A stretch of DNA of 49,843 nt from Leptolyngbyaceae cyanobacterium T60_A2020_046 (GTDB taxonomy: Bacteria > Cyanobacteriota > Cyanobacteriia > Phormidesmidales > Phormidesmidaceae). The notes below the pieces were generated by a model. It was given only the letters and a program-made list of their open reading frames with translations, did no database searches and had not been told where the DNA came from. The stretch covers positions 1 through 49,843 of the forward strand of contig JACYME010000145.1 in assembly GCA_015272155.1 (NCBI GenBank), given 5' to 3'. Position 1 is the stretch's first letter, and every line of letters begins with the position of its first letter. This document shows, piece after piece, positions 1 to 49,843 of this stretch. A program made the translations under genes and the position numbers.

Positions 1-871
1 CTCTGAAAGCATCACGCAACTCCAGTCCCCAAAATTATCATCCGACCAGGCTTCACTCATCCCCAACCCAGCCTCCCAACGCCATCGAAAAGCTTAAGAA
101 ATTCTGTGGAACATTATGAAGAAAAATGCGGTGATGGAGGCAAAACCAAAACGCTTTAGCTTACACAAATTCAGCTTTGAAACTCACTCGATTCTGAATC
201 GCGTCAATCGAGATTGTTGGATTTTTCATTCAAGAAAGTCACAGCATCATTGCCCCCAGCACAGCCATCCACTCATTTTTCAAAGGAAAATGTCCGATCA
301 CAATTCATCCGATGAAGGGCGCATGGGCAAAGTCGCTGAGTTTGTCGCAGGATGATCACGAAGATGGAGCGCGATCGCGCCCGGTCCTGAGCTGCTCACG
401 CACAGAAACCCGTCTCATCGAAACCAGTGGCCATCGCTCGAAAAGGTATCAGACAAGGTCTTCCACCATTTATCTGGGCGCGATCATGCCCCGTTTTGGG
501 AAGCCACCAAAACAGTGACCCATGCCGAAATTGTCGCGATCGCGACTCCAATCTGCCGACTCAAGCCCCAATCTGAGAAGCCCATGTACTTTTATGAACT
601 TGCACGACGAAACTCAAAAATACGTCTCTTTCAGATAGATTTCCTTAAGGTTTGATTATCGTTGAGGTGAAAAAGTCTAGGATTTCGACTCTGGTAGATA
701 CACGTCTTAAAAGAAGATGAAGTATTCACCGATGGGGTTGATGTGTTTGCGTTGACGAGATTTATCACGTGTAAAAAATGTCAACAAACTTTAAATGATC
801 CAGGATTTAACGTCCATTAAAAAAAAGCAGCCCTAGGATGTAGGTAACTCTATCGGGAGATATCGCGTCAT
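1..871. other. Left edge, no gene recognised
   Basis: I see no convincing gene here. Two short open frames (116-355 and 312-518, plus strand) have a composition unlike neighbouring proteins and match no family I know. The part from about 600 to 840 is clearly AT-richer than the rest and probably holds the promoter of the small gene that starts at 872. Confidence 0.5.
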
Positions 872-1246
872 ATGGAACCTCTTCAAGAGCAGGTTGTCGC
901 GCTGACTCAGAAAGTTGACGCACTCCATCAAGTGATTGATCAAGTCAATGACCGGGTGTCAGAAATTTTGGCGACAACCCATGCCAACGCCAACGCGACA
1001 GATCGAGAGGATGATCACCTGCCCCACGCTCAGCTCATGTCCCACGGTGAACTGAGAGGTCGTGATCAGTCAATTGTTCACAAAGATGTTTTGATTGATT
1101 CGACCTACATCACCCCTGATCGATCCGGTGATGAGCAGTCTCTCTCTGCCGAAGTGCAAATTCAACGGCTCACAGCACAGTTGACGGCAGCCTATAACCG
1201 CATTGCCGCCCTAGAGGAACAACTGCTGGCCCGTCGCGTGTTTTAG
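872..1246 (+). CDS. Small conserved coiled-coil protein
   Basis: A 124-residue protein of unknown function. Residues 1-35 form a heptad-like helix (QEQVVALTQKVDALHQVIDQ). The middle is polar and probably disordered. The C-terminus (about 92-122) is a second amphipathic helix with the motif RLTAQLTAAYNRIAALEEQL, which I recall as a conserved tail of small cyanobacterial proteins. The ATG at 872 is preceded by GGGAGA at 855-860, an acceptable ribosome binding site though somewhat far away. The gene stands alone, convergent with the operon ending at 1332. Two coiled coils suggest an oligomer or scaffold, but that is inference. The gene is very likely real; the function is not known to me. Confidence 0.75.
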   Translation: MEPLQEQVVALTQKVDALHQVIDQVNDRVSEILATTHANANATDREDDHLPHAQLMSHGELRGRDQSIVHKDVLIDSTYITPDRSGDEQSLSAEVQIQRLTAQLTAAYNRIAALEEQLLARRVF

Positions 1247-1331
1247 CGCGTTCTACCGCTTCATGGTATCCCCGATCGCCCCAGCGTTGAGTCCGGGCGG
1301 TTGGGGGTTTTGCATCAGGCACCTCACCACA

Positions 1332-2453
1332 TCAAGGATTCGCAGATTGGGCTAGGTTGAGCGTCGCGAAGAGGCGTTCAACGCAGTGCAGCAGTTGAGG
1401 CTGGTGCCAGTTGAGGTACAGGTGGGCCGCGACCGCGCATCCCCCCGCCGCGACGCCCTCCTTCACAAACCCGTCTTCGTAGCAGCGCAGTTGAGGATAT
1501 TGGGACGCCGCAAAGGAAAGCTGGGACGCCATCAGCGACACGTCGCCAATGTGCTCGGCGAGGCCTACGGTGTCACCTGTGGGATCTTCGGCCACCCAGC
1601 GGGTGGTGCTCACTACAACGCGATCGGGCTGCCACAATAGCTGATATCGAGCGGCGATCGCCCGTGCCAGGGCATATACCGCCAGCATTTGGGTGCCGCC
1701 CGCCAGCATGATGCCACTGTGGCGACTCCCCGCCAGGGTAATACCTGCCGCCACCGCCTGCATCGGGTCGCCAACCGCAGCGATCAGCGCTAGGGGATCC
1801 TCCAAATCCTCTGCCATAGCGCGCGATCGCCAGGCATCCAGTCCTTGGGCAACAATGGCGTTCTTTTGGGCATGGTTGCAGGCAGGGTGGCTGCTGTTGA
1901 CCTTACCCTCTGCGGCAAACCCCAGTCCCAGAATGGCAGCTAGCGCCGTTGTCGTACCGCCCACCACACATTCCCCCACCATCAGGTAGCTGGGGCTAGC
2001 CTCCTGGGCAAAGCGCTGCCCCCACACCATCCCCTGATGAAAAAGGCGACGCACGAGGGCGATCGGCAGGGCTTGCCCCGTGTGCAGGCACTGGGCGGGC
2101 TGGCCCCCCAAATCTAGGTGAGGGACGGGCACGGGCATCGGCAAACCAGCATTCACGAACCGCAGGGGGATGTGCTGGGCAGCTATGATGGCGCGCGAAA
2201 TGATGACGGGTGAGGCTCCAGCCTGGAGGGGGGGCAGCGGATAGGTGGGCGGGCGAGACTGGCCCCAATAAAGAAACTCGGCGTCGGCGATCGCGGTGGT
2301 TTGGCGATCGCGGGGCGTGGCACCCGCAGCGGAGATGCCCGGAATCAGCCCCGTCTCCGTAAACCCCAGCACACAGGCCAGCCGAGGGCGGTGACCCCAA
2401 TAGCGACGTAGCCACGCATGCCCTTGGGCAGCTTGGGTATAGACGCGAATCAT
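1332..2453 (-). CDS. UPF0284 / CobT-like phosphoribosyltransferase family protein
   Basis: A 373-residue protein of the TIGR00303/UPF0284 family, distantly related to CobT, the nicotinate-nucleotide:dimethylbenzimidazole phosphoribosyltransferase that activates the lower ligand of cobalamin. The recognisable part is the glycine-rich segment VGECVVGGTTTALAAILGLG (around residues 155-175), typical of the CobT fold, followed by GLDAWRSRAMAEDLEDPLAL. Length fits the family. It is the last gene of a leftward operon behind the DUF2232 gene (22 bp gap) and the Crp-type regulator. Many cyanobacteria make pseudocobalamin with adenine as lower ligand, so the real substrate is uncertain. Family assignment is good; the reaction is inferred. 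Confidence 0.8.
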   Translation of the reverse strand: MIRVYTQAAQGHAWLRRYWGHRPRLACVLGFTETGLIPGISAAGATPRDRQTTAIADAEFLYWGQSRPPTYPLPPLQAGASPVIISRAIIAAQHIPLRFVNAGLPMPVPVPHLDLGGQPAQCLHTGQALPIALVRRLFHQGMVWGQRFAQEASPSYLMVGECVVGGTTTALAAILGLGFAAEGKVNSSHPACNHAQKNAIVAQGLDAWRSRAMAEDLEDPLALIAAVGDPMQAVAAGITLAGSRHSGIMLAGGTQMLAVYALARAIAARYQLLWQPDRVVVSTTRWVAEDPTGDTVGLAEHIGDVSLMASQLSFAASQYPQLRCYEDGFVKEGVAAGGCAVAAHLYLNWHQPQLLHCVERLFATLNLAQSANP

Positions 2454-2475
2454 AACCCCCTCTGCATCGTGTGTG

Positions 2476-3291
2476 CTACGCCTCCAGAAGTCGCTGCACC
2501 CAGCCGGGTGGCGGCGGCATTTTTTCCCCCAGGCGTTCGAGCAAGAGCCAGGCTGCCAGGTGAACCGTCAGCAGATACACCACAGAGCTGGCAAAAATCA
2601 TCACCACAGCAAAGATTTGAATCACCGTGAGATTCGACTGGCTCAGCACGCCAAACCCCAATACACCCCAGTTCACCAGATTTTGCAAGCCCCAGTTAAT
2701 CAACTGCGTCACTTGGTTCATCAGGTAGACCCACATGTCTTCCCCCAGCATGAGCGAGAGTAGAGCAATGCGCACAAAAAAGCCAAGGGTGCTCAAAATC
2801 GCCCCGACCCCCATGGAGGCATACCACGACGCGCCCCGTCGCCACATCCACCCCAGTTGTACACCCAGCAGCCCATAGGGCATCACAAACAACAGGCTGC
2901 GGGGTGGCCCCATCAGTACCGCGAGCAAGAGCCCCGACACAAAAGCCCCCATCCAGGCAGATCGCTGCCCCCAGCGCAAATACACCAGGGCGATTGGTAA
3001 TGGAAACACAATCCGCAACAGCGGCCCTGGCGGAAAGTAGGCATTCACCAGCCAGATCAGGCTGGCGGCACTGGCCAGAAATGCAGTTTCAACCATAGCG
3101 ACGGGGCCAACGCCCGATCGCATCGCGGGGCGCGATCGCAGGGATTCTTGAGGATCGCGATAATTGAGGTAGGTTTCGACCTCAGCGAGATCATCGGCCA
3201 AGGCGCGATCGCGATCCGCCGCGGGATCCGCGTCAGACCAAGAAGGGCGTCCCGTTGGTTCCTCGGCGGGATGAAACGGGGACTCGTGCAT
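2476..3291 (-). CDS. DUF2232 family integral membrane protein
   Basis: A 271-residue membrane protein. After a charged N-terminal tail of about 55 residues (with YLNYRDPQESLRSRP) there are several hydrophobic segments: AMVETAFLASAASLIWLVNA, RIVFPLPIALVYL, AWMGAFVSGLLLAVLMG, a long run around residues 170-195 and a final one near 230-255. The conserved feel of PGPLLRIVFPLPIALVYLRWG matches DUF2232 (YybS-like) proteins. It sits between a Crp-type regulator (8 bp upstream) and the UPF0284 gene, in one orientation, so the three are probably co-transcribed. Members are often thought of as small-molecule permeases or S components, but nothing here proves transport. Confidence 0.75.
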   Translation of the reverse strand: MHESPFHPAEEPTGRPSWSDADPAADRDRALADDLAEVETYLNYRDPQESLRSRPAMRSGVGPVAMVETAFLASAASLIWLVNAYFPPGPLLRIVFPLPIALVYLRWGQRSAWMGAFVSGLLLAVLMGPPRSLLFVMPYGLLGVQLGWMWRRGASWYASMGVGAILSTLGFFVRIALLSLMLGEDMWVYLMNQVTQLINWGLQNLVNWGVLGFGVLSQSNLTVIQIFAVVMIFASSVVYLLTVHLAAWLLLERLGEKMPPPPGWVQRLLEA

Positions 3292-3299
3292 GGGAAGCC

Positions 3300-4007
3300 T
3301 CAGACTAGGATTTTTTCAAGGGCCGCTAGGTCAGGAATACACATGACATCGCGATCGCGCGAAATCAGCCCTTTCTTCTCCAGCTTATTCAATACCCGCG
3401 TCACCGTCTCGCGGGCCAAGCCACTGAGGCTACTGAGTTCTCGATGGGGCAAATTGGGAATTTCAATTTCCCCCGACGCACTTCGTGTACCCTGCCCATC
3501 CGCCAAAAAGAGAATGATATCCGTCACCCGAGAGGTGCTGTCCGACTCTCGCAGCCGCAACCGCCGATTTACCTGCCGCAGACGGCGCGCCATCAGTTGC
3601 GCCAGCCGAATGCCCGCCAATGGTTCCGAATGAATGAGATGGACGAAATCCTGGGCCGGAAGATTCCCAATCACCGTCGGCACCAGCGTGATCACATCCG
3701 TCGATCGCGGCACCTCGTCTAGGGGAGCCATTTCGCCAAAAAGCTCACCCTTGCCCAAAATGTTCAGCGTGACTTCCTTCCCGTCCAGATTATACGTCCG
3801 AATTTTGACCCAACCATCCAAAATAAAATAGACCGAACTGCCCCAGTCATTTTCGAGCAAAATCACCTGATTCGCGGGATGCCGACGGCTCACCACCTGA
3901 GCTGTTGCCTTTTGAACAACCGCCTCAGGCAGCCCAATGAAGAACGGCGTTTCCTGGATGGGAATACCGTCTGTAGCGGGATCACGAGAACCGTAGCGAC
4001 TATCCAT
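3300..4007 (-). CDS. Crp/Fnr-family transcription regulator, SyCRP1-like
   Basis: A 235-residue regulator with an N-terminal cyclic-nucleotide-binding domain (about 20-145) and a C-terminal winged helix (about 155-230). The phosphate-binding cassette reads GELFGEMAPLDEVPRSTDV, with the Glu and Arg-Ser expected for cAMP contact. The linker helix RLAQLMARRLRQVNRRLRLR and the recognition helix LSSLSGLARETVTRVLNKLE are typical of cyanobacterial CRP proteins. From memory it looks much closer to the cAMP receptor SyCRP1 than to NtcA, whose recognition helix differs. It heads a leftward operon with DUF2232 and UPF0284 genes. Good confidence in family, moderate in cAMP as ligand. Confidence 0.88.
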   Translation of the reverse strand: MDSRYGSRDPATDGIPIQETPFFIGLPEAVVQKATAQVVSRRHPANQVILLENDWGSSVYFILDGWVKIRTYNLDGKEVTLNILGKGELFGEMAPLDEVPRSTDVITLVPTVIGNLPAQDFVHLIHSEPLAGIRLAQLMARRLRQVNRRLRLRESDSTSRVTDIILFLADGQGTRSASGEIEIPNLPHRELSSLSGLARETVTRVLNKLEKKGLISRDRDVMCIPDLAALEKILV

Positions 4008-4740
4008 CGATTAAACAATGCCAGCCGTGCTAAACCACAAAATCAAACCTGTGCGGGGCAAGTTTTAGCAAGAATAGCGACTTTCTAGTGAAAGGGGGAC
4101 GTCTGTGGATCCATCTATCCCCGTTGGCAACCTGATATGCTGCTCCAACATCTGCCGCACTTGAGCAGATATCGCCCTGTGTGCAAAGCCACAACGACTT
4201 TTTCAACTACTAAACCCTATTCTGACTTAGCTTCCTAATGTATCACCCCAATTTCGCGGTGATACGCCTCAATTCCCCACCTGGCCCCACAATTGCAGAT
4301 CCAGGCCAAATTGCTGGCGACAGGCAGGCGCAGTCGGGCCTGATGACAGCCCTGGAGCATCGGTACAGGATAGAGAGAAGCCCGGTTTCTGCCAGGGCTG
4401 ATTCACATAATGGGATGAATTGCCGAGGAGAAATCGGGTTTCTGTCTCAGCGTTCTGGGCAAGGGAAATGGTCGGGCTAGTGACCTTAGCACCCTGTTCG
4501 GAGAATGGGCAACTTTTGCATCATGCTTTATGTCAATTTGTGACCTTTTTCCGAGGCTGTCCTAAACTTTGGGCAAATCCTAGCCGTTGTCAGCAACTTG
4601 GGAAGATCCCGTGGGCATGTTAATCACACCATCAGGGTGTGAGGTGATGGCCCACCGCTGAAAACGGCGTCGATTGGCTAGGATGACATTCACTCCGATT
4701 GCTCATTCCCAGTGTTGTTGGGTTCCCGTAGGGTTTCATT
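4008..4740. promoter_or_regulatory. Divergent intergenic region between crp-like gene and giant gene
   Basis: About 730 bp with no gene I can support. It must hold the promoters of the leftward crp-like operon and of the rightward giant gene. Near its right end is a perfect 7-bp hairpin, TCACACC (4624-4630), loop ATCAG, GGTGTGA (4636-4642), about 100 bp before the start codon at 4741; it could be an operator or a leader hairpin. I cannot place a -10/-35 pair with confidence. Confidence 0.4.
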
Positions 4741-7700
4741 GTGACTTTGCATCAAGCGCAACTTCAGACACTTATCGCCGAAATTGAAGCGCTGTTGACC
4801 AAAGCAACGCCCCGGCTACCGTGGGTCGTTGCGGGAGAAGCCGGGCAGCAGCGGCGAGTATTAGAGCAGGCACTGGCCTACCTGAAGCAGGTCGAAACAG
4901 GGGAGATGGTGAGCTTGGGCTGGCAGATGGAGCCACCGGCCCCGATCGCGACGGATTTGAGCGCGATCGCCGCGAACCCTGAAGCCACCACACAACAGGT
5001 CTTGCACGCCTTGTTGCAAGAGATGCAGTATTTGCGATCGCAAACGGTGCAACCCCTGCGCACGGAGATCATGGCCCTACAACAGCAGCGCGAACAACTG
5101 CTGCAAGAGGTGCGCCAGCTTGAACTAGCCCGCCTGGAAATGGCAGACAGTGATGTGCTGCAGCTTGCCCCCGCCGCCGTAGACGACATTGTGGGTCGCC
5201 TGCGAGAGGCGCTGATGGCACAGTTGCAGCCCCAATTGCGCGCGCTGCAAGCCCAAATTCGAGAGGTGCCCGTGTTGCAGGGCAGCCTAGAACCCGCAAG
5301 CTCCTTCGATCCTGGGGGCACCGATTTGCCCCAGCTTCAGCCCCAACAACGCCTCGACCAACTGCGCCAGATTCAAGCCCAGACCGACCAATTGCTCCTC
5401 CAGTTGGATGCCAACTTGCGGGCGGTGTTTGAGTCGATGGAGCAAAGCATCCAAAGTTACCGCGACTCGCTGAACCAAGGGCTCGACACGATGCATGGCT
5501 TAGGCCAGCAGGGTGAGGTCATCTTCAAAGCCTTTGTGAACCACCTCGCCCAGCAGCTTGGGCAAGAAACATCAGCCTACATGTCTACATCAGCACTGTC
5601 GGGCGATCGCGAGGACACCGCAGCCCGACTCTTGGCGGGGCAGCGTCCTGATTCAGCGGATCAGCGCCTTAACGATGAACCCATCGACGGCCTCGAAGAC
5701 TGGGGCGCAGCAGAGGAAGGCGACGATGCATACCTCGACCTCGAAGATCTTGACCTCGACGTGGAGATTGATGACAACGAAGAGGTCACGATCTTTCAGC
5801 TCAACGAGGAGATTACCCAGCTTCAGCTTGAGGATCTGGCTGACCTGTCGGAGGATGACCTCGATCGCTGGGAGGTAGACGAGGATGACGACCTGACGGT
5901 ATTTCAGCAAGACGAGGGCGATCGCACCATCATCCAAACTGAGCCGATTCCCTGGCCGGTCGCCATTGGGCAAGCTGCACCCGCTACGCCCGCATCCGAT
6001 GCACCCGAGTCCTACGCCGAAATTGATGCGCTCTATGAAAGCCTGTTTGGCGGCGATGAGGAGGGAGCCACGCCCGATGCAGACGCGATTGAACCTGGCG
6101 ATCTCGAACCCGGCGATGTGGACGCTGGGGATACCGTCGATGACGCCCTATTTGCCGTCTCGGGTCAAGCAACCATCGGGAATGACTCCGAGCCCGCCGC
6201 GATCGACGACGCCTTCGCAGAATTTGAGCCCCAAGCGCTGGATCTCGATGACCTCCCAGAGCCAGACCATGACGCACTCGAACCCATAGAATCTTGGCTC
6301 TTTGAGGGCAGCGAGGCGACCCCGGCAGACGCAGAGCGGGCTGAGATTGATGGAGCACCACGCAACGTTGACGGAGATGACGAAGCAGTTTCCCCCCTCG
6401 AAGCACTGCTCGGCGAAGATCTCGCCGCAGAAATGCAGCCCGAGGCTCGACCCAGCGCCGACACTGACTCTGATACCATTAGCTCGCTTTCAGAACTGCT
6501 GCCTGCAACGGAGGGAGCCCCTAACCGCTCCGCTGAGCCTCCCATCGGGCCCGAATCTAGCGATGGCTTCATTCCTGCTCCGCCGGATGAGGATTTGCTG
6601 GCTGCGGAGGAGATGGGCCCCGAGTGGAGCATGGATCTGGAGGTGGATGAAGCCATCATCCATCAACTCAATGCCGATTTGTCTCGGCTAGAGGGGCTCC
6701 CTGCGGAGTCTTGGGCGAGCGTGCCCGAGTTGGATCTAGACCTGCCCGACACGACGGTGCCCGCTGAGGAGCGTCCTGAATCCGCCCCTGCTCCCGAAGC
6801 CCCTGCTCCCGAAGCTGCGGTTCCCGACGAGGATGCGGGCATTTCTCTCGGGTTGAGCCTCGACGATTTAGATTTATCGTTAGATGCAGATCTCGGCACC
6901 GATGGCGACACCGAACCCGCGATCGCGCCGCCTGGGGAAGATGCATTGACGCCCCTCGACCTCGATGCCTTTTTTGATGGCGAAGCAGACGCAGATGAGG
7001 AAAGTGTGGGTGAGTTCCCAAACGCCGAACCGGAGTCTGAGGATTGGGTGGAAGCAGCGATCGCAGGCAATGACCGCGACCTTGAAGACTCATCCGACCC
7101 CACCCTTGAGTCCTCCGACTTCGACTCAGCCGCCATTGAGATGGGGGCATTGGGATGGGCAGAGCCTGAAGGCGACGCCGTGGAACCGGCGATCGTGCCC
7201 GATGCTGACACCGAAGCCTGGGGGCTGGCGGACTTCGGCGCAGACCTTGATGAAGATTTTGGCGATGCAGCCCTCGTGCCCGACGCCGCCGCCAGCGATG
7301 AAGAAGCACTGACCGCCGAAGGGTTTGCCCAGGCCGTTGAAGACACGGATGCCGCGCCCGGAGACGATACCCCAAACACAGCCCCGCGCTTAGACCTCGG
7401 CGCAGACCTCGATGCAGCCCTCGATGCAGACCTGCGGGCTGACTTTCGCACCGCCGATTGGGACAAGCCTGACGGGGCTGAATCCGCCCTGGAATGGGAA
7501 ACAGAAGCCCTAACTTCCCTCCCGTTGGACATTAGTGACGCCCCTGCCCCAGCACTCGGGGATGCAGCCGATTCAGATGACGGCGATCTCACCTTCGACT
7601 CCATTGGACTGGGGGATTTCGATCGCGACACAGACGATCGCGACACAGAGTCCCCGGTCATGGATGTCGATGGAGACAGGGCGGAAACCGGGGCAGAAAT

Positions 7701-10700
7701 CGCCCCCTTGGCTGAAAACTTCGAGCTTTCCCTCGATGACATCTCCTTCGAGCTAGACTTACCCAGCCCCGACCTCAACCTCTCGGCAGATGAAACAACG
7801 GAGCCATCCGCCTTTGAGCTAGAGCCGCCCCCAACCCTCGCCGATGACACCCTCAGCGAGCTAGTCGAGGGTCTGGATATCACGTCTCCAGAGGCCGATA
7901 TCGCGCCTGAGTCTTCCCCGGAAGCTTTCTCCCTGGGGGATTTAGACCTCAACCTGGATCTATCCCTGAATGAGCCCGATGAGCCCTTAGAAATCGCTGA
8001 GTTCACCGCCACCCAGACGGGCTCCGGTACCCCAGCAGAGGCGGCAGATCCATCCGCAGCCTCAGACTCTGACACCGAATCCGCGATGGATTTGTCTTCC
8101 CTCGATGCCCTGGCGGACGAAAGCCTGTTTGCGAACGACGGGCTGGATTTTTCGCTGGCAGCTCCCACCCCACCCCCACCCCCTGGGCAAGACCGAGCCG
8201 TGCTGGATGCCCTGGCAACCCTGGAGGACCTGGCGATCGCGGGCGCATTGGATGCAACCCAATTGCCAGAACCCCCCAGCCGTCGTGATGAAGGAAGCTG
8301 GGTTGACGGAGAAACCGCCACCACGCTGCCCAGCGAACCCACCGAGGAGGATGCGCTGGGAGGCGATCGTGTGGCGAACGATCGCGACGAGCCCCTAGAC
8401 GCCGAGGCCGAGTGGGGAATCGGGCTTGAGGAGAATATTGCGCCCGACGAGGCTCCCAATCGGGGAGAAGACCTGAACCTTGAAGGGTCTATTGGGGCCT
8501 TAGAGCCTACGCCCCCAGAGTTCAGCTTAGATCTTGATGCCGAACTGGATGTCCTCTTCCCGCCCCCTACGGAGGCCACCAGCGATGATCTGGCCCCCAC
8601 GCGGTTGGAAATCGACGATGCGGTTGATGCAATTGATGCGACTGAGCCGGACTTCGACACCGACCTTGGGCAAGACTCCTTCGACTTCTTGGACTTTGAA
8701 GCCGAGCGCATCCCGGACATCATGGCCGAGGAGGATGCCGAAGCGGCAGCATCTGCGCCTCCAATGAGCACCGATGCGCTGGCAGCCTTCTTCGACGAAG
8801 ATGCTACTGATCGCGACATCACCGATCGCGCGGATGAGGTTCAAGGCCGAAGCGATGCGGTGACCCAACCCCACAACGAACCCGAGCTCTTCTCGCTAGA
8901 TCCTGACCTGGAAAGTGCCCTAGAAGCGCTGGACTTGGGGAGAGAACCCGCCCCAGAAGATCAGGCCGTGTATGAGGCGATCGCAGAATTCTTTGATGAA
9001 GAATCCTTCTCCGCACCCCGTGATCCAGTGGTTTTACCCGATCTCGACCTCGCGTGGGAGATGGAACCCGCCACCTCCGCCACCAACACCCCAGATGCGG
9101 CCCAAGACGCCCCCAACGCCGATCTAGAGGAACTTAGCCTGGAGTCGGAACGCCCTGAGGTGCAAAGCCTAGAACCGCTGGACAGGGGCGATAGTGATGC
9201 CGAGCCCCCACTGGTGTGGCCAACGGAGTCCGAATCTGAGATCGAGATCGACGCAGACGAGTCGCTGGCCTTTGAGGCGATCGAGGCAACGGTGGCCCCG
9301 ACCGTGCTGGATCTGGATGAGGATGGGATCGATCTTGACGACGGGGCAACGGGCGATCGCGACGACGCCCAAACCGAACCCGCCCTAGTCGCATCTGTGC
9401 GTCCCCAAGCTGTTCCGCCGCCGCCACCACCGCCCCACGGCAGCGCTCCCCCTGAAGAGGAATGGTTTTTGGGGATTGACGTGGGCACCACGGGACTCTC
9501 TGCGGTATTGATGAATCGCCTCAGCGGCAAGGCCCATCCCCTCTATTGGACGGATGCCGGGGTCGCAGGCGCAACCACAGAGGCGGTGTTCCGGTTTCCG
9601 GCAGTCGCCTATTTGACCCGCGATCGCGGTGACTGGCAGGTACAGACCGTCGGCGCAGCAGCGATGACCGTAACCTGGGCGATCGACACCGAGGCCGACG
9701 ACGCCCTGCTCGTCTCTCAGTTCAAACCCTTGCTGACCACGGGCATCCCCCACCACACCGACGGCGGCTGGCAGCCCATCGTGCAATGGTCTGATCAAGA
9801 CACGGTGCCCTTGCAGCAGATTTTTGCCGCCCTGCAAGCCCTGCTCAGCACCATTCGCAGCGCGTCCCAAAACCTCGATCACACTCCCGTGGGCGCGGCT
9901 GGCCTAGAACCGGCCCAGTTTCGCCACGGCCTTGCCCACCTGCAAGGGGTCATCATTGGGCACCCCAGCGCGGGTAGTGACACTTACATCATGAATCTGC
10001 GGGAAGCGGTACTCGCAGCCCAGTTGGTGAGCCGGGCCGATCAGGTCTTTTTTGTCGATGAGGCGATCGCGACCGTCCTCTCTGGCCTGCCCGACCCCAG
10101 CGATCCACCACTACCCACCACGGGGCAGACCCAGACCCTCTATCAATGCAACTGGCAAGGCGGCACCATTATCATCAGTGCCGGAGCCAGCGCCACAGAA
10201 CTGGGCATCGTCGATCTGCCGCAGCCCCTCAGCGCCCTGAGCCGCGAAGACTTTTTGCTGCGGAGCTTTGCCTATGGCGGCAACGCCCTCGACCAAGACA
10301 TTATCGTCCAGCTACTCTGCCCGCCCGAGCGGCGTCAGACTTGCGGGGCCGGGCGCAGTGCTGGCACCAACAGCGGCTGGAACTGGCAAGCCAACTCGCC
10401 GCAACTGGCCAATGCCCAATGGGCCGACCTGGGGTTGGAGGATTTTGACCTGCCACGACTAGCAGAACCGGATCCCAACGCTCGCATCCGTCTGCAACAG
10501 CGGCTCGAAGCCTCGGTGCTGGGTCAAAGCGTTCTCGAAGCTGCCCGTCACCTCAAGCTAATCTTGCAAAATCAGCCCCAGTTTCATTTGGAACTCGCGG
10601 ATCAATCCTGGCGGGTCATGCGTCGCGACCTCGAAAGTCGCATTTTGGTGCCCTATATTCAGCGCATCAACCAGAACCTGAACGCGCTGTTGAGCCAGTC

Positions 10701-11298
10701 GGGACTCTCGTCCCAAGGCATCAGCCATGTGGTGTGTACCGGGGGCAATGTGTCGTTTTCCACAATTTCGCGATGGCTGCGGCAAAAATTCCCCAATGCC
10801 ACCATCATCCAAGACACCTACCCCAGCAATCGACCGCCGAGTTGTAGCCGGGTGGCCTATGGCCTTGTGAACCTGTGCCGCTATCCCCAGGTGTTGGATA
10901 CGCCGCGCCATCAGTACAGCGACTATTTTCTGCTCCAGGAAATGCTGCGGGTGATGCCCGACCAGCCGATGCCCCTCAGCGGATTGCTGCATCTGTTGGA
11001 AAAACAGGGAATTAACACGGAAGTTTGCCAGCAGCGAATTTTGGCGCTGCTGGAGGGACATTTGCCCGCAGGGTTGGTGCCGGATAGTGCCGGGCGATCG
11101 CGACTCAGTGCCGCCACCCTCGACACCCCAACCTATCGCACCCTGATGGCGGGACCACTGTTTACTCGTCAGTCGGGCCAGATTTATGTGCCCAACCCCG
11201 ACGCCTGTGAACACATGCGTCAACATTTGGTGACGCTGTTTGCCCAAAAACGCCAGTCCCTGGCAGAGCCCTTGATTGCTCAGTTGGTGCTGCCCTAG
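4741..11298 (+). CDS. Giant acidic protein with C-terminal Hsp70/actin-like ATPase domain
   Basis: A 2185-residue protein starting with GTG. Residues 1-300 are helical and coiled-coil-rich (LRTEIMALQQQREQLLQEVR). Residues about 300-1555 are extraordinarily rich in Asp and Glu with Ala, Pro, Leu and Ser, in degenerate short units such as LSLDDLDLSLDADL and FSLDLDAELD; this stretch should be disordered and very acidic. A proline run (PPPPPPPHG, about 1557) leads into an Hsp70/actin-fold ATPase: phosphate-1 loop FLGIDVGTTGLSAVLM (about 1577), phosphate-2 loop IISAGASATELGIVD (about 1811), adenosine motif VVCTGGNVSFS (about 1997). A tail of some 130 residues follows. I recall shorter cyanobacterial proteins with the same ATPase start, function unknown. 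It stands alone. The ATPase fold is well supported; role (chaperone, scaffold, cytoskeletal) is open. Confidence 0.85.
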   Translation: MTLHQAQLQTLIAEIEALLTKATPRLPWVVAGEAGQQRRVLEQALAYLKQVETGEMVSLGWQMEPPAPIATDLSAIAANPEATTQQVLHALLQEMQYLRSQTVQPLRTEIMALQQQREQLLQEVRQLELARLEMADSDVLQLAPAAVDDIVGRLREALMAQLQPQLRALQAQIREVPVLQGSLEPASSFDPGGTDLPQLQPQQRLDQLRQIQAQTDQLLLQLDANLRAVFESMEQSIQSYRDSLNQGLDTMHGLGQQGEVIFKAFVNHLAQQLGQETSAYMSTSALSGDREDTAARLLAGQRPDSADQRLNDEPIDGLEDWGAAEEGDDAYLDLEDLDLDVEIDDNEEVTIFQLNEEITQLQLEDLADLSEDDLDRWEVDEDDDLTVFQQDEGDRTIIQTEPIPWPVAIGQAAPATPASDAPESYAEIDALYESLFGGDEEGATPDADAIEPGDLEPGDVDAGDTVDDALFAVSGQATIGNDSEPAAIDDAFAEFEPQALDLDDLPEPDHDALEPIESWLFEGSEATPADAERAEIDGAPRNVDGDDEAVSPLEALLGEDLAAEMQPEARPSADTDSDTISSLSELLPATEGAPNRSAEPPIGPESSDGFIPAPPDEDLLAAEEMGPEWSMDLEVDEAIIHQLNADLSRLEGLPAESWASVPELDLDLPDTTVPAEERPESAPAPEAPAPEAAVPDEDAGISLGLSLDDLDLSLDADLGTDGDTEPAIAPPGEDALTPLDLDAFFDGEADADEESVGEFPNAEPESEDWVEAAIAGNDRDLEDSSDPTLESSDFDSAAIEMGALGWAEPEGDAVEPAIVPDADTEAWGLADFGADLDEDFGDAALVPDAAASDEEALTAEGFAQAVEDTDAAPGDDTPNTAPRLDLGADLDAALDADLRADFRTADWDKPDGAESALEWETEALTSLPLDISDAPAPALGDAADSDDGDLTFDSIGLGDFDRDTDDRDTESPVMDVDGDRAETGAEIAPLAENFELSLDDISFELDLPSPDLNLSADETTEPSAFELEPPPTLADDTLSELVEGLDITSPEADIAPESSPEAFSLGDLDLNLDLSLNEPDEPLEIAEFTATQTGSGTPAEAADPSAASDSDTESAMDLSSLDALADESLFANDGLDFSLAAPTPPPPPGQDRAVLDALATLEDLAIAGALDATQLPEPPSRRDEGSWVDGETATTLPSEPTEEDALGGDRVANDRDEPLDAEAEWGIGLEENIAPDEAPNRGEDLNLEGSIGALEPTPPEFSLDLDAELDVLFPPPTEATSDDLAPTRLEIDDAVDAIDATEPDFDTDLGQDSFDFLDFEAERIPDIMAEEDAEAAASAPPMSTDALAAFFDEDATDRDITDRADEVQGRSDAVTQPHNEPELFSLDPDLESALEALDLGREPAPEDQAVYEAIAEFFDEESFSAPRDPVVLPDLDLAWEMEPATSATNTPDAAQDAPNADLEELSLESERPEVQSLEPLDRGDSDAEPPLVWPTESESEIEIDADESLAFEAIEATVAPTVLDLDEDGIDLDDGATGDRDDAQTEPALVASVRPQAVPPPPPPPHGSAPPEEEWFLGIDVGTTGLSAVLMNRLSGKAHPLYWTDAGVAGATTEAVFRFPAVAYLTRDRGDWQVQTVGAAAMTVTWAIDTEADDALLVSQFKPLLTTGIPHHTDGGWQPIVQWSDQDTVPLQQIFAALQALLSTIRSASQNLDHTPVGAAGLEPAQFRHGLAHLQGVIIGHPSAGSDTYIMNLREAVLAAQLVSRADQVFFVDEAIATVLSGLPDPSDPPLPTTGQTQTLYQCNWQGGTIIISAGASATELGIVDLPQPLSALSREDFLLRSFAYGGNALDQDIIVQLLCPPERRQTCGAGRSAGTNSGWNWQANSPQLANAQWADLGLEDFDLPRLAEPDPNARIRLQQRLEASVLGQSVLEAARHLKLILQNQPQFHLELADQSWRVMRRDLESRILVPYIQRINQNLNALLSQSGLSSQGISHVVCTGGNVSFSTISRWLRQKFPNATIIQDTYPSNRPPSCSRVAYGLVNLCRYPQVLDTPRHQYSDYFLLQEMLRVMPDQPMPLSGLLHLLEKQGINTEVCQQRILALLEGHLPAGLVPDSAGRSRLSAATLDTPTYRTLMAGPLFTRQSGQIYVPNPDACEHMRQHLVTLFAQKRQSLAEPLIAQLVLP

Positions 11299-11300
11299 GG

Positions 11301-11353
11301 CGCGTCCTCAATTGATGCTGAAACGCTTGCCCAGCCTAGTGGCTGAGGACGCG
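11301..11353. terminator. 10-bp inverted repeat between convergent genes
   Basis: CGCGTCCTCA (11301-11310) and TGAGGACGCG (11344-11353) are perfect reverse complements separated by 33 bases. The left arm lies 3 bases after the giant gene, the right arm overlaps the last codons of the convergent DUF58 gene. It could act as a two-way terminator or mRNA-end stabiliser. There is no T-tract and the loop is long, so confidence is modest. Confidence 0.4.
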
Positions 11354-12499
11354 ACTTCCCGTGGGCAGTGGAGCTTCAAGTTGGGCCTGGAGGGGCCGAT
11401 TGGGCGCGATCGCGAGGGCATGGGCCACGGTGCGCGGGCCAGCGCCTTCCCCCCCAGGCCACATCACCCAGGCACTGGTGGGGGCAATATCCGCCGGGAG
11501 GCGATGGGCCAGACTCAGCCAGATTACAGGCTGGCTGGGGAAGCGATGGGTGCCCGGTGTTTCCGGCATCACGGCGGCAAGGGCCGACAAAACGCTGTGG
11601 CGGTTTTGCACCAGGCCCGTGTGCGCCATCCACAAACTGACGCTGAGCTGACGCCGCAGGCTGTAGACATAGAGCGATGCCGCCACACTAACCGCCGCTT
11701 CAAAGTCGGCTTCAGACCAGTGATCGCGGGTATCCAGGGCAATGACCACCTGATTGTCAGCGGTGAGTTGCTCCAGTTCGCGCACCCGCAGTTCGCCATA
11801 GCGGGCGCTGGTGCGCCAATGGATCAGCCGCGTGGGGTCGCCCCAGCGATAGGGCCGCAGGGCGCGGGTTAGCCCCTCGCTAGCATTGTCGGCGGTGTGG
11901 GCCGTTTGCCAGCGCAGCCCCGTTGCCACGCTGAGGGTGTCAATGATCGGGCAGTGTTTGAGGGGCAAAATTTCGGGATAGACGATCGCGTCGCCCGGAA
12001 CCGTGCGCCCGCGATCGCACCAAAACAGCCCCAACGGAGCCGCCGTCCGCAGCGTCACCGCCTGCCAATGGAAAACGCCCCGGTGGGTAGCAGGAAACTG
12101 GTAGCGCCAGATATGTTCGCTGTGCGGCCCCAGGGCCGCGATTGCAGTTTTGGCCGTCGGCCCAAGACCCGAGGGTAGCCGATCGTAGACTTCAATCAGA
12201 GCCTTGGCTTGGCGAGTGGTATTGGCGATCGCGACTTCTACCGCCACCGTTTCGCCCACACTGACCGGGCGAATGGGCGATCGCTGCACCACCACACCCC
12301 GCAGAGTGCGCGGCGGCAACCAAGCCCCCAAACACGCCAGCGCCAACATCACGCCGCTGAGGGCATAGAGCCAGCCCGCCATAGTGTTGGTCGCCGCCGC
12401 AAAAAAGCACACCGTAAACCCAATCAGCACACCGCCGCTGTAGGCCGGCAAGACCCAGTGGGTCTGCAACCAACGGGCCAAGGCTCGCAAAACACCCAT
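11336..12499 (-). CDS. DUF58 domain protein
   Basis: A 387-residue membrane-anchored protein. Two hydrophobic segments lie near the N-terminus (VLPAYSGGVLIGFTVCFFAA and LYALSGVMLALACLGAW, residues about 17-55), followed by a beta-rich region and then the DUF58 signature around residues 220-250: LRPYRWGDPTRLIHWRTSAR and GELRVRELEQ. A von Willebrand-like segment VVIALDTRDHW follows. DUF58 proteins commonly act beside MoxR ATPases in assembling or activating other proteins; no MoxR gene is next to this one. The gene is divergent from the conserved unknown starting at 12652, with a 152-bp shared promoter region. Confidence 0.85.
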   Translation of the reverse strand: MGVLRALARWLQTHWVLPAYSGGVLIGFTVCFFAAATNTMAGWLYALSGVMLALACLGAWLPPRTLRGVVVQRSPIRPVSVGETVAVEVAIANTTRQAKALIEVYDRLPSGLGPTAKTAIAALGPHSEHIWRYQFPATHRGVFHWQAVTLRTAAPLGLFWCDRGRTVPGDAIVYPEILPLKHCPIIDTLSVATGLRWQTAHTADNASEGLTRALRPYRWGDPTRLIHWRTSARYGELRVRELEQLTADNQVVIALDTRDHWSEADFEAAVSVAASLYVYSLRRQLSVSLWMAHTGLVQNRHSVLSALAAVMPETPGTHRFPSQPVIWLSLAHRLPADIAPTSAWVMWPGGEGAGPRTVAHALAIAPNRPLQAQLEAPLPTGSRVLSH

Positions 12500-12651
12500 A
12501 CAACCAGTTCAAACTTGGTAAACATATTCGCGCGAGGCGCTGCCCTGCTGTGGCATCTGAGCGATCGCCGCCCTCCCAGACTTGCTCCCGCGCTGATGCC
12601 AGCATAGCCCGGCGTGGGATAATGATGCGTCTGTCGTGCCGATGCCTACCC

Positions 12652-13695
12652 ATGACTGCTGCTGTTCCGCCCAATCTGCCCACCCAACCCCCCGACCCCA
12701 TTGCCGACCTGAGCTTTCAACTGCCAGATCCTGAGGATGAGCAGATTTCTGAGCCAGACTTTCGCGCCCAGATTGATCGGGCCTGGCAGGTGTGCGATCG
12801 CTTTGACCTCCAGACTGATATCTGGCGCGGGCGCATCTTGCGGACGGTGCGCGATCGCGAAAAACGCGGCGGCGATGGACGCGGCACCGGCTTTCTCAAC
12901 TGGTTGCGCGATCGTGAAATCACCAAAAGCCAAGCCTATTCACTGATCGAGCTAGCGGACAGCGCCGACACCTTGCTGCAAGAGGGATTGCTTGAAACCG
13001 AGGATGTCAACCAATTCAGCAAGCGCGCCTTTGTCGAAACCGCCCAAGCCTCCCCCGAAGTGCAACAACTGGTCAGCGATGCCGCCCGACGCGGCGAACA
13101 CATCACCCGCCGCGAGGTGCGCCAAGTCTCTGACGAATGGACGGCCATGTCCTCTGACCTGCTGCCCACCGAGGTCAAAGAAAAGGCCGCGAACAACACC
13201 ATCCCTACCCGCTATCTCGCGCCCCTCGTGCGCGAAATGGAAAAACTGCCCCCGGTGCATCAAAATACCCTGAAAACCGAGGTCGCCCTCAATCCTGACC
13301 TGGATACGCTGAAACAGGTCACGGCGGAGGCCCGCTACCTCGCAAAATATCTCGACGCCGCCGTGCAGGTACAGGCTCTGAATATTGAAGGGCTAGATCT
13401 GGAAAACGCCCTAGAGGAAGCGTTGCGGGTGGGTTGCCTAAATGCTACAGCGGATATGGTGAACCAAGCGGCCCAGTTGGAGCAGGCCGTCGCCAAGCTC
13501 TACACCACCTGGAATCGGCTCAATAAGCTGGTCGAGCGCGTGTTTGTGGATAGCGGAGCCAGCACCCCCAACCTCCGCGAACTGATCGCGAACCTCGAAC
13601 CGTTAACCCATCAAACAGTGACGGTGCAGATTGGGGAAACGGGTAGCCCAATGGCCCACACCGTGCGCCTCAAGATTTTGCCCCCCGAGGATTAG
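12652..13695 (+). CDS. Conserved cyanobacterial protein, function unknown
   Basis: A 347-residue protein if started at the ATG at 12652; the frame is open further upstream but the extra residues are low in quality and lie in the divergent promoter region. The sequence is mostly helical. Residues about 40-105 (QIDRAWQVCDRFDLQTDIWR to LRDREITKSQAYSLIELADS) resemble a DUF3102-like or parasporal-type helical DNA-binding segment, a weak resemblance only. Later helices around 230-290 include LDAAVQVQALNIEGLDLENA and a coiled-coil-like KLYTTWNRLNKLVERVF. No transmembrane segment or catalytic motif is visible. I do not recognise a function. Confidence 0.65.
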   Translation: MTAAVPPNLPTQPPDPIADLSFQLPDPEDEQISEPDFRAQIDRAWQVCDRFDLQTDIWRGRILRTVRDREKRGGDGRGTGFLNWLRDREITKSQAYSLIELADSADTLLQEGLLETEDVNQFSKRAFVETAQASPEVQQLVSDAARRGEHITRREVRQVSDEWTAMSSDLLPTEVKEKAANNTIPTRYLAPLVREMEKLPPVHQNTLKTEVALNPDLDTLKQVTAEARYLAKYLDAAVQVQALNIEGLDLENALEEALRVGCLNATADMVNQAAQLEQAVAKLYTTWNRLNKLVERVFVDSGASTPNLRELIANLEPLTHQTVTVQIGETGSPMAHTVRLKILPPED

Positions 13696-13751
13696 GGGCC
13701 ACACCCCGCCCGGCCCACGGCAGCGGAGCACGGGTCTGGATGCCGTGAAAA

Positions 13752-13782
13752 GGGTCGCGATCGCACCGGGCGATCGCGACCC
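13752..13782. terminator. Perfect hairpin built from two HIP1 octamers
   Basis: GGGTCGCGATCGC (13752-13764), loop ACCGG, GCGATCGCGACCC (13770-13782): a perfect 13-bp stem with a 5-base loop, 57 bp after the plus-strand gene ending at 13695 and 29 bp after the minus-strand folE stop. Each arm contains a complete GCGATCGC. Its position between convergent genes and stem strength suggest a bidirectional terminator; there are four A residues just before it (terminator T-tract for the minus strand) and CTCT after it. Confidence 0.6.
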
Positions 13783-13810
13783 CTCTGTCATCCCCGAAAG
13801 GGTATCGCCC

Positions 13811-14530
13811 CTAGAAGAACGCAGGTTGGTGACGGATCAAGCTCAGGAACTCCTCCCGAGTCTTTTGATCATCCTGGAAGCAGCCCAGCATCGCGCTGGT
13901 CACCGTCCAAGAGCCGGGCTTTTGCACGCCCCGCATCACCATGCACATGTGGCTGGCTTCGACCACCACGGCCACGCCTCGGGGCTCCAAAATTTCCTGA
14001 ATCGCTTCAGCCACCTGGCGCGTCAAGCGCTCTTGCACCTGAAGACGACGGGCGTACATTTCCACAATGCGCGCCAGCTTGCTCAGGCCCACCACCTTTT
14101 GGTTGGGGATGTAAGCCACGTGGGCGCGCCCCATAAAGGGAAGCATATGATGCTCGCACAGGCTAAACAGCGTGATGTCGCGCACCAGCACCATTTCGTT
14201 GTGGCCTTCGTCAAAGATGGCGTTGTTGACCAGCTCATCTAAGGACTGGCTGTAGCCGCTGGTGAGAAAGCGCATGGCATCGGCAACCCGCTTGGGGGTT
14301 TTGAGCAGCCCTTCGCGATCGGGGTCTTCGCCCACCGACAGCAGCATGGTGCGCACGGCATCCATCATGGCAGTGTGGTTCGTATCTTCGGCGATAGGCT
14401 TGACTGCTGCATCGAGGCCATTGGCAGTGCCGCGATCGGGGCGAATCTTTGACCCATTGCCCAAGGGCACGGTGTCTGTCAGGCTGGTCGAGCTCGCACC
14501 ATTCGTGGCGTTGGAAGACACTGTAGTCAT
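13811..14530 (-). CDS. folE: GTP cyclohydrolase I
   Basis: A 239-residue enzyme catalysing the first step of tetrahydrofolate and pterin synthesis, GTP to 7,8-dihydroneopterin triphosphate, in the cytoplasm. Key features: the zinc-binding [19 protein letters not shown] segment, the preceding [20 protein letters not shown], and the C-terminal [20 protein letters not shown] with the second zinc cysteine. The frame stays open to 14608, but the ATG at 14530 ([11 protein letters not shown]) gives a length close to that of other FolE proteins with a short variable N-terminus. It follows the SDR gene by 64 bp in the same direction, so the two may be co-transcribed. Very confident. Confidence 0.97.
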
Positions 14531-14594
14531 AGTGAATCTGGGTAAATCTCTAAACAGTAGACGGGAATTCCGTAGGCAGGGCACGGCCCCTACG

Positions 14595-15320
14595 CTACAG
14601 GGCACCACCGCTCGGCATTAACGTCACTTCGTCAATGACAGCGGAATCTGGGAGTTGAACCGTCGTCAGGATGGCCTGGGCCACGATCGCGGGAGTCAGC
14701 ATCTGCGATCGCGGGAAATCCACCTGGACGGTTTCGGCGTCCCACAGGGGGGTATCCACAGCCCCTGGGGAAACAAGGGTGACGCGGATGCCGTGCTCGC
14801 GTTCTTCAGCCGCGAGCACACGGGAAAGGCTCACCAGCGCTGCTTTGCTGGCGCTGTAAATGCCCCATTCTGGGAAGGCGTTGTGGGCGGCGATGGAAGC
14901 AATGTTGATAATCAGCCCCGTTTTGCGATCGCGCATCGTCGGCAGCACCGCCTGGATGCAGGCCAAGGGGCTAGTGACATTCATCGCCAAAACGGTCTGG
15001 GCATCGATGATGGGGGTTGCGCCGAGGAGCCCGGTATAGGCCATGCCTGCGTTGTTCACCAGGATGTCGATGGGGCCAAAGTCGTCCACCACTGCCGCGA
15101 TCGCCGCCTGCACCTGATCGACCTGAGCCAGATCGATGGCGTACCCCTTCGCCTCCACCCCCAAGGCCCGCAACTCTACAGCGAGGGCATCGAGTTTGTC
15201 CTGAGACCGGCTGATCAAGGCGACGGCAATGCCTGCTTTGGCAAACGCGATCGCGGTTTCACGCCCGATTCCACTGCTGGCCCCGGTAATCAGAGCGCGC
15301 CGTTGCGTGTCAAAAGCCAT
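14595..15320 (-). CDS. Short-chain dehydrogenase/reductase
   Basis: A 241-residue classical SDR. The dinucleotide-binding motif [20 protein letters not shown] (residues 9-28) is followed by [11 protein letters not shown], the DLAQVDQ and [11 protein letters not shown] motifs, the catalytic Ser in NIASIAAHN and the YSASK pair (Tyr, Lys) around residue 155. The Arg in SRSQD after beta-2 suggests NADP. The C-terminal [10 protein letters not shown] is typical of this SDR type. Substrate cannot be read from sequence. It lies upstream of folE in the same direction; with a pterin gene next door a pterin-like reductase role is conceivable but not supported by specific residues. Confidence 0.9.
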
Positions 15321-15864
15321 GAATCAAACCAAAATAAAACTCAAGTGTTAGGGCGTTACCCACCTTGTCCCCCGTGGGCCACCCCAGGCAGCGCCACACC
15401 CCTTTCCTGGGGAAGGTCATCTCTTACCAGCCAGACATCATGTTAACAAACGTAAAGAGTTTTTGTGCCAATCTCATTTGACTGACCCATTGGAAAGGGG
15501 GATCGGTGAGTATTGAGTGTTTTCAGGGCTCACGATGGGTAATCTGGGCGATCGCGCCTCCTCAAACCTGAAAGCCTCCTCAAACCCTGAAAACAGATTC
15601 CCTGATCGGTAGAGACGAGCCGACCTCGCCAATCGCGCGGGGGAGACACCGGGCAATCGTGGCACCGACAAACGGCGTAAATTTTCGATGAAGCACCTAG
15701 TCACTCATACTATCAGCCCGCTTCCCGTGTCGGGTTGATTTTGTCCACAGAATCTTGTGGGGTTCTAAGCTTGAGCTGCATTGGATTTCAGTCACAACCC
15801 TGAATGCAGCTTTATCCTGAGGGAGTAAGGCGCGATCGCGGGGTGGTGGTACACAACTCAACGG
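15321..15864. other. Intergenic region, imperfect tandem repeat
   Basis: About 540 bp between accA and the SDR gene, both leftward. I see no convincing gene; a leftward frame at 15474-15704 looks like chance. It contains an imperfect tandem duplication of about 18 bp (GCCTCCTCAAACCTGAAA at 15556-15573 and a one-base-longer copy at 15574-15592). The right part follows accA and the left part must carry the SDR promoter. Confidence 0.4.
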
Positions 15865-16863
15865 CTAAGTCAGGGCTCCATTCTCCGTGGGCTCCGTGAA
15901 GACGCCAATTTTGCGGAATTTTTCATAGCGCAGGCGGCGCAGGTCTGGCCCCGAAAGCTGGGAAAGCTCGTCGAGGTTGGCTTTGAGGGCAGATTTCAGA
16001 ATCTCCGTGGCCTTCACCGGATTGGCATGGGCACCGCCGATGGGTTCGGGCAGCAGGACGTCCAAAATGCCCAGTTCCTTCAGGTCGCAGGCGGTGATTT
16101 TGAGGGCCTCGGAAGCTTGGGCTGCGCGGCCTGCATCGCGCCAGAGGATGGCGGCACAGGCTTCGGGGCTGGCCACGTAGTAGACCGAGTGCTCAAACAT
16201 CATCAGGCGATCGCCGACGCCAATACCCAGCGCTCCACCAGAGCCCCCTTCACCGATGACGGTGCAGAGGATGGGCACTTCCAGGGAGAACATTTCGCGG
16301 AGGTTGTAGGCGATCGCTTCCCCTTGGCCCATTTCCTCCGCCTCAAACCCCGGAAACGCCCCCGGCGTATCAATAAAGGTGAAAATCGGCATCCCAAACT
16401 GATTGGCATGTTTCATCAGGCGCATGGCCTTGCGGTAGCCCCCCGGCGAGGCCATGCCAAAGTTGCGAGCAACGTTGTCCTTCGTGTCACGCCCCTTTTG
16501 GTTGCCCAACATCACCACCGGGCGACCCTCAAAGCGGGCGATGCCGCCGACCATCGCGAGGTCGTCTTTGCCAGAACCGCGATCGCCATGCAACTCAATC
16601 CACTCATCGCTGATGGCCTGGATGTAGTCTAGGGTACTGGGGCGGCGGGGATGGCGGGCCACTTGGAGCCGCTGGGACGGGGTCAGGCTGGCAAAAATTT
16701 CTTGCCGAAGCTGATCAGCCCGCGCCTCAAGCTGCCGAATCTGGGTCGCCACATCTACTTCATTCTCTTCTGCCAGCTCACGGATTTGCGAAATCCGAGC
16801 CTCAAGCTCGACCAAGGGCTTCTCGAAGTCCAGCAGAATCGGTTTGCGTTGAGGGGTTGGCAT
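15865..16863 (-). CDS. accA: Acetyl-CoA carboxylase carboxyltransferase subunit alpha
   Basis: A 332-residue subunit of the carboxyltransferase that moves CO2 from biotin to acetyl-CoA, making malonyl-CoA for fatty acids. Clear signatures: [20 protein letters not shown] at the N-terminus, [35 protein letters not shown], the oxyanion-hole region [20 protein letters not shown] and [21 protein letters not shown] chose the ATG at 16863 ([17 protein letters not shown]), the standard AccA start; the frame is open 53 codons further but those do not resemble AccA. It is divergent from the olefin synthase genes about 520 bp away, which consume malonyl-CoA. Very confident. Confidence 0.97.
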
Positions 16864-17386
16864 GGGTTCAATAACACCGCGAAACTCGCACCAAAGACGG
16901 ACTGCTTGCCCCAGCGATCGCCCGAAGAAAACAGTCAATCCTCCGAAATTAAGCATAGCGGTTTGTGCTGACTTCCCAGATTTCTTTCTCGAAGGAATGG
17001 TGGTTAAAGGGCGCAAGGGCACGTCAGTTGGGGGATGTGGGGCCGGGCCGCAGGGTGAGAGAATGGATCTTGTGTAGTATTTTTAAGGGTTTGTCCACCG
17101 TGCTGAGCACGGGGTCGAGACAGCGGCGTCTAGTCCTGGGGTGGGTCTTCCCCCGGAGGTTTAGGCACCTTGAGCCGAGCGCGATCGCGCAGAACCGGCC
17201 AAAAGCGTTCGGTTTCCCAGGATGCGACAGGGGAAACGATAATATCTAGCAAAGCTATCTAGCAAAGCTACAGTTCGCCATTGTGGGCGACAACACCGGA
17301 AGAGTCTGCTGGGCCACCGCCGCGATCGCGGACAACACGGGAACCCCACCCAGCAGCGCAACAGTATCAAGCAGTGGACGGTATCC
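16864..17386. promoter_or_regulatory. Divergent region accA / olefin synthase, with 13-bp tandem repeat
   Basis: No gene seen. It must contain the promoters of leftward accA and the rightward olefin synthase genes. ATCTAGCAAAGCT occurs twice in perfect tandem at 17244-17256 and 17257-17269, ending 117 bp before the FAAL start codon. A direct repeat of this length in that place may be an operator or activator site. Confidence 0.45.
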
Positions 17387-19585
17387 ATGAGCAAGGGTTC
17401 TTCTGACGCGTTGAATCAGGTGGCGACACTCGTTGACCTTTTGCGTCATCGAGCAAGCAACCAGCCTGATCGCGTTGCCTACCAGTTTTTACCCGATGGA
17501 GAAGCTGAGGCAGCGGTAATGACCCATGCTGGGCTCGATCAGGCGGCGCGGGCGATCGCGACTCTGCTCACCAGCCTCAACTGCGCCGGACGGCCCGTGC
17601 TGCTGCTTTATCCACCCGGGTTGGACTACATTGCGGCCTTTTTTGGCTGCGTCTATGCCGGAGCGATCGCCGTGCCCGCCTATCCCCCCCGGCCCAACCG
17701 CTCCCTCGATCGCTTACAGGTCATGGGCCAAGACGCCGAAGCCACCGTCGCCCTGACCCACAGCACCGTCCTCAGCGGCCTGGAAAAGCGCCTTGCTGAG
17801 CACGCCCCTTTGAAACAACTGCACTGGCTCGCCACCGACGCGATCGCCCCCGACCTCGCCGACCAGTGGCAGCCGCCCACCCTCCGCGCCGACGATCTGG
17901 CCCTGCTACAATACACCTCCGGCTCCACAGGAACGCCCAAGGGCGTTATGATCAGCCACGGCAACCTGCTCCACAACTCCGCCCGGATTCAAGCCTTTTT
18001 TGGCGACACGCCCGCCAGCCAAGGGGTGTCGTGGCTGCCGCCCTATCACGACATGGGCCTCGTGGGCGGCATTTTGCAGCCGCTCTACGTCGGCGCACCG
18101 ATGGCACTCATGCCCCCGGTCGCCTTTTTGCAAAAGCCCTGGCGCTGGCTCCAGGCCATTAGTCGCTATGGGGCCACCACCAGCGGCGGCCCCAACTTTG
18201 CCTACGACCTGTGCGTGGAGAAAACCACCCCAGAGCAGCGTGCCACCCTGGATCTCAGCCGCTGGCAGTTGGCCTTTAGCGGTGCTGAGCCCGTGCGGGC
18301 AGAAACCCTGGCCCGCTTTACAGAAGCCTTTGCTCCGTCTGGGTTTCAGCCCTCGGCGTTCTACCCGTGCTATGGCATGGCCGAAGCAACACTGATGGTG
18401 ACGGGGGGCGATCGCGACGCCGCGCCCCATCTACACGCCATTGACGATCGCGCCTTGCAACACCACCACGCGATCGCCCCCACCGATCCGGCAACCCGCC
18501 GCACCATCGTCGGCTGTGGACGCGCCGCCGCCGACCAACCCATCCGGATTGTGAATCCTGACACCCATGAGCCCTGCCCCGAAGGTGGCGTCGGGGAAAT
18601 TTGGGTCGCCGCAGGGGGCAGCACCGCTCAGGGCTATTGGCACAAACCCGAGCAAACCGCAGCCACCTTTCAGGCCCACACCGCCGACCAGGCGGGGCCG
18701 TTTTTGCGTACTGGGGATCTAGGGTTCCTCCAGGGCGACGAACTCTTTGTTACCGGACGCCGCAAGGAGCTGATCATCATCCGAGGGCGCAACTACTATC
18801 CCAAGGACATTGAAGCCACGGTGGAAGCCGCGCATCCGGCCCTACGGGCGGGCGCGGGGGCAGCCTTTGCCATCACCATCGAAGGGCAAGAGCGGCTAGT
18901 GGTGGTGCAAGAGGTGGAGCGCAGTGCCCTGCGGCAGTTACCGGCGGCGGCCATCGTGGCGGCGGTGCGACGGGCGATCGCCGAGCAGCACGAACTGCAA
19001 CTTTACGGCCTACAACTGATCAAAACCGGCAGCATTCCCAAAACCTCCAGCGGCAAAATCCAGCGCTACCTCTGCCGAGCCGGCTATCTCGATAATCAGC
19101 TTGCGGTTGTCCACACCTGGCAGCTTGCCGCCCAAGACCAGCCCACCCCCGACCTTGACGGCGAAGTTCCCCCGGTGATTCCCTCGGTTTACCGTCCGCC
19201 CGTCCCTCCCATTTCAGGGGAGAATGGCACTACTGTCGAAGCGTTGCAGCGGTGGCTCGTGGACTGGTTGGCTCAGCAGCTTCAGGTTTCTGCCGATGAC
19301 ATCGATGTCACCCGCCCCTTTGCGGAATATGGCCTGGATTCTGTGGCCGCAGTGGAATTAACGGAATCCTTGCAAGCTGTTATTCCGCAGCCCCTGTCGC
19401 CCACCCTCGCCTACGAATATCCCACCGTGGAGGCTGTTGCGGGCTACTTGGCTCAACAGTTTGGGGATGATCAGAACGCCACGACATCAGAGCCCGCGTC
19501 CAACGCTGATGAATCCGAGCTCGCTGATCTGCTCAGCGAGTTGGAAGGTCTTTCGGACGCGGAAGTCGAAAAATTGCTGGGATAG
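17387..19585 (+). CDS. ols: Olefin synthase loading module: fatty acyl-AMP ligase plus ACP
   Basis: A 732-residue protein. Residues about 10-590 are a fatty acyl-AMP ligase: LQYTSGSTGTPKGVMISHGN (about 173), PYHDMGLVGG, TGDLGF (about 442), RGRNYYPKDIE and KTSSGKIQR. Residues about 620-700 are an acyl carrier domain with the phosphopantetheine serine in YGLDSVAAVEL (about 650). It should activate a free fatty acid with ATP and load it on its own ACP. The C-terminal helix LLSELEGLSDAEVEKLL looks like a class-2 docking tail for the next protein, which starts 28 bp downstream. In Synechococcus sp. PCC 7002 this module and the next form one polypeptide; here they are two genes. Confidence 0.93.
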   Translation: MSKGSSDALNQVATLVDLLRHRASNQPDRVAYQFLPDGEAEAAVMTHAGLDQAARAIATLLTSLNCAGRPVLLLYPPGLDYIAAFFGCVYAGAIAVPAYPPRPNRSLDRLQVMGQDAEATVALTHSTVLSGLEKRLAEHAPLKQLHWLATDAIAPDLADQWQPPTLRADDLALLQYTSGSTGTPKGVMISHGNLLHNSARIQAFFGDTPASQGVSWLPPYHDMGLVGGILQPLYVGAPMALMPPVAFLQKPWRWLQAISRYGATTSGGPNFAYDLCVEKTTPEQRATLDLSRWQLAFSGAEPVRAETLARFTEAFAPSGFQPSAFYPCYGMAEATLMVTGGDRDAAPHLHAIDDRALQHHHAIAPTDPATRRTIVGCGRAAADQPIRIVNPDTHEPCPEGGVGEIWVAAGGSTAQGYWHKPEQTAATFQAHTADQAGPFLRTGDLGFLQGDELFVTGRRKELIIIRGRNYYPKDIEATVEAAHPALRAGAGAAFAITIEGQERLVVVQEVERSALRQLPAAAIVAAVRRAIAEQHELQLYGLQLIKTGSIPKTSSGKIQRYLCRAGYLDNQLAVVHTWQLAAQDQPTPDLDGEVPPVIPSVYRPPVPPISGENGTTVEALQRWLVDWLAQQLQVSADDIDVTRPFAEYGLDSVAAVELTESLQAVIPQPLSPTLAYEYPTVEAVAGYLAQQFGDDQNATTSEPASNADESELADLLSELEGLSDAEVEKLLG

Positions 19586-19613
19586 CAAGCACGCTAACGG
19601 TAAGGGTTGACCT

Positions 19614-22600
19614 GTGGATGATCTCGCACAGCGCATTGCCAAGCTGTCGCCCCAGAAACGGGCGCTGCTGGAAGTCGAGTTACTCAAAAAGAAAGGTATT
19701 CCAGAGCCGATCGCGATTGTCGGGATGGGCTGTCGGTTTCCCGGTGCGCAGAATTGCGTCGCCTTTTGGCACCTGCTGACGACGGGGACGGATGCGATCG
19801 CGCCCATCCCCCGCGATCGCTGGGATGCCGACGCCCTCTACGACGCCGATGCCAGCACCCCCGGCAAAACCTACTGCCGCGAAGGGGGCTTCCTCGACCA
19901 TGTGGATGAGTTTGATCCAGAATTTTTCGGCATTTCCCCCCGCGAAGCCAGCTTCATTGACCCGCAACAGCGCCTCTTTCTCGAAGTCGCGTGGGAAGCC
20001 CTGGAGGACGCCGGACTCACTGCCCAGCGCCTCAGCGGCAGCCTCACCGGGGTGTTTGTGGGCCTGTCTACCAACGACTATGGGCAATGGCTGCTCGCTG
20101 GGCCAGAGGCTGTGGGCACCTACACCACCACGGGCCTAGCTTCGACAATGGCGGCCAACCGCCTATCCTATTTACTCAACCTGCGAGGGCCAAGTTTAGC
20201 GATCGATACGGCCTGCTCGTCCTCCCTGGTGGCGGTGCATTTGGCCTGTCAGAGCCTCCGCAGCGGGGAATCCAACCTCGCGATCGCGGGGGGCGTCAAC
20301 CTAATTCTGCGGCCCGAGTTGACCATCGGCTTCAGCAAACTCACTGCCCTGTCGCCCGATGGCCGCTGCAAAGCCTTTGATGCCGACGCTAACGGGTTTG
20401 TGCGGTCAGAAGGAGCCGGAGCCGTGGTGCTCAAACCCCTGAGCGCCGCCCTTCAGGCCGGGGATCCCATCTACGCGGTGATTCGCGGCAGCGCCGTCAA
20501 CCAAGATGGGCGCACCAATGGCCTGACCGCCCCCAACCGAGAAGCCCAAGCCAAGGTGATTCGTGCCGCCTTTGACCAGGCCGCGATCGCCCCGTCCCAG
20601 GTGGACTACATCGAAGCCCACGGCACCGGAACACTCCTCGGCGACCCCATCGAGGCCCGCGCCTTAGGCGACGTACTGGGCGATCGCGCCACCCCCGTCG
20701 CGATCGGCTCCGTCAAAAGCAACATCGGCCACACCGAAGCCGCCGCCGGCATCGCCAGCCTCATCAAAACGGCGCTGTGTCTCAAGCACGGCACCCTAGT
20801 GCCCAGCCTGCACTTCCAGCGTCCTAACCCGCACATTTCCTTTGCCGAACTGCCGCTGACGGTGCAGCAGCGCTGCGCACCTTGGCCTACGACGGGCAAG
20901 CGCACGGCGGCGGTGAGTGCCTTTGCCTTTGGGGGTACCAATGCCCATGCGGTGCTTCAGTCGGCCCCGGATCTGGCGGCTCCGACTGTGCCCCAAGAAC
21001 GCCCGGCCCATGTGTTGAGCCTCAGCGCCAAAACCCCTGCCGCCCTGGCCGCACAGGCCCGACAGATGGCGGCTTGGCTGCGCCACCAGGACGCCGCGAT
21101 CGCCGCCGTTTGCCATAGCCTGAACGTCGGGCGCAGTCCCTTTAGCCATCGCCTCGCCGTGGTGGGAACCACCGCGACGGAACTCGCCACCCAGCTCGAA
21201 GCTGCCGCGATCGCGCCGTCGCCCCGCCCCAGCCGCGACAAAGCCGTGGTGTTTTTGTTCACCGGGCAGGGCGCGCAGTATGGCGGCATGGGGCGAACCC
21301 TCTATGACACCCAGCCCGTCTTCCGTGACACCCTCGATCGCTGCGCCGATCTGCTCACGCCGTATCTGGACGTGCCGCTGCTGGAGGTCATGTTTGACCG
21401 CAGCGATCGCATTCACCAAACGGCCTACACCCAGCCCGCTCTCTTTGCCCTGGAATATGCCCTGGCCTATCTCTGGCAATCGTGGGGTATTCAGCCCGCA
21501 GCGGTGCTAGGCCACAGCGTGGGAGAATATGTCGCCGCCTGCGTGGCCGGGGTGCTGAGCCTGGAGGATGGCCTGCGCCTCATTGCCCAACGGGCCAAGC
21601 TGATGCAGTCCTTGCCTGCGGGCGGCACAATGGCGGCGGTCTTTGCGGACGCGGAAACGGTAGCCGCCACGATCGCGCCCTTGAACGCGGCAGCCCCAGA
21701 CAGCGTCGCGATCGCCACCCTCAACGGCCCCGCCAATACTGTCATTGCGGGAACGAAATCTGCGATCGCCACCGCGATCGCCCACTTCACCGACCAAGGC
21801 ATTCGCACCCAAGCATTACAGGTGTCCCACGCCTTTCACTCGGCGCTGATGGAGCCGATTTTGCCCGTCTTTGACCACATTGCCCGCCAAATTTCCCATC
21901 ACCCTGCCCGCATTCCCCTCGCGCTCAATACCACCGGACAGTTGCTCGCCATTGGCGACACCCTTGCCCCCGACCATTGGCGTCGCCATGCGCGGGAGGC
22001 GGTACGCTTTGCCGACGGTCTCCACAGCCTGCACGCGGCGGGGTTTCGCTGCTTTTTGGAAGTGGGGCCACACCCGGTGCTGAGCAGCATGGGCCGTCGC
22101 TGCCTGCCGCCGGAGGGCGTTACGTGGCTGCCCACCCTGCGCCGGGGCCAGGATGATTGGCTGACGCTGCTACCCAGTTTGGGCCGTCTCTTTGAGAAAG
22201 GGCTGCCCGTGGACTGGGCCGCCTTCGATCGCCCCTATGGCTACCCTCGCCTGCACGGATTGCCCACTTACCCCTTCCAGCGCCAGCGCTATTGGTTTGA
22301 GCTACCGGATCACGTCACCGCAGTGCCTACGGGATTGGGCACGATCGCCCCCGCTGCCCCCAGCGATGATCCCTGTTTTTACCAAATCCAGTGGCAGCCC
22401 GCGCCACCGCTCGACACTCCAGCCAGCTTGGCTGGAACCCGCTGGCTCGTGCTGTGCGATCGCGCCGGGGCGGGCGATCGTGGGGTGAATCAACTGCGCG
22501 CTGCCCAGGCCCACGTCACTACCCTCACCATCGGCCCCCACACCCAGCGGGATGGCGATACCTATACCCTCAACCCCGACGATAGCGACGCCCTGGCAGC

Positions 22601-25600
22601 GTGTGTCGATCACTTGGCCCGGGCCGCCGAGCCTTGGACAGGAGTGATCTATCTGTGGGGGCTGGATGGCAGCGATCGCCCCTGTCAGGCAGCAACGCCC
22701 CTGCGGTACCTGGTGGCCTGGGTGCAAGCCTGGATTCGGCAGACGCCCGCCCCGACTCACCTGCCCAAGGTGTGGATTGTGACGCCCCAAAGCCAATCCC
22801 TGCCGGGCGATCGCGATCGCGGCAACCCCTTTGGGGGACTGCTGTGGGGCTTTGGCCAAAGTCTAGCGTTGGAACATCCCGAGCTGTGGGGTGGCCTGAT
22901 AGATCTGCCGATCGCGGCCACAGCAGCGGACTGGGAGGCTCTGGTCGCTCAGCTACGGGCTCCGGCGGAGCGCGATCGCGTCGCCATTCGCAACGGTCAA
23001 ATTTGGAGCGCCCAGCTTGCCCCCGTTCCTGCGCTGGATCAGGCGGCGATCGACTATCGGCCCGACCCCAGCGGCACCTACCTGATCACGGGCGGGCTCG
23101 GAGCCCTGGGACTGCACATTGCCCACTGGCTGGTCGAACGCGGGGCCAAAACGCTGGTTCTCGTCAGCCGCCGGGGCGAACGCCCGGAGCATGTGTCAGA
23201 ACTCGCGAAAATGCGGCAGGCCGGAGCCACCCTCCACGTTGAAGAAGTGGACGTCACCGATGCCGACGATGTCGCCGCCCTGCTGGAAGATATTCAAGAC
23301 TCGCTGCCACCGCTGCGGGGCGTGTTCCATGCTGCCGGAGTGTTGCAGGATGGCGCGATCGCAGGGCAGTCCTGGGGCGACTTTGAGGCGGTGCTCGCGC
23401 CCAAAGTCAGCGGCGCGTGGAACCTACACCACGCCACTCAGCATCTTTCCCTGGAATGCTTTGTCCTGTTTTCCTCAGTCGCATCGCTGCTCGGGTCGCC
23501 AGGACAGAGCAACTACGCCGCCGCCAATGCCTTTCTCGATGCTCTGGCCCAGTGGCGACGCCAGCAGGGTCAACCTGCGATCGCCCTCAACTGGGGGCCG
23601 TGGCAGGAGGGCGGCTTTGCCCTGCACCACCAAGACACCCTCAAACGGCTGAGCGCACGGGGTATTCAGAGCTTTTCAGCAACGGAGGGCATCTACCGGC
23701 TGGCCCAAGTGCTCAGCCAGCCCCAATCGCCCGCCCAACTAGGCATCGCGCGGATCCATTGGCCCACGCTGTTGCCCCAACTGCCCACAGAAACGCCGCC
23801 TGCGCTCTTTGCCCAGGTCGGCCCCTCAGCAGCGGCTTCCAAGCCCACGGCCAATCTGCTGGCAGACCTGCGATCGCGCTCCCACCGCGATCGCGCCGAT
23901 CGCCTTCGCACCTACCTCCAGCAAGAAGTTGCCCTTGTTCTGGGCCGCACCGATGCCATTCCCACCCATCAAAACCTGTTGGATGTGGGACTCGATTCGC
24001 TGATGGTGATGGATTTGCTGGGTCTGTGCAAGCGCGACCTGGGCCTCACCCTGTATCCCCGCGAGGTGTTTGAGCATCCCACCCTCGATGCCCTGAGCCA
24101 ATACCTCGCCACCGAACTGGATCGCACCCTGTCGCCAACGATCAACCCAGACACGGCAGCGTCCGATGCTCCGGCAGACTTTGTGGTACCCATTTGGGGC
24201 CGCGATCGCACCTTTGCGCCCCCGGCCCAGCGCAACCCGCCGATGGTGTTTTTGCTCAGCAGCCCGCGATCGGGCTCCACGCTGCTGCGGGTCATGCTGG
24301 CGGGCCATCCCGATCTGTTTTGCCCGCCCGAGCTGCACCTGCTGCCCTTTGAAACTTTGGCAGAGCGCCAAAACGCCCTCGCCGAAAGCTACCTGGGCGA
24401 AGGCTTGCAGCGAGCGCTAATGGAACTGATGGATTTGGATGCAGCGGCTAGCCAGACGCTCTTGGCGGAATGGACGGCTCAAAACCTCTCCGTCACGGCG
24501 GTGTATGACAAGCTGCAACAGTTGGCGGGCGATCGCCTGCTGGTGGACAAATCCCCCACCTATGGCTTCAGCACCGCCACCCTGCACCGGGCCGAGCAAG
24601 TCTTTGACCAGGCAAAATATATTCACTTGGTGCGTCATCCCTACGCGGTGATCGACTCCTTTGTCACCAACCGCATGGATAAAATTTTTAACCTCACGGC
24701 GCGATCGCCCCATGCCCTCGCCGAGCAAGCCTGGGCCGTGAGCAATCAAAATATCTGCGACTTTTTGGCCGCGATCGCCCCCGACCGCCACCACACCCTG
24801 CGCTATGAAGACCTCGTCACCGACCCCGAGCAAGTCATGGGCAAGCTCTGTGAATTCCTGGGGCTACCCTTCCACCCGGCGGTGCTAGAGCCCTACGCCC
24901 AGCGCGAACAGCGCATGACCGATGGAGTGCGGGCGAAATCTCTGCCCATTGATGACCCCAACTTCCACCGTCGGCGCGCCATCGACCCCGTCCTGGCTGA
25001 AGCCTGGAAGGCGGTAACCCTGCCCCAGCCGTTGACCGCCCAAAGTCGCGCGATCGCCGCCCGCTTCGCCTACCCCGTCTCCCCAGAAGCCGCCCCGGCC
25101 CCGGTACAGTTTGCCACCGCTGCCCCCCTACAAACCATGACCGAACACACCATCAACGTGCGTGGTCTAGACCTCTGCGTCTGCTTCTGGGGGGCTGACA
25201 CCGCGCCGCCCATTGTGTGCCTGCACGGAGTGCTCGACCAAGGGGCCATTTGGGATCCCGTTGCGCCGACCTTGGTACAGCATGGCTATCGCGTCATTGC
25301 GCCCGACCTGCGCGGCCACGGCAAATCTGCCCACATTGGCCCCGCCGGAAATTACCAACTGCTTGACCACATTGGCGATATTGATGCCCTGGTGCAAGGA
25401 CTGGGGTTAGAAACCTTCCATCTGGTGGCTCACTCCATGGGCGCAGTGATTGCCAGTGCCTTCACCAGCGCTCGCCCAGAGCGGGTCAGGTCCCTGGCGC
25501 TGGTGGAGCCCGTTGTTCCTGGGGAAGAAACCGATGAAGCCGCAGAGCAGCTCATGACCCATCTGAATTATTTGGCGAAACCGCCCACCCATCAGACCTA

Positions 25601-25994
25601 TCCACATTTGGCTGACGCGATCGCGCGGTTTCAGCAGTCCATTCCGGGCATCATGCCCGACTGGGCCCAAGCCCTGACCACCCGCGTGATTCAAACGGTG
25701 GCGGGGGGCGTCAGTTGGCGCTGGGATCCTCGCCTCCAGGTGCGGACGCGCTTTGGCCTCAGCGGGGGCACCTTTACCCGCGATCGCTACGCGCAACTTT
25801 TGCAACGGGTGAACTCTGCCACCACGCTCATCTTTGGCCAACAGAGCACCTTCAACCGCCCGGAGGATATTGCCTTCCAGCGTCAGCACTTGGCCCATGC
25901 CGAAGTGGTGTCCATTCCGGGACGGCACCATCTGCCCCTAGAAGCTCCGGCGGAGGTGGTGCGCATCCTCCTGAAAACCCTGACCCAGGGCTAG
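19614..25994 (+). CDS. ols: Olefin synthase extension and release module (KS-AT-KR-ACP-ST-TE)
   Basis: A 2126-residue type I polyketide synthase starting with GTG. Order: N-terminal docking helix ([20 protein letters not shown]); ketosynthase from about 28 (Cys201 in [12 protein letters not shown], His in EAHGTGT and [10 protein letters not shown]); acyltransferase (Ser about 635 in GHSVGEYVA; the ending AFHSALM is malonyl-type); ketoreductase (GGLGALG about 1160, Ser/Tyr in LFSSVASL and SNYAAANAF); ACP (GLDSLMVMD, about 1461); sulfotransferase with PAPS-binding [11 protein letters not shown] (about 1550); thioesterase (Ser in AHSMGA about 1941, Glu in [10 protein letters not shown], His in GRHHLPLE). 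It should extend the acyl chain by one malonate, reduce it to beta-hydroxy, sulfate the hydroxyl, then hydrolyse, decarboxylate and eliminate sulfate to give a 1-alkene. Very confident in architecture. Confidence 0.95.
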
Positions 25995-26067
25995 GGCGAG
26001 ATGAAGCATTCCTTGTATCTTAAAAGCGGGACGCTAGACCGCCCAACCCTTTTATCCTCCCCCCCTG

Positions 26068-26376
26068 ATGCTCGACAAGCAGACCCTCTTCGCCATTTCC
26101 CTGTTTCCCTACCTGGGGTTTCTATACTTTCTGACGCGATCGCGCCAGACCCCGCGCCTAGCCCTCATCGGCTTCTACGTGCTGCTGATTTTCGTTGCGG
26201 TCACGATTCCTGCTGGCATCTACGCCCAGCGGGTCTACGGCGCAGAGTTGGCGAATGTGGATTGGCTCCACGGCAGCGCAGAATCCTTTTTGAGTTTGTC
26301 GAATATTTTGGTGGTGCTGGGGTTTCGGCAGGCAGTATTGACCTGGCGCAAGCGATCGCAAACGCCCTCGTCCTAG
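26068..26376 (+). CDS. DUF3593 small membrane protein
   Basis: A 102-residue protein with three hydrophobic segments: LFAISLFPYLGFLYFL (about 6-22), LALIGFYVLLIFVAVTIPAG (about 31-50) and a weaker one near LSNILVVLGFRQAVL (about 78-92). The sequence around YGAELANVDWLHGSAESFLS, just before the last segment, matches DUF3593 proteins, found in cyanobacteria and plants, from memory. It starts 73 bp after the olefin synthase gene in the same direction, so it may share the transcript, though it is not part of known olefin pathways. Function unknown. Confidence 0.75.
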   Translation: MLDKQTLFAISLFPYLGFLYFLTRSRQTPRLALIGFYVLLIFVAVTIPAGIYAQRVYGAELANVDWLHGSAESFLSLSNILVVLGFRQAVLTWRKRSQTPSS

Positions 26377-26660
26377 AGCCCGTTATTGGCGTCATAGATT
26401 GATGGTGAAGCGCGCCCTAGCGCGACCATCCGCTAGAGGCGGTCACTGACCCACGTCATGCCAGGAACCCCAAGGTTCTATGAATCGCGCGGCTCCCAGT
26501 GCGCCCCAGCCCCCACGAAGGGATTCAGCAAATGACGAAACACGATCGCGCGCACCTGCCGCAAGTATCGCCCAGAGATTTGTCGCGTCTTTGCCGCAAT
26601 CGCAGGGGGTTGCGGTAGGCTTCACACAACATCGTGCGCGACAAGGACACAGAACACGCA

Positions 26661-28640
26661 ATGGTAATGGGGGGTATGGGCAGCTACGGCAGCCTGCTCG
26701 GCGGTAGGTATCGGCTGTTGCGAGAATTGGGACGGGGCGGCTTTGGGCACACCTTTTTGGCCGAAGATACCAACCGCTTCAACGAACTGTGCGTGCTGAA
26801 GGAGTTTTTGCCCCAGGTCAACGACCCCGACAGTTTGCAAAAAGCCAAACAACTGTTTGAGCGCGAAGCCGGGGTGCTCTATCAGCTCAACCATCCACAA
26901 ATTCCGCGCTTTCGGGAACTGCTGCGCGTGCAAGCCGGGAGCCAAGGCCGTTTGTTCCTCGTGCAAGACTATGTCGAGGGGCCAACCTACCAAGCCTTGC
27001 TCGAAACCCGACTGCGGGCGGGCGATCGCTTCTCCGAGGCCGAGGTGCTCAAACTGCTACACCAGGTTTTGCCCGTCCTCGACTACATCCACAGCATCGG
27101 CGTCATCCACCGCGACATCGCCCCCGACAATCTCATCCTGCGCAACAGCGACGGCCTCCCCGTCCTCATCGACTTTGGCGGGGTAAAACAGCTCGCGACC
27201 GTAGTGCAGCAGCAGGTGGGGGCCGCCGTGGTGCCCACCCGCCTCGGCAAGGTCGGCTATGCCCCCGAAGAGCAGCTTGAAACCGGAGCCGTCAGCCCCA
27301 GTGCCGACCTCTACGCCCTAGCGGTGACGGTGTTGACCTTGCTGACCGGGGAGCCGCCCCAGACCCTCTATGATGCCTACAACAAGCGCTGGCGCTGGCG
27401 CGACGAGGTTAACCTGAGTCCGCGTCTGGGCATGGTGCTCGATCGCATGTTGGCTCCGCGCGTGGGCGATCGCTACACCTCCGCCAGTGCAGTCATGCAA
27501 GCCCTCAGCACCCCCAATGCCTACCCCGACCCCACAGCAGCCGTCCGTGCCGTTGACCCCACCCGTGCGGTCGCGCCCGGTCGCGGATACGTGCTCCCCA
27601 CCCGCGCTGCCGATCCTCCCATGCCCGCGCCATCGCGTCTCTCCGCCCCTCGGGCATCGTCCCTGGGACGCTTCAATGGCTGCTGGCAAGCACTGCTCGG
27701 GTTGTTCCTAGTGTTGAGCACCGTTGGCCTCGTGTGGTGGATTGCTGGGCAGTGGGAGCCCACGGGCACCGGCCCATCGGACAGCCTCAGCGGCAATGGC
27801 AGTGAACAGAGCGGCGGCCTCTCCGATGCTGAGCAAGCACAGAAGGACGCCCTCCGCCGCCGTCGCGAAGCTCTGGGCGTGGAGAATCGCGTGCTGGTTG
27901 GCATCACCGATCAGTTGTTTTACAGCCGGTTTCCCGATCGCCAGGGGCAGCCCCTCAGCGATCGCCCCGAAGATGCCCCCCTCCGCGCCGAGTGGGACAG
28001 CATTGCCACTGAAGTGTTGGACGTGGTGGAAAACCAGCTCAGTGCGGAAGCGCGGCAACGCCTCGGAACCTATAGCGACGCCAACCGCGAAACTTGGCGG
28101 CAGGCGGTCAACCAGCACTATGTCAGCAGCAGTGCGCTCTTTGACCTTGCCGATGCCAAATTTGCTTATTTGTTCCCTGAAACGGCGAGTCAACCCTTTG
28201 TCGATCTACCCATTGGGCAGATTTGGTATGGGCTGGCGGATGATGCGGTACGGGCGCTGCAATCGGGCGATCGCCTGCAAGAAATTCGCTTTGAGCCGGG
28301 TTCTTTTTCGCAGTCGGTGCGCGATCGCCTCAACCCCGGTGAGGGCCGCGTCTACCTCCTCAACCTCAACGAGGGTCAGCTTATGCGCCTTAACCTCCAA
28401 GCCTCCGAGGGCAGCACACGGCTCTCGATTTATGTGCCCAGCCCCAACAATGCGGTGCCCCATTTGCTGGCAGATGCCCCCGACACTACCTGGTCGGGCC
28501 AGTTGCCCCAGACGGGCTATTACGAGGTAGTGGTGGTTTCAACAAGCGATCGCCCCCTCGACTATGCCCTCGACATCGGGGTGGATAACGTCACCTCCAC
28601 CCCGAGCGAAGCCCCGGCCGACCCAGAGGAGAAAAATTAG
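26661..28640 (+). CDS. Membrane Ser/Thr protein kinase with extracytoplasmic domain
   Basis: A 659-residue kinase. The kinase domain covers about 17-285: glycine loop LGRGGFGHTFLAED, lysine in CVLKEFLPQ, catalytic loop HRDIAPDN in place of the usual HRDLKPEN, and magnesium loop LIDFGGVKQL. A proline-rich linker leads to one membrane helix (ALLGLFLVLSTVGLVWWIAG, about 347-366). The outer part of about 290 residues has a region (about 415-520) resembling the all-helical IMS/DUF4101-like segments found after cyanobacterial kinases, then a beta-rich end resembling a PPC domain (VYLLNLNEGQLMRLNLQASE). The frame is open to 26634; ATG 26661 or 26667 fits better. No neighbour points to a substrate. 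Confidence 0.88.
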   Translation: MVMGGMGSYGSLLGGRYRLLRELGRGGFGHTFLAEDTNRFNELCVLKEFLPQVNDPDSLQKAKQLFEREAGVLYQLNHPQIPRFRELLRVQAGSQGRLFLVQDYVEGPTYQALLETRLRAGDRFSEAEVLKLLHQVLPVLDYIHSIGVIHRDIAPDNLILRNSDGLPVLIDFGGVKQLATVVQQQVGAAVVPTRLGKVGYAPEEQLETGAVSPSADLYALAVTVLTLLTGEPPQTLYDAYNKRWRWRDEVNLSPRLGMVLDRMLAPRVGDRYTSASAVMQALSTPNAYPDPTAAVRAVDPTRAVAPGRGYVLPTRAADPPMPAPSRLSAPRASSLGRFNGCWQALLGLFLVLSTVGLVWWIAGQWEPTGTGPSDSLSGNGSEQSGGLSDAEQAQKDALRRRREALGVENRVLVGITDQLFYSRFPDRQGQPLSDRPEDAPLRAEWDSIATEVLDVVENQLSAEARQRLGTYSDANRETWRQAVNQHYVSSSALFDLADAKFAYLFPETASQPFVDLPIGQIWYGLADDAVRALQSGDRLQEIRFEPGSFSQSVRDRLNPGEGRVYLLNLNEGQLMRLNLQASEGSTRLSIYVPSPNNAVPHLLADAPDTTWSGQLPQTGYYEVVVVSTSDRPLDYALDIGVDNVTSTPSEAPADPEEKN

Positions 28641-28709
28641 GTGGCGTGAAATGGGGCGCGATCGCGGCCCCCACCCTGCAACCCCGACAACTTTTCTGAA
28701 ATCAGCCCG

Positions 28710-29141
28710 TCAGGCTTCAGTCTGCAACGGGCTTTGCAGTTCACTCCCATGCCGATCGCCCGCCCGAAGTGAAGCGGATACAGCGGGTGCGGGGGGAATG
28801 CGGGCCGTGCGGCATGGCTGGAGATCCGGCGGCAGTTTAAAGGCAGGCACCATGCCGTCGGTGCTGTCGAGGTAGAGCTCAGCGGCGGTGAGCAGGTCGG
28901 CGGCGCAGGTGATGGGGTCGAGGTGGGTAAAGAGATAGGTGGGTTTGCCGGTGCCCACGTAGGCGATCGCGCAGGGCTGCTCGCAAATGCACAGGCAGCC
29001 AGTGGTGGCAATCGCCAGTTCATCCCGGCGAGGCCATTGCCCATGCAGGGCTTGCAACTGCTTGAGCAAATGAGCACCGCCCGTTTCCCCGTCGCGCTTT
29101 TCTTCTTCGACCGAAACACCACAGCTTTGGCAAACAATCAA
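28710..29141 (-). CDS. DUF1636 metal-binding protein, ferredoxin-like
   Basis: A 143-residue protein with cysteines suited to a metal or Fe-S centre: CQSC at residues 4-7 and GCLCICEQPCAI around 48-59, followed by GKPTYLFTHLDP and STDGMVPAFKLPPDL. These are the conserved stretches of DUF1636, a (2Fe-2S)-like family often found beside siderophore or cobalamin uptake genes. The start (MIVCQSCG) lies 15 bp after the stop of a degraded FecB-type gene on the same strand, so it was the tail of an iron-uptake operon. The last 30 residues (RAGDRHGSELQSPLQTEA) look unconserved and may be read-through past a lost stop. The gene itself seems intact. Confidence 0.8.
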   Translation of the reverse strand: MIVCQSCGVSVEEEKRDGETGGAHLLKQLQALHGQWPRRDELAIATTGCLCICEQPCAIAYVGTGKPTYLFTHLDPITCAADLLTAAELYLDSTDGMVPAFKLPPDLQPCRTARIPPAPAVSASLRAGDRHGSELQSPLQTEA

Positions 29142-29155
29142 CTAATCAGGCATGG

Positions 29156-29392
29156 CTATGAAGGCTCCACGAGATACTTGAACAGGTCGTCGAGGATGGC
29201 GTTGGCCGCGATCGAGCCGCTGCCAAGCCAGTAGCTGGGCACCTCATACACGCGCCCTGCCTGCACCGCCTTGAGCCGTTGCCAGAGGGGGACGCGCTTC
29301 AGCGCATCGAGACTCCGCCACCAGCTTGCGGGTTGGTTTGCGGAAGACCAGCACGCAGGCGAGGTTGTCTGGCGTTAGGTGCTGGTTGTGGA
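29156..29392 (-). pseudogene. Remnant of siderophore-binding protein (FecB/FhuD type), C-terminus only
   Basis: Leftward, ending at the TAG at 29156-29158. The last 50 or so codons read LKRVPLWQRLKAVQAGRVYE, then VPSYWLGSGSIAANAILDDL, FKYLVEPS: the standard C-terminus of a periplasmic iron-siderophore binding protein. Going upstream the frame loses similarity around 29335, and another frame (LTPDNLACVLVFRKPTRKLV) carries what looks like the preceding part, suggesting a frameshift. The whole N-terminal two thirds is missing and is replaced directly by the TonB-receptor fragment. Confidence 0.75.
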
Positions 29393-29713
29393 TCAGTAGA
29401 AAACCACGGTGCGCGTCGTCGGAGCCGCCAGTTCGCCCCCCGCTGTTTCCAGCACCACCTGCAACCCGGCCTCGGTGGGCTCTACCCGCACCCCGGTAAT
29501 TTGCACGATGGCTTGGGCGATTTGGGTCATCTCTTCATCCACTGGGGGGCAGGGTGGGAGAATGGGAGATGGGGGATGGGTTGTCCGGACTCGCCCACTC
29601 ATCCACTCATCCGCAGGTTCGGTGCTCGCTTGTGCCGTCAGGGGTTGCCCTAGGACGACGATCGCCCCCATCACTCAAACCCATAAGCCCCATCCCATCG
29701 CCTGCTGAACCAT
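29393..29713 (-). pseudogene. Remnant of TonB-dependent siderophore receptor, N-terminus with AMIN domain
   Basis: Leftward. An ATG at 29711-29713 begins MVQQAMGWGLWV, then an in-frame TGA (29675-29677) interrupts the signal peptide, which goes on as VMGAIVVLGQPLTAQAS. After a linker comes ITGVRVEPTEAGLQVVLETA and TTRTVVFY, an AMIN domain as found at the start of cyanobacterial siderophore receptors. The frame stops at 29393. The plug and beta-barrel (normally about 600 residues more) are absent. One deletion seems to have joined this N-terminus to the C-terminus of the binding-protein gene. Confidence 0.7.
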
Positions 29714-29901
29714 ATCCTTCGCACCACCGCTTAAGTATCCGTCGCGCTAGATGCGAATAGCTTGTATCTAGACATGAGAACTTTAGGACAGATGGTGCGA
29801 TCGCGTCTGTCACTCGACGGAACTTTTTCAGTCCCCCGGCGGAATAATTGAGTCCTGACACCCAAGCTATACTGAGGCCAATATCGCCGGAGCGTGAGGT
29901 T

Positions 29902-30651
29902 ATGGTTCGTTTGGATGAACGCCCCCCCGAACGTGGTGAGGACATCGCCGACGAAATTAAGCTGCCTCCGAGTCACTTATATAGCGATGAGCCACCTTTG
30001 GAAACAGATCTGCACCGCAATCAGATTGATCTGTTGATTCGTCTATTGCAGCACTGGTGGCGAGAGCGTCAAGACTTCTACATTTCCGGCAATTTAACGG
30101 TTTACTACAACACTCAGCAGCTCAAGTCGCGGGATTTTCGCGGCCCAGATGTGTTTGTGGTGCTCGACACTGAAAAAAAAGATCGCCGCAGTTGGGCCAT
30201 TTGGGATGAAGGCGGCAAGTATCCCAATGTGGTGATTGAGCTCCTCTCGAGTTCCACAGCCAAGGTGGATAAAGGCGCGAAGAAGGCTCTATATCAGGAT
30301 GTGTGGCGGTTGCCAGAGTATTACTGGTTCCATCCAGAGACTCTGGAGTTTGCCGGGTTCCGTTTGGTGGGGGGGCATTACGAAGCGATCGCCCCGACCG
30401 AAACGGGACACTTACCCAGTGAACAGCTGGGGTTGAAACTCGGGATTCACGAGCGGCAGTTGCGCTGGTTTACGGCAGAGGGAGAGTTGATTCCGTTGCC
30501 GGAAGAGGCAGAACGCCAACGGGCTGAGCAGGAACGCCAGCGGGCTGAGCAGGCCCAGCAACAGGTAGAGCAGGAGCGGCAAGCTAGAGCACGGCTAGAA
30601 GCCTACCTGCGATCGCAGGGCATTGATCCTGATCAACTTCCTCAGGAATGA
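29902..30651 (+). CDS. Uma2 family endonuclease with coiled-coil tail
   Basis: A 249-residue protein of the Uma2 (DUF820) family, PD-(D/E)XK-fold proteins very abundant in cyanobacteria. Visible core: DLLIRLLQHWWRERQDFYIS, RDFRGPDVFVVLDTEKKDRR (active-site Asp), WAIWDEGGKYPNVVIELLSS (the E of the PD-ExK motif) and KKALYQDVWRLPEYYWFHP. The C-terminus has heptads (ERQRAEQERQRAEQAQQ) encoded by near-identical 21-bp units. I chose the ATG at 29902 (MVRLDERPPE); the frame is open to 29848. Function in the cell is not established; a role in transposition or DNA repair has been suggested for the family. Confidence 0.85.
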   Translation: MVRLDERPPERGEDIADEIKLPPSHLYSDEPPLETDLHRNQIDLLIRLLQHWWRERQDFYISGNLTVYYNTQQLKSRDFRGPDVFVVLDTEKKDRRSWAIWDEGGKYPNVVIELLSSSTAKVDKGAKKALYQDVWRLPEYYWFHPETLEFAGFRLVGGHYEAIAPTETGHLPSEQLGLKLGIHERQLRWFTAEGELIPLPEEAERQRAEQERQRAEQAQQQVEQERQARARLEAYLRSQGIDPDQLPQE

Positions 30652-30726
30652 GGTGCTAATTTGGGGCAGGGGCGATGGCTAAAGGCCAGTCTTTGATGAG
30701 AGGGGTGTGCGGAGGGCAGGGTTACT

Positions 30727-30933
30727 TCAAAGTCTACTTCTGGGTGGACTGCCAGACCGCTGAAACGCCTTTGGCCTCACCCCAAACTTGCGCTTGAGTG
30801 CCGCAGCGAAATGCCCCGCATGGGTGTAACCGACCTCACAGGTCACCTCAGCCAACGCTTATCTCGGTATCTTGCAAGAGCTGTCGGGCTTTGATCAGCC
30901 GTTGCTGCCGCAAATAGCCATACACCAGACTTG
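30727..30933 (-). pseudogene. AraC/PchR-type regulator remnant with frameshift (fragment 1)
   Basis: Leftward. One frame reads VYGYLRQQRLIKARQLLQDT, EISVG then stop; shifting by one base near 30855 continues ALAEVTCEVGYTHAGHFAAA, LKRKFGVRPKAFQRSGS and stops at 30727. Together these are the two helix-turn-helix units of an AraC-family regulator of the kind (PchR-like) placed beside siderophore receptor genes. The ligand-binding N-terminus is missing. A perfect 13-bp tandem duplication (ACAATATCTCTTA at 30934-30946 and 30947-30959) sits exactly where similarity ends. Confidence 0.75.
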
Positions 30934-31177
30934 ACAATATCTCTTAACAATATCTCTTAATCGATGTGCCTGAGGCTAACCCGATTCTCATTCTTAATTG
31001 GAATTGCTATGTCACCCCGAAAGCAAAATTTTGCTGACTTTTTTGCAAACTCAAGGTAGAGACAGCAGACGGTTGGGGCATCTAGAAACTGTACAGCAAC
31101 ACAGCTGTCAGGAAAACCAGTCTCTGACGATGGCATGGCTGATGCAGCGGTTTTAAGATGAGGCTTCTAGAGATTGG

Positions 31178-31963
31178 TCATGAGAGGTCATCTGGGTCAA
31201 CACCCAACTCTCTCAGCTTTGCAGCCAAGCGATCAGCGCGCTGCTTTTCTTGCTCGGCGCGCTGCTTTTCTTGCTCGGCGCGCTGCTTTTCTTGCTCGGC
31301 ACGCTCATCGCCGTTGAGCAGCAGAGTGCCGTCGCTGTCCCACCAACGCAGCCAGGGCAATGCTTGATTCAGGTATTGCCCCTGCCAAATCCCCAACTCC
31401 ACCCCCAATGGCGTAATTGGAAAATGTCCCCGCTCGTTGGGGGTGCAGCGGTGATAGTGATTGGCAATTAGCTCATACACTTCAACTGAGGCTTTATCGA
31501 CTTCGTAGATGACGTAGAAGGGGACTCGAATCGCCTGTTCGTACACCCAAAATTTGCCTGCCTTCAAGTTGTCTCCAGCAAAGGGCGAGGTGGTATCCCG
31601 TTCTTCAGAGCCATCCCCAGAGACAAACTCAATCACAATGAGTGGAGCTACGATCTCCTGCCACATCACGTAAGAGCGCCGCCGTTTGCCCTCCAGCAGA
31701 GGCGGCACATTAGGGACGTAAAACCAGTCGGGGGCTTCAGCTCCGCGCTCAGGCGGCTCGATCAGCCGCCAGTAGATCCCACAATCTTGACCAATGGCGT
31801 ACTGTCCGTCGGGGTGCAACGCATCTAAAACTGGACGAATCGAATCGGTGAGCAGCACGCTCTGGGGGTGCTCCTGAAAATTTTTCACAAAGGTGCCATT
31901 TGTCTCCGGTAGCTGAGTGTGATCTGGCAGGATGAGTTGAGGGTGAGAAGTCGCGATCGCCAT
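31178..31963 (-). CDS. Uma2 family endonuclease with heptad-repeat tail
   Basis: A 261-residue Uma2 (DUF820) protein, a second copy of the family 2 kb from the first but not a close duplicate. Core motifs: GIYWRLIEPPERGAEAPDWF (active-site Asp), SYVMWQEIVAPLIVIEFVSG (Glu), KAGKFWVYEQAIRVPFYVIY. The tail has three exact copies of EQEKQRA encoded by a perfect 21-bp tandem repeat, then DRLAAKLRELGVDPDDL, a common end of these proteins. The start ATG at 31961-31963 is clear. It lies between two AraC-regulator fragments on the same strand, so it probably arrived in, or survived from, a locus that has been rearranged. Confidence 0.85.
   Translation of the reverse strand: MAIATSHPQLILPDHTQLPETNGTFVKNFQEHPQSVLLTDSIRPVLDALHPDGQYAIGQDCGIYWRLIEPPERGAEAPDWFYVPNVPPLLEGKRRRSYVMWQEIVAPLIVIEFVSGDGSEERDTTSPFAGDNLKAGKFWVYEQAIRVPFYVIYEVDKASVEVYELIANHYHRCTPNERGHFPITPLGVELGIWQGQYLNQALPWLRWWDSDGTLLLNGDERAEQEKQRAEQEKQRAEQEKQRADRLAAKLRELGVDPDDLS
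31237..31299. repeat. Three perfect 21-bp tandem repeats
   Basis: CGCGCTGCTTTTCTTGCTCGG occurs three times head to tail (31237-31257, 31258-31278, 31279-31299) with no mismatch. It encodes the heptads of the Uma2 tail on the minus strand. Being a multiple of three, gain or loss of a unit changes coiled-coil length without breaking the frame. Confidence 0.95.
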
Positions 31964-32043
31964 AGCAGCACTCCCGCAAGCGGTATCTCAAGACCAACGA
32001 TATCAAGCGTCATCAGGCTAGCTTCATTGTAGCGGCGGGCCTT

Positions 32044-32112
32044 TTATCTCAGACATTCACGGGGGCTGATGCCAAACTAACGCTTAAAGGCAGCGGCAAA
32101 CTGGGCTGAAAT
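32044..32112 (-). pseudogene. AraC-type regulator remnant (fragment 2)
   Basis: Leftward, only about 22 codons: SAQFAAAFKR, an in-frame TAG, FGISPRECLR, then TAA at 32044-32046. This is the very end of an AraC-family DNA-binding domain (second helix-turn-helix). It is not the same sequence as fragment 1, so two regulator genes were once here. I see no convincing N-terminal part in 32113-32369. Confidence 0.65.
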
Positions 32113-32369
32113 CGATGGCTTCCCTAACGGTTCATCCATCCCAGGCGGATCCCAAACTTTTGCCCAACGTCCCGCCATAGGTTTCGCCCCTTGGACTCAG
32201 GTGTGTTGCCCGGTGCCCGGGTTCAACCCGGTTGAGCGTCCCCGAGAAAGCTTGTCGCCTCATTTTCGTCAGTTTATGGGGTGCCTGAGGAGCATCGCTG
32301 CTGCGACCCTTCATGCAAGACTTGAAGAACTTGCCCAATTGTCCTCCTTACCTTGGTGAGACTCGTTGA

Positions 32370-33362
32370 ATGCATCACGTTCCCCCTCGTTCTGCCATTG
32401 ACCTCGAAGCCCTGTGGGAAATTCCGATGGGGCTGGTGTCCTTTGGGTTTTCGCGCGGGTTGCGGGCCACGCTGACCAATCTGGGGCGCTACTACAACCC
32501 CATGAATCGGCAAGAAACGCCCCAGTGGCAGGTGGTGTCTGCGGAGTTTTTGGCGAAGCCCATTAAGCTGTTGTGGGCGATGAGTCGCGCGCGGTGGAAT
32601 CTCCATGCGTTGATTGCGATCGCGGGGCCATTTACCCTGACCCAATCGATCAGCCTGAATGTGGCCACCATTGCCCAGGGCACCCCCTCGTGGACGGCGG
32701 TGTTTTACACCCTGCGCGACTATGAAACGCTGGCCAGCATTAGCTCGTTGAGCATTGCGGGCGATCGCGAGTGGGAAACCGTGACGCTGCCGCCGGGGCG
32801 CTATTTAGTGGGGCTGCGGCACTATCGCTGGGCTAATCCCATCACCCTGCCCGCCATTCGGGTAGATGGGCAAGACACCCTCGCGGCAGAATCCCTCGCT
32901 TCACCGCCGGACTTTAATCGGTTTTATCGGGACTTGTTGCCCCGTCAGGGCGTGATTCACCAAGCCCTAAACGGCTACGTGTATCCGCTGCTGCGCTATG
33001 GCAAAGGGCTGCCTGCGGCCTTTGTGCGACGGGTGTTTTTGCCAGTGCCGAATCCCGAAACACAGTTTCACTTTGGGGCGCTGCGGCGGGGCGAGGGTGT
33101 GCAGTTTACCGTTGATTCGGCGATCGCAGCCAACTACGAACTCTTCTTTAGCCTTTACAATCGCTTCTGCTTTCCCCTCGATTGGTATCCGATCACCACA
33201 GAAACCCACGAGACTCAGCCCTGCGATCAAAAGGCCGTGTTCATCCTCCGCATTCACCCCAAGCGTCCTGGCCTGCCTCAGCCCAATCCAGACCAAGTGA
33301 AGGTAGAGGTTCTGACGAAAATGCAGCAATCGGCAAAGGGTAAGGGTAAGGACAAGATTTAA
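32370..33362 (+). CDS. Conserved cyanobacterial protein, possibly DUF6208 family
   Basis: A 330-residue protein without a recognised catalytic motif. The N-terminal 60 residues (ALWEIPMGLVSFGFSRGLRA, LGRYYNPMNRQ) look like a membrane-associated helix followed by a helical segment; residues 80-180 are beta-rich (WTAVFYTLRDYETLASISSL, TVTLPPGRYLVGLRHYRWAN), and residues about 185-230 are helical (DFNRFYRDLLPRQGVIHQAL). I recall this order from cyanobacterial proteins now called DUF6208, a label I give only tentatively. The last 20 residues are lysine-rich. The gene is isolated, downstream of the degraded siderophore locus. Confidence 0.65.
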   Translation: MHHVPPRSAIDLEALWEIPMGLVSFGFSRGLRATLTNLGRYYNPMNRQETPQWQVVSAEFLAKPIKLLWAMSRARWNLHALIAIAGPFTLTQSISLNVATIAQGTPSWTAVFYTLRDYETLASISSLSIAGDREWETVTLPPGRYLVGLRHYRWANPITLPAIRVDGQDTLAAESLASPPDFNRFYRDLLPRQGVIHQALNGYVYPLLRYGKGLPAAFVRRVFLPVPNPETQFHFGALRRGEGVQFTVDSAIAANYELFFSLYNRFCFPLDWYPITTETHETQPCDQKAVFILRIHPKRPGLPQPNPDQVKVEVLTKMQQSAKGKGKDKI

Positions 33363-33452
33363 ATTTGCGGGGAAATTTTCTCAATCAGTGCGGATGCGAC
33401 TGACAATGAAAGGCGATCGCGATTCGTGCCCAGTTGGGCTTGGGAGGCTTCC

Positions 33453-33845
33453 ATGCTGAACTCAAACGCCGCCGCATCCATCCTCACTGCCGAGGCACTC
33501 CTCGCCGCCTATGCAGCGGGGCAGCGCAACTTTGAGGAAGTCAACTTGCCAGGGGTAGCGCTGGCGGGCTGCGATCTCAAAGGGGCAGACCTCAGCTATG
33601 CCGACCTCAGTGACGCCAATCTACGCGGGGCCAACCTGCGCGGGGCCGATCTCAGCTATGCCAACCTGCGCGGGGCCGACTGCACCCACATTGACCTACG
33701 CGGCGCGATGCTGATCGGCACCGACTTGCGCGCCGCCACCCTGCACGAGGCTAACCTACACGAAGCTGACTACGACCCCAACGAAACCCGCTTCCCAGAA
33801 GGCTTTGACCCCCAACAAGCAGGAATGCGCCGCGATCGCGACTAA
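33453..33845 (+). CDS. Pentapeptide repeat protein, short
   Basis: A 130-residue protein. After about 40 residues of helical N-terminus (ILTAEALLAAYAAGQRNFEE) there are about 14 pentapeptide units of the form A(D/N)LxX, for example ADLSYADLSDANLRGANLRG and ATLHEANLHEADY, which fold into a right-handed quadrilateral beta-helix. The ATG at 33453 is preceded by GGGAGG at 33441-33446, a good ribosome binding site, so the upstream in-frame GTG at 33426 is less likely. Function cannot be inferred. Confidence 0.85.
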   Translation: MLNSNAAASILTAEALLAAYAAGQRNFEEVNLPGVALAGCDLKGADLSYADLSDANLRGANLRGADLSYANLRGADCTHIDLRGAMLIGTDLRAATLHEANLHEADYDPNETRFPEGFDPQQAGMRRDRD

Positions 33846-34129
33846 GGCGCAGACAAGGGGTAACATCGCTTGGGAGCAGGTTGGGGGATGGGGTTTAAGG
33901 GACGGGCTTCGGCAAAACTTGAGAGCTCCGAGGGCTGGCACTCAATGACGTTGGGTGGAGAAGAAACCGGAAAAATCGCCGGGCGAGCGATCTCAACAGT
34001 TTTGTTATAGTTGTAAACTTCGGTAACCCAGTCGGGATACAGTAGATTTTGGAATTCCAAGTTTCGCGGCAGTCTACGCCCAAAACTTCTGTTGGGATTC
34101 CTCAATATTCCGATACAGAACTGGCCCCT

Positions 34130-34663
34130 ATGACGGTTCACTCTATCGACACACCTGCGGAATTGTCGGAACCCAGCTTTCTCTACTTTGCCTATGGGTC
34201 TTGCATGTGCCCGGTGGATCTCAAGCGATCACTGGGCGAAAGCACCCACCGCTACGTGATTGGCCCCGCAACTCTGCCGGGATATCGCCTGGGCTTTTTT
34301 CGCCGTTCAGAGAAGCGCAACTGCGGCGTGCTCGACATCGTGCAAGACATGACCGCCTGTGTGGAAGGGGTGCTCTATCAATTGCCCCAGCGCCTCAGCC
34401 CCCTGCTAGACGAGCGAGAAGTCGGCTACCAGCACGAACTAGTGACCGTGCGCTGCAATGGCAAAACCTATGGCCCCACCCGCACCTATTCTGTGGTCGA
34501 AAAACTGAGCCACGAAATCGCACCCAACGACTGGTACTTCAACGTGGTGCTGCGCGGCGCATATACCTGTGGTCTGCCAGAAACCTACTGCTGGAACCTC
34601 TTTCACCACATGCATCGCCTCCAGCGCACTCAAGTCTGCGATCGCACCCTGCGATCGGCCTAG
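34130..34663 (+). CDS. Gamma-glutamylcyclotransferase-like (GGCT/AIG2 fold) protein
   Basis: A 177-residue protein. The motif YFAYGSCMCPVDLKRSLGES near residue 18 corresponds to the substrate-binding YGSNM loop of gamma-glutamylcyclotransferases, followed by the strand LPGYRLGFFRRSEKRNCGVL and VEGVLYQLPQRLSPLLDERE, where the Glu pair fits the position of the catalytic Glu. The Asn of YGSN is replaced by Cys, which is unusual. The ATG at 34130 is chosen over the frame's earlier start because that lies in AT-rich non-coding sequence. Substrate unknown; glutathione or gamma-glutamyl-amine turnover would be the family's expected role. Confidence 0.75.
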   Translation: MTVHSIDTPAELSEPSFLYFAYGSCMCPVDLKRSLGESTHRYVIGPATLPGYRLGFFRRSEKRNCGVLDIVQDMTACVEGVLYQLPQRLSPLLDEREVGYQHELVTVRCNGKTYGPTRTYSVVEKLSHEIAPNDWYFNVVLRGAYTCGLPETYCWNLFHHMHRLQRTQVCDRTLRSA

Positions 34664-34861
34664 TCATCCCTTACACTGGCGCTGAAATGTCAATAACGTC
34701 AACTCAGCAAAGCTTGGGCAGCACAGCCTCTAATCAGCAGCCACGATAAGATTTGACATCGTTCGCTTAGGGAGCGGCTGATGGTTCAAACACCTTCCGG
34801 TAGTGCCCCAGAGGTAATGATAGATTGGTTAAGGTGATCTTGACGAGACTCCTGACGACTG

Positions 34862-34964
34862 ATGCCGACCTGCCCTAAATGCCAAGCCACTCGTACCGTT
34901 AAAAGCGGCCACATCCATACGGGTAGGCAACGCTATCTCTGCCGTCAATGCGGTTACCAGTTCG
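34862..34964 (+). pseudogene. IS1-family insA, 5' half
   Basis: Starts ATG at 34862: MPTCPKCQATRTVKSGHIHT, then GRQRYLCRQCGYQF and the first base of the Val codon. This is the zinc-finger N-terminus (CPKC and CRQC) of an IS1-type InsA protein. Similarity stops exactly after G34964, where the integron-type cassette begins; the frame then runs by chance to 35035 into antisense methyltransferase sequence. The other half resumes at 36918. Confidence 0.88.
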
Positions 34965-34996
34965 TTAGACGGCAGTCCCCGCAACCCCACACTTCA

Positions 34997-36037
34997 TTAC
35001 GCTGGATAGCGCTTTGCTTTCTCGAAGAGACGTAATTGTTTTAAGTGATGGACTATTTCCTGAGACTCACCTGACATGATTTCTTCATATAAAAGCCTAA
35101 TGTCATTTTCATCTGCGTCTTCTTCCATAAAACGAAATGAAGATGCTGCAAGATATTGAAGTTCTCTCTCAAAAGCCAACCAATACCTATTTTCCTGTTC
35201 AGCCACAAAGCCAGTTGTGTTAGAGCCTGCAAAAATATCGACAACTAGATCTCCAGGCTCAGTCAGAAAACGAATAAAAAATTCTGGGAGCTTGCCAGGA
35301 AATCGTGCAGGATGAGCCTTTAAACCTAAAGTTTTACAACCTCTAAGGTATTGACCATTTGACTCAGAATTAGGAATTTGTAGAAGGTTAGAAGGAATTG
35401 CACCTCCATTGTCCTTTCCAAAGCCTTTACCAATATCATGTCCAGATGGGCGCTTCTTAGGATCGTAAAATTTCTCTGGATCTTCTAGGAGTTTTTTCAT
35501 CCTAGAACTATATTCTGTTAGAACTTTAGTTACATCAGATTTGGGAAACTCAGATTTACTGAACCACCAAACTGTGTTCACAGAATCCTTCGCTCTTATT
35601 TTTTTCTTGTTGACCCACTCGATAGGGCTAGGCAATTTTGAGGGATTAAACCAGTAGAAATCTTCTGCCAGGAAAAAACCAATTTCATCGCAAAAGTGAA
35701 TTGGGATCCTAAAGTTATATAAACTTCTGACAGGTTTTCCTTTTTCATAAGCACCGCCCAAATCCAGGACAAAACTGCCGTCATCTTTAAGCTTCTGATA
35801 AACAATCGCAGCAAAATTGGCAAGCCACTCAATATATTCAGATTGGTCTTTATTGCCATATTCTTTTTTCCTCTGAAGCGCAAATGGAGGACTAGTCAAG
35901 ACTAAATTAATACTGTTGTTTGGCAGCTTGCTGAGCAGTTCTAGGGAGTCACCACAAAAGGATGCACCCATATCAGTCGAATAGACTGGGGAATTCCCAA
36001 AAGGCTCAAGATCTATAGGAAATTTTACTTGCTGCAA
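34997..36037 (-). CDS. pvuIIM: Type II DNA methyltransferase, M.PvuII-like (N4-cytosine)
   Basis: A 346-residue beta-class methyltransferase. The catalytic motif TSPPF (residues 48-52, motif IV) precedes the AdoMet-binding motif I (LVVDIFAGSNTTGFVAEQEN, about 265-284), the order typical of the beta class; SPPF/Y is the form used by N4-cytosine enzymes. Size and order match M.PvuII, which methylates the inner cytosine of CAGCTG and protects DNA from the partner nuclease. It is transcribed away from the controller and endonuclease genes, with 61 bp between start codons, as in the classical PvuII system. Base composition is AT-rich compared with resident genes. Very confident in function; specificity inferred from the partner. 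Confidence 0.93.
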   Translation of the reverse strand: MQQVKFPIDLEPFGNSPVYSTDMGASFCGDSLELLSKLPNNSINLVLTSPPFALQRKKEYGNKDQSEYIEWLANFAAIVYQKLKDDGSFVLDLGGAYEKGKPVRSLYNFRIPIHFCDEIGFFLAEDFYWFNPSKLPSPIEWVNKKKIRAKDSVNTVWWFSKSEFPKSDVTKVLTEYSSRMKKLLEDPEKFYDPKKRPSGHDIGKGFGKDNGGAIPSNLLQIPNSESNGQYLRGCKTLGLKAHPARFPGKLPEFFIRFLTEPGDLVVDIFAGSNTTGFVAEQENRYWLAFERELQYLAASSFRFMEEDADENDIRLLYEEIMSGESQEIVHHLKQLRLFEKAKRYPA

Positions 36038-36056
36038 GATAACTCGACCTCAATCG

Positions 36057-36083
36057 CTACTTATAGTCTGTAGACCTATCGTC
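36057..36083. promoter_or_regulatory. C-box operator of the R-M system
   Basis: In the gap between the methyltransferase and controller genes: ACTTATAGTC (36059-36068), spacer TGTA, GACCTATCGTC (36073-36083). Two inverted half-site pairs of the ACT...AGT / GAC...GTC type around a TGTA spacer are the form bound by PvuII-class controller proteins, which activate their own and the endonuclease gene and limit expression. It ends 15 bp before the controller start at 36099. Confidence 0.8.
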
Positions 36084-36098
36084 ATCATTATCCCAATT

Positions 36099-36347
36099 AT
36101 GGAGATTATGTCAATCTCCAAGCCTGTGTCATCTAATGCTAGAAGACTTTTTGCAAAAAGGCTACGACAGATTCGTCAGGTAAAGGGTCTGTCGCAAGAG
36201 TCACTTGCTGACTTAGCAGGTCTGCATCGTACCTATGTAGGCTCTGTTGAACGGAGTGAGCGCAATGTATCGATTGATAACATGGAGCGTCTCGCTAAAG
36301 CCTTGGAGGTTGACATTGCTGAACTTCTAAGGGACGAATCAGAATGA
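36099..36347 (+). CDS. pvuIIC: R-M controller protein, C.PvuII-like (XRE family)
   Basis: An 82-residue helix-turn-helix protein with the XRE fold: [40 protein letters not shown], then a helix for dimerisation ([17 protein letters not shown]). Size and sequence match controller proteins of type II R-M systems. These delay endonuclease synthesis until DNA is methylated. Two starts are possible: ATG 36099 and ATG 36108; the first has no ribosome binding site, as in leaderless controller mRNAs, the second follows GGAG only 3 bases away. The stop overlaps the endonuclease start by 4 bp (ATGA), so the two are translationally coupled. Confidence 0.92.
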
Positions 36348-36832
36348 TGCCTCATCCAGATAAAGCGATTCTCGATGAGTTGTTCCCATATATCCAGAGT
36401 TATCAAGAGCTTGCGACCAAGCACGGTATCAACGATATTTTTCAGGATAATGGCGGCAAGATTCTTCAGGTTTTGCTGGTGACTGGATTAGTGATTTTGC
36501 CTGGTCGAGAAGGCAATGATGCTGTAGATGAATTTGGTAACGAGTATGAGCTAAAATCGGTAAATATAGCCTTAACTAAGAGTTTTTCAACGCATCACCA
36601 CATCAATCCCAGAATTATTGAAAAATACAGACAAGTAGATTGGATATTTGCTGTTTATAGAGGAATTAACCTCATTGCTATATACAAGCTAACTCCAACT
36701 GATCTTGAGTATTTTTACAGTCAGTGGGAAATAACATGGCATAGCAGAGGTGGAAGAGATATTAACAATCCTAAGATTCCGCTCAAGTATGTGATGGAGC
36801 ATGGAGTTCTTTTGTACTCAGCCGAAAGTTAA
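36344..36832 (+). CDS. pvuIIR: Type II restriction endonuclease, R.PvuII isoschizomer
   Basis: A 162-residue endonuclease nearly collinear with R.PvuII (157 residues), as I recall that sequence. Shared blocks include [26 protein letters not shown] (here [12 protein letters not shown]), EYELKS, STHHH and the C-terminal [14 protein letters not shown]. The catalytic triad of PvuII (Asp58, Glu68, Lys70) is present as Asp59, Glu69, Lys71; the metal-site residues Asp34 and Glu55 are Asp35 and Glu56, and the HHH used in base recognition is kept. So it should be active and cut CAGCTG bluntly. It overlaps the controller gene by 4 bp. No truncation or frameshift. Very high confidence in identity. Confidence 0.95.
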
Positions 36833-36835
36833 ACC

Positions 36836-36917
36836 GTCTAACAATTCAAATGCAGCGGACGGACGAAAGGCCACTGGTGCTGAGTTCAAGGTGATTTGCC
36901 GCCGCTGATTTGAGCCG
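36836..36917 (+). other. attC recombination site (59-base element)
   Basis: R'' box GTCTAAC (36836-36842), spacer AAT, TCAAAT (36846-36851), extrahelical G36852, CAGCGG (36853-36858), extra A36859, CGG (36860-36862); then a variable loop of 36 bases; then CCG (36899-36901), CCGCTG (36902-36907), ATTTGA (36908-36913), spacer GCC, G36917. The arms pair fully except for the 3-base central spacer and the two single extra bases, which are the features integron integrases use to recognise the folded bottom strand. The R' box GTTAGAC is completed by the cassette's left end. Confidence 0.9.
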
Positions 36918-37072
36918 TTGAGAATCCGACGGATAAACGCATTGATCAAGCTGCACGAGAACTGATTGACCGGCTGTTGTTAGAGCGCCTCTCGATGGCT
37001 GGTATCGCGCGAGCGGTGCAGGTTTCTGAGCAATGGCTGCAGGATTACGTCAATAGACTTTATTGGAAATAG
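36918..37072 (+). pseudogene. IS1-family insA, 3' half
   Basis: Continues the insA frame from TT at 36918: (V)ENPTDKRIDQAARELIDR, LLLERLSMAGIARAVQVSEQ, WLQDYVNRLYWK and stop at 37070-37072. This is the helix-turn-helix part of an IS1-type InsA. Fused to the 5' half it gives an uninterrupted protein of about 86 residues, close to InsA length (91 in IS1). No insB catalytic frame follows, so the IS copy was already incomplete or has since decayed. Confidence 0.88.
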
Positions 37073-37234
37073 GAAAGCAATTGTTGTAAGGCAGCATTCT
37101 CCCGAGTTCGTTTGGAATTAAGCCACTCGGCTTAAAGCGTTGTTTTGCTGTTTCCGATGAGTCATATGAAGTCCTGCTAATCACCCGCAATAACGATGCC
37201 AACTCTGTAAAGGTTCCAGGAATTCCATTTATGG

Positions 37235-38143
37235 TTAAGCAACCGGACTTGATATCAAACGGAAGTTGTGCAAGCCACAGGCCGTTTCCATCACATCATC
37301 GATGTAATGGCCAACCCAATGGCGAAACGGCTGAACCAAAATTTGACACCGCTTGATGCCCCCGATGGGATGTTCGATTTCCACACGAACGCTAGAAATG
37401 TTTTGGTTATGCATCTTCTCAATCGTGCTGAGCGAGCGCTTGCGGGGTTTCTTCTTGGGTTGCCGAATCGTCACTCCCACTGGGGCAAAGCCTTGAAACC
37501 CCGTATCCTGCCATAACGTACTGCCCGCCGGAAATCGTCAGTCCTCCTCGTCGGCAATCGCCTTGTCGTGCGTCTTGCCTTCATCGGTGTCACTCAGATA
37601 GCGCACCTTGCCCTAGCGGTCGTGAACCACCAGGTTCTTGACGGTATGAGTTTTGCGCTTACCGCTGTAGTACGTCTTGCGGTCGGCCTGATCCTTGGGA
37701 CGATTGATCCCACGTTCGGTGCCATCAATCATGAACTCTAAACTCGGACAGTCTTGGAGGATGCGCTCCAGATTCGTCGGTTCCCGCTCGGGCAGCTGCT
37801 GCTCGTAGCCGAGGGTCTGGTTCAACACCCCCGTAAGACGGTGAATCCATTGATTCGCTTGCGCCTGACTCATGCCAAAGAAAAAGCCTTGCACCTCCTG
37901 AGTCGGATAGAGGCGAAAGTACATCAGGATGAACAGCAATTTATCTTCCAGCAGCTTCAGATGTACTTTACGCCCCGCTCCTACCGCTCGTTTACGCCCT
38001 TCGTGCTCAAAGGTCTCTCGCACAAAGTCGTCCCAAGCATTGCCGAAGCTCGGTAACAATGCCTCGAACTCTGACACCCTCAGTCCCGTCAAACTGCAGA
38101 AGGTGCGAGGTTTGCTCTGCAACTCGGCATAGGTTACTTTCAT
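37235..38143 (-). pseudogene. IS5-like DDE transposase with two in-frame stops
   Basis: Leftward, 303 codons in a single frame. The N-terminal helix-turn-helix region (FCSLTGLRVSEFEALLPSFG, LYPTQEVQGFFFGMSQAQAN) and the DDE core can be followed throughout: Asp in MIDGTERGINRP, Asp in KTHDKAIADEED, Glu in RVEIEHPIGGIKR. Two stops interrupt it: TAG at 37613-37615 (after VVHDR) and TGA at 37538-37540 (after ADEED). No frameshift is needed, so decay is by point mutation and probably recent. It resembles the DDE_Tnp_4 group of IS5-type elements. I could not fix the ends of the element with confidence. Confidence 0.85.
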
Positions 38144-38453
38144 GGCAGATTCCTGGTCGACGCTCCTGATATTGATTCTATTGGCTCAATTTCCGATAAG
38201 GTCTACTGTTTGGGTTTACTCCAGTAAACCTGACATCGGTACCTTGCGGCTAGTCAATTCGGCACGGACGGCTCATCCGTTAATGCGTTCACCTGTACTG
38301 ACCAAACTCCTACAAAATTAGCCTGGGGAGGGGTGTCCGCAGGACGGGGTGGGTGCAACCCAGCGGCAAACCCACCCCTGGCCCCTCCGAGGAGGGACAA
38401 GCCTCTGGCAACGAATCGGTCTTGCGCAATTGAGCATTCAACCCGAACTCAGG
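38144..38453. other. Spacer with GC-rich palindromic repeat
   Basis: About 310 bp without a gene. It contains the hairpin GGGGTGGGT (38346-38354), 15-base loop, ACCCACCCC (38370-38378), flanked by GGGGAGGGG on the left and CCCCTCC on the right that extend the palindrome imperfectly. Such G-rich palindromes are scattered between genes in many cyanobacteria. It lies 76 bp after tsaB and may serve as its terminator. Confidence 0.5.
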
Positions 38454-39122
38454 TTATTTAGGGATTTGAATGCGGTGGGGGGGTGAGAGTGGGGCTGTTT
38501 CATCCACGGGGTTTTGGCCGTAGAAGGGCAGCACGGTAGACCAGTGGGGGCGATCGCCCGTTTGCCAGCGGAGTTGGGCTAGGGACAGCACCCCTTCAAC
38601 GGTGGCGGACACATCCCCCTCTACCTTCAGGTGATGATAGGGCTGGGACCACTGGGCGAGGCAGGCGTCCCAATCGGCCTGGGGGCGGGCTTGGTCGGGC
38701 AGTTGGGGGGTGAGGCCTGTCGGCGCGGGACGATAGATTGCGCCAAAGCGTTCGTCGCGCTGGGCCCGCATTTCGACGGCGATGTCGAGGGTATCTGGAA
38801 AGTCGGGATGGTGGAGACGATGGTGTTGGGCGATCGCGGCGAGGCTTGATACCCCAAACAACGGAATCTCAAGCTGTTGGGCCAGGGTGCGCGCCACCAC
38901 GACCCCAATGCGCGTGCCCGTGAAGCCCCCCGGCCCCTGGGCCACCGCCAAAAACGACAGATCCTGCCAGGTGTAGGGCGCGATGAAGGTTTGGAGGCAG
39001 TCATGGAGGCGGCTGGTGAGGTCGCGACCGAGGGGCCAAGTTTGGACGCGATCGCCCTTAGCATCATCGGTCAAGGCCAGCCCCAACGCTGGACTGCTGG
39101 TATGAATGGCAAGCCCAACCAT
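38454..39122 (-). CDS. tsaB: tRNA threonylcarbamoyladenosine biosynthesis protein TsaB
   Basis: A 222-residue protein of the TsaB group (ASKHA fold), partner of TsaD and TsaE in making t6A at position 37 of ANN-decoding tRNAs. Typical features: LAIHTSSPALGLAL at the N-terminus, LSFLAVAQGPGGFTGTRIGV (the GPGSFTGxR motif with Gly for Ser) and IPLFGVSSLAAIAQHH; the C-terminal half is less conserved, as usual. It is followed upstream by a pentapeptide gene only 3 bp away on the same strand, so they form an operon with the pentapeptide gene first. Very confident. Confidence 0.93.
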   Translation of the reverse strand: MVGLAIHTSSPALGLALTDDAKGDRVQTWPLGRDLTSRLHDCLQTFIAPYTWQDLSFLAVAQGPGGFTGTRIGVVVARTLAQQLEIPLFGVSSLAAIAQHHRLHHPDFPDTLDIAVEMRAQRDERFGAIYRPAPTGLTPQLPDQARPQADWDACLAQWSQPYHHLKVEGDVSATVEGVLSLAQLRWQTGDRPHWSTVLPFYGQNPVDETAPLSPPHRIQIPK

Positions 39123-39125
39123 GCG

Positions 39126-39962
39126 CTATGCCTGCACTGCACCATCGGGCATGGTGGTGGCGTCAAGGGTCGCCCCTTCGAGCACGGCATCTTCAATATC
39201 GGCATTGGTGAGGTCGGCCCCCGTCAGGTCGGCCCCGCTGAAATTCACCCCATTCAGCAGGGCACTGGTGAAGTCAGCCTTCGTGAGATCAGCGCCGAGC
39301 AGGTTGGCCTCCTTCAGGTTGGCATCCACAAAGCGAGCCTGGGTGAGGGTGGCGCGGTTGAGCCGTGCGCCCCGCAGGTCAGCTTCATTGAAGCAGGCGT
39401 CTGTGCAGGTGGCATTCATCATGCGGGCATCGCTGAGGTTGGCGGCGGTGCAGTTTGCCTGGGTGAGTGTGGCCCGTTGCAGCTCTGCCCGCTTGAGGTT
39501 GGCTCCGCTGAGGTTAGCGCGGCTGAGGTTAGCGCGGCTGAGATCCACGCCAATCAGGCTGGCCTTGCTGAGGGTGCACTCGCTGAGATCAACGCCGCTG
39601 AGGTCTGAGCGGTTGAGGTTGGCACCGCTGAGAATGGCTTGTTTGAGGGTGGTGGCGGCGAGGTCAGCGCCGAGGAGGTTGGTGCCTTCGAGGTTGGCGG
39701 CGGTGAGGTTTGCGCCGTTGACATCGGCTCCGCTGAGGTCGGCGCGGGTGAGGTCTGCCCCGGTGAGGTCGGCGGCAGAGAGGGTGGCACCAATGCAATT
39801 GGCGCGGCTGAGGTTGGCCCCGGCGAGGTTGGCGGCTTTGAGACTGCTATTGCTGAGGTTGGCCCCGCTGAGGTCGAGGTCGGCGTCTGGATTTTCGGCG
39901 CGCCATTGATTCCACGCTTCAACACCTTCCCGAAGCTTTGCAAGAGATTCCTCATTCGCCAT
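39126..39962 (-). CDS. Pentapeptide repeat protein, long
   Basis: A 278-residue protein. Residues 1-28 are a helical cap (NEESLAKLREGVEAWNQWRA); after PDADLDLSGANLSNSSLKAA almost the whole chain is A(D/N)LxX units, about 45 in a row, without the interruptions usual in shorter family members, ending DAVLEGATLDATTMP. It should form a long right-handed beta-helix of about 11 turns. It stops 3 bp before tsaB, so the two are co-transcribed. The DNA-mimic role of some family members (gyrase protection) needs a more acidic surface and cannot be claimed here. Confidence 0.9.
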   Translation of the reverse strand: MANEESLAKLREGVEAWNQWRAENPDADLDLSGANLSNSSLKAANLAGANLSRANCIGATLSAADLTGADLTRADLSGADVNGANLTAANLEGTNLLGADLAATTLKQAILSGANLNRSDLSGVDLSECTLSKASLIGVDLSRANLSRANLSGANLKRAELQRATLTQANCTAANLSDARMMNATCTDACFNEADLRGARLNRATLTQARFVDANLKEANLLGADLTKADFTSALLNGVNFSGADLTGADLTNADIEDAVLEGATLDATTMPDGAVQA

Positions 39963-40143
39963 TGTGCTGCCTCACCCGTGTTCAACCGCTGACTGTGATG
40001 GCGGGGACTGTTGCCCCGATCGCGCTCTTTAACCGCCCAGTTTGACTGCCCAATTGTTGTCGCGATCGCGCCGCAATCCGACATCCCCCTTTGGTAATCG
40101 CGATCGCGGCCTGTGCGCCCGTTCAGCCCCATCATGCCACACT

Positions 40144-42006
40144 TTACCGGGGCTCCCAAGGGCGATTCTTGGGCGATGGGGCAAGGATGGGCGGATCAAA
40201 TTCGGCCCACTGTCCACCCTGGGTGAGGGCGGCGCTGCGATCGCCTGTTGTGCCAGGTTTTCCCAGGAACATGACCCGGGCGATCGGCCCACTGAGTCGT
40301 GCCGTTGTGTAGGGAATGGCGGTGCTGCTGCCCTGGTTGGGAGTCGGCCAATCCTGCACGCTGCCATCCTGGCTGCCTGTTAGGACACGCCCGGCAGCAT
40401 TGGCGGCTACGGCGCGAATGGGCAACGCAAACCCAGCAGCCCTGGCCCGTTGGCGAATGCCGCCGGTGCTGGCCTGCCGCCACCACAGAGTCATATCCCA
40501 GGCGGCACTGACGAGAATTGTGTCCTGTGCCGTCCAGCCCAAGGCGCTGATGGCTCCCTGGTGCCCAGTCAGAGTACGCAGCATTTCCCCGGTGCCCAGA
40601 TGCCAGAGAACAACGCGCCCGTCGCGATCGCCGCTGGCGAGTTCTCCCGAGGTGTTAATGGCGATCGCGGTGATGGGGCTGTCCTGTTGGCCCAGTGGTC
40701 GGGGCGTTGTGGCTCCAGCGGCCCAGCGGGTGAGGGTGCGATCGCAGGCGCTAATCAACTCCTCTCCGCTGGGGATGAAGGCAAGCGCCGTGACCGCCGT
40801 GCCCAAGGCCGCGATCGCGGGTTGGGCCTGCCACGCAGAATCGCGCCAGTGCCAGCGCAGAATGTCGCCGTGGCGGGTGCCGATCGCGAGGGTATGACCA
40901 TCGGGGGAAATCGCGATCGCGCTGGCGTAGGGAATCGGCGTTTCAGGTAGGGGAAGGGGCGGGCTCCTCGCTGGTGCTGGTGGGGCGACCCAGGTGCCAT
41001 CGGGCGCGAGGGCGATGAGGCAATCGCCGCTGGCCGCTGCAAGGGCGATCGCGGGGGCGAGGCTCTGGGTCTGGGTGGGCGACCAAGGCACCGTCACCCG
41101 CTGCTCCACCGTTGGCGTGGCTACAGACAGAATGGGCATTCCCAAGCGCTGCATGGCCACCGCCGCCGAGGGACAGCGATCGCCCAGGGTTGGCTCCACT
41201 AAACCATCCAGCAGGGTGGCGAGGGTGTCGGGCACATCGGGCACAATGCTGCGCCACCGCCAACAGCCCTGCACCCCATCAAACAGGGCAAAGGGCGACA
41301 GCCCGGTAAGCAAATGCAGGCAGATTACTCCCAGGCTATAGAGGTCGCTGGCTTCCGTGGCCTCGCCGCGCAACTGCTCGGGGGCGGCATATTCGGCGCT
41401 GCCGATCACCGTGCCCGGCTGAGCTGGGCTGGGGTCAAGGGGTTTCGCTGCGCCCAAATCGACCAGCCACCAGCGATCGCTGCCAGGCGGTTTGCGAAAG
41501 TTTTGGGGCTTGAGGTCGCGATGCACGATCTGGTGTTGGTGCAAATAATGCACCAGGGGCAATACCTCCCGCAGCCACGCCTCCACTTCCGCCGCATCCC
41601 AGGGGCCAGCCTTGCGCGCGAGGGTTTGGGCTAGGGTTTCGCCCGCCACAAATTGCAAGACAAGCATCTGGCGATCGCCCCGTTCAAAGTAGCCCAGCAG
41701 GTTTGGAATTTGCGGATGCTGACTGGCGATGTCGAGCATCTGCACCATTTGGCGAAAGCGCTCTGTCGCGGTGGCGCGTTCGGCACGGGTAGTGCCCACT
41801 GGCGTGAAGACCTTGATCAAACACTGGGGTTGAACCAGGGTGTGGCGATCGCGCCCCAAAAAGGTGCCGCTGTTGCGGCCTGTGCCGAGGGGATGCACGG
41901 CCTCGTAGCGATCGCCCAGCCGCAGCCGCCCCCCACAGCTTGCACAAAAGCGATGGGCGTCGGGATTTTGGGGTCGGGCGCAGTTGGGGTTGAGGCAGTG
42001 GCTCAT
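40144..42006 (-). CDS. Ser/Thr protein kinase with zinc ribbon and WD40 repeats
   Basis: A 620-residue soluble protein. Residues 4-23 hold a zinc ribbon (CLNPNC...FCASC), residues about 35-295 a kinase: glycine loop PLGTGRNSGTFLGRD, Lys in CLIKVFTPVG, catalytic loop IVHRDLKPQN, then LVDLGAAKPL, where the magnesium loop is DLG rather than DFG. Residues about 330-610 form WD40-type repeats (for example TAIAINTSGELASGDRDGRV, VVLWHLGTGEMLRTLTGHQG, ISALGWTAQDTILVSAAWDM), a propeller for binding partners. It overlaps the following nuclease gene's stop by 4 bp, so they are translated together. The kinase is likely active despite DLG. Confidence 0.92.
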   Translation of the reverse strand: MSHCLNPNCARPQNPDAHRFCASCGGRLRLGDRYEAVHPLGTGRNSGTFLGRDRHTLVQPQCLIKVFTPVGTTRAERATATERFRQMVQMLDIASQHPQIPNLLGYFERGDRQMLVLQFVAGETLAQTLARKAGPWDAAEVEAWLREVLPLVHYLHQHQIVHRDLKPQNFRKPPGSDRWWLVDLGAAKPLDPSPAQPGTVIGSAEYAAPEQLRGEATEASDLYSLGVICLHLLTGLSPFALFDGVQGCWRWRSIVPDVPDTLATLLDGLVEPTLGDRCPSAAVAMQRLGMPILSVATPTVEQRVTVPWSPTQTQSLAPAIALAAASGDCLIALAPDGTWVAPPAPARSPPLPLPETPIPYASAIAISPDGHTLAIGTRHGDILRWHWRDSAWQAQPAIAALGTAVTALAFIPSGEELISACDRTLTRWAAGATTPRPLGQQDSPITAIAINTSGELASGDRDGRVVLWHLGTGEMLRTLTGHQGAISALGWTAQDTILVSAAWDMTLWWRQASTGGIRQRARAAGFALPIRAVAANAAGRVLTGSQDGSVQDWPTPNQGSSTAIPYTTARLSGPIARVMFLGKPGTTGDRSAALTQGGQWAEFDPPILAPSPKNRPWEPR

Positions 42007-43082
42007 CGCAGCCGAAAGGTCATCACAACGGGGAAGTGGTCGGAGGCTTGGGCCGTCTCGGTCAGCACCCGCGTGGCGACCAGTTCCAGCCGGGCGGGGG
42101 TATAAAACCCATAGTCGAGCCGATAGCGCGGCGCATCGGTGGGGAAGGTGAACTGGGCCGGGTCGCGCCAGTCGGATGCGGGCACGAGGGACTGAAACCC
42201 TTCAGCGGCAACCATCTCGAGGATAGTGTGGGCATCGCCTTCCTCGGCATCGGTGCGGTTGATGGCGCTGTTGAAATCGCCTAGCACAATCACCGGATAG
42301 GTGGCAGCGTATTGTTCGGCGATCGCGCGCACGGCTAGGGTTTGGGCGTGGCGTGTGGGTTCGTCAAAGGCTTCGAGGTGCAGGTTAATGAGGATGATGG
42401 GTTGCCCGCCCACCTCAAGCTCTACGACCTGGGCTAGGCGATCGAGGTAAAAGGCATTGTAGACAAAGGACTGACTCGCGACTTTCTCAAGCACGATGCG
42501 ATCGTGGCGCTGGATGGGGAAGCGGCTCAGCACGGCCTGGCCGGAGACGATCGCGCCAAAGTGTGCCGTCGGTGGCCACGGGGGAAAGGGCACGTAGCGC
42601 TTGTTCCAGTTCAAGGCAATCGCGCCGATGGGAAAGTCTAGGTCTTGGGCGATCGCGGTAACCTGATCGTGCCGATAGGAGCGCCGCGCCGCCACGTCAA
42701 TTTCCTGAAAGGCGATTACGTCCGGTGCGACGACGCCCAGCCCCGCGATCGCAATGTCCAAATTTTGGGTATAGAGGTCTGGCGATCGCGCCACCGCCTG
42801 ATTATTCGTCAACCCCGAAAGATAGCCAATGTTGTAGGTCACCACGGTAAACGTCTCCGGTGGTGCGGCGGCTTCACCCGCTGCCCCGCCATAGGACACG
42901 ATCTCGGCCTCCCGACTGGCGGGCACCTGCCGCCCCGCCGCCCAAAGCCCAAAGCCCGCCACCAGCGCGATCGCGCCGCCGACAACGCTAACCAACGTCC
43001 ACAAAATTCCTCGCACGGTTCCCCATTTACCCGATGACCGTCGCGCACTTTTGGGACGCAGACCTATTGCATCCAGCCCCAA
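42003..43082 (-). CDS. Endonuclease/exonuclease/phosphatase family protein, membrane-anchored
   Basis: A 359-residue protein with an N-terminal membrane helix (GILWTLVSVVGGAIALVAGF, about 25-44), then the EEP fold: VVTYNIGYLSG (Asn), VIAFQEIDVAARRS (Glu), IILINLHLEAFDEPTRHAQT (His), YPVIVLGDFNSAINRTD (Asp-Asn) and the final SDHFPVVMTFRL (Asp-His). All catalytic positions of the DNase I/phosphodiesterase type are present. The domain should face the periplasm, so a secreted phosphodiesterase or nuclease role is likely; the substrate is unknown. It precedes the kinase-WD40 gene (4-bp overlap). It is divergent from the antiporter gene. Confidence 0.88.
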   Translation of the reverse strand: MGLDAIGLRPKSARRSSGKWGTVRGILWTLVSVVGGAIALVAGFGLWAAGRQVPASREAEIVSYGGAAGEAAAPPETFTVVTYNIGYLSGLTNNQAVARSPDLYTQNLDIAIAGLGVVAPDVIAFQEIDVAARRSYRHDQVTAIAQDLDFPIGAIALNWNKRYVPFPPWPPTAHFGAIVSGQAVLSRFPIQRHDRIVLEKVASQSFVYNAFYLDRLAQVVELEVGGQPIILINLHLEAFDEPTRHAQTLAVRAIAEQYAATYPVIVLGDFNSAINRTDAEEGDAHTILEMVAAEGFQSLVPASDWRDPAQFTFPTDAPRYRLDYGFYTPARLELVATRVLTETAQASDHFPVVMTFRLR

Positions 43083-43157
43083 CGCCCGACAGAATTGACG
43101 GTTAGCGCCACGTGCTTAACTATCGGCCATTCTGCCACCGCTACACTGGGGATTTTC

Positions 43158-44306
43158 ATGTTGGTCAGAAACCTTATCTTTTATGGGCTGCTTGTGTTTG
43201 TGCCAATTTCCATCGCAGCCCACTGGCTGGGCTGGGGCGAACTGGCGGTTTTTGTCACCGCTGCCCTCGCGATCGTGCCCCTCGCCGGGTGGATGGGCAC
43301 CGCCACCGAAGAAATCGCCGTGGTGCTGGGCCCCTCCTGGGGCGGGCTGCTAAATGCCACCTTTGGCAACGCCACAGAGCTGATCATTGCCCTCATTGCA
43401 TTGAATGAAGGCTTGGTGAACGTGGTGAAATCCAGCATTGTCGGTTCGATTATTGGCAACCTGCTGCTGGTGATGGGCCTGTCGATGCTGCTGGGCGGGC
43501 TGAAATTTAAGGAGCAAACCTTTCAGTCGGTGCTGGCCCGCGTGAATGCGTCGTCAATGAATCTGGCGGTGATTGCTATGCTGTTGCCGACGGCGGTGGG
43601 CTTTACCTCAACGGAGTTTAGCGAGCTGTCGTTGCTGAAACTGTCGGATGCGGTGGCGATCGTGCTGATTGGCGTCTACGCGCTGACGTTGCTGTTTTCG
43701 ATGAAAACCCATGCCTATCTCTACGATGTTGGCACTGCGGATCTGATGGCGGAGGCAGAGGGTGCAGAACCCGCGATCGCCCCATCCCCCGAACCCGAAG
43801 CAGAACACGCAGAACACGACGGACACCCCCCCAATCTCAAGATTTGGATTCCGGTATTGCTCGGGGCGACGCTGCTGGTCGCGCTGGAATCGGAGCTATT
43901 GGTGGATTCCCTCGAAGCAGCCACCGAGCAACTAGGCCTCACCAAGCTGTTTACGGGCGTGATTTTGCTGCCCATCATTGGCAATGCCGCCGAACACGCC
44001 ACCGCCGTCACCGTCGCGATGAAAAACAAGATGGATCTGTCCGTCTCTGTGTCCGTGGGGTCGAGTTTGCAGATTGCCCTCTTTGTTGCGCCCGTGCTGG
44101 TGTTGGCGGGCTGGGTGCTGGGTCAGCCAATGGATCTCCAGTTCAACGGGTTTGAGCTGGTGGCGGTGGCGGTGGCGGTGCTGATCGCCAATTCCATCAG
44201 CGCCGACGGGCGATCGAACTGGCTGGAGGGGACGCTGCTGCTGGCCACCTACGTCATTGTGGGGCTGGCCTTTTACTTCCATCCGGTGATTCCAGCCTTG
44301 GGGTGA
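43158..44306 (+). CDS. cax: Calcium/proton exchanger, CAX family
   Basis: A 382-residue membrane antiporter exporting Ca2+ (or similar cations) in exchange for protons. Two alpha-repeats carry the family signatures: FGNATELIIALIALNEGLVN near residue 71 and IGNAAEHATAVTVAMKNKMD near residue 274, followed by SVSVGSSLQIALFVAPVLVL. Between the halves lies an acidic and His-rich loop (EGAEPAIAPSPEPEAEHAEH), as is usual. About eleven membrane segments are visible. The ATG at 43158 (MLVRNLIFYGLLVFVP) starts right at the first membrane helix and is preferred over 43095. It stands alone. Very confident. Confidence 0.95.
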   Translation: MLVRNLIFYGLLVFVPISIAAHWLGWGELAVFVTAALAIVPLAGWMGTATEEIAVVLGPSWGGLLNATFGNATELIIALIALNEGLVNVVKSSIVGSIIGNLLLVMGLSMLLGGLKFKEQTFQSVLARVNASSMNLAVIAMLLPTAVGFTSTEFSELSLLKLSDAVAIVLIGVYALTLLFSMKTHAYLYDVGTADLMAEAEGAEPAIAPSPEPEAEHAEHDGHPPNLKIWIPVLLGATLLVALESELLVDSLEAATEQLGLTKLFTGVILLPIIGNAAEHATAVTVAMKNKMDLSVSVSVGSSLQIALFVAPVLVLAGWVLGQPMDLQFNGFELVAVAVAVLIANSISADGRSNWLEGTLLLATYVIVGLAFYFHPVIPALG

Positions 44307-44659
44307 TTCAGATCGCCGAGGGTTCAGTGCGAACCCGTGGGTTGCAAGCGCTGGGATAAACCTCGGAGATCTAGGGAGATTTGGGAGCGGCCCTATCGAT
44401 GGAATGAATTTTTGGTGTGGGGTCAACAAGGAACGATCGCCCGCCAATCATCCGCGTTACGCTGAAAAAGCTGCCATTGCCCCAAAACGGGCGCGGGCCG
44501 TCTCATCCAAACTGGGCCAACCCCTCCGCACCGCTAGAGTTTGCCCTCTGGACTCAGCATTGTGCGCTGTCATGCCAGAGCGGTCATGCTCTCGATCGGC
44601 GTCAATGACAGCCCCCTGCTCCGCCATTCTGCCTACTGAAGTTGGTTCTTCGCGCGTCC
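44307..44659. promoter_or_regulatory. Spacer between antiporter and glucan phosphorylase genes
   Basis: About 350 bp, no gene supported. A perfect small hairpin GGGTTC-AGTGC-GAACCC lies at 44320-44336, 14 bp after the antiporter stop, and could be its terminator although no T-tract follows. The rest should hold the promoter of the phosphorylase gene; I cannot place one. Confidence 0.35.
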
Positions 44660-46861
44660 ATGAATCCCATCACCCAGTTGAAATCCCATCTGCCGTCGCC
44701 CCTGTGCCGCCTTGGCGACCTCGCCTACAACTATTGGTGGAGCTGGACCCCAGAGCGGATTTCACTGTTTAGCGCGATCGCCCCCAGCATTTGGCAAACC
44801 TGCCACCACAACCCCGTTGCGCTGCTGGAGTCCACCAGCTACGAACGGCTGTCACAGTTGGCAGAAGATCCCCAGTACCTCAAGCGGCTGCAAACCCTGG
44901 CCCATCAGTTTGACCTCTACATGCGCGACCACGACACCTGGGCCAGTCGGGTTGCCCCCCACCTCTCCCCCGAAGCACCCGTCGCCTACTTTTGTGTGGA
45001 ATATGGGCTGCACGAGTCGCTGCCCATTTATTCCGGTGGGCTGGGCGTGCTGGCGGGCGATCACCTCAAATCCGCCTCTGACCTGGGGGTGCCCACCGTC
45101 GGTGTGGGGCTGCTCTACAAGCAGGGCTACGTGCGCCAGCACCTCAACCGCAGCGGCTGGCAGGCCGACCACTACGCCGACAATGACTTTGAGCACATGC
45201 CGTTGGAGCTGGTGCGCGACGAGTATGGCCAGCCCGTCACCGTCAAGGTGACGATCCGGCAGCGGACAGTGCGCGTGCAGGTGTGGAAGGCGCGGATTGG
45301 GCGGGTGGATCTGTATCTGCTGGATGCTGATCGCCCCGACAATGACCCCCTCGATCGCCGCCTGACGGGGCAGCTCTACACCAGCAATCGCGAAACCCTG
45401 ATCGCCCAAGAGGTGCTGCTGGGGGTAGGTGGGGTGCGCATGTTGCAGGCGTTGGAAATTGAGCCCGCTTTGTATCACATCAACGAGGGGCAGTCGGCCT
45501 TTGCGCTGCTGGAGGTTGCTCGTCAGGAAATTGAAGCCTCGGGCAAGAACTTTTATGACCTAGAGGGGTGGATTCGCGATCGCGCCGTCTTCACCACCCA
45601 CACTCCCGTTCCCGACGGCAACCACATTTTTTCCGCCGACATGATGGACTCCTTCTTTGGGCATTACTGGCCCCAGTTAGGCCTCACCCGCGAAGAGTTT
45701 CTCAACCTGGGGGCGCGGCGTTTTGGCGACCCGTGGGAGCCCTTTAGCATGACGGTGCTGGCGTTGCGGCTGTGTCGTGTTGCCAATGGCGTCAGCCGCC
45801 GCCACGGCGAAGTGTCGCGCCACCTGTGGCAAATTCTGTATCCTGATCGCCCCGAAGCAGAGGTTCCCATCGGCCACATCACCAATGGCGTCCACGTGCG
45901 CACCTGGACGGCTCCCCTCATGGCCGATTTGTATCGCCACTACTTGGGGCACGACTGGTCGCTGCGGGTTGCAGATGCCAGCCTTTGGCAGCAGGTTGAT
46001 CGCATTCCCGATCGCGAGCTGTGGAACCGCCACTGCATCCTCAAGGAACGACTGATCGCCTACACCCGCGCCAAGGTGCTCCAAGCCCGCAAGGCCCGAG
46101 GCGAAGCGGCGGACGATATCGCCGCCGTGGATCAACTCCTCGATCCCAACACCCTGACCTTGGGGTTTGCCCGTCGCTTTAGCCCCTACAAACGCGGCGC
46201 GCTTTTGTTCAAAGACTTGCAGCGGGCGATTCGGATTTTGTCCAACAGTCGTCGCCCGATTCAGATCATCTATGCGGGCAAGGCGCGCCCCGGCGACGAT
46301 GAGGGCAAGCGCATCATTCAACGGCTGATGGAGTGGTGTCGGCACCCGGCCCTGCGCGATCGCGTTGCCTTTGTCGAAGACTACGACATATATACCGCAG
46401 AGCTGATGGTGCACGGCGTCGATGTTTGGCTCAACACGCCCCGCCGCCCCACCGAAGCCTGTGGCACCAGTGGCCAAAAGGCGGCGCTCAACGGTGGCAT
46501 TAACGCCAGTGTGCTGGATGGTTGGTGGTGCGAAGCTTACCAGGAAGGGCGGGCGGGCAAACCCAGCAACGGTTGGGTGATTGGCGAAGAGACGGATACT
46601 AGCGATCAGGAAGTGCAAGACCAGATCGATGCGGAGTCGCTCTATAGCTTGCTGGAGCGCGAGATGGCTCCGTTGTTTTATGATCGCGATCGCCACGGCC
46701 TACCCCACAAGTGGATCGCCATGATGAAGGCGTCAATTCGTACCAATGCGCCCACCTTTAACAGCGATCGCATGGTGGCGGAATATGTGACCCGCGCCTA
46801 CCTCGGCGAGGGGGAACTGTTCCCTGAAGCGATCGTCGCCAGCCCCGTCGCCTCGGCATAG
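44660..46861 (+). CDS. glgP: Alpha-glucan phosphorylase
   Basis: A 733-residue phosphorylase of the TIGR02094 type, releasing glucose-1-phosphate from glycogen with pyridoxal phosphate. Recognisable parts: PEAPVAYFCVEYGLHESLPI, YSGGLGVLAGDHLKSASDLG, PTVGVGLLYKQGYVRQHLN, HITNGVHVRTWTAP, ARRFSPYKRGALLF, and the cofactor lysine region RRPTEACGTSGQKAALNGG (Lys about 607), then INASVLDGWWCEAY. The ATG at 44660 (MNPITQLKSHLPSPL) is the usual beginning of the family. A TTG at 44642 would add six residues. Cytoplasmic; no glycogen neighbours in the window. Very confident. Confidence 0.95.
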   Translation: MNPITQLKSHLPSPLCRLGDLAYNYWWSWTPERISLFSAIAPSIWQTCHHNPVALLESTSYERLSQLAEDPQYLKRLQTLAHQFDLYMRDHDTWASRVAPHLSPEAPVAYFCVEYGLHESLPIYSGGLGVLAGDHLKSASDLGVPTVGVGLLYKQGYVRQHLNRSGWQADHYADNDFEHMPLELVRDEYGQPVTVKVTIRQRTVRVQVWKARIGRVDLYLLDADRPDNDPLDRRLTGQLYTSNRETLIAQEVLLGVGGVRMLQALEIEPALYHINEGQSAFALLEVARQEIEASGKNFYDLEGWIRDRAVFTTHTPVPDGNHIFSADMMDSFFGHYWPQLGLTREEFLNLGARRFGDPWEPFSMTVLALRLCRVANGVSRRHGEVSRHLWQILYPDRPEAEVPIGHITNGVHVRTWTAPLMADLYRHYLGHDWSLRVADASLWQQVDRIPDRELWNRHCILKERLIAYTRAKVLQARKARGEAADDIAAVDQLLDPNTLTLGFARRFSPYKRGALLFKDLQRAIRILSNSRRPIQIIYAGKARPGDDEGKRIIQRLMEWCRHPALRDRVAFVEDYDIYTAELMVHGVDVWLNTPRRPTEACGTSGQKAALNGGINASVLDGWWCEAYQEGRAGKPSNGWVIGEETDTSDQEVQDQIDAESLYSLLEREMAPLFYDRDRHGLPHKWIAMMKASIRTNAPTFNSDRMVAEYVTRAYLGEGELFPEAIVASPVASA

Positions 46862-47143
46862 CCTCGCCGGCCCCCCAGCTTCTGAATTTCAGGGATCGCC
46901 AGTCCGGTTAACCAGGTGGTTTCTCACGTTTTGTTGCAGGGAGCGGCGCGATCGCAGCATCCGCAATCCCTACCCGATGCGACGAGATGGGCCAGGATTT
47001 GAGGCAAATTTGAGCGATCGTAGCTGACGATATCCTGCATCATTACAGCCCGCGCGCCCCATCTTCGCGGAGATGTCACCGCCGAGATCGGTGGCTATGA
47101 TAGCCACATTCCCGACTGTGCTGTTGTTGCGTTGGAGGCGACC

Positions 47144-49633
47144 ATGCCACCGCTAGTGTCTCCCTGGGTTGCGTCAATGGGGGGCGGAATGGCCCTCAGC
47201 CTGGTGTTCGCACCCCCCGCTGTTGCCCAGACTCCGTGTCCCTACGCGATCGTTCGCATCGAGAGCCAGCAGGCCGTCGATCAGGCGGCGGTGTGCGAAG
47301 CGGCAAAACCCTGGGCCGATGCAGGCTATGCAGTGCTGGTGTTTCTCACCGATGCGCGCCCCAGCAGCGAAGACGCCTGGTTTACCCTGCTGGATGGCGT
47401 TGAGGCCGAGGCCGGACTGCGCGATCTGAGCCAGACGGATAGTTTTCGACGGGCCGCGATCGCCCTCGAAGCCACCACCGCCACCGACCTACCCTATGCC
47501 GTCAGCATTACCTACCGCGAAGCCCTCTACAACACGCCCCTCGATACCAATCCAGCGGGCATTGATCGCATCAAAGCCAGCATTCGCGAAAAAATTGCCG
47601 GGCAGGACGCCACTTGGGCGCTCACCACAGGCTTGACGGATCTGGCGGATTTAGCGGGGGTGGTAAATGCTCCGGCTCCGATGCCCCCGTCGGGGGAAGC
47701 AAGCCCGAGCCTCAGCGCCGATTCCGGCGTCAACAATGCCTTGGCCGGAGGCGGATTAGTGATGGTTGGGGGCGGCACGGTGGGCTTTTTGGCCCTGCGG
47801 CGGCGACGGATCCGGCGGCTGAACGCCCACCTGATCACCTTGCAATCGCGGGTGGCGAACCTGTTGATGGGGTGTGAGCAATTGCTAGCAGGTAATGAGC
47901 CCGAAAGTACGGTGCCCTATCTGCTGTTTGCGGAGGCGGATGGCGATCGCTATCCCCAGCTTGCTGCTCAGGTCAACGCCTGGTTAACCGAAGCCCGCCA
48001 GGCCCTCGACCAAGCCTTTCAGGCCCATGCCCATCTGCAAGAAGATGGGGATCAGCTCAAGCGTCCCTTACCCGAACGTATCGCTGCCTGGGAGATGCTG
48101 TATCTCTCCTTTGTGGGCAATCGCGATCGCATTCGCGCTATGTCCGACGAAGAACTGCAAACCCTGCTGAACCCAGCCCTCGTGCTCGGCAAAACCCATA
48201 GGCTGAGCCGCGGACTGGTAACCCAATTGGAAACCATTCAGCGGCAGATGCAGGATGCACCGCTCAAGGTTGAACTGCTCAAGGTTGATCCGCAAACCGT
48301 CGATGTGGAGGGTATTTTGGGCCTCGTAGAGCAGGTGGATAACGCCATCGATCGCTTACGGCGAGCCGTCACCGAAGCACCCCAACGCCTCGCCGCCGTG
48401 CAGCAGCAGCGCCAAGCCTTGACGCTTCACCTCCCCGACAGTTTGGAGCTGGCCCCCGCCGAAGCCCTGGCCGCCCTCGATGCCCAGATTGCCGAGGTCG
48501 AGGCCACCCTGACGCGCGATCGCCGCTATCTAGACGTGCTGACCCAGTGCGATGCCCTGGCGCAACATATGGGGGTTCTGGAAACCCTGATCAAACGCTT
48601 CCGCACCATCGATCAGCAGCGGGCCGAAATTCAGGCCATTCAACAGGCGGGCTACCGTCCACCCACCCTGCCCCAGCGCCTCACCACCGTGGCCCAAATT
48701 TTGGAACGGCTGCGGTACCTGTTGCGCAGCGGCCACTATGGGCAAGTGCCCGACACTCTGCTGACCCTGGTGGATGCTAGCAGCCAAGCCCACGCTGCCG
48801 CCCAAGACTGGCAGGCCCAACATCAGCACAACCAAAACGTCCTCAAGGCGATGGGTTTAGAGCGCGATCGCCTGCAAACCTTAGCTGAAGGAGAGGCGAC
48901 CGCCGCCTGGGACTGGCTGCAAGCCTATCCCCCCAGCAACTGGCAAGACCTCAGTGCCGCCCTGCCCCAAGCCACCGATCTGCTGAACCAAATTCGCAAC
49001 ACCGACCTGCCTCACCTCATCGCCCAAAACGACCTGTCGGTGCAGGCGTTTGAGGCCGTCCGAGACGGGACAGACCAGACGAAACAACGCATCGCCCAAG
49101 CCGAGCATTACCTACAAACCCTGCTCGATCGCCAACGCCTGGTTCACGCCGCAGAAGTGGATTTGAACCGCGATTTGGCGGAAGTTGCGACGGCATTGGC
49201 GGAGACGACCAAGCTCGTCACCCCCAAACTGTTGGGTCTGTTGGCGGTGGGCAAACCCGACCCTCGCTTGCAGCAGGTGCAGATTGAGCTGGATACCGCC
49301 CATGCCCTGGAGCAGGGTCGCGAATATCTGCTCGCCTGCGAAGCCTGCGATCGCGCCCGCCGCATCGTGATTTCTGTCTATGGCAGCAAGGTACGCGAAA
49401 CCATCCCGACGGTGCAAGCGGTGGTGAGGGATGCTGATGCCCACGGCAAGGGCCAGGCAGAATTGCAGCAGGCGTTGGCGTTGATTCCCACGGAACCCGC
49501 GATCGCCCACGCCACGGGCTCAGCCCTCACTGGCCTTTACCAAGATGTCATCCAAGCCCGTGCCCTGCTGGAGGCCGCTGAAGCCCGTGCCCAGGCGGAG
49601 ATCCGCCGCACTGTTGCAGCCCGCAAGCGTTAG
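47144..49633 (+). CDS. Membrane-anchored coiled-coil protein with secreted N-terminal domain
   Basis: An 829-residue protein. It begins with a signal-peptide-like segment (WVASMGGGMALSLVFAPPAV with AQ after it), then an extracytoplasmic domain of about 150 residues (CPYAIVRIESQQAVDQAAVC, AGYAVLVFLTDARPSSEDAW) that may be TPM-like, a Gly/Pro/Ser linker, one membrane helix (GGGLVMVGGGTVGFLALRRR, about 199-218), and about 600 residues of cytoplasmic helical coiled coil (RLNAHLITLQSRVANLLMGC onwards). Similar TPM-membrane-coil proteins occur in cyanobacteria, and the long coil resembles a septation or scaffold protein in layout only. The frame begins earlier with TTG at 47132; ATG 47144 is preferred. 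Function unknown. Confidence 0.75.
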   Translation: MPPLVSPWVASMGGGMALSLVFAPPAVAQTPCPYAIVRIESQQAVDQAAVCEAAKPWADAGYAVLVFLTDARPSSEDAWFTLLDGVEAEAGLRDLSQTDSFRRAAIALEATTATDLPYAVSITYREALYNTPLDTNPAGIDRIKASIREKIAGQDATWALTTGLTDLADLAGVVNAPAPMPPSGEASPSLSADSGVNNALAGGGLVMVGGGTVGFLALRRRRIRRLNAHLITLQSRVANLLMGCEQLLAGNEPESTVPYLLFAEADGDRYPQLAAQVNAWLTEARQALDQAFQAHAHLQEDGDQLKRPLPERIAAWEMLYLSFVGNRDRIRAMSDEELQTLLNPALVLGKTHRLSRGLVTQLETIQRQMQDAPLKVELLKVDPQTVDVEGILGLVEQVDNAIDRLRRAVTEAPQRLAAVQQQRQALTLHLPDSLELAPAEALAALDAQIAEVEATLTRDRRYLDVLTQCDALAQHMGVLETLIKRFRTIDQQRAEIQAIQQAGYRPPTLPQRLTTVAQILERLRYLLRSGHYGQVPDTLLTLVDASSQAHAAAQDWQAQHQHNQNVLKAMGLERDRLQTLAEGEATAAWDWLQAYPPSNWQDLSAALPQATDLLNQIRNTDLPHLIAQNDLSVQAFEAVRDGTDQTKQRIAQAEHYLQTLLDRQRLVHAAEVDLNRDLAEVATALAETTKLVTPKLLGLLAVGKPDPRLQQVQIELDTAHALEQGREYLLACEACDRARRIVISVYGSKVRETIPTVQAVVRDADAHGKGQAELQQALALIPTEPAIAHATGSALTGLYQDVIQARALLEAAEARAQAEIRRTVAARKR

Positions 49634-49791
49634 ACCGCGAGCTATGCTGCTTCGTCAAGCTCCTCCCGCAGTTGGTCGAGCTCTTCATCGTGCAGTTCTT
49701 CTAGCGGGTCGTCGCGGCGATCGTCCAGTTCCGGCGGCAGCAGTCGGCGACGCTAGGGCTCGTCCCAATTAGTCCCCGGAGATTTGGCAGC

Positions 49792-49843
49792 TTATTCAGC
49801 GGGCTGAAAGTTGCGGCATTGGAGCACGGGGGCGTCGGCGTGG
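49792..49843 (-). CDS. Partial gene at window edge, C-terminus only
   Basis: Leftward frame entering from the right edge and stopping at TAA 49792-49794: HADAPVLQCRNFQPAE. It has the composition of resident coding sequence but is too short to identify. Further left in the same frame, after two stops, runs an acidic stretch RRRLLPPELDDRRDDP and LEELHDEELDQLREELDEAA (49648-49752) without a start codon; it may be a former extension or a separate small gene with an unusual start. Confidence 0.45.
   Translation of the reverse strand, partial: HADAPVLQCRNFQPAE

Follow-up and report, generated by a model that had tools for sequence, protein, structure and literature searches.

The PvuII restriction–modification (R–M) system has been described as mobile from other genetic contexts (Naderer 2002, to the extent that it is cited in PMC2997769). 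In the Proteus system, the controller protein C holds the endonuclease back for about ten minutes from the time of entry; expression of the methyltransferase is independent of C (PMC3695507). R–M systems on integrons have been reported (PMC3874152), R–M and defence genes have been found in the cassette arrays of Xanthomonas (PMC12444791), and toxin–antitoxin cassettes are known to carry their own promoters (PMC11023631). Cassettes can also insert at attG sites, according to what PMC12901181 and PMC12444791 cite from Loot 2024, and older work deals with integron insertion at secondary sites (PMC10127599). Integrons have been described in cyanobacteria (PMC2426708), and attC models have been made for the phylum (PMC8352920). 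Each ingredient of the locus presented here is already known: cyanobacterial integrons, cassettes with R–M or defence genes, cassettes with their own promoters, and attG insertion. In the literature searched, a library with few subscription journals, no paper was found that describes an R–M cassette of the PvuII type or under C control.

Here we analyse a 49,843-bp cyanobacterial stretch (the window), which is contig C215 of a 4.2-Mb draft genome. We are very confident that its positions 34965–36917 form a bona fide integron gene cassette that carries a complete C-controlled type IIP R–M system of the PvuII kind and was probably inserted by IntI at an attG-type site.

Gene content and ends of the cassette

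The cassette consists of the following features:

34965–36917, plus strand: whole integron cassette, 1953 bp; its ends are common to copies in two other genomes, L009 (94.7% identical) and L145 (88.8%), with flanks that show no homology
34965–34970, plus strand: TTAGAC, the 5' end of the cassette; in the circle, the closing G of the attC extends it to R' GTTAGAC, the complement of R''
34997–36037, minus strand: M, PvuII-type N4-cytosine methyltransferase, 346 aa, TTG start; PF01555 at 2.2e-41, M.PvuII (PDB 1boo) at 1.5e-154
36038–36098, no strand assigned: divergent intergenic region with C-boxes, 61 bp; core at 36056–36083, GCTACTTATAGTC TGTA GACCTATCGTC
36099–36347, plus strand: C, controller protein, 82 aa; HTH_3 at 1e-14, PADLOC Control_protein at 1.1e-26
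36344–36832, plus strand: R, PvuII-type endonuclease, 162 aa; PF09225 at 2.1e-65, R.PvuII crystal structures (1ni0 at 2.5e-76)
36836–36917, plus strand: attC, 82 bases; R'' GTCTAAC at 36836–36842, extrahelical G at 36852, ending at the G of G|TT

From its start at G|TTAGAC the cassette runs through M, on the minus strand, the C-box operator, C and R to the attC, which ends at G|TT. The left junction (34964/34965) reads ...CAGTTCG|TTAGACGG and the right junction (36917/36918) ...GAGCCG|TTGAGA, and GC content is 0.409 within the cassette versus 0.603 in the remaining window. A sequence-only reading of the window had proposed that 34965–36917 is one cassette, starting with TTAGAC after a G, ending with an attC and a G before TT, and holding only M, C, R and their operator. 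Its coordinates, ends and content were confirmed here, and the Pfam and PDB matches bear out the assignment to the PvuII type.

The frames of M, C and R are all open, and C overlaps R by ATGA. The system shows the hallmarks of PvuII-type R–M loci, namely homology of R and M with catalytic motifs, the overlap of C and R, C-boxes upstream of C and a divergent M. In alignment to R.PvuII, R keeps the D..ELK catalytic set and the HHH motif, as NDAVD...ELK and FSTHHH, motifs that in PvuII serve for catalysis and contact. The C-box core GCTACT(T/C)ATAGTCTGTAGA is nearly invariant in all 16 aligned relatives, Proteus pPvu1 among them.

The predicted target of the system is CAGCTG. This hexamer occurs 6 times in the available sequence of the host genome against 38.8 expected; CTGCAG (4 versus 44.2) and CCGCGG (4 versus 38.3) are equally rare. 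Since other palindromes are as scarce as CAGCTG, R–M activity is not readable from site counts, and we ruled out CAGCTG avoidance as proof of activity.

The attC site is a structured hairpin

Folding the attC as single-stranded DNA together with the GTTAGAC of the circle formed every one of the seven R''/R' pairs, along with another arm and a single extrahelical G, as expected from the earlier proposal that the closed circle recreates GTTAGAC as the partner of GTCTAAC. The fold had a z-score of -3.6, and 1 of 200 shuffled sequences folded as well. Among related attCs the pairs are kept by compensatory change, with 90.8% of cells paired and a covariation score of 0.399 versus 0.140 in shuffles. 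Fold, covariance model and pair counts together describe an imperfect hairpin with an extrahelical base, whose structure is conserved while its sequence varies.

A strict script search for attC sites returned many false hairpins in repeats, and a covariance model was therefore built instead. It was made in this analysis from 13 aligned cyanobacterial attCs, comprising the window site, the L009 array and three plasmids (similarity matches). When the whole genome was searched with this model, the window attC was found at 81.6 bits (E 9.2e-21); the sequence-only reading had named the absence of a covariance-model hit as a result that would refute it. The site belongs to the training set, so this score is partly circular and independent support weighs more; the attC fold, the empty insA site and the shared ends are free of this circularity.

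The cassette interrupts an insA gene

The cassette sits inside the insA gene of an IS1-family remnant, which it divides into two parts:

34862–34964, plus strand: 5' part of insA, IS1-family zinc-ribbon (PF03811 at 9.9e-7), interrupted here by the cassette
36918–37072, plus strand: 3' part of insA, whose fusion with the 5' part restores an open frame of 85 codons

The two halves rejoin without a missing base. Two insA paralogues of the same genome, L089 (CG|TC) and L090 (CG|TT), on contigs C231 and C238, are continuous at the insertion point and provide the empty site that had been suggested as a check. CG|TTGA, the target, is not an attI or an attC site. It has the G|WT core and the empty site of an attG-type target, the empty site being a paralogous one and not the same locus of a sister strain. 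Insertion at G|TT outside arrays fits attG-type recombination as well as the older secondary-site work. Beside the insA remnant lies a broken DDE_Tnp_4 transposase in two pieces (37235–38143, minus strand).

The same cassette occurs in other cyanobacteria

At least two other cyanobacteria hold this cassette at unrelated positions and with both ends unchanged, which indicates that this defence system really does travel as a cassette. In L009, from an uncultured Leptolyngbyaceae metagenome-assembled genome (MAG), the 94.7% DNA identity covers window positions 34962–36919, with no match beyond. This copy lies within a cassette array, with attCs on both sides: an upstream cassette has its attC at 1057–1143, and further attCs lie at 3341, 3650 and 5520. 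An array occurrence of this kind was what the sequence-only reading had proposed to look for. Because this independent copy has the same start and stop inside an array, chance is excluded as an explanation. A neighbouring cassette of the array (L009:3803–5448) encodes a small partner protein alongside an AAA ATPase that weakly matches AbiLi and HEC-01; the two are candidates for a defence pair.

The second copy, L145, lies on a 3571-bp contig of a genome from another family of the class (G073). It matches window positions 34963–36925 at 88.8%, is solitary and has an attC of 65.7 bits. The cassette appears to lie directly past the stop of an adenylate-cyclase-like gene, and its left flank has only CG|TT in common with that of the window. 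L152, on one contig of genome G069, is a relic that begins at the cassette start, carries an internal deletion and has lost its attC. A short palindrome fills this deletion (L152:1400–1530; arms of roughly 25–30 bases, TCTTCTGAGTTTATGGTGGGGGCGCG...). No homology to the flanks of the window was found in L009, L145 or L152. Instead of the differing gene boundaries in relatives that had been named beforehand as evidence against a cassette, we saw the same two ends between unrelated flanks.

More distant systems also carry an attC directly after R, in Microcoleus sp. FACHB-1515 (L011, 56.5 bits), Acaryochloris (L020, 40 bits) and Pseudanabaena (L012, 32 bits); in a Spirulinaceae MAG the site after R is decayed (20 bits). 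Given the sites in L011, L012 and L020, we dropped the idea that cassette packaging is restricted to the nearest copies. PvuII genes are patchy, being present in 10 of 194 related genomes, and relatives on viral contigs (60–66% identical) showed no good attC. In a tree of M and R, attC-bearing systems fall into three supported cyanobacterial groups, interspersed with systems that have no attC. It follows from this mixing that the cassette form is either old and often decaying or of more than one origin. Over the genes and as far as R'', L011 has about 80% identity to the window; beyond that point its attC is of a different type (CCCGTTGCACACCGACCG; L011:6494–6582), the one that also ends the cassette upstream of the PvuII copy in L009. 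The simplest reading is a possible replacement of the attC beside conserved genes.

Integron integrase and attC content of the host and the phylum

The host encodes an integron integrase as an open frame on another contig (C182:347–1327; 467 bits against a cut-off of 265). That contig ends 346 bp upstream of intI, and its end carries a G|TTAGACGG junction, which is consistent with an attI followed by a first cassette. End overlaps did not join C182 to other attC-bearing contigs of the genome. At the cassette locus itself there is no adjacent intI or attI of a complete integron, the only IntI of the genome being that on C182. The covariance-model search found no further attC within the window, and to this extent the earlier description of a solitary cassette outside an array holds; the genome as a whole is not integron-free. 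Other attC-like sites are scattered over it (C194:7141, C134:21493, C172:8898, C65:22470 and C14:6857), several of them decayed, which means that the R–M system is not exceptional in forming a solitary cassette. The C134 attC ends in G|AT instead of G|TT, and roughly 80 bp separate the C14 site from a fragment of this insA.

Across 117 cyanobacterial genomes, the window genome included, IntI matches (E ≤ 1e-60) were found in 53 and attC matches (E ≤ 1e-4) in 104. Among the matches listed, attC lay upstream of intI and on the opposite strand in 13 of 13 co-located cases, which we read as the canonical layout and as a control on the model. These genomes often hold dozens of attC-like sites each, many far from any intI. 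The Kovacikia minuta plasmid pA (34132–46211), an unannotated cyanobacterial megaplasmid, has eight model attC sites within 12 kb.

Discussion

The sequences show directly where the cassette ends, that it has an attC, that in other genomes it exists as an array member and as a solitary copy, and that it was inserted into insA. Taken at the window locus alone, the data would also be compatible with a 4-bp duplication made by another enzyme, that is, with an illegitimate or transposase-type insertion, the hairpin being a terminator or small repeat that is there by coincidence. R–M systems are known to insert with duplications, and CGTT is present at both junctions. The array copy already contradicts this explanation: L009 has the same start and stop flanked by other attCs, and L145 has them next to a left flank that shares only CG|TT with the window. 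The hairpin, moreover, combines R''/R' and an extrahelical base with covariation among cassettes that are unrelated. We regard such a duplication as extremely unlikely. Scattered and partly decayed attCs elsewhere in the genome might instead suggest that this cassette alone remains of a former array at this locus and did not insert directly at an attG site, but the insA halves join without a missing base, the window holds no second attC and the sister copies of insA are empty, and we consider this origin very improbable.

Direct insertion by an integrase is therefore the reading that we prefer. A real cassette could still be silent, its R–M system inactive in this host and carried as neutral cargo. 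No CAGCTG-specific avoidance was demonstrable, and the relic in another host (L152) has an internal deletion; against this stand three open frames, intact catalytic motifs and a conserved operator. We see a silent cassette as a real though minor possibility.

Under direct insertion, the circular cassette would be acted on by an integron integrase, with the IntI of the host as the probable enzyme, and the folded bottom strand of its attC would recombine with the non-attC, attG-type target CG|TTGA in insA, nothing being duplicated outside the shared core. The R–M genes would then run from their own promoters, with no need of an integron promoter. M would be made first; C would accumulate and activate the C–R operon via the conserved C-boxes, and the endonuclease would appear late, so that the cassette could insert at any G|TT. 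Conservation of the operator points to a C-dependent delay like that in Proteus, a property that would suit cargo landing at unpredictable sites. We infer restriction activity, mobility and addiction for this cassette: a functional system would restrict foreign DNA, and loss of the cassette would expose unmethylated sites to leftover endonuclease, favouring its retention. Post-segregational killing by R–M systems is established elsewhere (PMC3874152), and by analogy it would penalize excision without reinsertion and make the cassette self-maintaining. As a tentative generalization, possible though short of probable, C-controlled R–M cassettes in cyanobacteria may form a self-sufficient mobile class that leaves arrays, settles alone at G|TT in many hosts, exchanges attCs and persists without an integron promoter, since the C circuit would make entry safe and loss costly.

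The strength of the case is the completeness of the natural evidence, with an array copy, solitary copies, an empty site and a relic. It links a textbook restriction system to integron mobility, and it makes testable both the survival of a toxic, timed three-gene circuit as a moved cassette and addiction as a reason for solitary cassettes. It also points to a large, little-noticed content of attC and IntI in cyanobacteria.

Compared with known systems, the cassette shares with the PvuII system of Proteus pPvu1 the three genes, their divergent order, the overlap of C and R and a near-identical C-box operator, with 71% identity in R and 68% in M, whereas the Proteus system is a plasmid locus in which the covariance-model search found no attC. 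Antiphage cassettes of sedentary chromosomal integrons in Vibrio and Xanthomonas likewise hold defence genes as cassettes; unlike them, the window has a C-regulated three-gene cyanobacterial system that exists within an array and, in further hosts, as a solitary copy. Toxin–antitoxin cassettes are similar in being self-expressed and potentially addictive cargo, while the present cassette has a restriction enzyme and a methyltransferase in place of a toxin protein and its antitoxin, with an additional timing circuit. With attG insertions it shares a solitary cassette at G|TT outside any array. As far as Loot 2024 is represented in the papers that cite it, the window differs as a natural cyanobacterial case with empty paralogous sites, as read from the sequence.
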